A model generated the notes under the pieces. That model made no database searches, was not told the origin of the DNA, and saw only the letters and a list, made by a program, of their open reading frames with translations. Shown one piece after another: positions 1-64,000 of a DNA stretch of 64,000 nt. Every line of letters starts with the position of its first letter. Position 1 is the first letter of the stretch. The stretch comes from Patescibacteria group bacterium (GTDB taxonomy: Bacteria; Patescibacteriota; Microgenomatia; UBA1406; GWC2-37-13): assembly GCA_026415975.1 (NCBI GenBank), contig JAOAFZ010000002.1, positions 175,390 through 239,389 on the forward strand, in the 5' to 3' direction. The translations under genes were made by a program, and so were the position numbers.

Positions 1-10
1 AAGATAGCTA

Positions 11-1144
11 ATGAGCGCTAAAAAGAAGATTGTACTTGCCACTGATTTTTTTTATCCACACTGGACCGGCATATCAAAGGCGATCTGGAATATGACCCGT
101 GTACTTGCGGATCGGTTCGACTTTACTGTGCTGACTGTGCGGTATGACCGCAGCCTGAAACCTTATGAAGAATACGGATCGGTGCGTGTATTCCGTGATG
201 AGCCTCTTTTTACTCTAAGCCGGGCTTACTACTCTGCTTCCCTGGTTCACCGTGCCATCAGCGAGATTGCCAGAGCAGATACTGTCTTCATCAATTGTCC
301 CAATACTAATATACTCCCTCTTGCCATCGCCGCCAAGATTTCAGGGAAACGGCTCCTCTGTTTTCACCAGGGTGATCTAATACTACCTTCGGGGCTTTCC
401 AATGCCTTAATACAATCATTATACGACGGTATGAACTATATCGGATTCTCTCTAGCCGATGCGGTTGCTTCATACACTAGGGATTATGCCGAGCATTCTC
501 GAGTACTTAAACCGCACCTTCATAAATTTCAATCTTTCCTTATGCCGGTTTTAACCGGCAAACCGCATGCACACGCTTCCGCTGCTATTGAAGCCTTACG
601 AGAACTCCGGAAAAAAGGTGTTACCATATTTGGTATAGCCGGGCGGTTTGTACAGGAGAAGGGATTCGATGTGCTGTTTCGTGCTATTCCTCGTATGAAG
701 ACACGGAAGTCTTTTATTTTTGCGTTCGCAGGCGCGATCCGTATGTCTTACGAAAACACCTTCGATGAGATTCGCAACTTAAGCGCCCCTATCGAGGACA
801 AGATCCGCTATCTGGGGCTATTAAACGATGAAGAGTTGCCTGATTTCTACTCTTCGATCGACTACTTTGTACTTCCCTCGCGGTCAGAATGCTTTGGACT
901 GGTGCAAGCTGAAGCAGCTCTCGCAGGCATACCAGTGCTCGCAGCTGACATTCCCGGGGCACGTATGCTCGTAAAAACTACCGGGTTTGGAGCATTATTT
1001 GAGTCGGAAAATCCGGATGAACTTGCCCGTGTACTTGATTCTGTAATGGAATCCGGTGATCGATTCTCTGAAAAGTACAGCAATGTGTTACAAATGCTTG
1101 ATCCCACCACCAATGCTGAAAAAATTGCAACCTTTCTTGGATAG
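11..1144 (+). CDS. GT4-family glycosyltransferase
   Basis: Retaining glycosyltransferase of the GT-B fold, probably adding a sugar from a nucleotide donor to a cell-surface glycan on the cytoplasmic side. The N-terminal half has the usual acceptor-domain start (KKKIVLATDFFYPHWTG), the middle has GRFVQEKGFDVLFRAIP, typical of the GT4 donor domain, and the C-terminal half has the E-x7-E region (SECFGLVQAEA) followed by GIPVLAADIPGAR. At 377 residues it has the normal family length. An in-frame TAG at 5-7 makes ATG 11 the only plausible start. Its end overlaps the methyltransferase start by 32 bp, so the two are probably co-transcribed. The acceptor sugar cannot be told. Confidence 0.85.
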   Translation: MSAKKKIVLATDFFYPHWTGISKAIWNMTRVLADRFDFTVLTVRYDRSLKPYEEYGSVRVFRDEPLFTLSRAYYSASLVHRAISEIARADTVFINCPNTNILPLAIAAKISGKRLLCFHQGDLILPSGLSNALIQSLYDGMNYIGFSLADAVASYTRDYAEHSRVLKPHLHKFQSFLMPVLTGKPHAHASAAIEALRELRKKGVTIFGIAGRFVQEKGFDVLFRAIPRMKTRKSFIFAFAGAIRMSYENTFDEIRNLSAPIEDKIRYLGLLNDEELPDFYSSIDYFVLPSRSECFGLVQAEAALAGIPVLAADIPGARMLVKTTGFGALFESENPDELARVLDSVMESGDRFSEKYSNVLQMLDPTTNAEKIATFLG

Positions 1145-1913
1145 TGAAGTAGACCCAGCATTTCGCCTGCGGGCTATGCATATTTTCCGAGAAATCAGTG
1201 AAAAAAAACCAAAACGTGTTCTGGAAGCAGGATGTGGCCGCGGTTTTTACATGCACGCTCTCACGTTTTTTGATGATATCCAGGAGATCCACGGTATTGA
1301 TGTAATAGACGAGTATCTAGAGGTTGCACGCTCTCACATTAGTGACACGCGGGTGCATTTGCAGAACGCGAACATTTATTCGCTCCCCTTCCCCGACGGT
1401 CACTTTGATGCAGTCATCTGCAGCGAGGTTCTCGAGCATCTGGAAGACGATCTTAAAGCGCTGAAGGAACTAAAACGCGTGCTTGCGAAAGATGGGACAC
1501 TGCTGGTTTCGGTACCTTGTAAAGACTACCCGTTTCTCTGGGATCCGTTGAACTGGATCCTGGAACGTTTATTTGGCACGCATGTGCCTAAAGATATCTG
1601 GTGGCTAGCAGGAATCTGGGCAGATCATGAGCGGCTGTATACCAGGTCTCAGCTCGAGGAACTGGCCAGGAAAGCGGAACTAAAACCGGCCCGTACGGAA
1701 ATGCTCGTATCAAGCAGCTGGCCGTTTTCTCACTTTCTGCTCTACGGCATTGGCAAGAACATCGTAACCAGACTCGGGGTAAAACAGTTCGACCGTTTTC
1801 ACTTTGAACCGAAACCGGTATCTGCCGCGCTTGCCTGGTTGATGCGACTTCCCACAACCTGGCGACGCAGTGAAAAGGTGGCGGTGGATATCTTTATGAA
1901 GCTGATCAGGTGA
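1113..1913 (+). CDS. Class I SAM-dependent methyltransferase
   Basis: Methyltransferase of the UbiE/type-11 group (266 aa from this start). Motif I is RVLEAGCGRGFYMHAL near residues 35-50, followed by an acidic motif II (HGIDVIDEY) and the post-motif DAVICSEVLEHLEDD. The C-terminal part with LNWILERLFGTHVPKDIWW is like the methyltransferases found next to sugar transferases in envelope loci, where they often cap or modify glycans. ATG 1113 is chosen because it gives a compact N-terminus; an in-frame ATG at 1056 would lie deeper inside the preceding glycosyltransferase gene. Translational coupling with that gene is likely. The substrate is unknown. Confidence 0.8.
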   Translation: MLKKLQPFLDSEVDPAFRLRAMHIFREISEKKPKRVLEAGCGRGFYMHALTFFDDIQEIHGIDVIDEYLEVARSHISDTRVHLQNANIYSLPFPDGHFDAVICSEVLEHLEDDLKALKELKRVLAKDGTLLVSVPCKDYPFLWDPLNWILERLFGTHVPKDIWWLAGIWADHERLYTRSQLEELARKAELKPARTEMLVSSSWPFSHFLLYGIGKNIVTRLGVKQFDRFHFEPKPVSAALAWLMRLPTTWRRSEKVAVDIFMKLIR

Positions 1914-1963
1914 AGACCCAGAAGATTGTCGCCGTAAAGAATATCTATTATTGCGACAATGGG

Positions 1964-3742
1964 CTAAAAGCCGGCTTCTTGCGACGCATCTATGCCAGGG
2001 ACGTCAGGAATAGGCTTCTCACGCAGTTTTTTAGCGGTGTTTTCCATGATGATTACTCGCGGATGGTCATATACCGAAAATGCCTCGTCTGCCCAGTCAT
2101 CAGGAAAAGTCAGCGGAATGCCAAGCCATTCAAGCGACGGATATCGGGTGATCTCATGTATGATGGTATATCCCTTCTCTCCTCGAAAGAGGGCAGGGTA
2201 CCATTGCGACATTTGCGGATATTTTTCCGGGGCAGACTGAATACTCCCCCACGCCCGGTTGGAACTGAGTATGTAGTAGTCCCCCCGGGCCATCTGCTCT
2301 TCTATTTTTGCAAATTTCTCCGGTGAGTCAGGATAAAACACCTCCAGTTGCTCGCCGGGAAAAGACTTACTTGCGCCGGGGATAAGAAGCGGAAGACCAT
2401 CATCCCAGTGTTCTGAGAGAATAAGGCTTCCATCGGGAAGGTTAGCATGAATCCACTCGGATGCTTCGACACGGGTATGGGGTTTTGTATAGATATTGAA
2501 GAACATCAGAGGCCAAATAACTACCGCCAACGTTACCAGTCCATAGAGAAAGGGACTGCGCTTTTTGAGAAAATGAACCGTTGCAAGCGCAGCCAGTAGC
2601 GCAAATACCGGGTACAGAAAAATCGTGTAACGCATAACCTTGACAAACAGAAATGATTGATAGGTAAAGTAGGCAACACACCAGGCGGCAATCATGCAGA
2701 AAGCTAGCGACCGGTAGCGACTAAAAACAAGGTACAATCCGGCAAAAACCAGAAGAGCATACGGCACCCCCAAACCGAAAACAACCGTGTTCTGTAAGCT
2801 GAACCATGGTTGCTTGGTCATCCATTGAATGGCCGGCGGAAAGTATCCGTCCCGACTGTCAAAGCTTTTCAGCTGCTCAATGTTAGACATGAAGAGAGTG
2901 CTCGGACTAAAATCGAAGACCGAGGCAGTTTCAAAATAATACGGTGCCGACAGCCGGACAGTGGCCAATGCAACCACGCCAAATACCAGGACATACAGAA
3001 CTGTCTTTTCGATCGTTGGCAGGGCGAACGCTCGATGCAGCAATTCCCTCCAGTAGTCTTTTTTAGCCCCCAGCGGGCTTGTGTCGAGTGCTGCCAGATA
3101 CAGGAGAAGACCCAGAAGCGGAGCGATGTATACGCCCGAAATTTTCGACGCCACAGCCAATCCAAATGCAAAACCAGCCAGAGGGATAAGCCAGATGCGG
3201 CGGGAATACGAAAAATGCAATGAAAGATACAAGGCAAGCACCATAAAAAACGTTAGAAATATATCACTGGTAAAAAAGTGCGAAAGCTGGATAGGAAGAA
3301 CCGCAATTGCATAGAAACCTGCTGCTGCAAGGGCGAATGGCCCTGGTATCCCCTGCTTCCTGGCCAGTAACGATGCAATTTTATATACCAGGAATATGGT
3401 AATTGTATCTAGAACAGCAGAAAATACCCTGCCGAGTTGTCCGTATGCGCCGTAATGATCATTTGCCGTCCAGATTGCCAGAAATTTGGTGAGTACCAGC
3501 GGAAGTGTTCCGTAGACATAAAAACTGTAGTTAAGGTTATTTGGGTTAAGTGTGGAGACTGCCGGATCAAGATATTCCTGAAATGTTACCGGAATTCTCA
3601 TGGCGGTGCCAACCATGGTCAGGAACCGCTCATCGGGATGCAGGTAATGGCCGCCATCCCAGGAAGTATTGTACAAACGAAGCGTTGCACCAATCAAAAG
3701 TATAAATACCAACGCAACAGTTTTTAGCGCGTGCTGTTTCAT
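1964..3742 (-). CDS. GT39/PMT-like membrane glycosyltransferase
   Basis: Polytopic membrane protein of 592 aa resembling the protein-mannosyltransferase/ArnT (GT-C) superfamily, which transfers sugars from polyprenyl-phosphate donors on the outer face of the membrane. The first helix is followed by an extracellular loop carrying the acidic pair in GHYLHPDERFLTM, the position of the GT-C catalytic acidic residues. About ten further hydrophobic segments follow, then a soluble C-terminal part (EWIHANLPDGSLILSEHWDD). It is convergent with the methyltransferase gene. A TATACT box lies 11 nt upstream of the ATG. The family is clear; donor and acceptor are not. Confidence 0.75.
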   Translation of the reverse strand: MKQHALKTVALVFILLIGATLRLYNTSWDGGHYLHPDERFLTMVGTAMRIPVTFQEYLDPAVSTLNPNNLNYSFYVYGTLPLVLTKFLAIWTANDHYGAYGQLGRVFSAVLDTITIFLVYKIASLLARKQGIPGPFALAAAGFYAIAVLPIQLSHFFTSDIFLTFFMVLALYLSLHFSYSRRIWLIPLAGFAFGLAVASKISGVYIAPLLGLLLYLAALDTSPLGAKKDYWRELLHRAFALPTIEKTVLYVLVFGVVALATVRLSAPYYFETASVFDFSPSTLFMSNIEQLKSFDSRDGYFPPAIQWMTKQPWFSLQNTVVFGLGVPYALLVFAGLYLVFSRYRSLAFCMIAAWCVAYFTYQSFLFVKVMRYTIFLYPVFALLAALATVHFLKKRSPFLYGLVTLAVVIWPLMFFNIYTKPHTRVEASEWIHANLPDGSLILSEHWDDGLPLLIPGASKSFPGEQLEVFYPDSPEKFAKIEEQMARGDYYILSSNRAWGSIQSAPEKYPQMSQWYPALFRGEKGYTIIHEITRYPSLEWLGIPLTFPDDWADEAFSVYDHPRVIIMENTAKKLREKPIPDVPGIDASQEAGF

Positions 3743-3779
3743 AGGATCAGATCAGTATAGCGGATCTTCCTTCGTTTGC

Positions 3780-4883
3780 TCAGCCGATTTTTGCTTCGGT
3801 CCGTTCGATTGGATTATGGCGTTTATTGATTTTTTTTAAAACGCTAAGCAGATCCTTGCCCTCGGCTGTGAAAATTGTTGACTTACCCGCTTTGGGTATC
3901 AAGGTGATTTTTGCCTGAAATAATCCTCCATTCTTTTCTTCCTTGACAAGCAAATGTGCACGGGATAGATTAGGAATTTTTCGTACCCAGCGGTCAAGGT
4001 GTACACCGTAATCCTGTACAACCTGCATATTCCCCGGTGAGAGATCATTGGTTGTTAGTTCAATTATGGATTCTGGTACGGTGCCGCTGCACATAAACCG
4101 GAGAAAATCACGAACCGTTACAATTCCGCTTGGAACGCCTTCTGCATTCACGATCACCACGCTTCCGATATCACGAGTTACAATATCGTGCAAGCAATCT
4201 CCCAACGTCGCTTCAGAGGTACGTGTATGCACAAGACGCCGCATTACGTTTTTTACTTTTAGGTTTGCAAATGCATCAAGATTCGTCCAGGTGAGGTCAT
4301 ACGGTTTCGTCGTTTTCCGGACGGGTGCTAAGAGGTGTGGCACCAGGTCGTGGTAGCTCATTATTCCCTGTAGCTTCATTGCTTTATCAATCACAACTAG
4401 CTTGGAAACATCCTCTGTTTCGAAGAGGTGTACGACTTTTGAGATCAGATCATCGGCGTATACAGTTACTAGTGCCTTGTTTTTCTGTTGCAAGGCGGTA
4501 AGCACCGGCGTGCGGAAGATTTTTTCGTCTGCTATTTTTCCAAGCATTCGCTTGGCAGAGACGATGCCCAGGAATTTTTTTCCTTCACAGACAGGAAGGT
4601 AGTGCAGCCGTGAGTGGACCATCAGATCGGTTATCCGTTGTGGAGTATCGTCAGGTGAAAGCCGCGGCGGATGGAAAATAGCCTGACGCACCAGCGATTT
4701 TCCGGTATGAGCCGAGTTCCGTATGAGAGCATAATACGGATTTACTACCCCGATATATCTTTCACCTTCGAATACAAAGGCGGCATCATGTGACGATTTT
4801 AGAGCCGAAATAGCTGTAGCAAGAGTGTCATCGGGAGCTACCCGAATAATTCCATCGGTTTTTAAGAGAGTGCGGGCATTCAT
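3780..4883 (-). CDS. Quadruple-CBS protein with C-terminal HPF/RaiA-like domain
   Basis: Predicted 367-aa soluble protein. Four CBS repeats (two Bateman modules) occupy roughly residues 8-120 and 123-270; typical pieces are LHYLPVCEGKKFLGIVSAKR, KLVVIDKAMKLQGIMSYHDL and IGSVVIVNAEGVPSGIVTVRD. Such modules usually bind adenine nucleotides. The last 80 residues (from about YGVHLDRWVRKIPN to the end) have the beta-alpha-beta-beta-beta-alpha spacing of the ribosome hibernation factor HPF/RaiA, including an AEGKDLLSVLKKI helix. I infer a nucleotide-sensing ribosome or translation regulator; the HPF assignment is from pattern only. The start at 4883 forms a 4-bp ATGA overlap with the upstream aminopeptidase stop, so the two are translationally coupled. 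Confidence 0.65.
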   Translation of the reverse strand: MNARTLLKTDGIIRVAPDDTLATAISALKSSHDAAFVFEGERYIGVVNPYYALIRNSAHTGKSLVRQAIFHPPRLSPDDTPQRITDLMVHSRLHYLPVCEGKKFLGIVSAKRMLGKIADEKIFRTPVLTALQQKNKALVTVYADDLISKVVHLFETEDVSKLVVIDKAMKLQGIMSYHDLVPHLLAPVRKTTKPYDLTWTNLDAFANLKVKNVMRRLVHTRTSEATLGDCLHDIVTRDIGSVVIVNAEGVPSGIVTVRDFLRFMCSGTVPESIIELTTNDLSPGNMQVVQDYGVHLDRWVRKIPNLSRAHLLVKEEKNGGLFQAKITLIPKAGKSTIFTAEGKDLLSVLKKINKRHNPIERTEAKIG

Positions 4884-6427
4884 ACTGTTTTTGTGAGAAC
4901 GGATAACAACGTACGTACCCCCCACGCGGTAGCACCGGTACCGGTGATTCCCCGCGGTGGATCATCAGTGTAGCATGACCCTGCAATATCAACATGAATC
5001 CATTTCATTTCATCAACAAATTCTTCCAGGAAGAGTGCGGCGGTAATTGCTCCACCGTAGCGGTCCTTTTTGCCAAGGTTTGCCAGGTCCGCGATAGTGC
5101 CCTTTATGTGATCTCGATAGCGTTCGGAAAGCGGCAGCTGCCATGCTTCTTCGCCATGGAGTTGAGCAGCGGAAAGAAATTCCCTGGTAAACGCATCGTC
5201 ATTTCCAAAAACTCCCGCGATATCATTTCCCAGAGCCACCATGACCGCTCCGGTGAGCGTCGCAATATCAATGGCATACTCACACTTGAGCTCGCGACTT
5301 GCATACGCGAGTGCATCAGCCAGTGTCAGGCGGCCTTCAGCGTCGGTGTGCTTCACCTCGATCGTTTTCCCGTTCATAGCAGTGAGGACATCGCCGGGAC
5401 GGAAGGCACGTCCGGAGATCATGTTTTCACAAGCCGGAAGTATTCCGAAGACTTCATCATACGCAATCGCTCCGAATCGTTCCTCATTCCACTGTGAAAG
5501 AATTGAGAATACCCCAAGCACCGCAGCCCCTCCGGCCATATCTATCTTCATATCGTTCATGTATTCACCGGGCTTGACCTGGTAACCGCCTGTATCGAAG
5601 GTGACAGATTTTCCTATCAGTGCAATCCGTTTCATTCTCTTCGGCTTTTTACGCGCAAAGTGAAGGATGATAAATTTCGGCGGGTTATCACTCCCCTGCC
5701 CTACAGCCAGATAAGAGCCCATCCCCAGCTGTTCACACTCGGAAGCCTCGAGCACCTTTATTGACACCGTTCCCTTGGAGTTATTGGCAATCCGGTAAGC
5801 CTGTTCCGCGAGTGTTTCCGGATAGATTGCGCTCGCCGGCTCATTTACCAGATCCCGGGTCAGGTACATTCCCTCACTTATGAGTACACCAAGCGCGATT
5901 CCCTCTTTTAATTCCCCGCGAATCTGTGCCGTGTCCAGGGAGGCTTCCAGACAGATTCTTAGTTCGGAAAGATACGATGGCCCCTCGGTTTTCTCATGCG
6001 ATTTGTACCGTACAAAAGAATAATTAGCAAGATTGGCAGCTGTGGCAAAGAGACGACCTATTTCACGGTAATCCTGCTTCCAGACCGGGTCCAGGTAAAC
6101 ATCCAGCCGGGTAGCCCGGACAGAGTTGGCATGCCGGACAGCATCTGCGACCGTATTTTCGAGCAAAGGAAAGGAAAACTGCTCCTGTTTCCCCATGCCC
6201 ACCAGAATAATCCGTGTATATCCGCAGTCTGAATCGAAGGCAAGGAGCTGACCACGCTTGCCAGTAAATGCTTCCTGTTTTATCCGTTCAAGGAGCTGAC
6301 CTTTGGTTATAGTATTTAACTCTGCAATACGGGGGCTTGTTTTGCCGTTTTCAGAGAAGACGGGTAGGGCAAGCAGTTCGCCGGTAGAGGGAAAAGGGGC
6401 GTTATGAAGGGTTACATTGCATTTCAT
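4880..6427 (-). CDS. pepA: Leucyl aminopeptidase (M17 family)
   Basis: Cytosolic two-metal aminopeptidase that removes N-terminal residues from peptides. At 515 aa it has the normal length. The metal ligands of the family are in place: K273 and D278 in GKSVTFDTGG, D296 in NDMKIDMAGG, and D362 and E364 in the signature HTDAEGRLTLADAL (the usual first Asn is His here). It overlaps the CBS-protein gene by 4 bp, so peptide turnover and the putative ribosome regulator are co-expressed. A weak TTTAAT lies 8 nt before the ATG, compatible with a leaderless message. Confidence 0.93.
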   Translation of the reverse strand: MKCNVTLHNAPFPSTGELLALPVFSENGKTSPRIAELNTITKGQLLERIKQEAFTGKRGQLLAFDSDCGYTRIILVGMGKQEQFSFPLLENTVADAVRHANSVRATRLDVYLDPVWKQDYREIGRLFATAANLANYSFVRYKSHEKTEGPSYLSELRICLEASLDTAQIRGELKEGIALGVLISEGMYLTRDLVNEPASAIYPETLAEQAYRIANNSKGTVSIKVLEASECEQLGMGSYLAVGQGSDNPPKFIILHFARKKPKRMKRIALIGKSVTFDTGGYQVKPGEYMNDMKIDMAGGAAVLGVFSILSQWNEERFGAIAYDEVFGILPACENMISGRAFRPGDVLTAMNGKTIEVKHTDAEGRLTLADALAYASRELKCEYAIDIATLTGAVMVALGNDIAGVFGNDDAFTREFLSAAQLHGEEAWQLPLSERYRDHIKGTIADLANLGKKDRYGGAITAALFLEEFVDEMKWIHVDIAGSCYTDDPPRGITGTGATAWGVRTLLSVLTKTV

Positions 6428-6505
6428 AGAACAGAATTAAAAAGTACTTGTATTACCTTATGTTAGCACTCTTCCCCTCTGATTGCAATATTACAAACTA
6501 AAGTA

Positions 6506-7573
6506 CTACCGAAGTCCGGCCACTCTCAGAAGCTCAAGAACTATTGTTGCCCCCAGAAATAGCTGGACAAAATAGTTTTCGTAAACGTATTTATCGGGGT
6601 ATAGTACCCGGTACGACCGGCAAAGAAGAATTCCGGTTCCACTCAGGAACACTCCCCCCGTAAATCCTAGTACTCCGATAAATGTGCCAAACTGGCTTAC
6701 TACAGCAAGAAAAGGAACACCGATCGTGAGACCGGTTGCCAGTTTTGTGTTCAGTCTCAGATCTTCTTCAAGGGTATCTTTGCAAACCCAGGCAAGGATT
6801 AGATATGCGGTAAAAACGGAGACAAAACCAGTAATAGTAAAAACAGCGGTTGCCGTTGGTGTAGGAAAAAGGTAGCCGGATCCGTTTACAAAACCATATA
6901 GTGCAACACCAAATACGAGATACAAAACAGTAATCAGCACCTGCGCAGTCAAGAGACTATGGGAGCGCTTACCTTTTTCCCGGATCAATTCGGGAATGAT
7001 AGTGAAGCCAGCAGATGCAAAGAGAAACACGCCGATGTATTTCAGCGGAAAACTTTCAAATGCGGGAATTGCTTCAAAGTGATTGCTAGCCGGAAGTGAC
7101 ATTGCAGCAATTACGACAAGAATAAACATGATAAACTTCACCACCGAAAACAACATGTCGAAACTGGCGATTTTTTTTCCTGCAAAAAAAATCACACTAC
7201 CGGCCAGAAGAAAGAACAACTGACTGCCAAGGGACTGTGGTATTCCGAAAAAAGTACCAAGAAAGGTTCCTCCAATGATTGTATACGCAATCAGGGCGCC
7301 GAATGTCGAAAAAATGTGAAGAAAAAGTGAGATCCTCCCCCATCCCGCTCCCAGTACTTTTTCTATATACCCTGACAACTGGTGAGTACCCGTTACCTCG
7401 CGGATCACCGCCATAAGAAAATAGTTAAGCCGGAAGCAAATATAACCCGCCAGAGCAAGCAAAACAAGAAATGGGACAACTCCGGTTTCCCGAAGTGCAT
7501 GGGGTAATGAAAAAATTCCTGCCCCGACTGTAGCACCCGTAATAAGTAGAATATTGCGCCAGGATGGGGACAT
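6506..7573 (-). CDS. Amino acid permease (APC/HAAAP-like)
   Basis: Polytopic transporter of 355 aa with about eleven hydrophobic segments. The first helix, ILLITGATVGAGIFSLPHAL, is the broken TM1 of the APC superfamily, in which the GAG-type motif contacts the amino group of the substrate. It resembles the aromatic/hydroxy amino acid permeases (tyrosine/tryptophan type) more than other branches. It follows pepA on the same strand after a 78-nt gap, which suits uptake of amino acids beside peptide recycling. A TACAAT box ends 6 nt before the ATG. Substrate not determined. Confidence 0.75.
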   Translation of the reverse strand: MSPSWRNILLITGATVGAGIFSLPHALRETGVVPFLVLLALAGYICFRLNYFLMAVIREVTGTHQLSGYIEKVLGAGWGRISLFLHIFSTFGALIAYTIIGGTFLGTFFGIPQSLGSQLFFLLAGSVIFFAGKKIASFDMLFSVVKFIMFILVVIAAMSLPASNHFEAIPAFESFPLKYIGVFLFASAGFTIIPELIREKGKRSHSLLTAQVLITVLYLVFGVALYGFVNGSGYLFPTPTATAVFTITGFVSVFTAYLILAWVCKDTLEEDLRLNTKLATGLTIGVPFLAVVSQFGTFIGVLGFTGGVFLSGTGILLCRSYRVLYPDKYVYENYFVQLFLGATIVLELLRVAGLR

Positions 7574-7612
7574 AAGCTAATTGTAACAGAGGGATGAAAC
7601 GGGTTGTTTCCG

Positions 7613-8533
7613 TTAGCCGGTTTGCTGCAGGAGCGCATTTCTCTGGCTTGCTGGAAGTCTCGGGATACGAGTAGCTAACGATAATCCATTTGCATGCAAA
7701 GCATTTACTGTACTCGGGATGAGTAATCGTGCAACCGCAGCTGCAGCTACAAATTCTGGTCTCCGGAAATACAGACCAACCGACTGCCCGCCTGTATTTG
7801 GTGAACCTTTCAGGAGATATCCGTCTGCAACGGCTTGAATAAGCGGAGTGCATGACGGTTCTACTTTTCTGCGCGGCCCAATCTCATAACGTGTCTCAAA
7901 ATCCAATCCGAGATGACGATGATCAGGAAATGCCATAAGATATTCTTGAACCGACTCCAAGCCTGGCCATGGTGAATCTATGGTTAAACCGAAACCCACT
8001 GGCGCGTTGCTGAAAGGTACCTCGATACCTACCTGTGGCTTTCCATCGGTGCCGAAGGTTACCCCGTACAGGGCGTATAAATGTTCTTTTGACCGATAAT
8101 TCCGGCCCTCGGGATAGCCATCACGAAAAATTGGGGGTACCGTGTCCAGTCTCGTTTTCATCCGCAATGCCACATGCTCGACCAACATCTCTGGACTACC
8201 CCGCAAAAGCAGATCCTCTGCACTTCTACCGATATCGGAGACCATAAATCTGGTGAGTTTATCGAACGGATTCTCGATTCTGCGGTTTTGTGCTGCCGCA
8301 AGTCGTATTAGGCGTTCACCCAGCTTCAGAAGCTCATATACGCCATCTGCCTGTTCCGGAAAAATCTTGTAAACGATCTCTACGATCTCACGAACAAGAT
8401 CTCGTCTTCGCGTGTATATTTCCAATATCTCGGTGTCCTGGATCGGTTCCTGTGGTATAAACCCGTTGTTCCTCCAGGTCTGCAAACCGGGAAGAGGTAA
8501 GCCTCGACCTGAACGCTCCTGCAGATGACTCAT
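7613..8533 (-). CDS. Hypothetical protein
   Basis: I do not recognise this 306-aa protein. It has no signal peptide or membrane helix. Residues 35-75 are helical and charged (YTRRRDLVREIVEIVYKIFPEQ), the middle is mixed with several Gly-Pro turns (EVPFSNAPVGFGLTIDSPWP), and a repeated Phe-Pro/His-rich stretch (MAFPDHRHLGLDFETRY) precedes an Ala-rich C-terminus. Codon use and the clean reading frame over 900 bp support a real gene. The 180-nt upstream region is very AT-rich and holds a TATAAT about 45 nt before the ATG, so unlike most neighbours it may have a real 5' leader. Confidence 0.6.
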   Translation of the reverse strand: MSHLQERSGRGLPLPGLQTWRNNGFIPQEPIQDTEILEIYTRRRDLVREIVEIVYKIFPEQADGVYELLKLGERLIRLAAAQNRRIENPFDKLTRFMVSDIGRSAEDLLLRGSPEMLVEHVALRMKTRLDTVPPIFRDGYPEGRNYRSKEHLYALYGVTFGTDGKPQVGIEVPFSNAPVGFGLTIDSPWPGLESVQEYLMAFPDHRHLGLDFETRYEIGPRRKVEPSCTPLIQAVADGYLLKGSPNTGGQSVGLYFRRPEFVAAAAVARLLIPSTVNALHANGLSLATRIPRLPASQRNALLQQTG

Positions 8534-8713
8534 GATTTATTTTCTTACAATATTTTTATATTTTCAATAAGTAAATTGCCAATTATAGTTGTCTTTGCGC
8601 GTTCTTACGTATTTACATTTTTTTGATCTTTTTGCATTTTCAGCACAATAACAATACATATCGCTGTAAACAAAGAATCATTCTTCGCAAGTTAGGCGTA
8701 TGGGGTAAGTTTT
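8534..8713. other. AT-rich intergenic region
   Basis: Gene-free gap between the stop of polX and the start of the hypothetical gene, both on the minus strand. It is much more AT-rich than the surrounding DNA and contains a minus-strand TATAAT about 45 nt before the downstream start codon. No terminator hairpin with a T-run and no repeat was found. Confidence 0.5.
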
Positions 8714-10495
8714 TTAAGAGGAAAGAAGCCAATTCCGGAACGCTTCCGGGGACCTGGTGTTTATGATATGTTTTGGCTCGAGCCAGCCGCGACGGGCTAC
8801 AGATACTCCGTAGCGCATAAAGTCCATGTGAGTGATATCGTGAGCGTCGGTATTAACCATAAAGGACGCTCCCCGGGTCATCGCCTCGCGTACCAGCATC
8901 TCGGGCAGATCAAGACGCAACGGATGGGAGTTGATCTCAAGAGCGACATTTCGCTCGACTGCTTCTGCAATAATAGCATTCCAGTCGGCATGTATTCCTT
9001 CGCGTTTATTAATGAGACGTCCAGTCGGATGACCCAGTACCCGTACTTTCCTATGTGAGAACGCCCTTGTGATACGTGCTGTCTGTGCGGCACGATCAAG
9101 AGCAAAGCCACTATGAATCGAGGCGATAATATAATCAAGAAACTCTCCCGCCTCCTCCGGTATCGCCAGCGAACCATCGCCAAGAATATCAACCTCAAGT
9201 CCGATGTAATACGGAATAGGACTCCCTTTCAAAACTGTATCAATATGCGCCTTCCGTTTCTGCAGGATCGATATAATATCGGCGTCGGTATGTCCGCTCA
9301 TACGCGGATTATGATCTGCAAACCCGATGTACGAATACCCCAGAGCTACTGCTTTTTCAACAATCTCTTCGTAGGTATGTTGACCAAGATCATGAGAGGT
9401 GGAAATGTTGTAGGAAGAGTGGATGTGAAAATCTCCCCGAATATCCGTTTCGGCAACCAGAGAAGGAAGCTTATTTTGCTGCGCCAGATCGATTTCAGTG
9501 GTCCCTTCCCGGATTTCCGGTGGTATCCAGGCAAGACCCAAAAAACGGTAAAACTCCTCTTCAGATGAAAATTTGTGCAGTTTTTTGGTGCTGATGTCTT
9601 TGATCCCGTACTCATTCAGTGAGTATCCTTTTTTCAGCGCGAACTCCCGCAGGGCGATATTGTGCTGTTTACTTCCGGTGAAGTATTGAAGCATCGAGCC
9701 GTACTGCGCGCCGTCCGTTACCCGCAGATCAACGCGAACATTGGGCGGGTAGATAATCGACGCCTTTTTATCACCCGCATTGTCTACCGCAAGCATCCCA
9801 GGCGACTGGAGAAAGTGCGCAATTACCTCCTCTGCTTTGTCGTCCGGAGCTACCACGGCAATATCTACATCGCCGATTGTTGCAAGCTGCCGGCGAAGTG
9901 AGCCCATCGGATCAATCCTGCGGATGCAAGCAAGCGTTGACAGGTAAGCCGCTATCTGATCATAGATTGCCCGGGCAACGGGAAGTGGCATACGCTGCTT
10001 CCGGATACTGCCCGATCGAAACAGCTCAATGGACTCTACAAGATCCTGCTGAGATTTTTTCCCAAACCCTTCAAGTTTTTCAATCCTGCCTGCCTTTGCC
10101 AAAGACACGATATCGTCCAATACGGTTTTTTCATCGAAAAGCTTAAACTCGTGAATGAGCCTGATTGCCTTTTTCGGCCCGATACCCGGAACGTCCATAA
10201 GCACCGGTAATGTCGCCGGGACCCCAGCAAGCACAGCAGAAAAGTGCTTCGACTCACCGGTTCGAAAGAGCTCGTCTATGCTCTTTCCTATTGACCCACC
10301 AAACCCGGGAATATCTGCAAGAGTTCCTTCTTCCCAGATGGTATACAGTTCACGGGATAACTGCTCGACAGAATCGGCTGCTTTCTGGTAAGCAACTGAC
10401 TTGAAACGGTTTTCCCCTTTAAGCTGGTACACAGCAGCAATTAAATGCAGGAGTTTTGCGATTTTCTTATTGGAGAACGCTTCGGAAAATGCCAT
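8714..10495 (-). CDS. polX: Family X DNA polymerase with PHP domain (PolX)
   Basis: Bacterial-type PolX of 593 aa: an N-terminal helix-hairpin-helix region (VPGIGPKKAIRLIHEF), the Pol-beta nucleotidyltransferase motif GSLRRQ...IGDVDIAV with its metal-binding aspartates, and a C-terminal PHP phosphoesterase domain starting DFHIHSSYN and containing GFADHNPRMSGHTDAD. The family fills short gaps in base-excision repair, with the PHP domain giving 3'-5' exonuclease or AP-site activity. Full length and motifs look intact. It diverges from rnhB: the two start codons are 23 bp apart and their -10 boxes overlap, which suggests joint control of two repair/replication genes. Confidence 0.93.
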   Translation of the reverse strand: MAFSEAFSNKKIAKLLHLIAAVYQLKGENRFKSVAYQKAADSVEQLSRELYTIWEEGTLADIPGFGGSIGKSIDELFRTGESKHFSAVLAGVPATLPVLMDVPGIGPKKAIRLIHEFKLFDEKTVLDDIVSLAKAGRIEKLEGFGKKSQQDLVESIELFRSGSIRKQRMPLPVARAIYDQIAAYLSTLACIRRIDPMGSLRRQLATIGDVDIAVVAPDDKAEEVIAHFLQSPGMLAVDNAGDKKASIIYPPNVRVDLRVTDGAQYGSMLQYFTGSKQHNIALREFALKKGYSLNEYGIKDISTKKLHKFSSEEEFYRFLGLAWIPPEIREGTTEIDLAQQNKLPSLVAETDIRGDFHIHSSYNISTSHDLGQHTYEEIVEKAVALGYSYIGFADHNPRMSGHTDADIISILQKRKAHIDTVLKGSPIPYYIGLEVDILGDGSLAIPEEAGEFLDYIIASIHSGFALDRAAQTARITRAFSHRKVRVLGHPTGRLINKREGIHADWNAIIAEAVERNVALEINSHPLRLDLPEMLVREAMTRGASFMVNTDAHDITHMDFMRYGVSVARRGWLEPKHIINTRSPEAFRNWLLSS

Positions 10496-10503
10496 ACAAG
10501 CGT

Positions 10504-10511
10504 ATTATACT
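10504..10511. promoter_or_regulatory. Overlapping divergent -10 boxes of polX and rnhB
   Basis: Plus strand 10506-10511 reads TATACT, 7 nt before the rnhB ATG at 10519. The minus-strand complement of 10504-10509 reads TATAAT, 8 nt before the polX ATG at 10495. The two -10 boxes share four base pairs, so RNA polymerase could serve only one direction at a time. Both messages would begin at or next to their start codon. Confidence 0.6.
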
Positions 10512-10518
10512 AATCCCT

Positions 10519-11196
10519 ATGCACCCGATGCCTGACTTCCGCACCGAGGATCAGTACACCGCTTCCGGAACCTATGTAATTGGTATTGACGAAGTGGGGC
10601 GAGGCAGTCTAGCCGGACCGGTAATGGTGGGCGCTGTCTGCTTTCCGCTCCCTCCAGATCGCGCTTCTGATCTGCTTGCGTTAGGAATCAATGACTCCAA
10701 GCTAAAAACTGCCACAGCACGCCAACTTCTAGTACCCCGGATCAGAGAGCGTGCAATGGCCTGGAGTATAGCTTCATCTGACAGTGAATGTATAGACAGG
10801 TACGGCATTACAGACGCCTTCGAAGATGCCGCCTTTCAGGCAGTGACTGCGGTATCCCGCATGCTTCCACGCCACACACCGTGGGTAGTGCTTACCGATA
10901 CACTCACCGTAAAACGTTTCCGGCAAACCGGAATATCCCAGCATGCTGTACTCCATGGTGATCGCAACTCGATTACGATTGCAGCTGCCTCTATTCTTGC
11001 AAAGGTTGAGCGTGATGAGTATATGACTACTCTCCATCAGGAATTTTCGGCATACAACTGGATTAAGAACAAGGGATACGGAACCAGCGATCATCGCGAA
11101 GCACTCCGGTTATATGGCCCCACACCACATCACCGCAAGCTTTTTATTCGAAATGTTCTTCTGGAACGGTCTGCTGTCGGTAAGTGGCAAAAGTAA
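10519..11196 (+). CDS. rnhB: Ribonuclease HII
   Basis: Endonuclease cutting the RNA strand of RNA-DNA hybrids and single ribonucleotides in DNA. It starts the fold with GIDEVGRGSLAGP, giving the catalytic Asp-Glu pair. The third acid is in VLTDTL and the fourth in ILAKVERDEYM. The substrate-binding GYGTSDHREAL is also present. The start at 10519 gives 225 aa, the usual size. Longer in-frame starts at 10456 and 10489 would lie upstream of the TATACT box at 10506-10511 and inside polX, so I reject them. Confidence 0.93.
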   Translation: MHPMPDFRTEDQYTASGTYVIGIDEVGRGSLAGPVMVGAVCFPLPPDRASDLLALGINDSKLKTATARQLLVPRIRERAMAWSIASSDSECIDRYGITDAFEDAAFQAVTAVSRMLPRHTPWVVLTDTLTVKRFRQTGISQHAVLHGDRNSITIAAASILAKVERDEYMTTLHQEFSAYNWIKNKGYGTSDHREALRLYGPTPHHRKLFIRNVLLERSAVGKWQK

Positions 11197-11217
11197 ACAG
11201 CTCGCATTATTGTCCGC

Positions 11218-11246
11218 TTGACTTTTACTATAAGTTATTATATAAT
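11218..11246 (+). promoter_or_regulatory. Strong sigma-70-type promoter
   Basis: TTGACT at 11218-11223, a 17-nt AT-rich spacer and a perfect TATAAT at 11241-11246. Predicted start near 11253. It lies 22 nt after rnhB and points towards the 3' end of carB, with no clear protein gene downstream on the plus strand. Confidence 0.75.
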
Positions 11247-11252
11247 TGCCGG

Positions 11253-11400
11253 TGTGACGCGACAAGCAAGCGTCAGCAGAACATTTATACAAAGCAAAGT
11301 GTCGCCAGCAAGACACGTAGCGGGAAATCAGATCGGATACAAGCAGAGGTCTGCAACGCATCCCGTTGTGGCTCTATGATTGTAGCTGAACTTACCTTTT
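11253..11400 (+). ncRNA. Candidate structured small RNA
   Basis: Intergenic transcript predicted from the promoter just upstream. Three local hairpins are visible: GACGC/GCGTC around a GACAAGCAA loop, GTGTC/GACAC around a GCCAGCAA loop, and a GGGA...TCCC stem enclosing GCAGA/TCTGC. The first two loops share an AGCAA element. It does not match 6S, 4.5S/SRP, tmRNA or RNase P signatures that I know. The 3' end is not sharply defined: only a short T-run near 11396-11401 is present, so it may run into the carB 3' end as antisense RNA. Confidence 0.4.
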
Positions 11401-11402
11401 TA

Positions 11403-14400
11403 CTAGTGCTTCGGAACGTACTCGAACCAAGCCTTGACCTCCATTTTTTCTTCTTCGTAGCGGTGGAGCGCACGAATAAAGACGTTTGCATTCAAAATGT
11501 TCGTAATAAGCGGAATATTCGCATCAACAGCGGCTCTGCGAATGCGGAATCCATCCGTCTGGTGCTCGCCAATATGCTCCGTCTCTTTTACGTCATCAAT
11601 ATCGCTGATGTTGACCACAAGCCCCACAACTTTATCGCGGATCAGATCCACGACATTCGGGCTCTTACCCTCGTACATCTTGAAAACCGGAGTGCAGGGA
11701 ATCCCTCGTGATGACAGAAAAACCTGCGTTTTCCCCGTTGCATACAACGCGTAGCCCATCTCTTTAAGAAGGCGGGCGGAGTCAAAAAACAGGTCTTTGT
11801 TCAATCCCCCACCAATGGAAAGGAGCGCCGCTTTCTTTTTTACGGACACTCCGGTAGAGAGCATGGATTTAAGGAACGCTTCTTCCAGGGTATCACCAAA
11901 ACAAGCTACCTCCCCAGTACTGGACATCTCGACGCGAAGTATCGGATCAGCTCCTTCCAGCCGGGAAAACGAGAACTGCGGCACCTTGACCAGTACGGAC
12001 TCCGGGTAGTCGTACTCCTCTACGGTTGCCTTGCCAAACATCGCATCGACAATCTTCTGAGCAAAATTGATCCGGAGGGCTTTCGAGATCATCGGGAAGG
12101 TGCGGGAGGCACGAAGATTCACCTCGATCACCCGCACTTTGTTGTCTTTAGCTAGGAACTGGATGTTAAACGGCCCGGTAATCCTGAGCGCCTTTGCCAA
12201 CTTGCGCCCAATATCCAGTATCTTGCGCTCGGTGATTACAAAAACACGCTGTGGCGGAAAGACGATTGTAGCATCACCGGAATGCACCCCGGCATGTTCC
12301 ACGTGTTCCGATATTGCCTGACAGACGATCTCGCCGTTCTGGGCAACTGCGTCCAGTTCGAGCTCCTTGCTTTCCGTGTAGAACTTGGAAATGATCACCG
12401 GATGCTCACGACTGATCGCGGTTGCCTTACGGGTGTACTTTTCCAACGCGCTTGGATTATAGCAAACCGCCATTGCTGCACCGGAAAGAACATAGGACGG
12501 GCGCACCAGAACCGGATACCCCACCTCTTCTGCAAATTTTTTTGCATCCGCAATCGTGGTCAGCTTACTCCACCGCGGCTGGGCAATCTCCAACTCATCC
12601 AGAAGAGCGGAAAACTTGGTGCGATCTTCGCAGCGGTCAATATCTTCCGCACTGGTGCCCATCAGACGAAAGCCGTAATGGGAAAGCGAGAAAGCCAGAT
12701 TATTCGGGCGCTGCCCCCCAACCGAAACGATCACTCCTTCCGGGTTCTCGTATTCGTAAATATCGGCAACACGCTCAAAGGTAAGCTCCTCGAAGTACAG
12801 ACGGTCCGATATATCATAATCCGTGGAAACTGTTTCCGGATTACAGTTGACGACGATCGACTTTCTGCCATGTTTTGCAAGATGCATGACAGCGTTAACA
12901 CAGGTCCAGTCGAACTCGACAGATGACCCGATATGGTACGGGCCGGACCCAAGCACCATGACCCCGCTCTTTCCCACCGGCTCCACATCGTAATGACTGC
13001 CATGGTAGGTGACATAAAGATAATTTGCCTGCGCCGGAAACTCGCCGGCAAGCGTATCGATCTTGAAAATGGCCGGAGTAACACCGAGCTTTTTGCGAAT
13101 CTTCCGGATCTCGAGACCTTTCTTGCCGCCGACCATCTTGCCGATATACTTGTCGGAAAAGCCGTTTTCTTTAAGCTCGCGGAGAGTCGGTTCATCAAGC
13201 ACGGGGTTGTCGCGAAAGGTTTTTTCGTTTCTGACGATCGCCTCCAGCCGGAATAGAAACCAGGGATCGATCCCGGTACGCTTGTAAAGCGAATCCACGG
13301 TCTCCCCATCCATAAGAGCCCTGCAGAGAGCAAAGATACGCCGCGGGGTAGGACGCTCAATATGATTCCTATAATCATCCCCTTCAGCAAATTGGTAGTC
13401 GGTAACGCCCTCTACCTCGACATCGAGCATACGAACAGCCTTTTGTATTGCTTCCTCGAACGAGCGACCGATCGACATAACCTCCCCCACCGATTTCATC
13501 CCGCTCCCGATGCGCTGATCCACTCCGATGAATTTGTCCAGATCCCAGCGAGGAAACTTAACGACCAGATAATCAAGTGCTGGCTCGAAGCACGACTGGG
13601 TAACCTGCGTCATCTGATTTTTGACCTCGGTCAGGGCTTTCCCCAACATCAGCTTGGCGGCGACGTAGGCCAGCGGGTAGCCGGTAGCTTTAGATGCCAG
13701 CGCCGAGGAACGGGACAACCGGGGGTTTAGCTCGATAATGTAGTACTCTATTTCGCCGTCGGGTTTGGGGTTGAGCGCAAACTGTACGTTACACTCACCA
13801 ACAATTTTTAGGCTGCGGACCAGCTGCATAGCGACCTGGCGTAGGTAATGGTACTCGAAATTGGTGAGCGTCTGGCTGGGCGCCACTACGATCGACTCGC
13901 CGGTGTGGATCCCCAGCGGATCGAAGTTTTCCATGTTACAAACGGTAACGCAGTTGTCGTGCCGGTCGCGGACCACCTCGTACTCTACTTCCTTGTAGTG
14001 GTGCAGATACTGCTCTACCAGTACCTGGGAGGTAAAGGCGAACGCGTCCTTCATCCGGTCTTTCATGGTCTTCTCGTCGAAGATGATCCCCGAACTCTGT
14101 CCGCCGAGTGCGAAGGCGGCACGGGTCATGACAGGATACCCAAGCTCTGCAGCATATTTGAGTGCTTCCTCTGCGGAATATGCGGCAAAGCTGGCGGGGG
14201 TTGAGAGTCCCTGTTCGCGGACATGCTTTGCGAACAGCTCGCGATCTTCTGCAATTTCGATTGAAGTTACGGGGGTTCCGAGAACCTGAACACCGTATTT
14301 GTCCAAAATACCCTTTTTAAACAGGCCTAATCCGGCGTTGAGCGCAGTCTGTCCGCCAAAGGAGAGCGCGATGGCATCAGGCTTCTCTTTTTTAATGACC

Positions 14401-14636
14401 TCTTCAATGAAATACTCGGTTACCGGAAGAAAGTACACTTCGTCTGCAAGGTGTTCAGATGTTTGGATTGTAGCGATATTTGGGTTTATCAGGACGGTCC
14501 GGATACCCTCTTCCTTGAACGCCTTGATTGCCTGGGAACCGGAGTAGTCGAACTCCCCTGCCTGCCCGATTTTAAGGGCACCCGAACCGAGAACTAGGAT
14601 TGTCTTCGGCTTTGGTACGGGTACGTTTTGAGTCAT
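11403..14636 (-). CDS. carB: Carbamoyl-phosphate synthase, large subunit
   Basis: Full-length CarB (1077 aa), which makes carbamoyl phosphate from bicarbonate, ammonia and two ATP. It has two ATP-grasp halves beginning KTILVLGSGALKIGQAGEFDYSG and GVMVLGSGPYHIGSSVEFDW, the internal HTGESIVVAPSQTL and HSGDATIVFPPQ segments, and a C-terminal MGS-like regulatory region (ALYATGKTQVFLSSRG). The last gene of pyrB-carA-carB; the gap to carA is 68 nt. A minus-strand TATAAT (complement of 14646-14651) ends 9 nt before the ATG, so carB may also be transcribed alone. Fits de novo pyrimidine (and arginine) synthesis. Confidence 0.97.
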   Translation of the reverse strand: MTQNVPVPKPKTILVLGSGALKIGQAGEFDYSGSQAIKAFKEEGIRTVLINPNIATIQTSEHLADEVYFLPVTEYFIEEVIKKEKPDAIALSFGGQTALNAGLGLFKKGILDKYGVQVLGTPVTSIEIAEDRELFAKHVREQGLSTPASFAAYSAEEALKYAAELGYPVMTRAAFALGGQSSGIIFDEKTMKDRMKDAFAFTSQVLVEQYLHHYKEVEYEVVRDRHDNCVTVCNMENFDPLGIHTGESIVVAPSQTLTNFEYHYLRQVAMQLVRSLKIVGECNVQFALNPKPDGEIEYYIIELNPRLSRSSALASKATGYPLAYVAAKLMLGKALTEVKNQMTQVTQSCFEPALDYLVVKFPRWDLDKFIGVDQRIGSGMKSVGEVMSIGRSFEEAIQKAVRMLDVEVEGVTDYQFAEGDDYRNHIERPTPRRIFALCRALMDGETVDSLYKRTGIDPWFLFRLEAIVRNEKTFRDNPVLDEPTLRELKENGFSDKYIGKMVGGKKGLEIRKIRKKLGVTPAIFKIDTLAGEFPAQANYLYVTYHGSHYDVEPVGKSGVMVLGSGPYHIGSSVEFDWTCVNAVMHLAKHGRKSIVVNCNPETVSTDYDISDRLYFEELTFERVADIYEYENPEGVIVSVGGQRPNNLAFSLSHYGFRLMGTSAEDIDRCEDRTKFSALLDELEIAQPRWSKLTTIADAKKFAEEVGYPVLVRPSYVLSGAAMAVCYNPSALEKYTRKATAISREHPVIISKFYTESKELELDAVAQNGEIVCQAISEHVEHAGVHSGDATIVFPPQRVFVITERKILDIGRKLAKALRITGPFNIQFLAKDNKVRVIEVNLRASRTFPMISKALRINFAQKIVDAMFGKATVEEYDYPESVLVKVPQFSFSRLEGADPILRVEMSSTGEVACFGDTLEEAFLKSMLSTGVSVKKKAALLSIGGGLNKDLFFDSARLLKEMGYALYATGKTQVFLSSRGIPCTPVFKMYEGKSPNVVDLIRDKVVGLVVNISDIDDVKETEHIGEHQTDGFRIRRAAVDANIPLITNILNANVFIRALHRYEEEKMEVKAWFEYVPKH

Positions 14637-14704
14637 GCTAGCTTGATTATATAGGGCAACGTGTTTTTTTCAACCTAAGTTCATTCGATACGCGGCGGCA
14701 AACG

Positions 14705-15748
14705 TTACAGCTTCTCCACAAAATAATCGAAGAGCCACTCCGTATCCGATGGACCGGGCGTAGCCTCCGGGTGAAACTGCACCGAAAAAAATGGTTTGGA
14801 TACGTGATGAATGCCCTCGTTCGTACCATCGTTGGCATTGGTGAACCAGGGCTTGAAATCTTTCGGTATCTCCCCCACCGCAAACCCGTGATTCTGGGTC
14901 GTCAGATAACACCGGCCTGTTCCCTCCTGGATACAAGGCTGGTTTTGGCTGCGGTGGCCGAATTTAAGCTTATAGGTGTCTCCTCCTGCGGCCAGTGCCA
15001 AAATCTGATTGCCCAGACAGATGCCAAAGATAGGGATATCCCTCTCCATTGCCTGGCGTGCGATTTCAATCGTTTTCACCGCTGTTTTGGGATCGCCGGG
15101 GCCGTTGGAAAGAAGTACGCCGTCGTACTTCTCGTCCAGTGTGAAGATGTCGTAATCCCACGGTACCCGTACCACCCGGATGTTGCGGTCCACGAGGTTC
15201 TTGATGATATTGTTCTTAACACCGCAGTCGAAGACGGCAACGGTTTTGGTCCCTTTCTCGTTAATGATCCGCACGCCTTCGAGTGAGGCTTGGGCGGCAA
15301 GGTTTTCGGCGTTCACGTCCACGATGCCAGGGTCTACCCCATCGATTATGATTCTCCCCAGCTGTACACCCTCGTCACGGATTTTCTTGGCCAGGAAGCG
15401 AGTGTCTTTGATCTCGAGTGCGGGTACCCTGTACTCTTTTAGCCAGGTAGCAAGCGTCTTGGTGCTCTGGAAATGATTGGGGGTATCGATATACGAGCTG
15501 ACCACCAGTCCGGCGATCTGGATCTTCTCGGACTCCCAGTATTTCGCCTCAGGAATCCCGTAATTCCCCACGAGCGGGTAGGTCATCACCAGGATCTGAC
15601 CGGAATAGGACGGATCGGTAAAGCTCTCCGGATAACCAACCATCCCGGTGGAAAACACGATCTCGCCGGGACTTGAGCGGTCAGCGCCGAACGATCGGCC
15701 TTCGATGGTGGTTCCGTCCGCAAAAACAAGCTGTCCTGATTTCGCCAT
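14705..15748 (-). CDS. carA: Carbamoyl-phosphate synthase, small subunit
   Basis: Glutamine amidotransferase subunit (347 aa) that feeds ammonia to CarB. The N-terminal CPSase domain shows FADGTTIEGRSFGAD and GEIVFSTGMVGYPESFTDPSY. The class I GATase domain has the nucleophile elbow FGICLGNQ and the catalytic His-Glu in FHPEATPGPSD. Slightly shorter than the usual 370-380 aa but with all key parts. It starts 14 nt after the pyrB stop, with a TACAAT-like box between them 6 nt from the ATG, so both read-through and independent initiation are possible. Confidence 0.96.
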   Translation of the reverse strand: MAKSGQLVFADGTTIEGRSFGADRSSPGEIVFSTGMVGYPESFTDPSYSGQILVMTYPLVGNYGIPEAKYWESEKIQIAGLVVSSYIDTPNHFQSTKTLATWLKEYRVPALEIKDTRFLAKKIRDEGVQLGRIIIDGVDPGIVDVNAENLAAQASLEGVRIINEKGTKTVAVFDCGVKNNIIKNLVDRNIRVVRVPWDYDIFTLDEKYDGVLLSNGPGDPKTAVKTIEIARQAMERDIPIFGICLGNQILALAAGGDTYKLKFGHRSQNQPCIQEGTGRCYLTTQNHGFAVGEIPKDFKPWFTNANDGTNEGIHHVSKPFFSVQFHPEATPGPSDTEWLFDYFVEKL

Positions 15749-15762
15749 GGGTATATTGTAGC

Positions 15763-16734
15763 TTATAATGCGCCAAGCACCATAGTCAGAAGCGCCATAC
15801 GGGTATACATGCCGTTTTTGACCTGCCGAGTAAAGTACACCGCCCGTGGATCGTCATCTACGGCTGGCTCGATTTCTCCTACTCGTGGCAATGGGTGCAT
15901 AAGAATAAGCGTATCGCTCCCCTTTTGTTTCACAAGTTCCGGGGTAAGGATGAAGGCGTTTTTAATGCGTTCGTACTCGGCCAGATCGTCGAATCGCTCT
16001 TTCTGAACGCGGGTCCAGTACCAGACATCACAGTCTGCGGGAATGTCGGATTCGGAGTGGATTTCGGTGATGGTAATGCCGCGTGAGCGATAGGTGTCTA
16101 TTAGCATAGCAGGCAGCCGAAGCCGCTCCGGTGACAGCAACGTAACGCGAACGCCGGAAAACAAAGACAACCCAAAAAGTAGCGAATGAACCGTACGCCC
16201 GTACAAGAGGTCGCCGGAGATCAGGACCCGAATGCCATCCAAGCTTTTGCGGTGCTCTAACATCGTAAACATATCCATAAGCCCCTGCGTAGGGTGTTCG
16301 CCGGAGCCATCGCCGGCATTCAGAACCGGAATGGACACGGCACGAGCAACCTTTTCTACCGATCCCACTTCGGGGTGCCGCATGATAATAGCATCCAGGT
16401 AATTTTCCATGACGCGTCCCATGTCTTCCAAGGTCTCCCCTTTCACCGAAGACGATGCCTTGCCCGCCTCCTGCATTTCCAGGGTATTCCCCCCCAGACG
16501 TTTTACGGCAACACTGAACGAGGAAAACGTCCGCGACGAGGGCTCAAAGAAAAACAGACCAACTATGTGTTTTTTTAGCAGCGAGAGCATCCGTTCCGTT
16601 TCCACACGTTTTTTAAGCTGAGTGATCGTATCGAACAAAAGCTCCACGGATGGACGATCAAACTGGGTAAGGGAGACGATATCTTTGCCGGTATAACGCG
16701 ATGCTATGGGTTCTAGAGGCGTTTTGGCGGTCAT
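15763..16734 (-). CDS. pyrB: Aspartate carbamoyltransferase, catalytic chain
   Basis: ATCase catalytic subunit (323 aa), joining carbamoyl phosphate and aspartate. The carbamoyl-phosphate loop is FFEPSSRTFSS (the usual S-T-R-T reads S-S-R-T), followed by NAGDGSGEHPTQGLMD and the C-terminal LMHPLPRVGEIEPAVD...YFTRQVKNGMYTRMALL. No regulatory chain gene (pyrI) or dihydroorotase gene is next to it. First gene of the pyrB-carA-carB cluster. A TATACT (complement of 16743-16748) ends 8 nt before the ATG, so there is no room for a pyrimidine-sensing attenuator leader; control, if any, must act at initiation. Confidence 0.95.
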   Translation of the reverse strand: MTAKTPLEPIASRYTGKDIVSLTQFDRPSVELLFDTITQLKKRVETERMLSLLKKHIVGLFFFEPSSRTFSSFSVAVKRLGGNTLEMQEAGKASSSVKGETLEDMGRVMENYLDAIIMRHPEVGSVEKVARAVSIPVLNAGDGSGEHPTQGLMDMFTMLEHRKSLDGIRVLISGDLLYGRTVHSLLFGLSLFSGVRVTLLSPERLRLPAMLIDTYRSRGITITEIHSESDIPADCDVWYWTRVQKERFDDLAEYERIKNAFILTPELVKQKGSDTLILMHPLPRVGEIEPAVDDDPRAVYFTRQVKNGMYTRMALLTMVLGAL

Positions 16735-17106
16735 CTGTAGGGAGTATAGCGGAGCGGACGGGCGATGTCAATCAAGAGTGCGCGCGAAAAATGAGCTTGT
16801 CTCACCATTGCTGTCCCCCTCATCGCTTAGACGCAAGTGGCTCGTCGCCGGTGCGGGTAAAGATATTAAGTACTACAGGTATTTTTACATACCAAATACA
16901 TACTGCATTACAAAATACTCTTGACTTTTATTATTTAGTCCTATAGTCTTAATTATAGTTACAAGTTCCTTGAAAATACACGGAGCAAAATTTTGAAACC
17001 GATCCGGTTTCGGAGGTTTTCTAGAAACCCCCTTCTCAAAGTTTTCAAAAAACCAAAATCACATATGGGCTCTGCTCGACGGTGTCCCCCGAAGAGTTGG
17101 CCCCTA
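16735..17106. other. Intergenic region with divergent transcription
   Basis: This 372-nt gap holds the minus-strand promoter of pyrB at its left edge and, on the plus strand, a promoter (16921) and the body of a candidate small RNA that ends in a terminator at 17109-17142. The reading frame open here on the plus strand shows no protein-like composition. Confidence 0.5.
16921..16947 (+). promoter_or_regulatory. Promoter of candidate sRNA
   Basis: TTGACT at 16921-16926 and TATAGT at 16942-16947 with a 15-nt spacer (an alternative TAGTCT has a 17-nt spacer). Second intergenic promoter near the pyr operon with a TTGACT -35. Confidence 0.5.
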
Positions 17107-17142
17107 CTAGCCCCTCGAGCTCAGTTTCGCGGGGCTTTTTTT
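16955..17142 (+). ncRNA. Candidate small RNA with intrinsic terminator
   Basis: About 190-nt predicted transcript between pyrB and the membrane redox gene. Local stems: GTTCC/GGAGC, a perfect 7-bp GAAACCG/CGGTTTC with loop ATC, GGTTT/AAACC, and GGG-CTCT/AGAG-CCC. It ends with AGCCCC/GGGGCT followed by seven T at 17136-17142. The terminator overlaps the last codons of the minus-strand gene that ends at 17107, so the RNA is antisense to that 3' end. No known RNA family recognised. Confidence 0.45.
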
Positions 17143-17943
17143 GTGGCCGGAAGTACGTTGGCGGCTCACCGAGTGCATCCCGCTGTGTGGAGCTGCATGC
17201 GCAACCGCATGAGGCAGGCGATGATGATGTACCGATGAAGGTATGGGTACAGCGGGTATTTCTTTTCCATGGATTCGGCGGTGTATTTCCATAGCGGTAC
17301 GCAGAGTAAGCACTACCAGTCCGCCGGTAAAAAGAAGCAACCCAAGCGGGGGCAGAAGCGCCTCGCTGTCACCGGTAAGCCACGCCCACCAGGAAACGCC
17401 GTCGGTCATAGCAATCCGGGCCATGGCAAACATAAGCGCCAGATACCCCAGCCTTAGCAGAACGCGCCACATCTCTTCCCCCAGGTTTCTTATGGCCAGG
17501 CGGTGCGAGATTACCGTCATAAATGTAAGAATTAGCAGTGTGGTGAGCGATGCATAGAGCGGTCCGGCAGTACGGGGATCGGAAACATACGTTTCCAGCC
17601 CAACGCGATACTCTGCATGAACAAGCATCAGGCCGAAATGCATGCTGGCATACAGCCACGCCAGCACGCCGAAATGCTTCCGGTAACCCATATACCGGTC
17701 CGCGAAATCCCAGAAATAACAGATCGAGCTCATTCCCATCGCACACAGGAGCAGAACAAGAGATGTGTACCCCAGAGCAATCTCAACAAACTGCGGCAGA
17801 AGCAACCCCCGGATCCCGCCGATGTAGAGTGCAGTTAGAATGTAGATATAGACGGCAAACACGATCGCCTGAAACCACATGGCGTCTTCATGAGTAATTC
17901 CCTTCATATCCCGCCACTCACGATAGGCTTTGATGATGTCCAT
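17107..17943 (-). CDS. Ferric-reductase-like transmembrane protein
   Basis: Membrane protein of 278 aa with about six helices. The His-bearing segments YRKHFGVLAWLYASMHFGLMLVH and VISHRLAIRNLGEEMWRVLLRLGYL match the pattern of the ferric-reductase/MsrQ (YedZ) family, where paired histidines hold heme b, though the second pair is less clear here. No NAD or flavin domain is present, so it would be a membrane electron carrier. The C-terminal 60 residues are a His/Ser/Arg-rich soluble tail that overlaps an opposing terminator. A TAAACT box ends 6 nt before the ATG. A second family member is at 49702-50343. Confidence 0.6.
   Translation of the reverse strand: MDIIKAYREWRDMKGITHEDAMWFQAIVFAVYIYILTALYIGGIRGLLLPQFVEIALGYTSLVLLLCAMGMSSICYFWDFADRYMGYRKHFGVLAWLYASMHFGLMLVHAEYRVGLETYVSDPRTAGPLYASLTTLLILTFMTVISHRLAIRNLGEEMWRVLLRLGYLALMFAMARIAMTDGVSWWAWLTGDSEALLPPLGLLLFTGGLVVLTLRTAMEIHRRIHGKEIPAVPIPSSVHHHRLPHAVAHAAPHSGMHSVSRQRTSGHKKSPAKLSSRG
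17109..17142 (+). terminator. Intrinsic terminator
   Basis: AGCCCC (17109-17114) pairs with GGGGCT (17131-17136) and is followed by an uninterrupted T-run to 17142 on the plus strand. Confidence 0.65.
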
Positions 17944-18051
17944 GAAACTAGTTTAGAAGAAGCGTGAGGGCATTGCAAGCGACGCCTGACCGGGGCAGTT
18001 GCGATGTGCTACAATAGGTATTCTCCCCTACTCAGGAAACCGTTTGCTTTA

Positions 18052-18135
18052 GCCGGGGTGGCGGAATTGGCAGACGCGCAGGTCTCAAAAACCTGTGGTG
18101 GCAACATCATGAGGGTTCGAGCCCCTCCCCCGGCA
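18052..18135 (+). tRNA. tRNA-Leu (anticodon CAA)
   Basis: Complete class II tRNA. The 7-bp acceptor stem is GCCGGGG (18052-18058) with CCCCGGC (18128-18134), and the discriminator is A. The anticodon stem CAGGT/ACCTG holds the loop CTCAAAA, giving anticodon CAA (codon UUG). A long variable arm follows, and the T-loop is GGTTCGAGCCC. CCA is not encoded. Confidence 0.95.
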
Positions 18136-18191
18136 CTTCCTTTCCACCGTTATTATTGAACAAACGTTCACTTGCGATGCGGTAGTTAAGA

Positions 18192-18244
18192 GCATATACT
18201 ATGCAATATATATTTAATATATTAGCAAATGCATATATTATGCA
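18192..18244 (+). promoter_or_regulatory. Paired palindromic operators of the toxin-antitoxin operon
   Basis: Two copies of a GCATA-N3-TATGC palindrome: 18192-18204 and the longer perfect TGCATA-TAT-TATGCA at 18230-18244, centred 39 bp apart. The second overlaps the antitoxin ATG at 18240. Ribbon-helix-helix antitoxins bind such short tandem palindromes to repress their own operon. Confidence 0.65.
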
Positions 18245-18524
18245 AACTGTATCTACCAAGCGTGTACAAAAACTGATAACGTTCTCTCCACAACTATATA
18301 CGCATCTGGAGGCGAAGGCGCGACGACTGGGAGTAACGTTTCCCGAATATATCCGCAGTCTGGCACTGGAAGATATCAAAGGTGAAGTCAACGACATTAT
18401 AATAGCTAGTCGCGAGATGGAAGAAGCGATTGGTGCAAGTCTGGATGATTATCAAACTGGCAGATTCTCCGAATTCGATCCAACGGATACGGACCAGTTG
18501 AAGGCGCTGTTTGAGGAAAAGTAA
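18240..18524 (+). CDS. Ribbon-helix-helix antitoxin
   Basis: Small protein (94 aa) with an N-terminal ribbon-helix-helix pattern: a short strand (KRVQKLITFSPQ), then helices LYTHLEAKARRLGVTFPEYIRSLAL. The acidic C-terminus (SLDDYQTGRFSEFDPTDTDQLKALFEEK) is typical of the toxin-neutralising tail. ATG 18240 fits the family N-terminus; the earlier in-frame ATG at 18201 lies within the first operator. The stop is 4 nt before the toxin start, so the two form one operon. Two palindromes upstream suggest autorepression. Confidence 0.8.
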   Translation: MQTVSTKRVQKLITFSPQLYTHLEAKARRLGVTFPEYIRSLALEDIKGEVNDIIIASREMEEAIGASLDDYQTGRFSEFDPTDTDQLKALFEEK

Positions 18525-18528
18525 GCCT

Positions 18529-18831
18529 ATGGTCAAACTGGAAAAGTCGGCGTCATTTGTCCAGATGACACGGGCATTCGGTAAGTTCTATCCTGCTTTC
18601 CGTCCGCTTATTGCTTCCCGTCTCCTTCTGCTGGCCAAAAATCCGTTTGATCCGGCTCTCAAAACCCGGCAGGTGTATACAAAGCGCTATGGCACTATGT
18701 TGAGCTCGGAGATTAAGAACGACATCCGCATAATCTGGGACTTTGCGGGAAGCAAGAAAACGAGAATTCGTTTACTGGCTATCGGCAGTCACAAGGAGCC
18801 GCTGAAGGTGTACTCAAGGCGAGGTGGATAA
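18529..18831 (+). CDS. RelE/ParE-family toxin
   Basis: Predicted 100-aa toxin of a type II system. Features of the RelE/ParE fold are visible: an N-terminal helix pair, KNPFDPALKTRQVYTKRYGTM (the usual nPf-p-Lk-H motif), IKNDIRIIWDFA and the C-terminal strand RIRLLAIGSHKEPLKVY. Basic overall. RelE members cut mRNA on the ribosome and ParE members poison gyrase; the sequence alone does not settle which. Immediately downstream of its antitoxin and convergent with the next gene. Confidence 0.8.
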   Translation: MVKLEKSASFVQMTRAFGKFYPAFRPLIASRLLLLAKNPFDPALKTRQVYTKRYGTMLSSEIKNDIRIIWDFAGSKKTRIRLLAIGSHKEPLKVYSRRGG

Positions 18832-18873
18832 ATTATCGCAAATGCCCTGCGTCGAGGCAGGCGTGGTTTTCTA

Positions 18874-20061
18874 TTACCCTCCCTCCACTACCCGGATCTT
18901 TCCCTGGTATTTACCCATGCTGCACGAGAATCCGATCTCCCCTGTCTCCTGCGGCAGAAACGAGATCACATTCTCCCCGTTTTTAAGAACTGTCTCCACA
19001 TTGATCTTAGGCGCCATCAGATGGGACTGGCAACCGTAAACGTCTTTTCCCTCCAGTATCCACTTGACTGGCTTTCCCTGCTCGACAATGTAAACAAGGG
19101 GGTAATAGCCTCGATTGGTAACGGTGGTCCGGATAATCTGCATGCCGGGTTGCTGTTCGGCACGAACGGGTGCTGCCGGATCGGAGGCGTTCCAGCTACT
19201 GAGCCGATCGAGCGGATTGATACCATATACCGTAAGAAACGCCAGGATATAGCTTATTCCAACAAGGGTTATCAACACCGCCACGCCCTTAACGAACCAG
19301 CCATACCACGACGAGCGCATCATCGAGCTTGCAAATCCGATCGCCAGCATGGCGGGGGTAGCTCCCAGAGCAAAGAATGTCATAATAAGCATACTCTGCA
19401 CCGGGTCGGCAACGGAGAGGGCATATAGCTGCACAGACTGGGTAAAGCCGCATGGGAGCCAGTAGGTTATGGCCCCAAGTGCGAAGGCCGTCCGGCGAGG
19501 GTTTGTAAGCAGGCGGCGTTCGACGGCCAGAATAAAACGCTTAAGCCAGCTGTTTGGCACGATCCGGTTCAGCGGCAGGATCCGCAACATATCGAGCCCG
19601 ATGAAAACTAAAAGAACCCCCACCACCACATTCAACGTGACTCCCATATTCAGCTCCACAGTAACAAATCGCCCTACATAGCCGTTCACTGCGCCCATAA
19701 GTGCATATGCACCGATCCGTCCCAAGTTAAAACTGACCGACGGGACAATCCGCTCACGCAAGGGATGCGATGTGACGTGCAGTTTGCCAATGGTAGCAAG
19801 GTACAACCCCCCAGTGGTGGCCATACAGGTGGAGACCGATGCCACCATCCCCAGCAGGAACGCCGATCCCAATGAGAGCTCCGATATACTCTTAGCCGGA
19901 ACAATCGCAAACTCCCCGGCGATAAAATACAGCAGCATAAGAATCATGGCTATGACCGCGGCCTCCAGGAGTCGGCTTGCACGTGTATCCCGAACTGGGA
20001 TACCGCAAGACGCACAGTGTGTATTTTCGATGCAGAAATTCGCTTTTTTCGCATTTTTCAT
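18874..20061 (-). CDS. UreH/TauE-like membrane protein with cupredoxin domain
   Basis: Predicted 395-aa copper-handling membrane protein. A short N-terminal Cys motif (HCASCG) precedes a six-helix UreH/DsbD-like membrane domain (LGSAFLLGMVASVSTCMATTGG, RIGAYALMGAVNGYVG, AITYWLPCGFTQSVQLYAL). The C-terminal 90 residues form a cupredoxin-like beta domain with candidate copper ligands in YGCQSHLMAP and GFSCSMGKYQGKI. The N-terminus is too short for a full HMA domain seen in longer relatives. I infer copper efflux or delivery to surface proteins. Divergent from the gene at 20088, with a shared AT-rich promoter region. Confidence 0.65.
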   Translation of the reverse strand: MKNAKKANFCIENTHCASCGIPVRDTRASRLLEAAVIAMILMLLYFIAGEFAIVPAKSISELSLGSAFLLGMVASVSTCMATTGGLYLATIGKLHVTSHPLRERIVPSVSFNLGRIGAYALMGAVNGYVGRFVTVELNMGVTLNVVVGVLLVFIGLDMLRILPLNRIVPNSWLKRFILAVERRLLTNPRRTAFALGAITYWLPCGFTQSVQLYALSVADPVQSMLIMTFFALGATPAMLAIGFASSMMRSSWYGWFVKGVAVLITLVGISYILAFLTVYGINPLDRLSSWNASDPAAPVRAEQQPGMQIIRTTVTNRGYYPLVYIVEQGKPVKWILEGKDVYGCQSHLMAPKINVETVLKNGENVISFLPQETGEIGFSCSMGKYQGKIRVVEGG

Positions 20062-20087
20062 ACGATTATGGTATAGTATATAGTCTT

Positions 20088-20642
20088 ATGAGAATCATTA
20101 TTTTAGCTCCACAAACTGAAGCGAGTCAACTCAAGCGTGATACCAAGCCGCTCATCGACTTCATAACGGAAAAAGGCCATAAAGCCGATATTGTCAGTAT
20201 AACAGCAAAAAAGTCTTTGAAAGCTGGTGAGGATCAGGATTACGCGTTTTCTATCTCGAACGAGATCAAGAATGCGGATGCAATCATTATCATTCCCGGA
20301 CTAGGCGGTATTGAACTGGGCATCTGCATGAGCCTCTGCCTCCAGCACCGGAAAACCACACTAGTAGGATACGACCGTGTAAAACCAGAATCTCCCCTGA
20401 TTGCGGCAACCAACATGATCAGCTTCTTCAAATACAACGAAAAGTCACTTGGCGAGCTTGAGCAGGTTATGAAGCCGTTTTTTACCGATATCCGAAAGAA
20501 AAAGCTCCTCTACCGGTTTAACCTCATGTTAAGCCGCGAGATGAATCTATTCCTGGGCAAGCGATCCCGTGAAAACGCAGTCAGCAAAGCCGACTATGTT
20601 CGTACGCTGATTCTGAAAGACATGGGTATGGCAGAAGAGTGA
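20088..20642 (+). CDS. Nucleoside 2-deoxyribosyltransferase-like protein
   Basis: Soluble protein (184 aa). The N-terminal 120 residues (MRIIILAPQTEASQLK, ISNEIKNADAIIIIPGLGGIELGICMSLCLQHRKTTLVGYD) follow the layout of the nucleoside 2-deoxyribosyltransferase/LOG-like fold: start strand, an aspartate before a hydrophobic strand, then a Gly-x-x-E-x-G turn. The C-terminal SKADYVRTLILKDMG looks like the second half of a ribbon-helix-helix and may mediate dimerisation or DNA binding. ATG 20088 lies 10 nt after TATAGT. Function is a family guess only. Confidence 0.45.
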   Translation: MRIIILAPQTEASQLKRDTKPLIDFITEKGHKADIVSITAKKSLKAGEDQDYAFSISNEIKNADAIIIIPGLGGIELGICMSLCLQHRKTTLVGYDRVKPESPLIAATNMISFFKYNEKSLGELEQVMKPFFTDIRKKKLLYRFNLMLSREMNLFLGKRSRENAVSKADYVRTLILKDMGMAEE

Positions 20643-20655
20643 TCCTGTCTTGTTC

Positions 20656-22002
20656 CTAGAGCGTTATATTCTGTGCCACGTCGTAGAACTTGACACGATC
20701 GCCACGAAACATCATCTCTATTTCCCCGGTTGGGCCATGACGATGCTTTGCCACGTCAACCTTGATTATTTTTTTACCGCTATCCAGAAGATCGTTTGCA
20801 TCATCATCACGGTAAATAAACACGACCGCATCCGCGTCCTGCTCGATCGAGCCTGACTCGCGCAGGTCAGAAAGCACCGGTTTTTTATCGCCGCGCTGTT
20901 CTACCGAACGGGAAAGCTGTGATAATGCGAGCACCGGAATCTGCAGTTCACGGGCAAGATTCTTCAGTCCAAGAGAGATATATGAAACTTCTTGGGTGCG
21001 GGATTCAAACTTCCGCCCGGGATCTGCCAGCTGGAGATAATCTACAATCAGTAACCCCAGGTTCCGCTCGGACTTGAGCCGCCGAGCTTTTGTGCGCATC
21101 TCGAGAATCGAAGCTCCGGGAGTGTCGTCGATAAAGATATTTGCTTCAGATAACTCCCCCATCGCCTCGACAAGCCTCCGATTGTCTTCGTCGGTAAGGC
21201 GGCCTGTCTTGAGCCGCCAGGCATCAATGTCGGCGTGGTTTACCAGTATCCGATCTACCATTTCCTCTTTGCTCATTTCCAGAGAAAAAAATCCGACGGT
21301 CGTTTTTGCCACAAAGGCCGCATGAAGGGCGATATTCAAGGCGAAACTCGTCTTTCCGACTCCCGGGCGGGCGGCCAGGATTATTAAATTCGACTTATTC
21401 AGCCCGGATAGCTTATTATCTAGTCCCGCAAAGCCTGTCGGCACTCCCCGGATACCATCACGGTTTTTTTGCATCTCTTCGAGTCGTTCAAAACTTTCGG
21501 TCAGAATATCCTTAAGCGGGATAAATTCCCGATGGTGTTGTTGTTGGGCAAGGCCATAAATCTCGCTCTCAACCTCATCCATAATCGACTTAATATCGCC
21601 GGTGTCGTGAAAGGACTTTTCCACTGCCCGGGATGAGATCTCTATCAGCTTTCGTTTCAGGTAGTGGTCTTTCACGATCCGGCCATAGTACTCAACGTAC
21701 GCACTGGTGGGGACTGCCTCCACAAGTTCAGAGAGATAGGCCTGACCACCGGATATTTTCACCGTACCTTCGCGCTTGAGTTCGTCCCGCAGAGTTACGA
21801 TATCTATAGGCATCTGCTTTTCGAAGAGAGCAATCATGCCCTCGTAGATTGCCTGATGGGCCTTGCTGTAAAAGTGTTCCGGCTTCAGGAACTCACTCAC
21901 GTTGTAAATTGCGGATGCATCGAGAAGAATCGCGCCAAGCACAGACCTTTCTGCCTGATCATCATGGGGAGGAACCTTAAAGGCATCTGATGCAGGAGTC
22001 AT
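20656..22002 (-). CDS. dnaB: Replicative DNA helicase DnaB
   Basis: Hexameric fork helicase, 448 aa. The N-terminal DnaB domain starts PPHDDQAERSVLGAILLDASAI. The RecA-like motor has Walker A AARPGVGKTSFAL near residue 210, the FFSLEMSKEEM switch and Walker B LLIVDYLQLAD, and the arginine-finger end HRHGPTGEIEMMF. No intein or DnaA/DnaC neighbour. TAGAAT lies 9 nt before the ATG, with a GAGAAGG purine stretch between. It lies about 3 kb from the candidate origin on the minus strand, i.e. transcribed away from it. Confidence 0.96.
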   Translation of the reverse strand: MTPASDAFKVPPHDDQAERSVLGAILLDASAIYNVSEFLKPEHFYSKAHQAIYEGMIALFEKQMPIDIVTLRDELKREGTVKISGGQAYLSELVEAVPTSAYVEYYGRIVKDHYLKRKLIEISSRAVEKSFHDTGDIKSIMDEVESEIYGLAQQQHHREFIPLKDILTESFERLEEMQKNRDGIRGVPTGFAGLDNKLSGLNKSNLIILAARPGVGKTSFALNIALHAAFVAKTTVGFFSLEMSKEEMVDRILVNHADIDAWRLKTGRLTDEDNRRLVEAMGELSEANIFIDDTPGASILEMRTKARRLKSERNLGLLIVDYLQLADPGRKFESRTQEVSYISLGLKNLARELQIPVLALSQLSRSVEQRGDKKPVLSDLRESGSIEQDADAVVFIYRDDDANDLLDSGKKIIKVDVAKHRHGPTGEIEMMFRGDRVKFYDVAQNITL

Positions 22003-22065
22003 AGCCTTCTCATTCTAGCGGAAAATCGCAGAAATGCAAACACCCATAACCGTGCCTGTTTATAC

Positions 22066-22722
22066 TTAGAAGCTCATCGGGACTATCTTGAGTTCCAGCT
22101 CTGCCAGATCTTCTTTTTTCAGCGAGAGTTTCCCCACCGGTTCAACTGCTTCCGCACCCATCGCGCTCATGAACTGATCAAGCGGAGCAAGTTTTCCGGC
22201 AAGTGACGGCGGTAGCTTGTCGTGCGCGTACCGCATGGGAATAATAATCGAAGGATCAAGTTTTTTAGCCATCGCGGCTGCTTCCTTCACATCTATGGTG
22301 CCGTAGCCGCCTACAGGTATCATAAGAATATCAACCTCACCAATCTCTTCAAGCAGCCTGGTATCTGCAATTGAACCAAGTTCGCCGCAGTGAACTGTCT
22401 GGATGCCCTCAATATCAAACTTGAAAATGACATTTTCAACACGCGCTTCCCCTTGGTTTTTGTCCCCACGGGACTGAATTCCGAAGATCCGGACGCCGTT
22501 TTTTTCGAACTCACCCGGCCAGTCAAAAACCATCGGCGATCCTTCGACGGAAGCGGCGGAGACGGTGCTGTCATGGCCATTTCCATGGGAGATAGTCACG
22601 ATATCCGCCTGTACCTTTGGCATCGGGATTCCGGCGGTTTTGGGATCAAAAGGATCAGTTACAATACGGCAATCGCGGGTTTTTATAAGGAAGGACGAAT
22701 GTCCGAAGTACGTTATTTCCAT
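22066..22722 (-). CDS. Metallo-beta-lactamase-fold hydrolase (variant active site)
   Basis: UlaG/UPF0173-like MBL-fold protein of 218 aa: it starts EITYFGHSSFLIKTRDCRIVTDPFDP, with later strands VHCGELGSI and a C-terminal IIPMRYAHDKLPP. The metal-binding motif that normally reads T-H-x-H-x-D-H appears as SHGNGHDS, so one His is Asn and the last Asp-His order is reversed. Activity may be altered, or a different metal set used. A TATGAT ends 8 nt before the ATG. The substrate is unknown. Confidence 0.7.
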   Translation of the reverse strand: MEITYFGHSSFLIKTRDCRIVTDPFDPKTAGIPMPKVQADIVTISHGNGHDSTVSAASVEGSPMVFDWPGEFEKNGVRIFGIQSRGDKNQGEARVENVIFKFDIEGIQTVHCGELGSIADTRLLEEIGEVDILMIPVGGYGTIDVKEAAAMAKKLDPSIIIPMRYAHDKLPPSLAGKLAPLDQFMSAMGAEAVEPVGKLSLKKEDLAELELKIVPMSF

Positions 22723-22805
22723 AGGAACCCATCATAGCAGACGCAGGCGAGATGCTCAAGACAGATCAGTATAGCGCTCCAGTATCTCTAAATTGCTTCG
22801 CTCAC

Positions 22806-22832
22806 AAAAAAGGCCGGCTACCCGGCCTTTTT
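22806..22832 (-). terminator. Bidirectional-type intrinsic terminator after hsp20
   Basis: A perfect AAGGCCGG/CCGGCCTT stem with a 4-nt loop, an A-run on its left and a T-run on its right, 18 nt past the hsp20 stop on the minus strand. It would also work in the plus direction. Confidence 0.85.
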
Positions 22833-22850
22833 ATGTACTCCAGCACCTTG

Positions 22851-23270
22851 TTACGCGGCTTTGACTGCGATCTTTTTGGCCTTCGCCTCCTCGGCAATCT
22901 TGGCGGTTACGGTTACGATACCGTCCCGTACGGTTGCCTGGATCGACGCCGCATCGATTGGACGCGGGAACGTGGTGCTGTAATCAAAAGAGGAAACGCG
23001 ATCGGCGCGGTATACAACCGTCTTCCGCTTCTTCTCCTCCTCCGATTCCTCGTGCCTGGCGTTGATGCGCAAAACGCCATCTTCGTAGGTAACCTCGACC
23101 TTATCGGCCGGAATCCCCGGGACGGCGGCCTTTACGTGTACGCTGTCCCCTTCTTCGTAGACATCCAGACCGGAGTTCCAGGTTACCTGGGGCCAGTCCA
23201 TGTCCTCGAATAACTCCCACGGACTTCTGCTCATCCAGCGGGCGAGCGGTGTGATAGTTCGTATTTTCAT
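22851..23270 (-). CDS. Small heat-shock protein (Hsp20/alpha-crystallin)
   Basis: Chaperone of 139 aa holding unfolded proteins. The alpha-crystallin domain runs from GLDVYEEGDSVHVKAAVPGI to AASIQATVRDGIVTVTAKI, with the A-x-x-x-n-G-v-L-type motif as RDGIVTV and a short C-terminal KKIAVKAA carrying an I-x-V anchor. ATG 23270 is preferred to GTG 23282. Unlike its neighbours it has a leader of about 70 nt. The promoter at 23351-23379 is overlaid by a CIRCE-like inverted repeat, so repression by an HrcA homologue is likely. Confidence 0.92.
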   Translation of the reverse strand: MKIRTITPLARWMSRSPWELFEDMDWPQVTWNSGLDVYEEGDSVHVKAAVPGIPADKVEVTYEDGVLRINARHEESEEEKKRKTVVYRADRVSSFDYSTTFPRPIDAASIQATVRDGIVTVTAKIAEEAKAKKIAVKAA

Positions 23271-23345
23271 ACGTGTGTGCACCTAAACTTATAACGAACT
23301 TCTAATGGGCGGGCGGATGCTGCAGCTTTCTGCCCTCATTCTCAT

Positions 23346-23372
23346 TTAGCAGTTTAGACAATTTTCTGCTAA
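23346..23372. promoter_or_regulatory. CIRCE-like operator
   Basis: A 27-bp inverted repeat with the exact 9-9-9 geometry of CIRCE (consensus TTAGCACTC-N9-GAGTGCTAA): TTAGCA at 23346-23351 and TGCTAA at 23367-23372, with the outer six positions matching and the inner three not. It covers the -10 and spacer of the hsp20 promoter. Confidence 0.65.
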
Positions 23373-23379
23373 TTGTCAA
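23351..23379 (-). promoter_or_regulatory. hsp20 promoter
   Basis: On the minus strand: TTGACA (complement of 23374-23379), a 17-nt spacer, and TAAACT (complement of 23351-23356). Near-consensus sigma-70 type rather than an alternative heat-shock sigma promoter, which fits control by a repressor. Confidence 0.75.
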
Positions 23380-23452
23380 GGGGGAATATTTTGCCACGAC
23401 GATACGGAGGCTAGCTCGCTTGATGCTCCAGGAGCTTACCCTCCCGCTTGCC

Positions 23453-24214
23453 TTAAAAGGAGGGAACGCTCGCCCCGGCTGTCGGTGTAGGTGTGGGTGG
23501 TGGCGGCACTGCCGGCGTCTGTGCCTGCTCGGGTATATTTTCTTTATGGAGCTTTCTTATAAGTTCTTTACGCGAGTCTTCGGGTAATTGATCCAAAAGC
23601 ATCTGGATTATCCTGCCGACGGTTTCTTTGTATATCGTCTTCTGAAGCTGTGATGCCGATTCCGAGGCGGTTTTCTGTACCTGCTCCACCGAAACGCCCA
23701 GCACACTCTCCCCTACTTCCTGCGCCTGCCGGAATCCCGCATCCACGAGTTTCACCCCTTCGGTCTGGAGGCGCGCAAAGGTACTTGTGGCAGTGGGCTC
23801 GAAACCGGACTCATGAGCACTCCCCGTGGATTCCCCGGTTGCGGCCGGTTCTGGCGTATGGGTTGACTGGCTGGAAATGCTACGCTCCCCTGCCTGACCG
23901 GCAGTTCCCCGGTTTGCACCGGTCGGAGTGGCTAGGGCCGGTGCAGTCTGTTCCAGGATCAGTCCGAGCGTGGGCCGGGGGCGGGCATTCGCGGCTGCAA
24001 TCTTCCGCTCGACTTCTGCACGGTTTAATTCCGAAAAATAGTAGGTGAACGATCCAGCAAGAATTAGCGCCAACAGAAAAAGCGCTTTTGGAAGGGCGTT
24101 TGTAACCACCGGCCGCGGCTGGTTGCCGGCTTCGTCTTCTTTCGTATCGCGTGGTTCTCTCCTTCGCCCACGCGCCAATTCCTCCAGTTCTCGGTCGAGC
24201 GGTTTAATACCCAT
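23453..24214 (-). CDS. Single-pass membrane protein, Ser/Thr/Pro/Ala-rich
   Basis: Unrecognised 253-aa protein. A charged cytoplasmic N-terminus (LDRELEELARGRRREPRDTKEDE) is followed by one membrane helix (ALFLLALILAGSFTYYF), a long low-complexity extracellular linker rich in Ala, Thr, Gly and Pro, a helical segment (VKLVDAGFRQAQEVGESVLGVSVEQVQKTASESASQLQKTIYKE) and a Pro/Thr tail ending the protein. ATG 24214 is chosen because TATACT ends 9 nt upstream. It may be a surface spacer or adhesion protein of the type common in CPR genomes. Confidence 0.6.
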   Translation of the reverse strand: MGIKPLDRELEELARGRRREPRDTKEDEAGNQPRPVVTNALPKALFLLALILAGSFTYYFSELNRAEVERKIAAANARPRPTLGLILEQTAPALATPTGANRGTAGQAGERSISSQSTHTPEPAATGESTGSAHESGFEPTATSTFARLQTEGVKLVDAGFRQAQEVGESVLGVSVEQVQKTASESASQLQKTIYKETVGRIIQMLLDQLPEDSRKELIRKLHKENIPEQAQTPAVPPPPTPTPTAGASVPSF

Positions 24215-24283
24215 ACAGTACACAGTATACACGCGCAAAACGGTCGAAACGGCCTGTTACGGGCGCTGGACGCTCCTTATCTG

Positions 24284-24355
24284 AGCCCAAGGCGGGAATC
24301 GAACCCGCGACCTCCTTCTTACCAAGAAGACGCTCTACCACTGAGCCACTTGGGC
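24284..24355 (-). tRNA. tRNA-Thr (anticodon GGT)
   Basis: 72-nt tRNA on the minus strand. Acceptor stem GCCCAAG with CTTGGGC, D-arm GCTC-AGTGGTA-GAGC, anticodon stem TCTTC/GAAGG with loop TTGGTAA giving GGT (codon ACC), T-arm with GGTTCGATTCC. The discriminator is T; CCA is not encoded. Confidence 0.95.
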
Positions 24356-24432
24356 AAACCGTTGTGAACACCGGCGTATAAATTTCTCACCGGCAATAGA
24401 ATTTGAATTATACGAAACAGAGAGCGGAACGT

Positions 24433-25053
24433 CTACCTTTTGAGGGCTAGTTTAGGAGTACAAATATACCCCTCGATCGCGCGGTAGCCAACAATGGCAA
24501 GGGCAACGATAACATTTAGCGATTTATTCACTCCCCACATGGGAATCTCAAGCACACTATCGCAAAGGGCACGTGTCTCGGGAAGTACACCGAACGTTTC
24601 GTTGCCGGCAACAAGACAGATCGGGCGGGGTGCAGGTGCGGGCGCCTGCTGGTCTTTTCGGATGGCACGCCATTCCCGATCCGCGTAATCGTAGCCCCGG
24701 TAGTCCACTGCCCGGGCATCCTGCTCTACTGCCACGACTCGGATTCCTTCCGGGTGCCTCCTGCGCAAAGCGGCAATGGCGGCGGTGGCAGAGGGGTGGT
24801 ACTCCCACGGCACAATTTTATAGGTCCCGATAGATGCCTTCATGATCCGGCTATTTGGAGGGGTCTCCATCTCCCCTGCCAAGAGAAGCTGTTGCACGTT
24901 TAAGGCATCCGATAGTCTAAAAATACCGCCGATGTTGTATGTGTCGTACACGTTTTCTAAAAGAATATACAGCGGATTCCGTTCACGTTGTGTGAACTGT
25001 CCGATAGCATCTTCGTCCCGCAGATCGCGGAGCTGTTTTGCATTTAGCCGCAT
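24433..25053 (-). CDS. TrmH/SpoU-family RNA 2'-O-methyltransferase
   Basis: SPOUT-class RNA methyltransferase (206 aa). Motif 1 is ILLENVYDTYNIGGIFRLSDAL (the N-x-G-x-x-R type), motif 2 LVAGNETFGV, and motif 3 EIPMWGVNKSLNVIVALAIVGY. These are the three SpoU motifs forming the knotted SAM site. Probably modifies tRNA (TrmH-like) or rRNA; the short form lacks an extra RNA-binding N-terminal domain. A TATACA box ends 9 nt before the ATG. Last minus-strand gene before the strand switch. Confidence 0.88.
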   Translation of the reverse strand: MRLNAKQLRDLRDEDAIGQFTQRERNPLYILLENVYDTYNIGGIFRLSDALNVQQLLLAGEMETPPNSRIMKASIGTYKIVPWEYHPSATAAIAALRRRHPEGIRVVAVEQDARAVDYRGYDYADREWRAIRKDQQAPAPAPRPICLVAGNETFGVLPETRALCDSVLEIPMWGVNKSLNVIVALAIVGYRAIEGYICTPKLALKR

Positions 25054-25468
25054 AATTTTATGTGTATAGGATATATTTTTGAAACAGGTATGGTTTCCGG
25101 CGCAGGTATACGCTCGAGAACACAGGATGCTTGCGTTTGTGGCTTTCCCCTACGCTCAGTTGCCCTATAGCCCGGGCAAAACGGATTGTCTTTACAAGCT
25201 ATCCACAAAATAGCATGCAACGTGCAAACGACTTTAGGTACGCTCACCTGCCTCGGTACCCCCTAAAAAGGGTCTGACTCGACTTTAGAAGATTATTATA
25301 ACAGCCCCAGCGCACTTGCAGGCAGGAGTAGCAAAGTCCCGGTACATATGATAAAATAAAGTTATCCACAAAAGTGTGGATAAATGATTTGTGGCGTTCT
25401 GGCGCTACGTAATAGATCATATAACCTATAGTTGACAAATACAATATCCTGTAGTATAATGCTTCAAT
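25054..25468. other. Gene-free strand-switch region, candidate replication origin
   Basis: This 415-nt gap separates mainly minus-strand genes on the left from an unbroken run of plus-strand genes on the right. It holds a perfect DnaA box TTATCCACA at 25362-25370, its inverse TGTGGATAA at 25375-25383, and a near-match CTATCCACA at 25199-25207. AT-rich stretches lie between and beside them. The inverted pair could equally be a 9-bp hairpin. dnaA and dnaN are not in the window, so the origin call is tentative. Confidence 0.4.
25432..25460 (+). promoter_or_regulatory. Consensus promoter, leaderless message
   Basis: TTGACA at 25432-25437, a 17-nt spacer, TATAAT at 25455-25460: a perfect sigma-70 consensus. 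The ATG at 25469 is only 8 nt after the -10 box, so the transcript must start at or next to the codon. Confidence 0.85.
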
Positions 25469-26194
25469 ATGAAAAACATAAACCGTTTTATCGGAACGCT
25501 TGCACTTGCGATAGCCCTTGTGGCTTCTGCGGCCTCCGTTTCGGCTCAACAATATGGTTCAGGTCAGTATGGCACAGGGCCATACAGCACCGGATCATAT
25601 GGTCAACAGCCAACTCAACCAGAGCAACGTATTCTAGTCGATAAGCAGGTTGCCACCCCCGGTTCCGCAACCGGAAGTGCCGGCGAAACGGCCGGAGTGT
25701 ATAGAGACAATCTGCCACTATCTTATGAACGGTATCAGCCGGGTCAGGAGGTAGTGTTTCGCATTATTGTAAGGAATATCTCGAATGTCACCGTACAAAA
25801 CGTGGTTGTGCGCGATACCATCCCATCGTATGCTGAGCCGATGGTGGGACCAGGTATCTACGATGCCGCAACACGGACCGTAACGTACACGATTTCCCAG
25901 CTTCAGCCAAATGAGGAAAACGTCCAGTACGTGAAAATGAAAATCTTTGCTCAATCTCGGTTGCCTGCCAACGAAACAATCATTCGGCAGGTAAACACCG
26001 TAGAGGCACGGCTGGGCACTGAGCAGGATATCGATACCGCCCAGTACTTTATCGAGAAGCAGGTTGTTGGAGTTTCCAAAGTACCCGACACCGGTCCGGA
26101 GCTTGGATTGGCATTCCTCGCCCTTCAGGGCATTGGTCTTACCGTCGGGCTTAAACTGCGCCAGCACAGGGTTAATAGCCGACTTCAATTCTAG
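25469..26194 (+). CDS. Secreted DUF11-like protein with sortase sorting signal
   Basis: Surface protein of 241 aa. A signal peptide (FIGTLALAIALVASAASVSAQQ) is followed by a Gly/Tyr/Gln-rich low-complexity region, then a DUF11-type beta domain (YQPGQEVVFRIIVRNISNVTVQNVVVRDTIP) as found in cell-wall repeats. The end has an LPxTG-like motif, VPDTG, a hydrophobic stretch (LGLAFLALQGIGLTVGL) and a basic tail (KLRQHR), the three-part signal recognised by sortases. The sortase gene at 54935 in this window is a candidate partner. The perfect promoter suggests high expression. Confidence 0.8.
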   Translation: MKNINRFIGTLALAIALVASAASVSAQQYGSGQYGTGPYSTGSYGQQPTQPEQRILVDKQVATPGSATGSAGETAGVYRDNLPLSYERYQPGQEVVFRIIVRNISNVTVQNVVVRDTIPSYAEPMVGPGIYDAATRTVTYTISQLQPNEENVQYVKMKIFAQSRLPANETIIRQVNTVEARLGTEQDIDTAQYFIEKQVVGVSKVPDTGPELGLAFLALQGIGLTVGLKLRQHRVNSRLQF

Positions 26195-26244
26195 ATAGCG
26201 TTTCTCGACAATATCTATCCGCTATACTGTTACTGCTATAAAAT

Positions 26245-27468
26245 ATGTCAGAAAGACTTCGATGCTATCTTCAGCAACCGGTTTCCCGTCGTGATGCACT
26301 GAGTATTTTGGGTAATGTCGCACTCATAACTGCCGCAGGAGTCGCCCTCGGCGGTTCGGGGAGAATTGATAAGGGTTTTGATCGGCTCGTCGAACTTGCG
26401 GATTTTGTCCCACTGCAAAAACTGCGCGCTAGGTTCCGGGAAGTTACCGGCGTCGAGCTTCCAGCATACACTGGACTGGGTTTCAAGCTCGATGGCATAT
26501 TCGCCACCGGAGTGCGAACGCCGTCCGCGGAGCAAGATGCCCGGTATCTTGCAACAGCATGGGCAACCCGCATACCGGAACTGCAGACCACCAGCCGGTC
26601 GATCGACATGTCCGGTCTGCCTCCCGAAAACCAGCAGATCGCGCTTGCATTTCTTGAAGAAATGTATCGCCTCTTTCCGGTATTGAACGTTACGTCGCCG
26701 CCGAAAATACTGATCCAATCCGATACCGACTGGTACTGCGGCGCACCGACCATCGGCTGTACCGACGGGAGCGTTATGGCTATTGATTATTTGTCGGATC
26801 GCCGTTCGACGGTGTTCGTGTTTCTGCACGAGCAGGCCCACGAGCTAGACTGGGATATGGACAACATTGTCCCTTATGTCCATCGCGAACATGCGGTCCA
26901 GCATGTGGGCGATATGTTTCAGTTTTTCCATGATTTAGTCAACGAGGTGCAAACTGCTCACCCGTTCGATCTGATGGATTGCGGTTTGTTTTACTTCGCC
27001 TACCCTGAGGCGAGAATCGATGAGGATGGCAAACCGGTGGGATCTATGAGTAGAGCGTTCTATCCCTGCTTGGATCTACTGCAACCGTTCCTCGGACCGA
27101 ACGACATCCCGGCAGAAGTGTCATCCGAACGCCATCCCAAAACCTTCTTTCACCGCATGCGCCTGCCGCTTTTCCGAAAAGCACTGCAGATGGCAGCAAA
27201 TGGCACACTGATAGACGGCGTCCCCGCCCGGGAACACCCGGCAGTGCAGGCATACCTTGATGCTGGATTCCGGTACTTTCACCATATCATGAGCGATCCC
27301 CAGCTTGCCAAACAGCCGGACCCTTTTACCCAGGAAAATCCCTTTAGCAATCGGCTCTTTGAATGGAAAACCCGGATTTCGATGTCAAGACTCCAGATGT
27401 GGTCGCTCGGCAAAATCCCCGCGTCCACCCCAATTGCCGATGTTTGGAGGCTCCTCAAACTCTCCTAA
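26245..27468 (+). CDS. Putative Tat-exported zinc metallopeptidase-like protein
   Basis: Protein of 407 aa that I do not recognise as a named family. The N-terminus has a twin-arginine motif (SRRDAL, R15-R16) before a hydrophobic segment (ILGNVALITAAGVALGG), suggesting export in folded form. The centre has a zincin motif HEQAH at residues 195-199 (FVFLHEQAHELDWDMD), with further His/Asp/Glu in the following helices (VHREHAVQHVGDMF) as possible third ligands. A Cys pair (WYCGAPTIGC) sits shortly before. TATACT at 26223-26228 is 16 nt upstream of the ATG. Enzymatic activity is inferred only. Confidence 0.5.
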   Translation: MSERLRCYLQQPVSRRDALSILGNVALITAAGVALGGSGRIDKGFDRLVELADFVPLQKLRARFREVTGVELPAYTGLGFKLDGIFATGVRTPSAEQDARYLATAWATRIPELQTTSRSIDMSGLPPENQQIALAFLEEMYRLFPVLNVTSPPKILIQSDTDWYCGAPTIGCTDGSVMAIDYLSDRRSTVFVFLHEQAHELDWDMDNIVPYVHREHAVQHVGDMFQFFHDLVNEVQTAHPFDLMDCGLFYFAYPEARIDEDGKPVGSMSRAFYPCLDLLQPFLGPNDIPAEVSSERHPKTFFHRMRLPLFRKALQMAANGTLIDGVPAREHPAVQAYLDAGFRYFHHIMSDPQLAKQPDPFTQENPFSNRLFEWKTRISMSRLQMWSLGKIPASTPIADVWRLLKLS

Positions 27469-27524
27469 TGATTCTTCCCTGACGTCTGTAGTTTACTATT
27501 ACCTATAGCATTATTACAAAGGTA

Positions 27525-27553
27525 TTGACATTTTATAGGTTATTTGATACAAT
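27525..27553 (+). promoter_or_regulatory. Consensus promoter of the palindrome-rich gene
   Basis: TTGACA at 27525-27530, a 17-nt spacer and TACAAT at 27548-27553. The predicted start near 27560 leaves a leader of about 190 nt, unusual in this window. Confidence 0.75.
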
Positions 27554-27640
27554 AGCCTGGGTCATGATAAGCTACGCTTACATGACGCACCATAACAACC
27601 GAGCGAAAAAGGAAGGAAAAGTGGATGTGGAAGCACGTAT

Positions 27641-27710
27641 GCACTTGCCCACCCCCTTATGGGTATATACCAAAAAAAGTATGTGCCTATAAGGGGGTAT
27701 GGGCGAGTGC
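27641..27710 (+). repeat. Giant leader hairpin
   Basis: A 70-nt hairpin with an A-rich loop. Outer stem GCACT/AGTGC and GCCC/GGGC, a small internal loop, then CCCCCTTAT/ATAAGGGGG, continued by GGGTATATAC with GTATGTGCCT through several G-U pairs: about 30 bp in all. It ends 30 nt before the Shine-Dalgarno of the gene at 27752. Confidence 0.8.
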
Positions 27711-27751
27711 AACTGGTGCACTGCCCCGCTGCCCCGGAACAGGAGGATTCC

Positions 27752-28285
27752 GTGAGCATACTGAAAGGTCTGTTGTACGCTGTGTTCTACTTCGTGGGGA
27801 TTACCATCCTCACGATGATGGGGCTCCTCGCCATCGGCGCGGGGGCCTGGATGGCGGCCTCGGTGTTGACACCGAGACCGACCATTACGCCGTCCGATAC
27901 ACCAACCCCTACAGCAACCCCGACACCAACCACGATGACGACCGCACCGAGGGCAATGACGACCGAGGAGGCCAAGAGCCTGATCGGGGTGGACGTCCAA
28001 CGGCTAGCAACTGAGCCAAACGCCTGGGTCTTCCGGGACCCAGAGGGTGCGGTGCGGAGGGTGCGGTGTCCGAGAGAATTTGTTTGTACGCTGGACACCG
28101 GCGAAGCTGGAATCTTCGTGTACATCGGAGATTCCACCCTGAACGTCCCTGCGCGTGCAGGGACGTTCAGGTTCAGGCTGGATGTCGACTCCTGCACCCT
28201 GCTCCGTAAGGAGCAGGAAAACGGCAGGAGGGAGCGGCCTGCATTCGAAGTTGCCCCTGGCAACTTCGAATGCCCCCCCCAATAG
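27752..28285 (+). CDS. Membrane-anchored protein with palindrome-saturated coding sequence
   Basis: Unrecognised 177-aa protein: GTG start, one membrane helix (VFYFVGITILTMMGLLAIGAGAW), a Thr/Pro linker with TPTP repeats, and a C-terminal domain with four Cys (VRRVRCPREFVCTLDTGEAG ... DSCTLL ... NFECPPQ). The start is set by a perfect AGGAGG at 27741-27746, 5 nt upstream, in contrast to the leaderless genes around it. The DNA is far richer in GC than its neighbours and carries at least eight perfect or near-perfect hairpins within the reading frame. The domain plan matches other surface proteins in the window, so the frame is probably real, but acquisition from elsewhere is possible. Confidence 0.6.
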   Translation: MSILKGLLYAVFYFVGITILTMMGLLAIGAGAWMAASVLTPRPTITPSDTPTPTATPTPTTMTTAPRAMTTEEAKSLIGVDVQRLATEPNAWVFRDPEGAVRRVRCPREFVCTLDTGEAGIFVYIGDSTLNVPARAGTFRFRLDVDSCTLLRKEQENGRRERPAFEVAPGNFECPPQ

Positions 28286-28327
28286 CTCGGTAGGGGGGGG
28301 GCGCGCCCAAAGCGCGCCGCCCCCCCC
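28024..28327 (+). repeat. Array of perfect hairpins
   Basis: In order: 28024-28043 (7-bp CTGGGTC/GACCCAG), 28064-28100 (8 bp), 28108-28136 (8 bp), 28138-28171 (15 bp, 4-nt loop), 28198-28217 (8 bp, GTAA loop), 28241-28273 (15 bp, 3-nt loop), and 28293-28327 (G-run/C-run stem after the stop codon). A further hairpin lies earlier in the gene, CTCGGTG/CACCGAG at 27859-27876. Confidence 0.85.
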
Positions 28328-28450
28328 ACCCCCTTACACCTAAACACTTCTTTCAATAGGCGCATTTTCAGGCACCTTTTACCCCCGCGCTCTCCTTGTG
28401 CCTGATTCCTCTTAATATGAAGGGTATCTCCCTTTCTCCTCGAATACCCC

Positions 28451-28479
28451 TTGACAACTATGTAATAATAATATATACT
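28451..28479 (+). promoter_or_regulatory. Promoter of glycan locus, leaderless
   Basis: TTGACA at 28451-28456, a 17-nt spacer, TATACT at 28474-28479, then 7 nt to the ATG. The sequence around the -35 (TACCCCTTGACAACTAT) is identical to that at 41265-41281. Confidence 0.8.
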
Positions 28480-28486
28480 ATGGGAT

Positions 28487-29311
28487 ATGAAACGAATGCA
28501 AGTAAACGTTACGAAAGGCAAACCTCTCATAAGCGTCAGTTTCGTTATCCCGGTGTATAACGAAGAAGATCGTATCGGCACAACCTTAACCGCACTCAAG
28601 CAATTGCGCATGCCGGCCGGACTTACGCTTAAGGAAGTGATCTTCATAAACGACGGTAGTAAAGACAAAACGACTGCGGCAATCAATAAAGCAAAAGCTG
28701 GTCTCAAGAAAAAACTGAAGGCTCGCATTACCCTAGTTTCTTACGATCACAACCGTGGTAAGGGCTATGCGGTCCGGGTTGGTATGCTTACCTCGGATGC
28801 CGATTACACTCTGTTTTTCGATGCCGATATATCCACCCCGCTGGACCAGCTCCGGAAATTCGCCGCGCCAATGCGTCACGGAGCGGATGTTATTATTGGT
28901 ACCCGGAAAAACGGAAAATCTACGGTGCTGGTGCACCAACCCTGGTATCGGCAATTGCTGGGTAAGGGGTTTACACTGCTATCTAATATTGTTATGAACG
29001 TATGGGTAAACGACTTTACCTGTGGCTTTAAAGCGTTTTCACGCGAGGCACTGTATCAGGTGTTTACCCATGCGCGTATCAATCGCTGGGGCTATGATTC
29101 GGAGATCCTGTTTTTGGCAAAGAAATTCGGCTATACCATCTGTCAGATTCCCGTTACCTGGTCAAACGACGAGCGTACTAAGGTGGATCTATCGAAAGCG
29201 GTGTTCTCTACCCTGCACGAGCTATATACGATTCGCAGAAACGATGCAAACGGGCTGTATAGTCGTAGGTGTAGTACCCGAATAAAGAAGTTTACCCCTA
29301 TTGTCGCTTAA
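28487..29311 (+). CDS. GT2-family glycosyltransferase (ALG5/DPM1-like)
   Basis: Inverting transferase (274 aa) probably making a polyprenyl-phosphate sugar. GT-A motifs are present: VSFVIPVYNEEDRIGTTL, INDGSKDKT, HNRGKGYAVRVGM, the metal-binding DADISTPLDQL and the dolichyl-phosphate-glucose synthase type FTCGFKAFSREA...GYDSEILFLAKKFGY. It has no C-terminal membrane helices. It would supply lipid-linked donors for the GT-C membrane proteins downstream. Start ATG 28487 is the first codon after a leaderless promoter. Confidence 0.85.
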   Translation: MKRMQVNVTKGKPLISVSFVIPVYNEEDRIGTTLTALKQLRMPAGLTLKEVIFINDGSKDKTTAAINKAKAGLKKKLKARITLVSYDHNRGKGYAVRVGMLTSDADYTLFFDADISTPLDQLRKFAAPMRHGADVIIGTRKNGKSTVLVHQPWYRQLLGKGFTLLSNIVMNVWVNDFTCGFKAFSREALYQVFTHARINRWGYDSEILFLAKKFGYTICQIPVTWSNDERTKVDLSKAVFSTLHELYTIRRNDANGLYSRRCSTRIKKFTPIVA

Positions 29312-29374
29312 AAAAAAGGATTCTTCCTGTTTGCACTGTTCTATTTACCTACTTTTATCTGCTAGAATGGAATC

Positions 29375-30604
29375 GTGCATATTGTTGTTCTGTCAACTTA
29401 CCCGGAAAAGGATGAGATTCACGGAAAACAAACTGTCGGGTCGGCCTCTTACACAAAAAACACTCTCCTTCATCTAACGAAACACTATCCGGAATATACC
29501 TTCTCCGTTTATGCAGAACATTTCATAGATAAAAACACAGAGGCTACCAGTCACTCCACATATACACAAGGAAATACCACCATTCGCAGGAGCTGGGTAA
29601 GGAACAATCCCCTTAGTGTTTTAGGTAGCCTTTTTACTGCGATTGGAGAGGCTAAAAAGCGCCAGACAATTCTCCTTCTTCCGTTTGAGGCATATACGTT
29701 CGGTGGCATACTTACTACAGGCCTTCTCCTGGTTACTATTGCCGTTTTACGGCATATGTTCAGCATTCGGATTATTACCGTTATCCATCAGGTTGTGAGT
29801 GATTTCTCCACTCTCGAAAAAAATAGAATAAAAAGGGCTTTGTTAAGTGCTGGAAACACCGTTCTCCAGTACCTGTTGCTCGCAGGTTCGACACAGTATG
29901 TGGTTTTTGAGGAGTTTTTACTGACGCAGTTACCAGACAAAGGCAAACGGGGAACTGTTATCCCCCATGCGGTGGAGTCACTTCCGCACATTACACAATT
30001 GAAAGCGCGAAACAAGTTAAAACTGGATGCAAATACCACGTACGTCCTCTACTTCGGGTATATATCCCCCTATAAGGGCGTTGCCGATTTGTTGAAACAA
30101 TGGAGTCCCACGCCAGGATATCAGCTCATAATTGCCGGCGCTGCTAATCCGAACCATGCAAGTAACAAAGAGTACATGTCCTATGTCGAGAACGTCCAGC
30201 GCCTTGCATCAGAGAAAAACGTCATAACCACCGGTTTCCTTGAGGAAAACGAGATACCACTCTACTTTGCGGCAGTAAACTACCTTATCCTCCCCTACAA
30301 GCTGTTCATGTCATCTTCCGGACCGTTGTCACTGGCTTTCTCTATGGGGCTCCCGGTTTTGTTATCTCAGCCACTTTCTGTTTACGCTAAATCTAAGGAC
30401 ATACGGGAAGCATTACAGCAGGAATCCATAGATGAAAACGCTCTTACAATAGACATGCGTTTGCAATGTATACCACAGTTAGAAGCAAAAAATGGCATAT
30501 ATAGCCGTCTCAAAAGTTTTTCCAGCAGGATGCAAACGTCACGTTCCTGGGACGTTGTTGCCAAGCAGTATCACAAGTTGTTTTCTGCCGTAGGGAGGGT
30601 ATGA
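29375..30604 (+). CDS. GT4-family glycosyltransferase
   Basis: GT-B glycosyltransferase of 409 aa with a GTG start; TAGAAT ends 6 nt upstream. The C-terminal half shows YVLYFGYISPYKGVADLLKQW, LIIAGAANPNHASNKEY, NVITTGFLEENEIPLYFAAVNYLILPYKLFMSSSGPLSLAFSMGLPVLLS, typical of group 1 transferases. It is closely similar in plan to the gene at 34538, including the S-S-G-P-x-S-L-A-x-S loop. Its last 4 bp overlap the next gene (ATGA), so it is coupled with the 1310-aa membrane protein. Likely polymer or glycan synthesis at the cytoplasmic face. Confidence 0.85.
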   Translation: MHIVVLSTYPEKDEIHGKQTVGSASYTKNTLLHLTKHYPEYTFSVYAEHFIDKNTEATSHSTYTQGNTTIRRSWVRNNPLSVLGSLFTAIGEAKKRQTILLLPFEAYTFGGILTTGLLLVTIAVLRHMFSIRIITVIHQVVSDFSTLEKNRIKRALLSAGNTVLQYLLLAGSTQYVVFEEFLLTQLPDKGKRGTVIPHAVESLPHITQLKARNKLKLDANTTYVLYFGYISPYKGVADLLKQWSPTPGYQLIIAGAANPNHASNKEYMSYVENVQRLASEKNVITTGFLEENEIPLYFAAVNYLILPYKLFMSSSGPLSLAFSMGLPVLLSQPLSVYAKSKDIREALQQESIDENALTIDMRLQCIPQLEAKNGIYSRLKSFSSRMQTSRSWDVVAKQYHKLFSAVGRV

Positions 30605-33600
30605 AAAAAGTAGTGGAAAAGGTAACTTTGTACGGTAGGCTCGAAAAATATCATCCTTTTTTCGGGTTGATCATACAGTTTGTTTTCCAGTATCCATATG
30701 AACTCATAATCAGTGCTATCCTCCTGATGCTTTTTATTGCCAACTACACAGTAGGTACGTTTCTTACCGGTTGGGATAATCTGCATACGGAGTTTAATTA
30801 CTGGCTAAATATTAAACGCTCTCTTATAACAACCTGGCAGGAGTACCAAGGGCTTGGGTTACTTGCAGGTATGGGCCACGGCGCCAATCTTGTCCGGGAG
30901 GTTTTTTTACTGATTTTGTCCCCGTTCCTCCCGATGAGTTTTGTCCGGTACTTTTATCACTTTCTCATGATGGCAACTGGAACCTTTGGCATGTACTTTT
31001 TGTTAAAGAAGGTATTTCTGGAGGGGAGGCCGGGCTGGGGTCCTTTTTTGGGTGCGTTGTTTTACCTGCTTAACTTTGGTTCTGTCCAGTATTTTCATGT
31101 ACCATTTGAACCATATAGCACAGCCTGGGGTCTTTTTCCGTGGGCTACTTTGAGTTTTTTCCTGTATTTGCGCAAGCCGGATATCCGTACTGTCGGCCTC
31201 TTTGCTTTTATAAATCTGTTTATCACACCTCAGGCGCTTGTTCAGACAGTTGCATTGGTATATTCTATGGTTCTTGGTATTTTTTCGATTGGATATTTTG
31301 CTCTTCACAGGACAAAAAAAACCCTCTTTCGTGTATTAACTGCAATGGGTATTGTACTGGCAGTAAACAGCTTCTGGCTTCTTCCAAATATCTACTTTGC
31401 CGCTACCGATATAGCGGTCACACAAAACGCAATGCAGAACCGGATCGTAACCGACCGTTTCTTTGAGATGAGTAAAAACAGAGGAAACTTACTGGATTTT
31501 GCCCTTCTTCGCCAGCTTTACTACGATGTAGAAGAGTATGAACATTCAAAAGACGCTATAGGGTTCCTCATGCAAACCTGGAGAGATTATCAGGGTAATA
31601 CCGCTGTAGTAGTCGTGGGTATTCTTCTTTTTATAACGGCCGTAACGGGTTTTTTTGTTAGCAAGCATGGCCGTGTATTCTTGTTACCGGTATTTGTACT
31701 CAGTATGACTGTCTTTTTATCGGCAACACCGGGGATTTCCTTGCTTAACGATCTTTTTCGAGAAATACCTGTGGTAAATCAGATATTTCGTAATCCGTTT
31801 ACCAAATTTATTACCCCTACTGTAGCAGTTCTGTCGATCGGTTTTGCTTTTGGTTCGGTTTTTATCGTTGAACAGCTCACAAGACACATTAAGACACCTC
31901 AACCAGCCTATATTGCACCTGCGGTTACAGGCATATTCACCTTGCTTCTTGTCATTGTTTCTTATCCTTCGTTTACCGGCAACTACATCTCTCCGACAAT
32001 GCGTGTATCTATCCCTCCAGAGTACTTTCAGCTATTCGATTATTTCCGTGAACAAGACAAGGACGCTCGTATTATGAATCTTCCACAACACGAATACTGG
32101 GGATGGTACCGTTACAGTTGGGGTGCTAAAGGATCGGGTTTCCTGTGGTATGGTATCGAGCAACCTATTCTTGACCGGGCATTTGATGTTTGGAGTGACG
32201 AATTGGAGGGGTACTTCTGGGAAGTATCTGCCGCCCTTAAATCCGGCAAAGTGGACCGATTTAATGAGGTAATTGCCAAATACGATATTGACTTTATAAT
32301 CTTCGATAAAAACCTCATATATTCTGAGACGGCTATACCTCACACTTTTCTTCTAGACCAGAAACGGATGCTGGAAAACAATCCAGCCGTGCGTCATGCG
32401 GTAACATATGGAGACATCACTGTCTACAGAACTAATTTGTCAGAGCAATCCAAATCTTTTGTTACTCCTTACAATTATCTCCCAAAAATATATAGTCCAG
32501 AACAGTATATGCACCAAGACCCAATGTTTGCAAAGTATGGAAGTTATATACGTTCAGTAATGCAAGATGCCGATATAGTATACCCGTTTGGATCGTTGTT
32601 TAGTTTTCGTTTCCAGGATGAAATCCCCTTTCGAGCTTCTATAAAAGACGATGAAGTTACCGTAGAAACAGTAGCGCAACTTACGGGAAGATATGAGATA
32701 AAAACTGTGGACACCAAAGACTCATTACTGCCAACTTCTGTATCTGCACAATTGGTCGGAGATAATCTTGAAGTAACAGTACAAACATATCCGTTTTCTC
32801 TATCTATTGGAGATTTTAATATATCAACAGAGGTGCGTAATACTTCACTTTCTATTCCGGTCGGAACTGCAAGTTCTTTTCTCCTTGCTTTTAATGAAGA
32901 AACAATCCTGCCAATCTCCACAGCCGAAGCCCGAATGGGTTATGCTACCGATCTCTATGTTCGACCCGGCGTAAATACTATACGATTATATGACGCAGAT
33001 GAACGCACCTCACGAAAGCTCGATATCTCTGCTTTTGAAGCGCCGCGAATTTGTGGACTTAATAATCCCGATGCAGTCGTCTATGGCGAATCAACGGATA
33101 CCAAACTCTCAATAATCGGTAGGAATACCGGTATTTGCAGTCGCTATGGTGCCGCAACATTTGACATACAAAAGGATACACTACTGGGAGTTTCATTTTA
33201 TTATGAATCGTATACAGACGAGAAGCCTTCGTACTGTCTCTTCAGCTACAACCGGGGCACATGCATAAACAATAAAGATGCGCTCCCGTGGCAATTTAGC
33301 TCCAATAAAACAATGTTTACAGATTTTTCTGTCATAAACGAGGATGTAGATGGTGTGTTCTTTGATCTTATCCTGGAAGCAACAAACTCCTCTACTTCAC
33401 GTGATAATAAAAAGATTACTTATAGTGACGTGACACTGAGTAGCTACGAACTACTCGGTAGTAAGACATTGCGTATTGAACCTTATAAATTCACACAAGG
33501 AAATAATATTGTCAACTTGAGCGGGGAGACCGTAGTCTCTGTCCGCAGTCCGGTACTTAAGGCAAAGGAGAGCATTACGAACATCTATGAGAACAATACA

Positions 33601-34533
33601 TACTCAAGAACTGCCTTTGATCTCAATCCGCGATCTCAAGGGAGCATCTCACTGGAACAGCAATCAAACGGTACGTTACGTGCAACTGGACAGAACGCTG
33701 GATCTTTCATAGAGTTTCGAAATGGTTATGCCGACCCACGCTATGGTTCGATAGGAGTTTTACGAACAGCAAATATCGAAGGATTTCCGTTTTTTGTTTC
33801 TATGAGGACTATAGATAGATCTATGCCATACACCGGAACGTACTTATGGCAGGATTCCGCGTCTGAGTTTATAGACAATATTTTTGTTTTCCCGCCGGTG
33901 GCGGTAGATAGGCCTGGAACCGTGTATTTACTGGAAAGCAGATCGTTTAACAATACCATGTCCATAAACGACCTTATTGGATTAAAGGTTGTGCCATTTC
34001 CGGTAGATGCAGTAAGCGGGCTACATTTCGTGAAAAACAATCTTGAAGAAGCCAATCCCCCTGGCTTGCCGGAGGCAGTAATAAAGCATTCATATACATT
34101 TTATAGCGTGGTACCTGGGGATAGTGATGTTGGATTTGTTGTGCTTAATCAAAGTTTTGATAAAGGTTGGCGCGCATTTACCGTTGCTGATACACAGGGC
34201 TGGCTGGTAGATACTGCTTTAGGGCGCCTTATTGCACCTTTTGTGCTACAGGGACAAGCAATAGAAGAGCATGTAAAGGTAAATGGATGGGCAAACGGCT
34301 GGAAGTTACCAGGAGCGGCAGACCGCACTGGGCAGGAAGTGATTTTAGTGTTTCTCCCACAGTACATACAGTATATCGGGCTCTTTGTAACAGTTACGAC
34401 TCTACTCGTAATTGGAGTTATGTATATGCGTAGCGCGAAAAGGTATTACACACAATTACCGCAAGAGTTCTTCAAAAAAAAATCTGCCCTAATTTCCCCC
34501 TTGACAAACTATAGGACATATAACTATAAATAA
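30601..34533 (+). CDS. Giant GT-C-like membrane protein (paralogue 1)
   Basis: 1310-aa membrane protein. The N-terminal third has about ten helices; after the first, an extracellular loop carries GWDNLHTEFNYW, an acidic motif at the GT-C catalytic position. The middle has a WGWYRYSW...GSGFLWYGIEQP...FDVWSDE block, then a long extracellular beta-rich region. The C-terminus has QSFDKGWRAF...HVKVNGWANGW, one helix (YIQYIGLFVTVTTLLVIGVMYM) and a short tail. The layout resembles YfhO-like or arabinofuranosyltransferase-like GT-C proteins. Two paralogues follow at 37933 and 41457. Probably transfers or exports surface glycan from a lipid donor. Confidence 0.7.
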   Translation: MKKVVEKVTLYGRLEKYHPFFGLIIQFVFQYPYELIISAILLMLFIANYTVGTFLTGWDNLHTEFNYWLNIKRSLITTWQEYQGLGLLAGMGHGANLVREVFLLILSPFLPMSFVRYFYHFLMMATGTFGMYFLLKKVFLEGRPGWGPFLGALFYLLNFGSVQYFHVPFEPYSTAWGLFPWATLSFFLYLRKPDIRTVGLFAFINLFITPQALVQTVALVYSMVLGIFSIGYFALHRTKKTLFRVLTAMGIVLAVNSFWLLPNIYFAATDIAVTQNAMQNRIVTDRFFEMSKNRGNLLDFALLRQLYYDVEEYEHSKDAIGFLMQTWRDYQGNTAVVVVGILLFITAVTGFFVSKHGRVFLLPVFVLSMTVFLSATPGISLLNDLFREIPVVNQIFRNPFTKFITPTVAVLSIGFAFGSVFIVEQLTRHIKTPQPAYIAPAVTGIFTLLLVIVSYPSFTGNYISPTMRVSIPPEYFQLFDYFREQDKDARIMNLPQHEYWGWYRYSWGAKGSGFLWYGIEQPILDRAFDVWSDELEGYFWEVSAALKSGKVDRFNEVIAKYDIDFIIFDKNLIYSETAIPHTFLLDQKRMLENNPAVRHAVTYGDITVYRTNLSEQSKSFVTPYNYLPKIYSPEQYMHQDPMFAKYGSYIRSVMQDADIVYPFGSLFSFRFQDEIPFRASIKDDEVTVETVAQLTGRYEIKTVDTKDSLLPTSVSAQLVGDNLEVTVQTYPFSLSIGDFNISTEVRNTSLSIPVGTASSFLLAFNEETILPISTAEARMGYATDLYVRPGVNTIRLYDADERTSRKLDISAFEAPRICGLNNPDAVVYGESTDTKLSIIGRNTGICSRYGAATFDIQKDTLLGVSFYYESYTDEKPSYCLFSYNRGTCINNKDALPWQFSSNKTMFTDFSVINEDVDGVFFDLILEATNSSTSRDNKKITYSDVTLSSYELLGSKTLRIEPYKFTQGNNIVNLSGETVVSVRSPVLKAKESITNIYENNTYSRTAFDLNPRSQGSISLEQQSNGTLRATGQNAGSFIEFRNGYADPRYGSIGVLRTANIEGFPFFVSMRTIDRSMPYTGTYLWQDSASEFIDNIFVFPPVAVDRPGTVYLLESRSFNNTMSINDLIGLKVVPFPVDAVSGLHFVKNNLEEANPPGLPEAVIKHSYTFYSVVPGDSDVGFVVLNQSFDKGWRAFTVADTQGWLVDTALGRLIAPFVLQGQAIEEHVKVNGWANGWKLPGAADRTGQEVILVFLPQYIQYIGLFVTVTTLLVIGVMYMRSAKRYYTQLPQEFFKKKSALISPLTNYRTYNYK
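34501..34530 (+). promoter_or_regulatory. Leaderless promoter of GT4 gene
   Basis: TTGACA at 34501-34506 (preceded by a C-run), an 18-nt spacer, TATAAA at 34525-34530, and ATG at 34538. It lies inside the end of the preceding gene, giving an internal transcription start in the locus. Confidence 0.7.
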
Positions 34534-34537
34534 ATAC

Positions 34538-35869
34538 ATGTCAGACAGCATCAAACAACGGTTTAACACTCGCGAAAGCTTTATATCTGTGTGCAACTAT
34601 CCAGATCCGCAGTATGGCATACGGGAGCTAAACGCGGTAGCATGGCATTCAGAGCGTACTCTCAAACCACTTGCTCACGGCAACCGGATGGTAGTGGTTA
34701 TCGCAGAAAAAATCCCTAACCATACCCAATATCTTGAGGGAAAAAATATGCTGATTCTTCGCTCTTGGAAAAAAGGCAGTCCATTTGCTCTTTTCACCAT
34801 CCTAAAGCGTATTCTTGAGTTTTCCAAGATCAAGACGGTGCTATTTCAGTTTGAGTTTAATATGTTTGGAGGTATGACACCACTCGTTTTTGCGCCTCTT
34901 GTACTGGCACTGGTCAAAATGTCAGGGAAACGAATCGTGTTTGAGCTTCATCAGGTTGTTCTGGATATTAAGGAACTTGCAAATCACGTGAACGTAAAAA
35001 ATCCTTTCTTGCAATGGGCATTTAATCTTGGCCTTCACTTGTTCTATTTTTCGGTTGGCCTGTTTGCAGACGAGGTGCTGGTTCTGGAAGAGGATCTTAA
35101 AAAGCGACTCCACAACCTCGTATACGAAGACAAGATTGTCTTTGTACCAATTGCGATAGAAACGAAACGCAATCTTCCCCAACAGCAAGCGAAACAAAAG
35201 TTAGGGATATCTCCGGATGATTTCTGTATCTTGGTGTTTGGTTTTATAAACTGGTACAAAGGGAGCGACTGGATAGTGAAGGCAATCCGGGGATCCCACC
35301 AAAAGCATGTGCGACTACTTATGGCTGGTGGTGAAAGCCCTACCCTCAAAGACAAATCCTACTACCAACGTTTCTATAAAAAGATCGAGGCCGCCGCTCG
35401 AGCGAGCAATAAAGTTATTTTGACCGGATTTGTGCCTGATGATTCGATAAAATTGTACTTTAGTGCCGCCGATCTGGTAGTTCTTCCCTATCGGGTCTTT
35501 ATGTCGGCCTCTGGACCATTTTCGCTGGCACTTTCGTATCGAAAACCGGTGCTCCTGTCCAATCGGCTTTACGATTACACCCATAGTCAGGATTTCTCCG
35601 ACTCAATGGAGTACGCAGGCCTTACAAAAACAGACCTGTTCTTTCCGTTTCACGCTGGCAAGTTCGACGAGATTATCAAACACATCCGCAAACAGGAAGA
35701 CTACAAGGCCCAACTAACTACCTTTTCCCGCAAGCTGGCTGGAAAAAGGAGCACCGAGGCCATGGTGGAACGGCTCAAGGAAATTCTTGTGCCAACCTAC
35801 GTGATTAAGGGTCATGTGAGCTTTAGACATGGAGGAGACAGACGGCTGTACGCACTAAAAAACATCTAG
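34538..35869 (+). CDS. GT4-family glycosyltransferase
   Basis: 443-aa paralogue of the gene at 29375. Donor-domain features: DFCILVFGFINWYKGSDWIVKAI, LLMAGGESPTLKDKSYYQ, KVILTGFVPDDSIKLYFSAADLVVLPYRVFMSASGPFSLALSYRKPVLLSN. The acceptor half contains VLFQFEFNMFGGMTPLVFAPLVLAL and IVFELHQVVLDI. It has its own promoter in the 3' end of the preceding gene. The recurring order GT4 then giant GT-C protein, twice in this locus, suggests paired function. Confidence 0.85.
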   Translation: MSDSIKQRFNTRESFISVCNYPDPQYGIRELNAVAWHSERTLKPLAHGNRMVVVIAEKIPNHTQYLEGKNMLILRSWKKGSPFALFTILKRILEFSKIKTVLFQFEFNMFGGMTPLVFAPLVLALVKMSGKRIVFELHQVVLDIKELANHVNVKNPFLQWAFNLGLHLFYFSVGLFADEVLVLEEDLKKRLHNLVYEDKIVFVPIAIETKRNLPQQQAKQKLGISPDDFCILVFGFINWYKGSDWIVKAIRGSHQKHVRLLMAGGESPTLKDKSYYQRFYKKIEAAARASNKVILTGFVPDDSIKLYFSAADLVVLPYRVFMSASGPFSLALSYRKPVLLSNRLYDYTHSQDFSDSMEYAGLTKTDLFFPFHAGKFDEIIKHIRKQEDYKAQLTTFSRKLAGKRSTEAMVERLKEILVPTYVIKGHVSFRHGGDRRLYALKNI

Positions 35870-35883
35870 TCAGGCAGGCGCTC

Positions 35884-35913
35884 TTGACAAATGACGTACC
35901 AATGCTCTAGAGT
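35884..35913 (+). promoter_or_regulatory. Promoter of small membrane-protein gene
   Basis: TTGACA at 35884-35889, an 18-nt spacer and TAGAGT at 35908-35913. The first ATG downstream, 5 nt after the -10 box, is at 35919. Confidence 0.6.
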
Positions 35914-35918
35914 TAATC

Positions 35919-35948
35919 ATGTTAACAGTTTTGGCTTTAGACCTGTGA
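35919..35948 (+). CDS. Possible leader peptide (9 codons)
   Basis: Leaderless-type mini reading frame coding MLTVLALDL, whose TGA stop (35946-35948) overlaps the GTG start (35945) of the next gene. The placement 5 nt after a -10 box matches other leaderless starts in this window, so ribosomes entering here would end exactly on the next start codon. Confidence 0.4.
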   Translation: MLTVLALDL

Positions 35949-36220
35949 ATAGTACTCCTCAAAATACCAGTGTTGTTTCCGCGATTATCATTGCCGTGGG
36001 CATTGTTGGCGCGGCCTTCCTTATTTCTTCACCGCTAGGCGCAGTCGGAAATAACTTAAAAAAACTAAACGCACTCGTTGAAAAAGCTGTGCGGAATGAA
36101 GCTCTGGATGGATGCTACCAAGCCGCCCGTGTGTCAAGCGTTAGTACCGAATCTGCGTCGATTGTGATCCCAGAGTCCTCGTGGCTGGAGATCTGTCTCA
36201 AGGAAAAGGGATACAGATAA
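35945..36220 (+). CDS. Small membrane protein of unknown function
   Basis: 91-aa protein if started at GTG 35945. One N-terminal helix (VVSAIIIAVGIVGAAFLIS) precedes a short periplasmic part with two Cys (LDGCYQAARVSS ... SSWLEICLKEKGYR). The longer in-frame start at ATG 35891 lies between the -35 and -10 of the promoter and cannot be on that mRNA. Size and plan suggest a pilin-like or accessory component of the surface-glycan locus; no family recognised. Confidence 0.5.
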   Translation: MNSTPQNTSVVSAIIIAVGIVGAAFLISSPLGAVGNNLKKLNALVEKAVRNEALDGCYQAARVSSVSTESASIVIPESSWLEICLKEKGYR

Positions 36221-36244
36221 CTGTACGCGGCTAAACTTAACACC

Positions 36245-37798
36245 ATGCACCCTGCGAGTCAGAATCAGGCCAACCAACTGCAAGGGGCAAGATTCTCTCT
36301 GGAGCTTGCCGCTCTTGTTGCTGGCCTACTTCTCGTTGCCATTCCGACGGCACAATTGCTGCTTTTTAAAGATGATCATGTGCATATCTTTCCAGCACTG
36401 CTTAAAGACTACGCGAGCCACTTTTCCCAGTTTACCTATGATTATGGCCTTACTCGTCCGCTTGGTCTTCTCTACTTTTATGCTATTTACACGCTCTCCC
36501 TTGCTTCACTTCCAGTGGCACATCTTGTGCAGTATGCGCTACATGCCACAGCCGCAATCATTTTATTTCTTATTTTCAGCAAACATCTTGAGAAATTGAC
36601 TGCTGCTCTTATTGCTCTTCTTGTTGTAGTATTACCGTTTTTTAGTGAGCAGTATGGCTGGTTTGCCGCAGGAAATGCCTCTTTAGCTCTGCTTATTCTT
36701 ATATGCCAGATTGTAGTATTGGATTCAAAAAAACTCGGTATTCCTGCAAAAATGGTGGCATTGGTAGCGTTGCAGTTTGCTGGCGTTTTGTTGTACGAAA
36801 TCTTGTTCTTTACCTTCATTCCACTCGTGTTCGCACTCCTCATCTCCACCAAACCGACCATAAAGGGTTCAAAGATTTTCTCTGCAATACTGCTTTTTAT
36901 TCCGTCACTCACCTATTACATCTTGCGCACCGTTATTTTTCCCTCTCATAGTGGGCTTGCCAGGGAAATGCCAATAAATGCTAACATTATTGCGACGGCA
37001 CTTTCCAATCTGGCAACCATGGCTAACAACTTGTTTTTTTTATTTTTTGCCCGAGGTTCGATAGAGTTTTTTTGGGCGTACAATTTATCTAACGGTGTCT
37101 TGCTTATTATCTCGAATGGCCTCCTTTTACTTACTGCCTTGGCTGTCGCTGGTCTTTCCGTTTTAGCAATGTACAAATCCCATCTCGATTATCAACCGGC
37201 GTCAAAAGTGCATCAATCTGAAAGCGTCGTGCTTAACCCGGTATTTTGGATATTTTTATCCGTGACCTCAATTCTCCCTGCGCTACTGCTTATCAATCCC
37301 GCGTTGCCCTTTCGGGTAATTGCCTTACCTCTTTATGCGGCTATAATTGCTGTTGTGATTATGGTGTACAAATACTCCCGGTCGGTAGCACTGGGAATTG
37401 TTGCTTTTCTTGTGGTGTTTTTCACACCAGTTTCCATAAGCATTTTAGATCAGATGCGGCTTGTCGCTTTAGACGATGAGCGACACTTTATCCAAATTGT
37501 CGAGGGTGTCAACAAAATCATTGACGAAGACGAGCTTGTGGCAGTACAGCTTGTAAACATGCCCAGTAGCACTCGGACTAATTTTACCTATGGGGAATAC
37601 CTAAGCGCTTGTGCGTCTTCGTACTGGTGCCTGCAAGCTGGAGTTAATCGGCGCAGTGGCTCTATTGGGCGCGTGTATGTTGGCAAGATTGATCAGGAGC
37701 CAGAGTTAAGAGTCATACCCTTTAAATATGACCCTCAAACGCGGAGTTTGGTGCTCAGTAGCAACACCGGCAAGGAAGGTGACAATAGTGTTCATTGA
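36245..37798 (+). CDS. Polytopic membrane protein, GT-C-like
   Basis: 517 aa with about twelve hydrophobic segments. After the first helix an acidic pair appears in LLLFKDDHVHIF, the position of the catalytic acid in GT-C transferases, and the first loop contains YDYGLTRPLGLLYFYAIYTL. The C-terminal 110 residues are soluble (LDDERHFIQIVEGVNKIIDEDELVAVQLVN). TAAACT ends 7 nt before the ATG. I infer a membrane glycosyltransferase or polymer-handling protein; a flippase/ligase is possible. Confidence 0.6.
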   Translation: MHPASQNQANQLQGARFSLELAALVAGLLLVAIPTAQLLLFKDDHVHIFPALLKDYASHFSQFTYDYGLTRPLGLLYFYAIYTLSLASLPVAHLVQYALHATAAIILFLIFSKHLEKLTAALIALLVVVLPFFSEQYGWFAAGNASLALLILICQIVVLDSKKLGIPAKMVALVALQFAGVLLYEILFFTFIPLVFALLISTKPTIKGSKIFSAILLFIPSLTYYILRTVIFPSHSGLAREMPINANIIATALSNLATMANNLFFLFFARGSIEFFWAYNLSNGVLLIISNGLLLLTALAVAGLSVLAMYKSHLDYQPASKVHQSESVVLNPVFWIFLSVTSILPALLLINPALPFRVIALPLYAAIIAVVIMVYKYSRSVALGIVAFLVVFFTPVSISILDQMRLVALDDERHFIQIVEGVNKIIDEDELVAVQLVNMPSSTRTNFTYGEYLSACASSYWCLQAGVNRRSGSIGRVYVGKIDQEPELRVIPFKYDPQTRSLVLSSNTGKEGDNSVH

Positions 37799-37932
37799 TG
37801 CAAAAGATATAAATGGCAGTAAGCCCAGTAGCTTAGGAAAGCCAGCTTACAGAAGAACTGGATGCCAGCAGAAAAAATAATTCTGCCCAAGCAGTAAATA
37901 CCTCTCTAGCTACAAACACGTATAATAGCACT

Positions 37933-40900
37933 ATGCGATTTCCTACGAGGTTTCTTACTGCCCACATTCGTCCACACTTTCATAGTATCGCTCTTTTTCT
38001 CCTCGTATTCCTCCTTTTTGTTACCAACTACAAATCTGACACGTATCTGAGTGGCTGGGACAACCTCCAAACTGAGCTCTATCCGTGGCTTGCGGTAAAA
38101 CGGGCATTTTTTGCTTCCTGGCAGGAATATCAAAGTTTTGGTTTGGCATCAGGGTTAGCGCATGCTTCAGACATTCTGAGAGCCCTGATAATGTGGGTGT
38201 TATCATTTGTGCTCCCAGAACAGCTTCTTCGCTATCTATTTCATTTTGGCATGGTGTTTTTGGCGGCATTGGGAATGTTCAAACTGCTGGAGATGAAGAC
38301 GCCCCGTACTTATGCCTTTACTGGTTCGGTTTTTTATATTCTCAACATAGGTACCATACAGTACATGGCTTTGCCACTAGAGTCGTTTTCTGCGTTTCTG
38401 GCAGCGCTTCCATGGCTACTCTACACGTATATACGCCTCATAGACATCCATACTCTACCTTTTACGAGGCGTGTGTTTCAGTTTTTTCTCGCAAACATCT
38501 TGGCAACTCCTGCTTTTTATATCCAAACCACGTTTCTGGTATATGGTGCCACATTAGTTCTGGTAACAATTGGTGTGCTACTGGTAAATAGCCCATTCAT
38601 ACGAAACTGGCTGAAAATCGGAGCTGTTGGTAGTCTTGCGGCAATTTTAGTACTCGTTAGCAATCTCTTTTGGCTTGCTCCGCAAATCTACTTTCTTGCT
38701 ACAGACGGGAATGTTGTCAAGGAAGCAAAGTCTAACTCCTTAAGTACTGACGACTTGTTCTATCTCAACCAGGAAAAAGGGACCGTGCGTGATTTTGCGC
38801 TACTTGAAGGCTTTTACTTTGATTTGAATTCACCGACTCGTGGACCATTGTTTCAAGAATTCAAAATGTATTTTACTGCGTCACCAGTCGCGGTGCTCAG
38901 AATTGTAATAGTGGGAATTTGTGTCGTTGGCATCCCCTTCTTCCGGCGTTACCACCCTGCTATGATAGGTATCCTGCTTATGTGTGCTATAGCTCTCCTC
39001 TCTATTACACCACCGTTTTCCAACATGAATGAACTTATTAGACGTAACGAAACCTTAAATCAAATCTTTCGAGCCCCATTTACAAAATTTGTTGTGCCAT
39101 ATGTATTAGTAGCCTCTTATTTTTTTACACATGGTCTTCTGCTTATTAGCACACTGGCACGAAGATTTGGTAAGCATCACAAACTATTATTACGCTTCGT
39201 AGGGATACATCCAGGCCAGCCACAGCTTCCGACCCACAGGCACGATGCACTCAACACACGCAGACATAATTTTTACCCGACCAAGATTTTGCCCGCAACG
39301 ATGGAGCGCACTCCTGCTATTTTTGGCTTGATTGCTGTCCTAATCATATCGTTTCCAGCGTTTCTCGGAAATTACATAAATAAAGAGATGCGAGTCAGGA
39401 TTCCCGATGAATACAAAGCTGTAATGGCATATCTGAAAGATCAGGATCCGAGTTTACGGATTGGTTTGTTGCCAGAGTATACCCATTGGGGGTGGTATCT
39501 TCACCGTTGGGGCTATAACGGTTCTGGATTTTTGTGGTACGGTATAGAGCAACCGATCGTTTCACGCACGTTTGACGTATGGTCGGACAAGAGTGAAAGT
39601 TATTACTGGGAGATTAAGGCAGCAATAGACGCCGAAGATCCAGAGCACTTCGCGCGGATTTTGGAAAAGTACAGTATCTCTTTTTTGCTTTTAGATAAAA
39701 CTCTTATTCCGGTTTCTTCTTCAATAAAAGGGCTTCAGTACGATCGCATAGAGATACTTTTGAAAAGAGTGCCAGAGATAGAGCAGGTTATAGCCGGGGA
39801 GCAGTTACAATTATATCGCTTTAACGCTCGAGTTCGTCCCAACACTTTTGTAACGCTATACGAGGGGATTCTGCCAAACATCGGCCCGCCCATAAAAATT
39901 ACTAACTACGATCCGGCCTACCATTTATATGGAACTTACAAAACTGATCCTGAAAACTTGTACTATGCCTACTTCCCCTACGCTGACTTTACCACTCAGA
40001 CGACTATCCCAAACTCACGTTGGAAGATCACAAAAAAGCAAAATCAAATAGAAATAGCCTCCTCCCTACCTCGCACAGTTGCCAAAAACCCCATACTGTA
40101 CAAGGTAGTAGGCGAAGACTCCTTTAACACGCTCCTTTTTGACGATACAAGACCAGCAACCATCTCGGGCAAAATTCGAAATGAACTAGTAACAACCCCA
40201 CCCGAATATCCCTCCCCAGCACCGCTAAACGCACCGTACTTTAATCTCATATTCCCAGCCAAGACCTTAGTACACAATGCGCTAACAAAAGCAGAAGTGG
40301 TACCCTGTGGGCCAAGCGTCGACGCAACATGGGTAACCAGAGCAAGAAATGGGCTCAGCGTACGCTCTGCGAGAGGAGGATCTGGATGCGTTCAGATTGT
40401 ATTAGACAATCTAGAGCAGCGCAACGGATACCTTGTGCACATTAAAAGTCTAAATCAAACCGGAAGACCGTTTTACTTTTATGCATTGGACCGCACTAAA
40501 TCGCAAGGCTATATAGAAGATCGTCTCAAAAATAGCAGTTCGTACTATGTCTTTCCACCACTTTACCGATACGGCGTGGGTTATAACCTCACTTTCCAGA
40601 ACACTTCGTATAGCCACGCCGATGCAGTAAACACATTGGAAAAGGTTACCGTCTACTACCTTCCATATACCCAAATAGCTAATACCCGCTTTGTTCTTGG
40701 AGGATCTGAACCAAAAAAAACAGAGCTTGCGACAATACCAGTTGCCGTTGAGAAACCAAACTACTATACGTTTATTATACAAACGGAGCAACAGAAAGGC
40801 CAAGATACTCAGCAGAATTATACTTTAGTACTGCATCAACAGTTTCAGAAAGGCTGGAAGGCATATGCTGTTGAAAATTACCAAAAGCTAAATAGTTTCG

Positions 40901-41154
40901 GACGATTCTTGGCTACCATATTCCCGTGGACACATGGCAAGGAAATAACAAGTCATATCTTGGTAAATAACTGGGCAAACGGGTGGGAAGTTCAAAATAG
41001 CAATAAACAGAACTTGCAAAATACAACTATTATCATCTCGTTTGTGCCCCAGCACTTACAGTACGCAGGGTATGGAGCGCTTATTGGGACGGTAGTTGTT
41101 TTTTTAGTTGGGAATGTTATTTTTTCATGCAAAAACGGCTATTTGGGTAAGTAA
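37933..41154 (+). CDS. Giant GT-C-like membrane protein (paralogue 2)
   Basis: 1073 aa, same plan as the protein at 30601: LSGWDNLQTELYPWLAVKRA after helix 1, SWQEYQSFGLASGLAHASD, a multi-helix membrane part, HWGWYLHRWGYNGSGFLWYG followed by IEQPIVSRTFDVWSD, a beta-rich extracellular part, and the C-terminal FQKGWKAY...HILVNNWANGWEVQ with a last helix. It is shorter than paralogue 1, mainly in the extracellular part. A perfect TATAAT (37921-37926) ends 6 nt before the ATG. It may add a different sugar or act on a different lipid-linked donor in the same envelope polymer. Confidence 0.7.
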   Translation: MRFPTRFLTAHIRPHFHSIALFLLVFLLFVTNYKSDTYLSGWDNLQTELYPWLAVKRAFFASWQEYQSFGLASGLAHASDILRALIMWVLSFVLPEQLLRYLFHFGMVFLAALGMFKLLEMKTPRTYAFTGSVFYILNIGTIQYMALPLESFSAFLAALPWLLYTYIRLIDIHTLPFTRRVFQFFLANILATPAFYIQTTFLVYGATLVLVTIGVLLVNSPFIRNWLKIGAVGSLAAILVLVSNLFWLAPQIYFLATDGNVVKEAKSNSLSTDDLFYLNQEKGTVRDFALLEGFYFDLNSPTRGPLFQEFKMYFTASPVAVLRIVIVGICVVGIPFFRRYHPAMIGILLMCAIALLSITPPFSNMNELIRRNETLNQIFRAPFTKFVVPYVLVASYFFTHGLLLISTLARRFGKHHKLLLRFVGIHPGQPQLPTHRHDALNTRRHNFYPTKILPATMERTPAIFGLIAVLIISFPAFLGNYINKEMRVRIPDEYKAVMAYLKDQDPSLRIGLLPEYTHWGWYLHRWGYNGSGFLWYGIEQPIVSRTFDVWSDKSESYYWEIKAAIDAEDPEHFARILEKYSISFLLLDKTLIPVSSSIKGLQYDRIEILLKRVPEIEQVIAGEQLQLYRFNARVRPNTFVTLYEGILPNIGPPIKITNYDPAYHLYGTYKTDPENLYYAYFPYADFTTQTTIPNSRWKITKKQNQIEIASSLPRTVAKNPILYKVVGEDSFNTLLFDDTRPATISGKIRNELVTTPPEYPSPAPLNAPYFNLIFPAKTLVHNALTKAEVVPCGPSVDATWVTRARNGLSVRSARGGSGCVQIVLDNLEQRNGYLVHIKSLNQTGRPFYFYALDRTKSQGYIEDRLKNSSSYYVFPPLYRYGVGYNLTFQNTSYSHADAVNTLEKVTVYYLPYTQIANTRFVLGGSEPKKTELATIPVAVEKPNYYTFIIQTEQQKGQDTQQNYTLVLHQQFQKGWKAYAVENYQKLNSFGRFLATIFPWTHGKEITSHILVNNWANGWEVQNSNKQNLQNTTIIISFVPQHLQYAGYGALIGTVVVFLVGNVIFSCKNGYLGK

Positions 41155-41270
41155 CAGTAGAAAAGCAAACCGTAGAGACCTCTTCACCCTCCATAGCGCA
41201 ATATTAAGTTGAATTAATGATCTATATTCCCGGACGGTAGTGGTGAATCCGGATTTTCGTACACTACCCC

Positions 41271-41299
41271 TTGACAACTATAATTCTATAGGATATATT
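41271..41299 (+). promoter_or_regulatory. Promoter of the small RNA
   Basis: TTGACA at 41271-41276, a 17-nt spacer and TATATT at 41294-41299. A 7-bp inverted repeat ends 2 nt before the -35 and could be an operator. Confidence 0.7.
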
Positions 41300-41305
41300 A
41301 TGTCC

Positions 41306-41391
41306 AGAACTACCGCACAAGGGGACGCGGAATTACTAGCTATTCCAATGCGAATGGGAATAAAAAAGCTCCACCTCGGGTGGAGTTTTTT
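41306..41391 (+). ncRNA. Candidate switch-like small RNA
   Basis: About 86-nt predicted transcript. GGAAT at 41329-41333 can pair with ATTCC at 41342-41346, or the same ATTCC can pair with GGAAT at 41357-41361; the two stems exclude each other. A strong terminator follows. A reading frame opens at ATG 41300 but that is upstream of the predicted start and has no protein-like content. It is either an independent sRNA or an attenuator for the gene at 41457. Confidence 0.5.
41368..41391 (+). terminator. Intrinsic terminator
   Basis: CTCCACC (41369-41375) pairs with GGTGGAG (41379-41385), preceded by an A-run and followed by six T. Textbook rho-independent form. Confidence 0.88.
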
Positions 41392-41456
41392 GTGGGAAAT
41401 TTCTTCCTCTCTTGCCCACCACCTCCTCCCCTGCCCTGCTTCCTTTATAATGAACT

Positions 41457-44291
41457 ATGCATCGAGAGGTTTCCGCTTCCGGCATACGCCATGTAGCAAA
41501 ACAGGCAGTACGTGCTGACCGGTATGTGGCCCTTCGCGAGTTCATTGCCCGATTTCTTTCCCGGTTTTCTCTGCCGTTCTGGCGTTCTAGCGGGGTGGCG
41601 TATTCCGTGGTGCTTCTTTCGGTGATAGGGAGTCTTTTTGTAGCAAACTACACTCCGTCTACGATCTTTTCAAATTACGGCACCTTTTTTTCTACCCTTG
41701 AACACCTGCCACTTTTTGTAAAACTACCACTTCTCTCCTACCTTTTTGCCTTTGGTGCACTATTTGTGGGCGCGCTGGGCGTTATGGTTTTTCTGGAGCA
41801 GTTCCCACCGCATCAAGCTAAACGGCTCTTTGCCACGCTCGGTGGAATTGCGTACGTGGTAAACCCGGTTACACTGGCAACCTTCCGAGAACCAAGTTTT
41901 GCAGGGCTAATCCTGACAGCACTGTTCCCGTGGCTCATTTTAAGTTGGATTATGTTCTTGGACGGGAAATCGAGGCCTCTCGGCCCTCGTCTGATGTTTC
42001 TTTTGGGGGTGAACATGCTCGCCTTCCCAGCATTTCCGACGGTGCTGCAGTTTCTTGTGTATATCGCGTTTCTGTTGCTCCTTGGAATCGGACTGTTTTT
42101 CACCAAGTACCTGTACCGGATTTTCTGGGTGTCACCGTGGCTTCTGGTGCTGGTGCTCCTGGTACACACACACTGGCTGGCACCGCAGATAGCAGGATCG
42201 TCGGAGTCGTGGCGCTCTTTGTTCGATATCACTCCGCTTTCCCCGCTTCCTGTAGTCTGGTCTGCATTGCCGCAATCAGGAGTAGGTGCGATTGCGGTAT
42301 TGATTGCCGCGAGCATAGCCGTACTCGGATTTTTTCGGCTGCGCTGGCTGCATATCGGATTTGCAGTGGCAACTGCAGGGTTTCTTGCCCCATTTTTACC
42401 GGTGAACACGCTAATTACCACTGCCTTGCAACCGTACCAGGGCTTGCTACTTGTGCCGCTGGGTTTTTGTTTCGCCTATTTTTTTACCTATGGCGGAGCC
42501 GCCCTGACCTGGATTACCGGGAAGCTGATATTTCGAAACCATGGGAGAAGCTCAGAGCACAGGGACGATTACAGGCAGCCACACGGGCATGATCCCTTTT
42601 ATGGGAAAACTCCATATGACCTGTACGAAGAGATGGTACAGGCAACTCACGCCGGCCATGGGGGGAAACAGTTCGCGGAGCTCACCTTCACCACCTTGCA
42701 GTTTACCGAGCATCTGGTACAGCACCTGCTGGAACAGAAACACGCGCACTATATGCGGACTACCCGGAAAAAACGGCTGGTGCCGCGACTCGTGGTGCTG
42801 GCACTGGTGCTACTGCTCGTGGTCGGATCATTCGGGCTTTTTGGCGGTATGATTCTCCAGAAACACAAAGTATCCTACACGCCGGAACTTCGGTCACTTG
42901 TTGAGCACATTTCAGCACTCCCCAGCGATACCCCTGCCACCTTTGTGCATGCCAGCCAGCCCGTGAATTTCCGCGACCGTGAGCTAAAGTATGCCCTGCA
43001 AAGCGAAAATCCCGACCGCATTGCGGCAGTTCTGGACAAGTACTCCATAAAGTGCCTGGTGCTGGACCGGGATCAGCTTCCAGCGCGGGTGCAGCAGGCG
43101 GTAAATAAAGTAAAGGGCCTACAGCAGGAGAAATCCGCTAGCGGCGTCACGGTGTATAAAGTGAATATCGTTTCCTTGCCGGCACGACTTTCTCTAGTTA
43201 CGGGACTGCCGAATGTGGGGCCCGTGGTGGAAAAAACAATTCATGACGTGGCGTTCGAGACATACGGGGATTACCTGACCTCCGATGCTAGCCGGTATAC
43301 TGCATTTTATCCGTTTCTGGATATCGAGGGTTCGGATATCCGGATGAACGCCGAAGAAACCGTGTTTCGGCAGAAGCTGGATCAGACCCTCATGAAGCAT
43401 CTGGGAGAGTATGAGCTCGAAACCGGAACCGAAGCGGCGGAACTTATCGTCACCGCGGAAGACGGCTCTACCCGGACGATTTCGTACTCGTTGTATAGCG
43501 AGATTGTTGCCGATAGGCTTTCGCTGATTATGCAAACGGAGCCGGTGCGCGAGTTTTCCTTCAATGCTAAAGATGCCGGGCGCGTGGTAACCAACCTGAC
43601 TCAACAACGCGGGTACCTGGCGTCGGTTGATTCCGGCGGTGGTGCATCCCTAAACTACGTAGTTGATGTGTCTCCCCGGGATCAGCCAACAAGCTATTAC
43701 AGCGTCCAGACCCGAAGCGGTTCACTGTTTATAATACCTCCGATCTCTGCATCCGCGGATGGCTACCGGTTTGCAATATCGCCCGCGCAGTATGAATCGC
43801 TATCGATATTTTATATCCCGTTCGATGATATTATTCGCACGCGGTTCGCCAGCCGTGAGCTTCCAAGGAAACCTGCCGTGCCACGCGGGGTTACCTATTC
43901 GTACAGGCTCGGGCGGGCGTTGATCGAGGTCCAACCTCCACCTGAGCTTGCGGGTCCCAACCAGTCGGTTCTGGTATTCCCCGAGCCTTTCGACAGTAAC
44001 TGGCGGCTACTTACCCTAGACGACACCCTGATCACCTCCGAATTCCACGCATTTCTTGCCAGCTGGTTCCCCTTCCAATACGGTGTGCAAACCGGCACCC
44101 ATGCCCGGTTGAACGGCTGGGCAAATGCCTGGGAGCTTCACTCCCTTTCCCCCAACCGGTCGCTGTATCTGGTTTACTGGCCGCTCTACGTAACCTATGC
44201 CGGATGGGTGCTAAACGCGCTGTTTCTTGCGATAGCAGGAGGCGCGTGGTTGCTGGGAAGGAAACAGGCAGAGAAAAAGAAAGATAGTTGA
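41457..44291 (+). CDS. GT-C-like membrane protein (divergent paralogue 3)
   Basis: 944 aa. The membrane part is shorter than in the other two paralogues and the GWDN loop is absent. The shared C-terminal block is clear: FDSNWRLLTLDD...THARLNGWANAWELHSL followed by the last helix (LYVTYAGWVLNALFLAIAGGAWLLG). The middle part keeps LKYALQSENPDRIAAVLDKYSIKCLVLDRDQL, equivalent to FNEVIAKYDIDFIIFDKN in paralogue 1. Loss of the acidic loop suggests loss or change of transferase activity. TATAAT ends 5 nt before ATG 41457. Confidence 0.65.
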   Translation: MHREVSASGIRHVAKQAVRADRYVALREFIARFLSRFSLPFWRSSGVAYSVVLLSVIGSLFVANYTPSTIFSNYGTFFSTLEHLPLFVKLPLLSYLFAFGALFVGALGVMVFLEQFPPHQAKRLFATLGGIAYVVNPVTLATFREPSFAGLILTALFPWLILSWIMFLDGKSRPLGPRLMFLLGVNMLAFPAFPTVLQFLVYIAFLLLLGIGLFFTKYLYRIFWVSPWLLVLVLLVHTHWLAPQIAGSSESWRSLFDITPLSPLPVVWSALPQSGVGAIAVLIAASIAVLGFFRLRWLHIGFAVATAGFLAPFLPVNTLITTALQPYQGLLLVPLGFCFAYFFTYGGAALTWITGKLIFRNHGRSSEHRDDYRQPHGHDPFYGKTPYDLYEEMVQATHAGHGGKQFAELTFTTLQFTEHLVQHLLEQKHAHYMRTTRKKRLVPRLVVLALVLLLVVGSFGLFGGMILQKHKVSYTPELRSLVEHISALPSDTPATFVHASQPVNFRDRELKYALQSENPDRIAAVLDKYSIKCLVLDRDQLPARVQQAVNKVKGLQQEKSASGVTVYKVNIVSLPARLSLVTGLPNVGPVVEKTIHDVAFETYGDYLTSDASRYTAFYPFLDIEGSDIRMNAEETVFRQKLDQTLMKHLGEYELETGTEAAELIVTAEDGSTRTISYSLYSEIVADRLSLIMQTEPVREFSFNAKDAGRVVTNLTQQRGYLASVDSGGGASLNYVVDVSPRDQPTSYYSVQTRSGSLFIIPPISASADGYRFAISPAQYESLSIFYIPFDDIIRTRFASRELPRKPAVPRGVTYSYRLGRALIEVQPPPELAGPNQSVLVFPEPFDSNWRLLTLDDTLITSEFHAFLASWFPFQYGVQTGTHARLNGWANAWELHSLSPNRSLYLVYWPLYVTYAGWVLNALFLAIAGGAWLLGRKQAEKKKDS

Positions 44292-44362
44292 TGGAGTCGT
44301 TAACGCCAGATTCTAACCGGTATTCTCGGTCTGAACTGCGTGCTATACTTATCTTTGTTCCC

Positions 44363-46915
44363 ATGGCTAATCTTTCGTATCTCCAGATCCGCAATCCCAA
44401 AGACGACGAGTCCAGCATCGAGGCGGCGACGCAGATCTTTTCGTCGCTGATGACCAGCGACTATGCGGGGTTTTTCTCGCAGCTTTTTACCCGGCCGCCG
44501 TGCTTTTCGTTCGAGCTTTTTTTGCTAAATCAGACGATTTATTTCTACGCGACCGTTCCGCGGGAGACGGATGCATTTTTAATGTCACTCGTAGCATCTT
44601 CGTATCCTAAAAGCGCCGTAACAAAGACTACCGATCCGGTGGATATTCTCCTGAAAGCCAAAAAGGCTCTGATCGGAGAAGTTGCGCTTGCGGCGCCATA
44701 CTATTATCCGATCAAGACGTATGTCGAGTTCGCGGACGTGGATCCGTTGTCCCCAATTATCGGGTACATGGCAAAGGTGAATCCAAACGTAAAAATGGGT
44801 ATTCAGATTCTGCTGACACATACCACGTTTCCCTGGCAACAAAACGCGATCAACCTTACCAAACCCAAGCCGCCCAAAAAAACGGCTACCGGCGAGACGA
44901 TTCCCGCTCCCCCCGGTCCGAACGCGGCATTAATTGCCAGGAAAATCGGTTTTATGGGGGCGAAGGCGCTCATACGCCTGGTGGTGGCCACCAACAACGA
45001 CACATTAGATCTGAATCCGTACCTTACCAATCTGGCTGGCACCTTCGGCGGCTTCTCGCTGGGCGAAGGGAACCGGTTCGGCTTTGCCAGGGCAGGCTGG
45101 AACAAAGAGAAACTCTTTAGGCGTTTTAAGCATCGGGAAACAAGTTACTGGGAACGCAGCAACCAGGTTCTTAACGCGCAGGAGCTGGCCACAATCTGGC
45201 ACTTACCTGGTAGGTCTCTGGCTGGGATTAAAAATATTGCCTGGGGCAAGACTCTCGCCGGTGAGCCGCCAGAAAACCTGCCTATCGCCGATGGTCTTTC
45301 GGAAGAGCAACAGCGCGATATAAACTTTTTTGCCCGGACCGAGTTCAAGAACAAGGAAACCATCTTTGGCCTTAAGACCCTGGATCGTCGCCGGCATGTT
45401 TACATTATTGGAAAGACGGGTGCTGGGAAGTCAACACTTATTGCTAACATGGCCATCGACGATATCCGCAAGGGTCGTGGCGTGGGCATCGTGGATCCGC
45501 ATGGAGATCTTTGCGATACCATTCTCGATTATATTCCCAAAAAGCGTATCAACGACGTTATTTATCTGGAACCGTTCGATACGGAACGCCCCTTTGCCCT
45601 GAATGTTCTTGAGACCAAAAACATGCAGAACAAACACCTCATCAGTTCGGGGATCGTCGGAATATTTGCCAAACTGTATGCTGATAGCTGGGGCCCGCGT
45701 CTGGAGTACATACTCCGCAATGTCATCCTAACCCTGGTAGAGATACCGGGATCAACGCTTGTAGATATTCTGGCGCTTCTTGCAAATGAAAAGTACCGAA
45801 AAAAAATAGTAGCTCAGATTCAGGATCCAGTTATCAAGGCATTCTGGGAAAAAGAGTTCGAAAAGATGCCGGATAAAATGAAAGCGGAGGCGATCTCGCC
45901 CATTCAGAATAAGGTGGGACAGTTTGTATCCGCGCGGATGATTCGCAACATTATCGGCCACCCCAAGTCTACGATTGATCTTGAGGAAATTATGAACAAC
46001 GGGAAGATTCTCATCCTTAATTTATCGCAGGGAAAGCTTGGTGAAGACAACGCATCGCTTCTGGGCGCGATGATCATTACGCAGATCCAGCTCGCAGCTA
46101 TGCAACGAGCATTCATGCCGGAAGAGGATCGTCGCGATTTTATGCTCTACGTAGATGAATTCCAGAACTTTGCCACAAGCTCATTTATTAAGATTCTTTC
46201 CGAAGCACGAAAATACCGGCTGTGTCTGAACCTTACCAACCAGTACATAGACCAGCTGGACGAAACGATGCGGAGTGCAATCTTCGGCAATGTGGGTACA
46301 CTAATCTCGTTTGTTGTCGGTGCCTCAGACGCGGAAATATTTTCGAAAGAGTACGGCGGTCTGTATACACCAGCCGATCTGGTAGCACTCGGACGACATG
46401 AGGTTGTCATGAAGATCTCGATAGACAACATGATGAGTGCACCATTCCCGGCAAAAACACTGCCACTTCCCGCTCTTAAAAACGGAAACCGCGAAAAGAT
46501 CATCAAGTTCTCAAAGGAACGCTACGGCCGCAGTATGGTAGCCGAGGATATAGCAACTCCGCTCCCGGATACCGTACTGAAGCCATCAGAAACCGGCCAG
46601 ACGACCCAATCACCTGCTGTCAGTCCCGTTCCACAGGATTCGGCCTGCTATACTACCCTCGATCTGATTCGTGCCCGTGATCAGACTCCGGATAAACCAC
46701 CGATTCAGGGGGCTGCAAGCGAGAATCGTGAACCCTCAGTATCGGTACCGCCGGATGCCCCTCCGGTGAACACAGATCAGGGTGCGCCGCCGCCGGCATC
46801 GCCGGATGCTCCAAAGAAGAAGAAAAAAAGAAAAAAAGAAAAAAACAGCTCAATCCGTACCACTCACCGGTTGACCCACAGCACCCAAAAGACCCCAAAT
46901 ACCACTCACCCTTAA
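44363..46915 (+). CDS. TraG/VirD4-like ATPase
   Basis: 850-aa FtsK/HerA-superfamily ATPase of the TraG/VirD4/VirB4-related group, which couple ATP hydrolysis to DNA or protein movement through a membrane complex. Walker A is IIGKTGAGKSTLIANM, followed by GRGVGIVDPHGDLCDTIL; Walker B is FMLYVDEFQNFAT, then NQYIDQLDETMRSAIFGNVGTLISFVVGASDAE as in TraG. The N-terminal 340 residues are a soluble domain common in CPR members. The C-terminus is Pro-rich and ends in a Lys run. The start is set at MANLSYLQIRNPKD; an in-frame ATG at 44291 overlaps the previous stop. No other secretion-system genes are adjacent. Confidence 0.78.
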   Translation: MANLSYLQIRNPKDDESSIEAATQIFSSLMTSDYAGFFSQLFTRPPCFSFELFLLNQTIYFYATVPRETDAFLMSLVASSYPKSAVTKTTDPVDILLKAKKALIGEVALAAPYYYPIKTYVEFADVDPLSPIIGYMAKVNPNVKMGIQILLTHTTFPWQQNAINLTKPKPPKKTATGETIPAPPGPNAALIARKIGFMGAKALIRLVVATNNDTLDLNPYLTNLAGTFGGFSLGEGNRFGFARAGWNKEKLFRRFKHRETSYWERSNQVLNAQELATIWHLPGRSLAGIKNIAWGKTLAGEPPENLPIADGLSEEQQRDINFFARTEFKNKETIFGLKTLDRRRHVYIIGKTGAGKSTLIANMAIDDIRKGRGVGIVDPHGDLCDTILDYIPKKRINDVIYLEPFDTERPFALNVLETKNMQNKHLISSGIVGIFAKLYADSWGPRLEYILRNVILTLVEIPGSTLVDILALLANEKYRKKIVAQIQDPVIKAFWEKEFEKMPDKMKAEAISPIQNKVGQFVSARMIRNIIGHPKSTIDLEEIMNNGKILILNLSQGKLGEDNASLLGAMIITQIQLAAMQRAFMPEEDRRDFMLYVDEFQNFATSSFIKILSEARKYRLCLNLTNQYIDQLDETMRSAIFGNVGTLISFVVGASDAEIFSKEYGGLYTPADLVALGRHEVVMKISIDNMMSAPFPAKTLPLPALKNGNREKIIKFSKERYGRSMVAEDIATPLPDTVLKPSETGQTTQSPAVSPVPQDSACYTTLDLIRARDQTPDKPPIQGAASENREPSVSVPPDAPPVNTDQGAPPPASPDAPKKKKKRKKEKNSSIRTTHRLTHSTQKTPNTTHP

Positions 46916-46951
46916 GAAGTCGTGACGCCGGTTAAATAACGCCAAGGAACA

Positions 46952-47257
46952 CTATGACCGCTTTTTTCCGAACAGTTTGTTCTTTACGGCATTTAAGAGA
47001 AATCCGGCGGCACCCATGCCAAGAGCAGTAATCACTTTGCCGCTCCCGTCATCGAGTAAGCCTTGAACTCTGTTTACAGCTCCCTGCTTAAGATCGTTGA
47101 TCATAGCCCGGGCAGAATCAACTGCTTCACGCACGGTTTTGTTAATCTCGATCAGAACGAAGATCAGCACTCCCACCAGAGCAATCAATGAGAGCATAAA
47201 AACAATGCCCAAGATATAAAAGACGAGTTGTACGGTATATAGATCCATAAAGATCAT
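46952..47257 (-). CDS. Small membrane protein
   Basis: 101 aa: one long N-terminal helix (VQLVFYILGIVFMLSLIALVGVLIFVLIEI), an amphipathic coiled segment (TVREAVDSARAMINDLKQGAVNRVQGLL) and a Gly/Ala-rich C-terminal hydrophobic stretch with a basic end. Resembles the DUF948-type proteins that accompany YtxH. The ATG directly follows the TAA of the upstream YtxH gene, so the two are translated together. In-frame ATG 47248 is an alternative start. Confidence 0.65.
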   Translation of the reverse strand: MIFMDLYTVQLVFYILGIVFMLSLIALVGVLIFVLIEINKTVREAVDSARAMINDLKQGAVNRVQGLLDDGSGKVITALGMGAAGFLLNAVKNKLFGKKRS

Positions 47258-47800
47258 TTAGTTACCACCGGATTCCCCGGTTTCTTTTTTACCCGCGGGT
47301 TTCTGCTCCGCTTCGACAGCTTCGTGCTTTGATTTGCTGCTTTTGACGGCCCTTTTTTGCGTGCTTCCATCTTTAAATAACTGTGTACCGTCATCTCTCC
47401 CGGTTTTTATGTATCCCATGAGATGTTTCTGAGCTTTCTCGAGCAATTCCGTTGCACCACCTTCTTTGCGAAGCTGATCAATTATCCCAGCTACCTGCTT
47501 TTTGTATTTTTCGGTATCCAGTTCCTCTATCGCGGCTCGCAGTTCCTCCAGTCGCGCCCTAGTTTCCTTTTGCATTGAGTTATAGAGCTTTTTCGACTGT
47601 GTTGTAAACTCACCGAAAAGCTTCCGTGCTTCTGTATCAATGTCTTTTTCTTCAATGAATGCCCGAAGATTGCGGATTTGCTTTTGTATCATCTCACGGT
47701 TTTCTTTACCGGATTTGGGCGCAAAGAAAAAAGCTGCCAGTGCGCCGATTGCTGCGCCGAGCAGTATGCCGGTACCAAAGCGGGATTTTGTGTGTGCCAT
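47258..47800 (-). CDS. YtxH-like membrane protein
   Basis: 180 aa. The N-terminal glycine-rich helix FGTGILLGAAIGALAAFFFAPKSGKENREMI is the YtxH hallmark (a membrane helix ending in A-P-x-S-G-K). A long charged helical region follows (residues 40-125, probable coiled coil) and a Lys/Glu-rich tail. YtxH proteins are linked with envelope stress in Firmicutes; the precise role is unknown. The promoter lies at 47832-47860, with a leader of about 25-30 nt. Confidence 0.75.
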   Translation of the reverse strand: MAHTKSRFGTGILLGAAIGALAAFFFAPKSGKENREMIQKQIRNLRAFIEEKDIDTEARKLFGEFTTQSKKLYNSMQKETRARLEELRAAIEELDTEKYKKQVAGIIDQLRKEGGATELLEKAQKHLMGYIKTGRDDGTQLFKDGSTQKRAVKSSKSKHEAVEAEQKPAGKKETGESGGN

Positions 47801-47831
47801 AATAATGTAAAAATACTAATTTACTATCTTC

Positions 47832-47860
47832 ATGGTACCACATAACCAGTCACAAGTCAA
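47832..47860 (-). promoter_or_regulatory. Promoter of the ytxH-like operon
   Basis: Minus strand: TTGACT (complement of 47855-47860), a 17-nt spacer, TACCAT (complement of 47832-47837). Confidence 0.5.
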
Positions 47861-47932
47861 AAATGAAATTGCCGGTAATCGCGATAAAGAAAAATCACCG
47901 GTGCGGTACAAGGTGTGTCTGCAGCCCTCTTC

Positions 47933-48586
47933 TTACGGAAGAAACCGTGCAATCAGCTTTATCAGACGCTCCTTGATGCCGGAAGGCGGGCTGGGATTTT
48001 CTTCTGCTGCAATACCGGGAAGCTTATAGATTTCAAATACCACCTCGGGGTTGTGTGCGTGCACACTTTTTTCCAATTTCTCAAAGAAACTCAGATCTCC
48101 TAACCTGTCCCCCAGACAGACTACCAGTGCGGAGCCTCCATTCAACCCGGCTCCACCACTCTCCACCGGTGCAACAAGCCAGCTCCTGAGTGCGTATACC
48201 GCATTATCTGTCTCCTTATACTTTTCGACCATAAAAAACGGGCCACCACCGAATACTTCCACTCCTTTTTTTTCCAGGGCTTCGGGATACACATTATAGT
48301 TACCACGCAACTTGGCCCATTTTTTTGCGAGATATATTCCTTCATCGGGACGGTTGGTCGCAACGGCAACCTGAACTCCCATTGCTACCAAACGGTCCAG
48401 TAAGTACATTGTTTCATCGGGGATGGCTTCGGGCCGGAGATCAAGCAGGTTACGGGCTTCTTCTCCGAACGAGACAAGCGTATTATCAAAGTCGGTTATT
48501 ACTACCGTACCCGCCCGGAGTTTACCGGCACCGGCAAGCAGGTCGATTGCCTCGTCCAGACTTGTAACGTGTTGAACTGTTGCCAT
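47933..48586 (-). CDS. HAD-superfamily phosphatase-like protein
   Basis: 217 aa. HAD motif I is VVITDFDNTLVSF (nucleophile and acid aspartates), motif II VAVATNRPDEG, and motif IV CLGDRLGDLSFF. It resembles the small YqeG/Cof-like phosphatases but has an inserted Gly-rich segment (VESGGAGLNGGSA) and a C-terminal amphipathic helix. TATACT ends 5 nt before the ATG. Substrate unknown. Confidence 0.7.
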   Translation of the reverse strand: MATVQHVTSLDEAIDLLAGAGKLRAGTVVITDFDNTLVSFGEEARNLLDLRPEAIPDETMYLLDRLVAMGVQVAVATNRPDEGIYLAKKWAKLRGNYNVYPEALEKKGVEVFGGGPFFMVEKYKETDNAVYALRSWLVAPVESGGAGLNGGSALVVCLGDRLGDLSFFEKLEKSVHAHNPEVVFEIYKLPGIAAEENPSPPSGIKERLIKLIARFLP

Positions 48587-48648
48587 ATGATAGTATAGCG
48601 CTGTTTTTTGCGTTTGCGAACCCGTTCCCGAACCCGCTAGAATGAAGC

Positions 48649-49284
48649 ATGTCCACCACAGAGCGGTTCGGGTTTACCCACTATTTCCAGGCTCCACGTG
48701 TGTCGGGTGCCCCGGTCTTTATGGTGTTGCATGGTCTTGGCGGTACTGAACATGATTTTATCCCCCTGGTTGCAGAAACTAACATGGATGCAGGCATCAT
48801 CAGTCTTCGTGGCGGGGCTTCCTGCGGGGGAAAAACCTGTTTTTTTACTAGCAATAAAGATGGAACATATGATCCAGAATACCTTCAGGAACACGCAAAG
48901 ACCATGGTGCAATTCGTGAACCGTGCTGCCGAAGCCTATCGGTTCGACCGGAGCCAGGTTATCTGGCTGGGATATGGTAATGGCGCAGATTCAATTGCGA
49001 ATACGATGTTTACATATCCCACAGTGGTGAACAGGGCAATTCTTCTACGGCCTTCTGTTACCCGTATTCCGGAAAAGCTCCCGGTCTTTGCTGATGTATC
49101 TGTTCTGATTGCCGCCGGAAGGCAGGACGAAATAATACCAATCGAAGATACCGAAAAACTTATCAGAGCTTTCCAGCACAGCGGGGCTGTTGTTGAGCTG
49201 TTTCTGCACGATGCGACACACCTTGTGACCCCCGCAGACGCACTGCATATAAGACAATGGTACACACGTCATGCCGAGTGGTAG
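48649..49284 (+). CDS. Alpha/beta-hydrolase lacking the catalytic serine
   Basis: 211-aa protein of the phospholipase/carboxylesterase (YpfH-like) group: oxyanion-type start VFMVLHGLGGTEHDF, a helix YRFDRSQVIWLGYGNGADSIAN where the family has G-x-S-N-G-A, the acid region AAGRQDEIIP (D160) and a histidine in HDATHLVTPAD (H191). Residue 110, expected to be the nucleophile Ser, is Gly, so the protein may be inactive or a binding protein. The overall length and remaining fold are normal. TAGAAT ends 5 nt before the ATG. Confidence 0.7.
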   Translation: MSTTERFGFTHYFQAPRVSGAPVFMVLHGLGGTEHDFIPLVAETNMDAGIISLRGGASCGGKTCFFTSNKDGTYDPEYLQEHAKTMVQFVNRAAEAYRFDRSQVIWLGYGNGADSIANTMFTYPTVVNRAILLRPSVTRIPEKLPVFADVSVLIAAGRQDEIIPIEDTEKLIRAFQHSGAVVELFLHDATHLVTPADALHIRQWYTRHAEW

Positions 49285-49306
49285 TGATCCCCCAAACTCC
49301 TGAACT

Positions 49307-49657
49307 TTACACAAGCTTTTTGACAGTATCCACGATGTCCTGGATATTAAAGGGCTTGCTTATATGACCGTCGGCATGAACCCCTTCAGCAACAGCGGCA
49401 AGATCATTGCTCGCTGATACGATTATCACTGGTGTAGTACTTAGCTCCGGGTCACTTTTTACCAAACTGCAGATTGTGGCTCCTCCAAGTTCCTGAAACC
49501 AGAGGTCAACTAGAAGCAGGTCCGGCCGGGCGTTACGGATTGTTTCAAAGTCATTACAATAACTCCATGCGGTCACACGGTACCCCTGGTCTTCAAGTAT
49601 TATCTTCAGGACTTCGAGTATTGATTCATCGTCTTCACATACCAGTATGTGCTTCAT
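49307..49657 (-). CDS. Single-domain response regulator
   Basis: CheY/Spo0F-like receiver of 116 aa with no output domain. Acidic pocket E8-D9-D10, phospho-acceptor D51 (LLLVDLW), switch Ser 81 (IIVSAS) and K101 (ISKPF) are all present. It would pass a phosphoryl signal between a kinase and an unknown partner. No histidine kinase is next to it in this window. TATACT lies 13 nt before the ATG. Confidence 0.88.
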   Translation of the reverse strand: MKHILVCEDDESILEVLKIILEDQGYRVTAWSYCNDFETIRNARPDLLLVDLWFQELGGATICSLVKSDPELSTTPVIIVSASNDLAAVAEGVHADGHISKPFNIQDIVDTVKKLV

Positions 49658-49701
49658 ATCGATCTGCTCTAGTATAATCTACGTGTGTAGCAAAATGCCT
49701 G

Positions 49702-50343
49702 CTACATGGATAACTCCGTTTTCGGAGCTTTCTGGAAAGTAGCTTTCCGGGAAGCCGCATATGCAAGAGAGAGCAATTCAAGCGCGGCAATGATGAAGAT
49801 TAAGATACTCCAGAATCCGACACCTGAAAACAGGACAACATGCCCGAAAATCAGCCAGACGATTATATATACCAGCCGGTGCAATCGCGTCCAGTTTTTT
49901 CCCATGCGTCGCTGGAAATAATCATTGGAGGTTACGGCAAGAGGTAACGTTGCCATAAATGCCAGCATTCCCAGTACCTGGTAAACCGGAATGGATTCCG
50001 GCAGCTTTCCATAAAGAATATTCGGAACCAGCCCCACGAACAGATAGTGTGCTAGGGCAAAAACGAACATGAGCACTCCCAGTTGTCGCCGGAAAAGCAT
50101 GACCACCGTTGCCGGCTCCCAGCGGACTCCAAAACGGCGAAGGATACTCGGAAGAATTACGATAACAAACAGAACGAGCGACACTTGACCTACGAGCCTC
50201 CCGCTTTTAAGAAAAAACAGCGAACCGGGAAGATCTGCTAGTATTGCTACGGAACCATATGCCGCAAAGAGAGTTGTTGCCCAGGAAAGAGCATTGATAA
50301 TCCGGATTATCGTTATTCGGTTTGCAACTGCAGTTTTCAACAT
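49702..50343 (-). CDS. MsrQ/ferric-reductase-like heme membrane protein
   Basis: 213 aa with six helices. RRQLGVLMFVFALAHYLFVGLV, LAVTSNDYFQRRMGKNWTRLHRLVYIIVWLIFGHVVLF carry the His residues and the T-S-N-x(5-8)-W-x-x-L-H-R-L-Y pattern of the MsrQ (YedZ) family, a b-type cytochrome that passes electrons to the periplasmic methionine-sulfoxide reductase MsrP. MsrP is not seen here. ATG 50343 is chosen with TATACT 9 nt upstream; a longer frame up to 50601 would overlap the NAD-binding gene by 200 bp. Confidence 0.72.
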   Translation of the reverse strand: MLKTAVANRITIIRIINALSWATTLFAAYGSVAILADLPGSLFFLKSGRLVGQVSLVLFVIVILPSILRRFGVRWEPATVVMLFRRQLGVLMFVFALAHYLFVGLVPNILYGKLPESIPVYQVLGMLAFMATLPLAVTSNDYFQRRMGKNWTRLHRLVYIIVWLIFGHVVLFSGVGFWSILIFIIAALELLSLAYAASRKATFQKAPKTELSM

Positions 50344-50399
50344 ACCGAGAAAAGTATACCGTCTCAGGTAATGAAAAACTAGTAAAGCTTCCCCCTCTG

Positions 50400-51053
50400 T
50401 TATTTGCGGACATTTACAGAACCAGAGCTCACCACCGGGAGCTTTCCGTAAAAGCGTTTTGCACCGAGTGCATCGAGGATAAAGCGGGCTACGTCCTCGC
50501 GGGGTATTCGCAGCGACATACCGGAGTAGCCAACCATGCCTACCTGATACTTCCCGGTTCCCGGTGAGGAGGTAAGGAGCGGGACGCGAACTATTGTCCA
50601 ATCCAGACCGCTCTCCTGGATAGCATTTGCTGCAGTAGTCGCGTCGAAGATCATTGAAGATGCAAAAACCCGCATAATCGCATTAAGGAGCTTGTCAAGA
50701 ATTTTTGGCGTATCTTCTTTTGCCGGAATGCCTACGCCGGTCAACCAGACCAGTCTGCGGATTCTGCATTGCCGCATCGCGGAAATTATGTTTTGTGCGG
50801 CAGAAGTGAACATTCCGGGTGGAGTACCCTGTCCGTACCCGAGTGTGGATAGTACCGCATTTGCCCCGGTGATTGCAGTGCATACATCATGAGGATGTGT
50901 TGCATCACCTTCTAGAATATGTACCTGCTCCCGGTACTCCCCGAGTTTTCCGGGAGTACGGACTAGAACGGTGACATCGTAGCCCCGCTCCAGAGCCTGA
51001 CGGACAACGTGAAGGCCGGTTTTCCCGGTAGCGCCAAGTATAGTAAGTTTCAT
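50400..51053 (-). CDS. NAD(P)-binding atypical SDR (NmrA-like)
   Basis: 217-aa Rossmann-fold protein. The dinucleotide loop is LTILGATGKTGLHVVRQALERGYDVTVLVR, followed by ILEGDATHPHDV and LSTLGYG, and a segment with Y/R-rich recognition (MRQCRIRRLVWLTGVG). It is the atypical SDR class that may reduce small molecules or simply sense NADP. The gene ends 56 nt before the MsrQ-like gene. TATAAC ends 5 nt before the ATG. Confidence 0.82.
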   Translation of the reverse strand: MKLTILGATGKTGLHVVRQALERGYDVTVLVRTPGKLGEYREQVHILEGDATHPHDVCTAITGANAVLSTLGYGQGTPPGMFTSAAQNIISAMRQCRIRRLVWLTGVGIPAKEDTPKILDKLLNAIMRVFASSMIFDATTAANAIQESGLDWTIVRVPLLTSSPGTGKYQVGMVGYSGMSLRIPREDVARFILDALGAKRFYGKLPVVSSGSVNVRK

Positions 51054-51091
51054 AAGATGTTATACCACACGAGGTACTGCAAGAGAGAGTC

Positions 51092-51112
51092 TAATGTGGC
51101 CGTTGCACATTA
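51092..51112. repeat. Inverted repeat between divergent genes
   Basis: TAATGTG-N7-CACATTA, a perfect 7-bp inverted repeat between the NAD-binding gene and ychF. Without a T-run it is more like an operator than a terminator. Confidence 0.5.
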
Positions 51113-51154
51113 AACAATGCGGCGGGTAGAACTGTCGTTCTGATACAATACGCT

Positions 51155-52255
51155 ATGGCAAACCTCTCGCTTGGTATTGTGGGCCTGCCGAACGTCGGCA
51201 AGTCCACGCTTTTTAACTCACTTCTCAAGAAACAGGTCGCACTGGCGGCCAACTACCCGTTTGCAACGATTGAACCCAACGTGGGTATTGTCGAGGTGCC
51301 GGATGACCGGCTTTCTGTGTTGCAGAAACTGGTAAACGCCCAAAAGACCGTTCCTGCAGTGGTAGAGTTTTATGATATTGCCGGCCTAGTACGCGGCGCC
51401 TCCACGGGGGAAGGCTTGGGCAATAAGTTTCTGAGCCATATCCGCGAGGTCGCAGCTATTGTGCACGTAACTAGGCTTTTCGAGGATTCCGAGATCATCC
51501 ATGTAGCAAACAAGGTCGATCCGGTAGAAGATATTAAAACCATTGAAACCGAACTTATTTTCGCAGATCTTGCTACTCTGGAAAAGCAAAGACGCCCCGG
51601 TTCCGGAAAGCTTTCCAAGGAACAGGAGCTCTTTTTCCTGGCCGTTGACAAGCTGAAGGATGCGCTGGACCGGGGTATCCCAGCCCGGAACGTGAAACTG
51701 AGCGAAGATGAACGGCTGGCCGTCCGCCAGCTCAGCCTGCTCACCGCCAAACCGGTCCTGTTTGTCTTTAACGTCTCCGAATCGCAGCTGGAACACGCGG
51801 AAGAGACAAAGAAGCAGATCGCGGAAATTCTTTCCATGATAGGCTCCCCCGATGCTACGCATCTGTACCTGTCAGCAAAACTGGAGAACGATGTGCTGGG
51901 ATTTAGCGAAGAAGAACAAAAAGAGTATCTTCAACAGTATAATCTCGAAGAAACCGGTTTGAACCGGCTGATCCGCACGGCATACGCCACACTGAACCTC
52001 ATTTCCTACCTGACCGCCGGCGAAAAAGAGGTTCGGGCATGGACTATTAAAACCGGCACACTGGCACCGGATGCCGCCGGGGTTATTCATACCGACTTTA
52101 GTAAGCACTTTATTAAGGCCGATGTAATCCCCTTCCCCGACTTCGTGTCCCACGGTGGCTGGGTAAAAGCGCGCGAGGCCGGCAAAGTGCTTTCGGCAGG
52201 CCGCGACTATGTGATAAAAGACGGCGATGTGGTTGAGTTCAAGGTGGGTGTGTAA
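51155..52255 (+). CDS. ychF: Ribosome-binding ATPase/GTPase YchF
   Basis: Obg-family P-loop NTPase (366 aa) that binds ribosomes and prefers ATP in studied members. P-loop GLPNVGKSTLFNSL, G2/G3 regions ANYPFATIEPNVGIV and FYDIAGLVRGAS, the coiled insertion (KQRRPGSGKLSKEQELF), and the TGS domain at the end (WTIKTGTLAPDAAGVIHTDF). Full length. TACAAT ends 5 nt before the ATG. Confidence 0.96.
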   Translation: MANLSLGIVGLPNVGKSTLFNSLLKKQVALAANYPFATIEPNVGIVEVPDDRLSVLQKLVNAQKTVPAVVEFYDIAGLVRGASTGEGLGNKFLSHIREVAAIVHVTRLFEDSEIIHVANKVDPVEDIKTIETELIFADLATLEKQRRPGSGKLSKEQELFFLAVDKLKDALDRGIPARNVKLSEDERLAVRQLSLLTAKPVLFVFNVSESQLEHAEETKKQIAEILSMIGSPDATHLYLSAKLENDVLGFSEEEQKEYLQQYNLEETGLNRLIRTAYATLNLISYLTAGEKEVRAWTIKTGTLAPDAAGVIHTDFSKHFIKADVIPFPDFVSHGGWVKAREAGKVLSAGRDYVIKDGDVVEFKVGV

Positions 52256-52275
52256 ACCGGGTTGTTGAAGAAAGC

Positions 52276-53424
52276 TCAATCCGTAACCGTCACCCTTCCG
52301 GAAAATACGGATTTGCTGTTGGCACAGGAGCTTGTGGACGGATTTAAAAGTGCGGACTGGCTACAGTTGTAGAAGACTTTGACATACATGATATATGAAC
52401 CCGGGTCGGTCTGCAGATAGCACTTATCGATCGTATCTTTTGCTGTCGGATACACAAGCTCAGAGATGGCAACCCCGCTTTCGGTATATGAAAAACAGGA
52501 ATATTGCGGCAATTCAAGCGGTTTTGTAAAGAGATCACACAAGCGTTCTACCTGCGTGTCATCAACTTCCCGGGTGAAGTACTTCTGCGACTCGTCAAAA
52601 CAAACTACGTCGCCACTTTTCACTGGACCGGTAAGGGTTGCGCTCAGTTTCGCAAGGGGCGCGGGAGTATACGGTGTGGGAGCCGGTGTGGCGGTTACTC
52701 CGGGAGAGGGCGTAGTAGAGCCCTCAGCCTGGTACACCGGCAGGGTGGCACCCGTGGTTTTACTATACGATCCAGCTGAAAACTTCAACTCCCACATCGG
52801 GGTGGCAGTGGGTGCAATGGTAACCGGTAAAAACCCCGATGTGGGAGACGCAGCAGTAAGAGAGCCTGTTTTCTTCGGAGAGGGAGATATGGGTCCGGGC
52901 GTGGGTGAAGCCAATCCGAACCGGGGAGTTGGGGTAATCGTTGCCAGCGGTTTGTTGCGCAGTGTGGGAGTAGGGCTTCGAGGAATGGGTGAAACCCGGG
53001 TCTTTCCCCCGGGGGAGGGTGACAAGGCCTCCGATAGCCTTGGAGAAATCTCAGGCTGTCTATCCGGATTTTCCGTCGGCTCGAGCCCTGCAATGGTCGG
53101 TATCACGTAGGGTGTGGCCCGCACTGCGCTACGTCCGGCATTCGATGCATCGGAGTCATCACCTGTCCGGGCCCGGTTCGTACCAGCTCCGGGAGAACCG
53201 GCATCTGCAATTTCACTCGCGGCTGCATCGTTGCTGTTGGCTACTATATACCATCCAAGCGCACCAACAGCTCCTACCCCGAATAGAATGAGAACTACGA
53301 TCGAAATTATCTTAACGGTCTTTTTCGAGATGCCTTTGCGTCTAGAAGAGGGACCGTCTTCCCGGATACTGGCAAGGGCCGCACTGGAAAGTGATCCGGA
53401 AAGTGGAGGTAAATCGGAGTCCAT
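52276..53424 (-). CDS. Single-pass surface protein with long Pro/Thr linker
   Basis: Unrecognised 382-aa protein. Cytoplasmic N-terminus (SSRRKGISKKTVK), one helix (IISIVVLILFGVGAVGALGWYIVANS), about 190 residues of Pro/Thr/Ser linker with TPTP-type repeats, and a C-terminal 110-residue domain with six Cys (GDVVCFDESQKYF ... QVERLCDLFT ... QYSCFSYTE ... DKCYLQ ... YNCSQS ... SSCANS), probably disulfide-bonded. The domain plan matches the proteins at 23453 and 27752. The nearby dsbB gene may serve its folding. Confidence 0.6.
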   Translation of the reverse strand: MDSDLPPLSGSLSSAALASIREDGPSSRRKGISKKTVKIISIVVLILFGVGAVGALGWYIVANSNDAAASEIADAGSPGAGTNRARTGDDSDASNAGRSAVRATPYVIPTIAGLEPTENPDRQPEISPRLSEALSPSPGGKTRVSPIPRSPTPTLRNKPLATITPTPRFGLASPTPGPISPSPKKTGSLTAASPTSGFLPVTIAPTATPMWELKFSAGSYSKTTGATLPVYQAEGSTTPSPGVTATPAPTPYTPAPLAKLSATLTGPVKSGDVVCFDESQKYFTREVDDTQVERLCDLFTKPLELPQYSCFSYTESGVAISELVYPTAKDTIDKCYLQTDPGSYIMYVKVFYNCSQSALLNPSTSSCANSKSVFSGRVTVTD

Positions 53425-53440
53425 TCCCCATTATTGCAGA

Positions 53441-54238
53441 TCAAGGACTTTTTTTCCCGTGATTATGCCATGTTTTGACGTAGATTACCCAGAAACGGAT
53501 CGCCGAAAAAAGTGAAAAAACAAAGCCCGGAAACCCATCCATAAATCCCTTATGGCGAATATATGTCAGCAAAAACCACCGGACTGGCTGCACCAGGAAA
53601 TAATTCAGAAAATCAGGTATCCCCAGTTTCTTACCGCGGGCTTGAAGCTCTTTTCTCAGGACCATCGCGTCCATGCTGGTATACCGGTTCCAGCGCATAA
53701 GATACCGTTCAAAGCCAGGATCGGCATAATGGAGAAGATCATGTTTTAGAGTACCGATACGTTCTTCTCCCCCGGCAACCGCAACCTGTTCATGGACCGA
53801 CTCGCAGGGAAAATACGCGCTACCGCGTTTATATAGTCGAATCGTATAGTCAGGATACTGTCCGCCTTTTCTAAGAAATCGTCCAAGAAAGTAGTTCAGG
53901 CGTGGAATACGGTAGGCATCGAGCGAATCCGGAGACCCGATCACCTGCCGGATTTCCTCTTTAAGTCCTTCACTCACGGCCTCATCTGCGTCTAGTTGCA
54001 GGATCCACTCCCCCTTTGCCGCATCAAGAGCCTTCTGCTTGTTTTTATGAAACATTGGCGGGTTGTCGGCATGAAGTATCCGGACCCGTTTACCATAGCG
54101 TTCCAGAGCCGCAATTGTTCCGTCATCGGATCCTCCATCAACTACAACCACTTCGTCCCCGAAGTCACGTACTGAATCCATAGCATAATGAAGGTTTTCC
54201 ACTTCGTTGTATACAGCCAGACAGATCGAGAGTTTCAT
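53441..54238 (-). CDS. GT2-family glycosyltransferase (WaaE/KdtX-like)
   Basis: 265 aa. GT-A motifs: KLSICLAVYNEVENLHYAM, EVVVVDGGSDDGTIAAL, ADNPPMFHKNKQKALDAAKGEWILQLDADEAVSEGL and the C-terminal amphipathic membrane-binding end. The pattern matches the LPS/teichoic-type beta-glucosyltransferases of the WaaE/KdtX group. Start ATG 54238 follows TACAAT by 6 nt; a longer frame from 54331 would overlap the divergent dsbB gene. Cytoplasmic or membrane-associated. Confidence 0.85.
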   Translation of the reverse strand: MKLSICLAVYNEVENLHYAMDSVRDFGDEVVVVDGGSDDGTIAALERYGKRVRILHADNPPMFHKNKQKALDAAKGEWILQLDADEAVSEGLKEEIRQVIGSPDSLDAYRIPRLNYFLGRFLRKGGQYPDYTIRLYKRGSAYFPCESVHEQVAVAGGEERIGTLKHDLLHYADPGFERYLMRWNRYTSMDAMVLRKELQARGKKLGIPDFLNYFLVQPVRWFLLTYIRHKGFMDGFPGFVFSLFSAIRFWVIYVKTWHNHGKKSP

Positions 54239-54273
54239 ACTGGTATTGTAACAGAGCGGGTATAATGGAAAAC

Positions 54274-54825
54274 ATGGTCCAGGCAGGTTACTGGTTTTTC
54301 GCAACCGCAACGCTGGCCGCGCATGCGGCACTGGCTGGACTGCTGATTCTGTATTTTTTCAGAAAAAGACTAGCCTCGTTTCGTGCACTATACCGGCAAG
54401 TACAAATTCTTGCTCCGGTTCTTGTCTTTCTCGCGGCTTTTGCAGCACTTCTCGGTTCGTTGTTTTTTTCGGAAATTGCCGGCTTTCCACCCTGCACATT
54501 ATGCTGGTGGCAACGGATGTTCATCTACCCGCAGGTGCTTCTCTCCTATCTTAGTATCATGCGTGATGAAGCCCCGGTAATACGACCGTACCTTATCGCA
54601 CTCAGCCTGGGAGGGCTGGCAGTTTCAACGTATCATAACTTCATTCTCTGGTTCCCGCAGTTCGGCGCAGTGCTTAGCTGTGCTTCGAAGGGGGGATCAT
54701 CCTGTATCGAAGGCTACGAGTACTACTATGGCTACATCACTATTCCTCTCATGGCATTAACGGTTCTTCTTTGGAACCTGGTTTTACTCTTCCTTTTTTA
54801 CCGGAAACCATCGCAAAAAACCTGA
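54274..54825 (+). CDS. Disulfide bond formation protein, DsbB/BdbC-like
   Basis: Four-helix quinone-linked thiol oxidase (183 aa). The first Cys pair C74/C77 is in FPPCTLCWWQRMFIYPQ, matching the DsbB CxLCWxQR motif. The second pair C126/C134 lies in LSCASKGGSSCIEGY, on the second periplasmic loop. An extra N-terminal helix pair is present. ATG 54274 is used because ATG 54265 overlaps the TATAAT box (54261-54266). It would reoxidise a DsbA-like partner and support folding of the Cys-rich surface proteins encoded here. Confidence 0.9.
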   Translation: MVQAGYWFFATATLAAHAALAGLLILYFFRKRLASFRALYRQVQILAPVLVFLAAFAALLGSLFFSEIAGFPPCTLCWWQRMFIYPQVLLSYLSIMRDEAPVIRPYLIALSLGGLAVSTYHNFILWFPQFGAVLSCASKGGSSCIEGYEYYYGYITIPLMALTVLLWNLVLLFLFYRKPSQKT

Positions 54826-54934
54826 CCGATAGCTTTCTGGACGCGCCTCGGCCGGGGGTTGTCGGATAGCTTTCTTTTTCAGACAATCTTATTTGCATTT
54901 TTACCCGAATTTGGGTATAATACTACAGGATAAT

Positions 54935-55642
54935 ATGACCCTCTCCGAGCTGAAATCGATGGTGTCCCGAGTGTGGCTGCCGTCAATGGCAGTACTCCTT
55001 GTAGTGGTATCAGTACTGGCCGTCTGGGAAGTGCAGGCCACTGTACTGCCCTCCCTGGCGGGAATGCCGTGGCAAAGTAAGAAAGATGCGCCTGTTTCGA
55101 AACCGGAGCGTACCAGTACCCCCACCCCGAGCGCGACACCGGCTCCGACCTTCACTCCTACACCGACACCCTTTTTTATCCGACCGACGGCCACTCCCGA
55201 ACCTCGGTTCGAGCCAGTCCGTCTGCGAATACCGAAACTTGGAATCGACACTACTGTGGAACATGTCGGATTGACTTCTGATAACGCCATGGACACCCCC
55301 AAAGACCCTTGGAATGTATCCTGGCTCTCCACCAGCTATGCTCCCGGCCAAACCGGGAGTGCCGTGCTTGCCGGGCATGTGGATACCCCGACCGGGCCTG
55401 CCATATTTCAGAATCTGGGCGCTCTCGCCCCGGGAGATACTATCGAAGTACTTGATGCTTCCGGAGTGAGCCTGACCTTTACTGTTTCCCGCGTGGAAAA
55501 CTATCCTGCGGATGCCTTTCCGTTTACGGAGGTCTTTGATGCCAATGACACCCGGCGATTGAATCTGATAACCTGTGCGGGAACGTTCAATACGATCGGG
55601 CCGGGATATTCCCACCGTCTTGTTGTTTACAGCGAGTTATAA
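54935..55642 (+). CDS. Sortase (class F/D-like)
   Basis: Cell-surface transpeptidase, 235 aa. N-terminal signal anchor (WLPSMAVLLVVVSVLAVW), a Thr/Pro linker with PTPTP repeats, and a sortase beta-barrel with the catalytic triad H148 (LAGHVD), C214 (LITCAG) and R228 (YSHRLVVY). Such enzymes cut LPxTG-like signals and anchor proteins to the envelope. Candidates in the window: VPDTG in the protein at 25469, LPGTG in the cohesin-like protein at 59875. TATAAT (54916-54921) and an AGGA 6-7 nt before ATG 54935 support this start. Confidence 0.88.
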   Translation: MTLSELKSMVSRVWLPSMAVLLVVVSVLAVWEVQATVLPSLAGMPWQSKKDAPVSKPERTSTPTPSATPAPTFTPTPTPFFIRPTATPEPRFEPVRLRIPKLGIDTTVEHVGLTSDNAMDTPKDPWNVSWLSTSYAPGQTGSAVLAGHVDTPTGPAIFQNLGALAPGDTIEVLDASGVSLTFTVSRVENYPADAFPFTEVFDANDTRRLNLITCAGTFNTIGPGYSHRLVVYSEL

Positions 55643-55649
55643 TAAGCGC

Positions 55650-56201
55650 ATGAAGATCGTTACTATCCCCCACCCTGCTCTTAAGAAAGTGGCAAAGCCC
55701 GTATCTAATATAGACAAGCGTGTCGTACGGCTTATCCGGGAGATGGAGGAAACCCTCGACCGTCAGAGAAATCCCGAAGGGGTAGGTTTGTCCGCTCCCC
55801 AGGTAAATGTGAACCAGCGGATTTTCATCATCAAAAATCCCGAAGACCGGAAGTTGCAGGTCTTTATCAATCCGGAGTTTACCGCAATGGAATATTCTAA
55901 AACCGCTTCCAGTGCCGGCGCCGCCCATGGCGAAATGAAAGACGGCATAGAGAGCATGGAGGGATGTCTCTCGATTCCCGGAATCTGGGCAAATGTCCGG
56001 CGGTATGACAAGGTAAAACTTACGTTCCAGGACCTAAATGGCGCTTATCATGAGGAAGAATATACCGGATTTATGAGTATTGTTGTCCAGCATGAATACG
56101 ATCACCTCAACGGAATTCTTTTTACCGAGCGTGCGCTGGAACAGGGAAACCCGCTGTACAAGGAAGTAAACGGAAAGCTACGAGAGATCAGCTTCTTATA
56201 A
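55650..56201 (+). CDS. def: Peptide deformylase
   Basis: Removes the formyl group from nascent protein N-termini. All three family motifs are visible: GVGLSAPQ, EGCLSIPG (metal-binding Cys) and QHEYDHLNG (HExxH metal site). 183 aa including a 15-residue C-terminal extension. TATAAT (55638-55643) ends 6 nt before ATG 55650 and overlaps the stop of the sortase gene. Confidence 0.96.
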   Translation: MKIVTIPHPALKKVAKPVSNIDKRVVRLIREMEETLDRQRNPEGVGLSAPQVNVNQRIFIIKNPEDRKLQVFINPEFTAMEYSKTASSAGAAHGEMKDGIESMEGCLSIPGIWANVRRYDKVKLTFQDLNGAYHEEEYTGFMSIVVQHEYDHLNGILFTERALEQGNPLYKEVNGKLREISFL

Positions 56202-56280
56202 TGTGGGGTGCTCTTTGACGGATACTACTAGCCCGCAAAATTGCCGTAGTATGAAATTTTCGGGAAGCAAAGAAAAGGGG

Positions 56281-56583
56281 TTACGCCGCAGCAGCCGCTG
56301 CCATGACCTTCTGCCGCCGGGCTTCCGGCATCAGCTTGACGATCTCGATTTTAGGGCGCTTGCCGTTGGCAAGATCGAATTTAACGCGCTTAATGACCTT
56401 GGTGGTGACGTATACGTTTTTGAGCACACCGTCCTCCCAGATGAGCACACGCTGAAGGTTGGGCTTGAAGATACGCTGGGTTTTCTGAGCACGCTTCTTC
56501 CAGCGTCCGCCGGCAACACCTCGATGATGAGTGTGGGAACGACCATACATCCTGCCGACGCCGGTTACATAGCATCTTTTCAT
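56281..56583 (-). CDS. rpmB: 50S ribosomal protein bL28
   Basis: Starts MKRCYVTGVGRMYGRSHTHHRGVAGGRW; the KTQRIFKPNLQRVLIW block is the bL28 hallmark and the C-terminal region is basic with an Ala-rich end. At 100 aa it is longer than the usual 60-80 residues because of the tail. TATAAT is about 35 nt upstream of ATG 56583, so the mRNA may have a short leader. Confidence 0.85.
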   Translation of the reverse strand: MKRCYVTGVGRMYGRSHTHHRGVAGGRWKKRAQKTQRIFKPNLQRVLIWEDGVLKNVYVTTKVIKRVKFDLANGKRPKIEIVKLMPEARRQKVMAAAAAA

Positions 56584-56705
56584 ACGAGTGTTCGAAGAAA
56601 AAATCAAGAACTACCATTATACCCGAGGGTACTGGTTTCCGCAAGAGTATAAATACAGCTCACTCTGGATTCCCCGCCGAGGATGTGCGATAATAGAGCT
56701 GGCGT

Positions 56706-57341
56706 ATGATAAATCTTCTCTTCGAAAATCCGATCTTGTTTGCGGTAACCGCCGTTGGACTGGTTCTCGCAATCGGGATTCATGAGTTTGCCCATGCATA
56801 CGTGGCAGACCGGCTTGGCGACCCCACTCCCCGCCTGCAGGGACGGGTTACACTGAACCCGATAAAGCACCTGGATCTCTTCGGTTCGTTATTTATTCTG
56901 TTCGTAGGCTTCGGCTGGGGGAAACCGGTACAGTTTGATCCGTTTAACCTACGCGATCCCCGCCGCGACGGGGCGATTATTGCACTCGCTGGACCGGTGT
57001 CAAATGTCATTCTGGCGGCGGTAACGGGGCTTGTTACGCTCGGATTTCAGATGGCGGGCATGCTGCCCAGTATTGCTTCTGCAATTGCCTATCTGTTTAT
57101 ATATACCAACCTTGGTCTGGCGGTGTTCAACATGATTCCTATTCATCCGCTTGACGGGTTTAAGATAGTTGGAGGTATTCTGCCACCGGAGAAAGCACAC
57201 GAGTGGTATGCTCTGGAGCGTTATGGCATGATCTTTCTGATTCTCCTCATCGTTCCGCTGGGAAACAGCACGATGGTCAGTACCATTGTCCGTCCGATAG
57301 TGCAGTTTCTGGCAGGCATCTTTGCGGGACACCTGATGTAA
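56706..57341 (+). CDS. Site-2 protease family metallopeptidase (M50)
   Basis: Intramembrane protease of 211 aa with the zinc motif HEFAH in AIGIHEFAHAYVADRLGDPTP and the third ligand in FNMIPIHPLDGFKI. Multiple helices; no PDZ domain, so it is the small SREBP-type form common in reduced genomes. It may process membrane regulators or signal peptides. A GATAAT-like box lies 12 nt before the ATG. Confidence 0.87.
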   Translation: MINLLFENPILFAVTAVGLVLAIGIHEFAHAYVADRLGDPTPRLQGRVTLNPIKHLDLFGSLFILFVGFGWGKPVQFDPFNLRDPRRDGAIIALAGPVSNVILAAVTGLVTLGFQMAGMLPSIASAIAYLFIYTNLGLAVFNMIPIHPLDGFKIVGGILPPEKAHEWYALERYGMIFLILLIVPLGNSTMVSTIVRPIVQFLAGIFAGHLM

Positions 57342-57366
57342 AATCACCTGTAAATATTCACGGTTT

Positions 57367-58101
57367 TCAGCGTATGGTATCCGGCGGGACGTAGGTGGGG
57401 GTGCCCTTGGACGGAGGCCGCGGAGAGACAGGCACGGCACGGTCTTTTGCAGTGGCATCTATCTTCCGGACCGGAGTAGGGCTCGGAAATGCATCTCGGG
57501 TATTCCGCTGCGTACTTGCACCCTGAACAGCACCATTCAAACGCTGACACTGTACAAAGTCCTGGGTTGTGCAGCCGCTTCCGATGAGTTCACGAATCGA
57601 AGCACAATCATCGGTCTTTGGACATACACCGCCGCCACGTGGTGTGGGAACGCGTAGTTTTTTTTCCTGCACAACTTCTACGGTCGGCTCGGTAGCACTC
57701 TCTCCCGGTCCTTTTGTGGTGAATTTCCAGGGCACTCCTTCGTCTGTATAAACGCGATTATTAATTCGAATGACAAAATAATACGTCGTCCGCGGGTCAA
57801 GGAGTGAGAGTTCAACCAGATGGGTTGACTTCATGGATGCCTCGGGGGCAAAACTACCCAGCTGTTCCGGTGATGTGCCATATTCAACGGTTCCCATCGT
57901 TTCTTGATCGGTAACCCACGAAATAACCGCCGTTGTATCGGTAATCTCGGAAACCCGCACTTGTACCGGTTCTTCACTGCTGGCACGGGTCATGACTTCC
58001 TGGAATAGGAAAAATGCAGCAAAGGCCAGCGGTACAGATAATAATATACCGATGATTATTGGCAGAAACTGCTTAATTGAGCCTACTCGTGAGTGCCTCA
58101 T
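57367..58101 (-). CDS. FN3-like surface protein with 4-Cys microdomain (1)
   Basis: 244 aa: a signal anchor (FLPIIIGILLSVPLAFAAFFLF), a fibronectin III-like/purple-acid-phosphatase N-domain-like module (VSEITDTTAVISWVTDQETMGTVEYG ... TYYFVIRINNRVYTDEGVPWKFTT), a linker, and a 4-Cys block (CPKTDDCASIRELIGSGCTTQDFVQC) followed by a Pro/Thr tail. Same module order as the two genes upstream in the operon. Start 58101 is 3 nt after the preceding stop. Likely extracellular, membrane-tethered. Confidence 0.7.
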   Translation of the reverse strand: MRHSRVGSIKQFLPIIIGILLSVPLAFAAFFLFQEVMTRASSEEPVQVRVSEITDTTAVISWVTDQETMGTVEYGTSPEQLGSFAPEASMKSTHLVELSLLDPRTTYYFVIRINNRVYTDEGVPWKFTTKGPGESATEPTVEVVQEKKLRVPTPRGGGVCPKTDDCASIRELIGSGCTTQDFVQCQRLNGAVQGASTQRNTRDAFPSPTPVRKIDATAKDRAVPVSPRPPSKGTPTYVPPDTIR

Positions 58102-58104
58102 AGA

Positions 58105-58740
58105 TTATTGCTTTTTTTGGAGACACTGGACATAATCTGTAACAGTACAGCCTTCGCCAAGAAGCTCCTGGATCTGTTTGCAGTCATCTGTTCTGGGACA
58201 GCGTGAACCTGGAGGCGGTGTCGGCGACACCCGCATCGTACTGCCTTTGGTAGTAAACTCCCATGGGGCGCCACCATTGGTAAAGACTTCGGTACCGATG
58301 CGTATTACGAAGTAATACTTCGTATCCGGTGCCAACAGCTGTATGGTGAGCGTATGGTCCTTCACTGGCGCAAGCTCCGGACTCAGGAACCGCAGTTCTG
58401 CAGGATCTGTACCATACAGAATCGTCCCCTGGGTCTCTTGGTCGGTGTACCAGTGTACTGTGGCAGTTGATTCTGTAACTTCAGTAATTACCACATCACG
58501 GGGAACAGAGTCACTGGCACGGGTAAGAAAAGCGTTTTGGAACCGGATAAAGCCTACAAGCATGAGTGGTAATCCAATTGCTGTTCCGATAGCGATCGCA
58601 ATAATCCGGGAAACAGGAAAGCGGTGCTTTTTTTTCTCGTCAAAACCCGGAAGCGATTCCGCAACAACAGGGTGTGCTTTTGGTTGCAGCGGCGGGGAAG
58701 GTGTCGCCGACGGTACAGGTGAAAAATGCGCGGTATCCAT
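58105..58740 (-). CDS. FN3-like surface protein with 4-Cys microdomain (2)
   Basis: 211 aa. Cytoplasmic N-terminus, one helix (IIAIAIGTAIGLPLMLVGFI), an FN3-like module (VTESTATVHWYTDQETQGTILYG ... KYYFVIRIGTEVFTNGG) and the 4-Cys block CPRTDDCKQIQELLGEGCTV ending at the C-terminus. Start ATG 58740 is preferred; a TACACT lies 10 nt upstream. Part of the minus-strand operon of surface proteins. Confidence 0.68.
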   Translation of the reverse strand: MDTAHFSPVPSATPSPPLQPKAHPVVAESLPGFDEKKKHRFPVSRIIAIAIGTAIGLPLMLVGFIRFQNAFLTRASDSVPRDVVITEVTESTATVHWYTDQETQGTILYGTDPAELRFLSPELAPVKDHTLTIQLLAPDTKYYFVIRIGTEVFTNGGAPWEFTTKGSTMRVSPTPPPGSRCPRTDDCKQIQELLGEGCTVTDYVQCLQKKQ

Positions 58741-58806
58741 CGTATGGATTAGTGTACCCCGAAGAGCGGTCAGTCGCAAGCGGAAGCAGGTACAAACCGG
58801 GAAAAT

Positions 58807-59856
58807 TTAAGGCTGGGTAGTTACAATAGCATTATTGGAATAACCCGAAGAACCATTTCCGGAGATAATAAAGGCACGTATTCGATAGACGTAGGTAGTG
58901 TTTGGTTGTAAACCCGTATTGGAATACATCTGGAGATTGGCACTTAAGGTTGCGATTACATCAAATGACGGATTGCTACTGAAAAGCGCCCGTTCTATTT
59001 CGAATCCGTCTTCATTGTTGCTTGTGTCGGTCCAAGTCAGGCTAACTTGCGAGTTCGAACTAGCAGTCGCTGCAAGATTTGCAGGTGCCAGAATCGTCGG
59101 GCTGGGTGATATGGTGGGAGTCGCAGTAACATCCGGTGTTGGTGAGGGGGTAACATTACGACGTAAACATCGCTGATAATCTGCGGAGGTACATTTCCCC
59201 GGCCCAAGATTCATGAGTATCCGAGAACAATCCAGAGTATTACAATTTGTACGCGGCGTTGGAGTCCCACTGGGTGTGGGTATAACTGAAGGCCCATTTG
59301 GTGAACGTGTCGGATTCAGCGCCGCACTACGAGTGCCATTCGGGGTATTTTCATCATCTTCCCCAGAGTCTTCACCTGGTGTCACCGTGGGAGTCAGAGG
59401 TGCGGAACTGGTTGCTTCCGGGACAGTGGCAAAGCCTGCGGATGGTGTAGCCTCTTTATCCTTTGTCGAAGCCTTGGTAGTAAAACTCCAGGGGACCCCC
59501 CCGTTATCATAAACCGAATCACCTACCCGAACTACAAAATGATACGTAGTTGCCGGCGAGAGAAATACAAGTTCTACCTTATGATTTGTAGTAGCTCCCG
59601 GTTCTATTGTTACCTGATCCATCCGCGCGGGTGTGGTTCCATATTCGATGATTCCCTGTGATTCGGAGTCGGTAGTCCAGGTGATAACAGCAGTTGAGGT
59701 GGTTATTGAAGAGATAGTGAGGTCTTTTGGAGCTGAATAGCTTGCCCGGGATATTACACCGAAGTAAGACAACAACCCCCCGACTATCAGCGGGATAGCA
59801 ATCAGCACGCCGGTCAGCACAGCGGTGAAGCGCGTGAGCTTAAGCTTTTTCATCAC
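58807..59856 (-). CDS. Surface protein with two FN3-like domains and 4-Cys microdomain (3)
   Basis: 349 aa: a helix (FTAVLTGVLIAIPLIVGGLLSY), FN3-like module 1 (ITTSTAVITWTTDSESQGIIEYG), a Thr/Pro/Asn linker, the 4-Cys block CNTLDCSRILMNLGPGKCTS..C, a Pro/Thr linker and a second FN3 domain (PANLAATASSNSQVSLTWTD ... YVYRIRAFI). The FN3 modules are the type used in protein adhesion or spacing. ATG 59856 or 59853 could both start. Confidence 0.7.
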   Translation of the reverse strand: MMKKLKLTRFTAVLTGVLIAIPLIVGGLLSYFGVISRASYSAPKDLTISSITTSTAVITWTTDSESQGIIEYGTTPARMDQVTIEPGATTNHKVELVFLSPATTYHFVVRVGDSVYDNGGVPWSFTTKASTKDKEATPSAGFATVPEATSSAPLTPTVTPGEDSGEDDENTPNGTRSAALNPTRSPNGPSVIPTPSGTPTPRTNCNTLDCSRILMNLGPGKCTSADYQRCLRRNVTPSPTPDVTATPTISPSPTILAPANLAATASSNSQVSLTWTDTSNNEDGFEIERALFSSNPSFDVIATLSANLQMYSNTGLQPNTTYVYRIRAFIISGNGSSGYSNNAIVTTQP

Positions 59857-59874
59857 TGCATTCAGTGTACCGGA

Positions 59875-60603
59875 TCAGATGAGGATTTTCAAAATGATTC
59901 CTACTGCCAGGAGGATGATTCCCGGCACTGCTGCACCAATCACATTCTCGAAGATACCGGCTTCCATGAGCTGTTGCGGAGCCTGTTGCTGCTGCTGGAC
60001 CACAACCTGTTGCCCCCCCCCGCCGGTTCCCGGAAGTGAGCCAACCGGGTCCACTGTCGGAATAGTAGTTGACCCAGTTTGCATTTGATTTCTGGTACCA
60101 CCATTCAAACTGAAAGCAGTAAGATCTGCACACTCGATAATATTCTCCCCATTAATATCCGCAGCAACGATCTTTGAAGTATCATTCTGAGTTTTGTCGC
60201 AGTAGAACTGAATGGTACCTGGGCTGGCCGTATTGAGTGTAAACTTAATTGTCGCCATCTCCGATGCTTGTGTTAAAGATTTTGTCGGTGTATCAAAGAT
60301 TCCGCTTAAGTAAACTTGACCATCATCAACGGTTACCCGGTATTCATCAAAGGTATCTGCCGACGTGGTCACATTTTCCTGGGTGGTGGAAATCTGAGAA
60401 CTGTCGTAGATTATATAGACATCACTGCCCCCTACTGCTTCTCCCTGTGGGTCCACGATTATACGGACATCAAATGTATCACCTGGATTACCGGAAAAGC
60501 TTGTAGGTTCAAATCGCAAGACAGCGGCCTGAACACCTCCGGATGCGCTCAAAAACAGAAGGGTGCTCAGCAAAAACGGTAGCAGACGGGAAATACGGTT
60601 CAT
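59875..60603 (-). CDS. Cohesin-like secreted membrane protein
   Basis: 242 aa: a signal peptide (LLPFLLSTLLFLSASGGVQAA), a cohesin-type beta module (LRFEPTSFSGNPGDTFDVRIIVDPQGEAVGGSDVYIIYDSSQI ... MATIKFTLNTASPGTIQFYC), an LPGTG-like motif before a Gln-rich stretch, and a C-terminal helix (VIGAAVPGIILLAVGIILKILI). Cohesins bind dockerin modules. CATAAT ends 6 nt before the ATG. Confidence 0.7.
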   Translation of the reverse strand: MNRISRLLPFLLSTLLFLSASGGVQAAVLRFEPTSFSGNPGDTFDVRIIVDPQGEAVGGSDVYIIYDSSQISTTQENVTTSADTFDEYRVTVDDGQVYLSGIFDTPTKSLTQASEMATIKFTLNTASPGTIQFYCDKTQNDTSKIVAADINGENIIECADLTAFSLNGGTRNQMQTGSTTIPTVDPVGSLPGTGGGGQQVVVQQQQQAPQQLMEAGIFENVIGAAVPGIILLAVGIILKILI

Positions 60604-60624
60604 TAGTTCATTATGCGGAATTCA

Positions 60625-61374
60625 TTACCGAAATTCAAGCTTTATCGGCTGAAATTGCGGATTTATAACAGTGATATCTTTATCTACGAACTTTGATGTT
60701 TCTTTCCCGATTCTCGGAGCTACCTCGAGATAGAATGTACCCGGCTTGTTTGCTTTTACCTTCAGCTCCAGAACCGGTGATTCTGGTGAAAAAGGCGTCG
60801 CATCCCGAACGTTTATATCTTTGATTCCGGTAATTGAAAAATAAGTTTTGCGATCATGTTTATAGATGCGGAATGCCTTGTTTATCGAGACTGCATCAAC
60901 AATCTCGAATGCCTCCTTATCGTAGGGAAAAAGGAGGTCAAAACCATTCACGTCTGCTCCATTTGAATTTGCAACTACACGAATTACAACTTCCTGCCCC
61001 ACCGGGAATGATCCTTCTTGAGTAGCTGCAAAAACAACAGAGGGCTGTGTTGGATCTATCGTCGGTATAGTACGTGTTGCAGGAGTGCCAGGTGTTCCCC
61101 CGCTCCCGGCTGTGCCGCTTGCAACAGTATTATCTCCTCGGCGACCAAGAATCATGATAGCAATGGTAATAACAAGGAGCACACCCACACCGATTGCAAT
61201 AATTTTCACCTGAGGGCGTTTTTTCGAAGTGTCAGAAAACTGCGGGCTCAGAGATGCAGATTGTCCGGATTGCGGTTTTTCTTCACCTCCCGCACGGCCG
61301 AACGAGGTCGGCATCCCGTCTGCTTCTTTGGCTGCAGAAGGTGGCATGGTGAGTTTAGGATTGGTGTTGTCCAT
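60625..61374 (-). CDS. Membrane-anchored cohesin-like protein
   Basis: 249 aa: a cytoplasmic start, one helix (VKIIAIGVGVLLVITIAIMIL), a linker, and a cohesin-like module (SVVFAATQEGSFPVGQEVVIRVVANSNGADVNGFDLLFPYDKEAFEIV ... PVLELKVKANKPGTFYLEVA). The type II membrane orientation places the module outside the cell. Upstream TATAAT leaves a short leader with AAGG about 10 nt before the ATG. Confidence 0.68.
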   Translation of the reverse strand: MDNTNPKLTMPPSAAKEADGMPTSFGRAGGEEKPQSGQSASLSPQFSDTSKKRPQVKIIAIGVGVLLVITIAIMILGRRGDNTVASGTAGSGGTPGTPATRTIPTIDPTQPSVVFAATQEGSFPVGQEVVIRVVANSNGADVNGFDLLFPYDKEAFEIVDAVSINKAFRIYKHDRKTYFSITGIKDINVRDATPFSPESPVLELKVKANKPGTFYLEVAPRIGKETSKFVDKDITVINPQFQPIKLEFR

Positions 61375-61410
61375 AGCTGAATACCTTTTTTAAAAAATTA
61401 TATAGTACCG

Positions 61411-63441
61411 TTATTCTAGGCCGGTAACCTCCTCGTCGTACTTGAACTCGAGGGCAGCCATAATCAGGCGGAAATCTTGGGCATCTACGATACCGTCAAG
61501 ATTAAGATCTGCCACATCGAGAATGTTCTGTTCCTTGCTACCAAGATTGGAACGCACCACAGTTGCATCGATCGAATCTATAAACCCATCTTGCACATTT
61601 CCCACGGGAAGGTCGCCCGCGAGCATATAAATCTTGGTGAAATCAAAGGTGTTTTCTCCTTCCTGAATGGTTATCTTACCCAGCGTACAGTAATATCTGC
61701 CGTCAACCACTTCGGTCGGAGCGTTATCACAGATCCGTTTCTGGAGGTGATGATCACCCTTTACAAAGATTGAGTACTCATTTCCGAAAGGTATATTAGA
61801 AAAATCAGCAGATCCCTGATATGTCATTATATTTCGATCTCCGCGACCCGCCTCGACAAAGTCAACGGTCTGATACACCGGCCTGGTGAGATACCTGTTT
61901 GCCAGCCCGATTTTAACTCTGATCGAAGGTTTGACTGGAGGGACATTTACCCCGATTCCATTAAATTTAACTTTCAGAGTTACCCGGGCAGCACCACTGC
62001 CTTGACAGGGAGTTGAGGCTTCACAACCGTTTGCCCAGTCACGATCACAGTTATACGTACCGGTTTTACAGAAACACTGTCCGTTAATACATTGTCCATT
62101 TGCTTTACAATCGGCTTCGTTCCGGCACGACCCCTGACCATCATTCTTTTTACACCTTCCGTCGGTGTCGCAATAGTATCCAGGGGCACATGGAGTGTCT
62201 GCACGACAGGAACCTACTGGCTGACAGACTCTAGTAGCAGCATCGCAGGTATAACCGCTTGGACACCGTGCATCGGTGTCGTTACACTGGGGAGGGAAAC
62301 AGACTCCCTGCTTGCAGCTGTACCCTTCGGGGCATGGTCTGTTTGCATCGCAGTAGACCGGAAAACAACGATTATTCTGGCAGATGTAGCCGTTCTGACA
62401 TTGCTCGTTGTCCTGGCAGCTACCACCTGCGGGTACGCGTGTGGGCTCGGCATTACCAACGCAGATTCTGTCTCTACAGATACCGCTCTGGCACTGAGAG
62501 CCCGATGTACAAACACCCCCCGCCTGACATCTCCCCTGAACTTCACAGCCATTTGCCCAGTTATTGTCGCAGTTATTGTACCCGGTGTTACAGCTGCAGA
62601 TATTCCCGGCATTACAGCTTGAATTAGCAGGACAATTCCCGGCTGCTGGAGCTTGTGTAACTGTAACTATTGGATTGGTTGGATCGGTGCACTGGAAGTT
62701 CTCTGAACATACCTTTCCCCCGGTGCAGTCCGCATTAGAAGTACACTGTACACTCGATGCATCTACAGTAAATTGAACCACACAGCGCGCCTCAGGAAGG
62801 GAAAACTGCTTGGTAGATGAATTTCCGAAGTATCCGTTTACCTGGATTCGAGTAGCAATCTGATTTACCTTTTGGTTCGCATTATTCACATTCTGGTCTT
62901 TGACAATAAAGAACTCCCAGGGAATCTCAAGAGTATGAGAGGATTTTGCACTCACGGTCCCGCTTGAGTAAATCAAATGATAATTTCCATCCTGCTGACG
63001 AACGCCTGCCGGCTGTCCGAACTTATCTAAGTGAGCTTTGGGAACACGAATTTCTTTCGGGTTCGAATCCGGGGGGGTAGGATACGGGTTCCCAATGTTA
63101 TACATGGCTGCAATAAACTCTGTTACGTTGGTATTTGAGTTTAAAGTAATCCGCGCTTTCTGCCCTGGTCTCAGAACGTTTGAATTGGTTGCTTTACCAT
63201 CGGCATCAACTATCACTACACTTGATGCAGAACACCAGGTGTTGCGACAGTTTTTCCCTCCGGAATACCCGCTAGAAACGAATCCCAGCGGACTCTGCAC
63301 ACAGACTCCCCCGGGACCAAGGCACTGTGCATCTGCGGTGCAGGATTTATCCACCTGGGCAGCAACCGGGCGGGGAGCAAATACAAGCTGAAATGCGAAA
63401 ACTGATAAGAGTGCAATTCTGTATAGATATAGATATTTCAT
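61411..63441 (-). CDS. Cys-rich secreted protein with C-terminal dockerin
   Basis: 676 aa: a signal peptide (YRIALLSVFAFQLVFAPRPVAA), an N-terminal beta region, a long array of Cys-rich repeats (CTSNADCTGGKVC, CQNGYICQNNRC, CPSGYTCDAATRVC and others), a beta domain (AARVTLKVKFNGIGVNVPPVK) and a dockerin-like end with two EF-hand-like repeats, GNVQDGFIDSIDATVV and LNLDGIVDAQDFRLIM. The start follows the upstream stop by 2 nt (TGATTATG). Possible binding partner of the cohesin-like neighbours. Confidence 0.78.
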   Translation of the reverse strand: MKYLYLYRIALLSVFAFQLVFAPRPVAAQVDKSCTADAQCLGPGGVCVQSPLGFVSSGYSGGKNCRNTWCSASSVVIVDADGKATNSNVLRPGQKARITLNSNTNVTEFIAAMYNIGNPYPTPPDSNPKEIRVPKAHLDKFGQPAGVRQQDGNYHLIYSSGTVSAKSSHTLEIPWEFFIVKDQNVNNANQKVNQIATRIQVNGYFGNSSTKQFSLPEARCVVQFTVDASSVQCTSNADCTGGKVCSENFQCTDPTNPIVTVTQAPAAGNCPANSSCNAGNICSCNTGYNNCDNNWANGCEVQGRCQAGGVCTSGSQCQSGICRDRICVGNAEPTRVPAGGSCQDNEQCQNGYICQNNRCFPVYCDANRPCPEGYSCKQGVCFPPQCNDTDARCPSGYTCDAATRVCQPVGSCRADTPCAPGYYCDTDGRCKKNDGQGSCRNEADCKANGQCINGQCFCKTGTYNCDRDWANGCEASTPCQGSGAARVTLKVKFNGIGVNVPPVKPSIRVKIGLANRYLTRPVYQTVDFVEAGRGDRNIMTYQGSADFSNIPFGNEYSIFVKGDHHLQKRICDNAPTEVVDGRYYCTLGKITIQEGENTFDFTKIYMLAGDLPVGNVQDGFIDSIDATVVRSNLGSKEQNILDVADLNLDGIVDAQDFRLIMAALEFKYDEEVTGLE

Positions 63442-63443
63442 AA

Positions 63444-64000
63444 TCAGGAAACCGGCATTTCCCTGCCGGGGAGAACTGATACCGGTACCGGTGCCGTATC
63501 GGGCAGGCACGTCGAGGTGTTGCTACAGGTCGGATTTGGTGCAATCGTTATTGTCGGTGACGGGCCGACATCCGTCGCCGGAGTCGGAGTAGGCTGTGTG
63601 GTAGGAGACGGGCCGTCCGTTGGGGACGGTCTGGCTGCTTCGCCGATCTGCACCAATGCTTGCGTCGATGAACCGGCTCCGATGGAATAGGAAACCGGCT
63701 CGCCTGTAGTACCTCCGGGTCCGACTATCTCCATCGTATTGGGAGTCAGATTAAATGCCACACTCCCGTCGGCTGCTGCTCTAAACTTCACTTTCACCAG
63801 TACCCGCTGGGCCAGCTGCGACTCCGGTTTTAGTGAAGATAGAACCAGCCGGTATTGCCCTGCTGTAGAACCGGTCTGTGCTGTGTAGGTTTCCAGTACC
63901 TTTGTATCGAAGTAGTTTGTCTCAGACTTCCCTACCTCGGCACTTTCGAAGCCGTTTGTTACGTATTCGACAACGTTTTTTCCCGCTGTAACAGGCGTTT
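63444..64000 (-). CDS. Partial cohesin-like surface protein (runs off the window)
   Basis: The frame is open to the window edge; only the C-terminal 185 residues are seen and the true start lies outside. The visible beta module (LETYTAQTGSTAGQYRLVL ... QRVLVKVKFRAAADGSVAFNLT) resembles the second half of a cohesin domain, followed by a Pro/Thr linker and a C-terminal CSNTSTCLPDTAPV tail. The GTG at 63795-63797 is an internal codon, not the start. First gene of the seven-gene surface operon seen here. Confidence 0.6.
   Translation of the reverse strand, partial: TPVTAGKNVVEYVTNGFESAEVGKSETNYFDTKVLETYTAQTGSTAGQYRLVLSSLKPESQLAQRVLVKVKFRAAADGSVAFNLTPNTMEIVGPGGTTGEPVSYSIGAGSSTQALVQIGEAARPSPTDGPSPTTQPTPTPATDVGPSPTITIAPNPTCSNTSTCLPDTAPVPVSVLPGREMPVS

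Follow-up and report, generated by a model that had tools for sequence, protein, structure and literature searches.

The window, the whole 64-kb stretch of DNA analysed here, comes from a 1.31-Mb genome of the Microgenomatia, in the Candidate Phyla Radiation, and carries on its forward strand a short gene whose transcript is dense in hairpins. A promoter-like site, TTGACA-17-TACAAT (27525-27553; 11 of 12 consensus matches, with TG preceding the second hexamer), is followed by a 5'-terminal stem-loop seen in the leader fold (27561-27586), at or a few nt from the likely transcription start as placed from the promoter. Next come a leader hairpin of 72 nt with about 31 bp and a 2-nt bulge (27640-27711), a Shine-Dalgarno sequence AGGAGG (27741-27746) and an ORF of 177 codons (27752-28285; GTG start at 27752, stop at 28283-28285). 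A search for perfect stems places five in the ORF: 7 bp with a loop of 4 nt (27859-27876), 7 bp with a loop of 6 nt (28024-28043), 15 bp with a loop of 4 nt (28138-28171), 8 bp with a loop of 4 nt (28198-28217) and 15 bp with a loop of 3 nt (28241-28273). The transcript fold adds a stem of 11 Watson-Crick and G-U pairs (28108-28136) and, after the stop, a G/C-clamped hairpin (28293-28327), which lacks a U-run and was not called by the terminator scan. An earlier, sequence-only reading of this DNA had described the promoter, the leader hairpin, AGGAGG, the GTG start, the two 15-bp stems and the G/C stem behind the stop codon, and all of these hold with small shifts in coordinates. It had made the leader hairpin too short, however, at 70 nt (27641-27710), and the 5'-terminal stem-loop comes in addition. 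The mirrored reading frame to which it drew attention (FEVAPGNFE) is there, but as a by-product of the perfect palindrome.

Upstream lie a DUF11 surface gene (25469-26194, forward strand; Pfam PF01345), whose product ends in VPDTGPELGL and which is a recurrent neighbour across the family described below, and a gene (26245-27468) without a Pfam match that encodes an HExxH-like HEQAH motif, possibly of a metallopeptidase. Downstream, a family-2 glycosyltransferase gene (28487-29311, forward strand; Pfam PF00535) has a promoter-like site of its own (28451-28479). In the Pfam check of the neighbours, which returned the DUF11 protein, glycosyltransferases and the unmatched protein, no integrase, transposase or reverse transcriptase was noticed.

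As read from its sequence, the product of 177 aa consists of one N-terminal transmembrane (TM) segment, a Pro/Thr linker and a C-terminal domain; the coding sequence for this conserved domain (27947-28282) was delimited from alignments A3 and A7 and from the AlphaFold2 model. Neither Pfam nor NCBIfam gave a convincing match, and a sequence search of the PDB returned only weak ones (best E 0.018). AlphaFold2 confidently predicts a fold of mixed alpha/beta type (pLDDT 92.2, as for the conserved domain, and 94.2), for which a fold search of the PDB and BFVD found no match at E<=0.001. The confident model makes it very probable that the ORF encodes a real protein, and without such a match its domain appears to be undescribed.

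Profile and sequence searches identified 14 relatives in other Microgenomatia genomes (L012, L013, L034, L038-L047 and L099), with organism names that include Candidatus Roizmanbacteria and Candidatus Gottesmanbacteria. The most divergent, L044-L047, owe their membership to profile E values of about 1e-8 to 1e-9, and the start codons of the relatives were picked by eye. The spread is patchy: among 380 sampled genomes of the phylum the gene occurred in the window genome and in one genome of the same class only, and within one genus a single species carried the family out of the eight sampled. DNA and protein searches of phages, plasmids and viral contigs yielded no relative. Most relatives whose flanks were read lie downstream of a DUF11 protein with a PxTGPE-type end and upstream of glycosyltransferases. 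Because three genomes without the family have an unrelated TM-plus-linker protein directly upstream of a related GT2 gene, the site beside the DUF11 and glycosyltransferase genes seems to host exchangeable surface proteins that differ by lineage. These three proteins, at L069:62-1021, L074:501-1508 and L076:452-1099, mark a possible exchange site.

The claim that the transcript is unusually rich in hairpins is borne out by folding. The window ORF reaches -233.4 kcal/mol against -174.2 +/- 9.0 kcal/mol for codon-preserving shuffles (z -6.6), making it 34% more stable than these versions, in which synonymous codons are permuted while the protein, codon usage and GC content stay unchanged. The sequence-only reading would have regarded the structure as incidental if shuffles with the same codons folded as stably; none of 100 did. 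The five perfect stems of at least 7 bp compare with 0.26 expected from the codon shuffles, and the leader (27560-27751) is likewise far more stable than 200 dinucleotide shuffles (-87.7 vs -53.0 +/- 3.9 kcal/mol, z -8.9). For its excess the ORF ranks first of 106, 7.1 sd off the remaining ORFs, the set being simple ORF calls from the window and from four sampled 20-kb stretches of the same genome; among the controls GC3 and folding excess are uncorrelated (r -0.06). Pairing in the transcript is mostly local, with a median span of 25 nt.

That nothing nearby approaches this density also holds. In a sliding scan of the whole window (120 nt at a time, against dinucleotide shuffles) the stretch from 27.6 to 28.4 kb averages 12.1 kcal/mol below its shuffles and is by far the most structured of the 64 kb, against a mean of 0.8 below (sd 1.6) for the window and 4.5 below for the next best stretch. 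Perfect stems of at least 12 bp with loops of 3-12 nt are confined, over the 64 kb, to the two 15-bp stems of the ORF. The window's second most structured stretch (22621-23401), judged by eye, probably holds a minus-strand Hsp20-like gene. An Rfam scan of the window gene gave no real family, its miRNA-like hits being generic hairpin matches far below gathering. In its own genome the sole full match to the gene is the gene itself, so that a MITE or REP repeat is rejected.

All 14 relatives fold more stably than their own codon shuffles (z -1.6 to -8.1), the weakest modestly (L041, z -1.6 to -1.9). In the five with sampled controls the excess ranks 1/36, 2/30, 2/30, 4/29 and 1/12, and GC3 ranks first in four of them. 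GC3 is raised in the relatives regardless of host GC (in G011, 0.52 vs 0.16). L099, which came to light once the property was already defined, has z -4.9 and a GC3 of 0.66 against 0.24-0.35 in its neighbours. Strong hairpins are also predicted in the leaders and trailers of the relatives. EF-Tu genes from these genomes lack the property (mean z -1.2, with a GC3 close to that of the genome as a whole), which disfavours abundance or high expression as its cause and sets it apart from the folding of highly expressed housekeeping-type mRNAs. It is absent, too, from the genes of the three unrelated TM-plus-linker proteins described above (z 0.02, -0.5 and -1.8), which occupy the equivalent site, and an effect of the site is thus rejected. 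Some excess is found in the neighbouring DUF11 surface genes of several genomes. Two other genes with ordinary GC3 show a strong excess, a DnaJ-like ORF (L086:98-1114, minus strand; z -7.4) and a glycosyltransferase gene (L064:8603-9946; z -6.7).

The individual stems are another matter. In the closest trio (L044, L045 and L047) single stems are mostly not kept, and the covariation that the sequence-only reading had proposed to look for is weak: double changes that compensate each other are slightly in excess, about half being kept against about a third with slid partners. Its suggestion that a structured RNA might double as the message for a surface protein is half right: the protein is real, but a fixed RNA structure is not conserved. 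The same reading had held that homologues with the protein but not the stems would speak for incidental structure; stem by stem this is the case, but the degree of folding is kept, and the structure therefore does not look incidental. Since the degree is maintained while individual stems are not, selection is diffuse and acts on the amount of folding, not on a specific RNA motif. In this form, selection of the gene for mRNA structure, another suggestion of that reading, is supported by the failure of the codon-preserving controls to fold alike and by an excess in every relative. The 3' flanks of the same trio contain, after the stop, a conserved and elaborate structured element (TACCCGACCGAGGGC...GCCGGGTA and onward) without a match in Rfam.

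Selection on the RNA should, through G-U pairing, favour folding of the coding strand over that of its complement. We compared the strands in 23 hairpin-rich genes, namely 14 family members (the window gene included, L099 left out) and nine further genes of an island in genome G343. The coding strand folds better in 20 of the 23 (p = 0.0005, although the nine share one island and are not fully independent) and the bias persists in the 14 family members alone (p = 0.03), whereas 92 control genes divide 51 to 41 (p = 0.19). Over the gene set this bias points to RNA as the target. The window gene itself, whose longest stems contain nothing but Watson-Crick pairs, is for that reason neutral (-0.109 vs -0.116 kcal/mol/nt), and in L099 the antisense z is slightly stronger.

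Three relatives have, in addition, a putative hammerhead-type element downstream of the gene, about 60, 150 and 345 nt after the stop in G343, G262 and G234, respectively. A strict scan of 452 kb gave eight hits (seven distinct, as two loci overlap), all at these three loci, and none in three shuffled sets; as judged from sequence, the hits fit the type III hammerhead pattern, with the core CUGANGA and GAAA and stems I, II and III. The best Rfam score for RF00008 is 34.4 bits and does not reach the gathering score of 48.5. By Rfam and the strict scan the window transcript has neither the hammerhead core nor its stems, and 12 of the 15 members, the window gene included, are without a recognised ribozyme. 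Outside G343, the elements 3' of the family members lie at L100:4393-4460 and L067:4278-4365, before the GT2 gene. On the minus strand of L067 (16969-18761) a 23S rRNA gene is split by about 0.9 kb with a homing-endonuclease-like ORF (17571-18206).

The G343 island spans about 14 kb (L102, or G343:C5:12000-25000, on the minus strand, together with L106:778-842). Its GC-rich stretches are mostly at 50-64% GC, against about 40% outside, and an AT-richer DUF11 gene is embedded in it. The ten GC-rich genes, the family member among them, all fold better than their shuffles (z -1.4 to -9.3). A G/C hairpin closes several of them, and behind most comes a hammerhead-type element in the same orientation. 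Seven matches to a loose core pattern and one copy with a changed core were found, of which five pass the strict scan, and in the upstream part of the array consecutive hammerheads are about 0.4-1.3 kb apart. One gene of the island looks cupredoxin-like.

From the computed coding capacity, folding excess, its conservation, the coding-strand bias over the gene set and the hammerhead-type elements in relatives, we infer an RNase-armoured, long-lived mRNA for an exchangeable membrane-anchored surface protein, a reading whose chances, with the stability and benefit that it supposes, we judge to be about even. The window gene would be a monocistronic accessory gene whose leader, coding region and trailer are selected for local stem-loops through synonymous codons and elevated GC, with pairing partners largely free as long as total pairing is maintained. 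A 5'-terminal stem-loop, a paired body and a G/C-clamped 3' hairpin would leave endo- and exonucleases scant single-stranded RNA, and the long-lived mRNA may keep slow-growing cells supplied with the surface protein. In the three relatives, the mRNA would end in a 2',3'-cyclic phosphate after hammerhead cleavage, and the downstream RNA would begin with a 5'-hydroxyl group and be capped by a stem-loop. Against an armoured mRNA stand the missing strand bias of the window gene, ribosome-binding sites that are not clearly open (0.44 vs 0.40 unpaired, p 0.12), the poor conservation of the stems, the modest excess of L041 and the existence of other genes with a strong excess.

The structure could instead have a DNA-level origin, with template switching perfecting imperfect inverted repeats, or with the gene moving or recombining as folded single-stranded DNA, and the folding of the RNA as a by-product. 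We consider this rather unlikely as a general account, although template switching is a possible contributor to the window copy. The stems there are unusually perfect (15, 15, 8, 7 and 7 bp), the gene is without strand bias, and in each 15-bp stem one arm encodes a protein stretch (AGT.R and GNF.C, respectively) that relatives conserve, whereas the opposite arm is different, as though it had been copied. However, only the window copy has long perfect stems and the relatives have their excess without them, a DNA process would not be expected to give the coding-strand bias of the whole set, and the hammerhead-type elements of relatives work as RNA only. The attC-like recombination substrate that the sequence-only reading had offered as one option finds no support in a gene that is single in its genome, with no integrase or transposase noticed among its neighbours and, across the set, a larger excess on the coding strand.

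Pacing of translation, in which hairpins slow ribosomes for the co-translational export and folding of a membrane-anchored protein, is unlikely on the present evidence. It would agree with the signal-like or TM N-termini of the products and with the excess in neighbouring DUF11 surface genes. Yet structure is as dense in the leaders and trailers as within the coding region, the unrelated TM-plus-linker proteins that occupy the equivalent site are free of excess, and some strongly folded genes of the G343 island have no evident signal or TM start. Distinctly improbable, in our judgement, is an unrecognised class of Microgenomatia accessory genes in which the RNA itself is selected, as self-paired mRNAs, cut by hammerheads in some lineages, that endure, form circles or are even handed from cell to cell; the surface proteins would then be cargo and the window gene a promoter-driven member without a ribozyme.

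A recently acquired GC-rich gene, with folding as a mere effect of GC, is very unlikely: GC3 is indeed far from that of the host in each well-sampled relative and the distribution is patchy, but the excess is lost in shuffles that retain GC and codon usage and does not follow GC3 in the controls, both of which disfavour GC content as the cause, and a GC-rich donor was not found in the collections searched. We give hardly any credence to the idea that these genes derive from viroid-like (Obelisk-like) coding RNAs, as their DNA copies or as captured relatives. Although the hammerhead-type elements, the dense pairing of the RNA strand, a composition unlike that of the host and the units between hammerheads in the upstream G343 array would suit this, the window transcript folds mostly locally and not as a rod, the chromosomal neighbours are conserved, the window copy has its own promoter and Shine-Dalgarno sequence, no reverse transcriptase was noticed nearby and most members are without a recognised ribozyme.

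The armoured-mRNA reading, if right, would extend a folding phenomenon of RNA viruses to cellular genes, would point to very stable surface-protein messengers in some bacteria with small genomes, and would supply a context for prokaryotic hammerhead ribozymes; the protein domain, too, has neither a Pfam match nor a relative of solved structure. The idea is directly testable with recoded transcripts. In the open-access full-text papers searched we found no bacterial gene family defined by the folding of its whole transcript.

Among known systems, the ompA mRNA of E. coli is a surface-protein message with 5'-terminal hairpins upstream of the Shine-Dalgarno sequence, its stabilising structure lying in the leader. 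The window gene resembles it in the surface protein and in the 5'-terminal hairpins before the Shine-Dalgarno sequence, but its coding region and trailer are folded too. Hammerhead ribozymes of prokaryotes, whose roles have been described as open (PMC6155905), share with the loci of three relatives the core CUGAUGA...GAAA and three stems (RF00008); in contrast, the window gene has none, the G343 elements trail most genes of a folded array, and the elements stay below the RF00008 gathering score. Obelisks are strongly self-paired, protein-coding RNAs of about 1 kb in bacteria (PMC11922315; PMC13096302) and in these traits similar to the window transcript, whereas the latter comes from a chromosomal DNA gene and forms mostly local hairpins rather than a rod. 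A further parallel is genome-scale ordered RNA structure (GORS), for which virologists have described a constant degree of folding with changing detail (PMC7642675). As in GORS, the window RNA folds far below order-shuffled controls along its whole length, and its family keeps the total folding while positions and partners change. The window gene differs in lying on a bacterial chromosome, among conserved gene neighbours and with no viral relative found, and the 34% excess of its ORF is above the 7-15% given for viruses, a comparison across different shuffling methods. The window gene works like GORS, although we do not file it as such.
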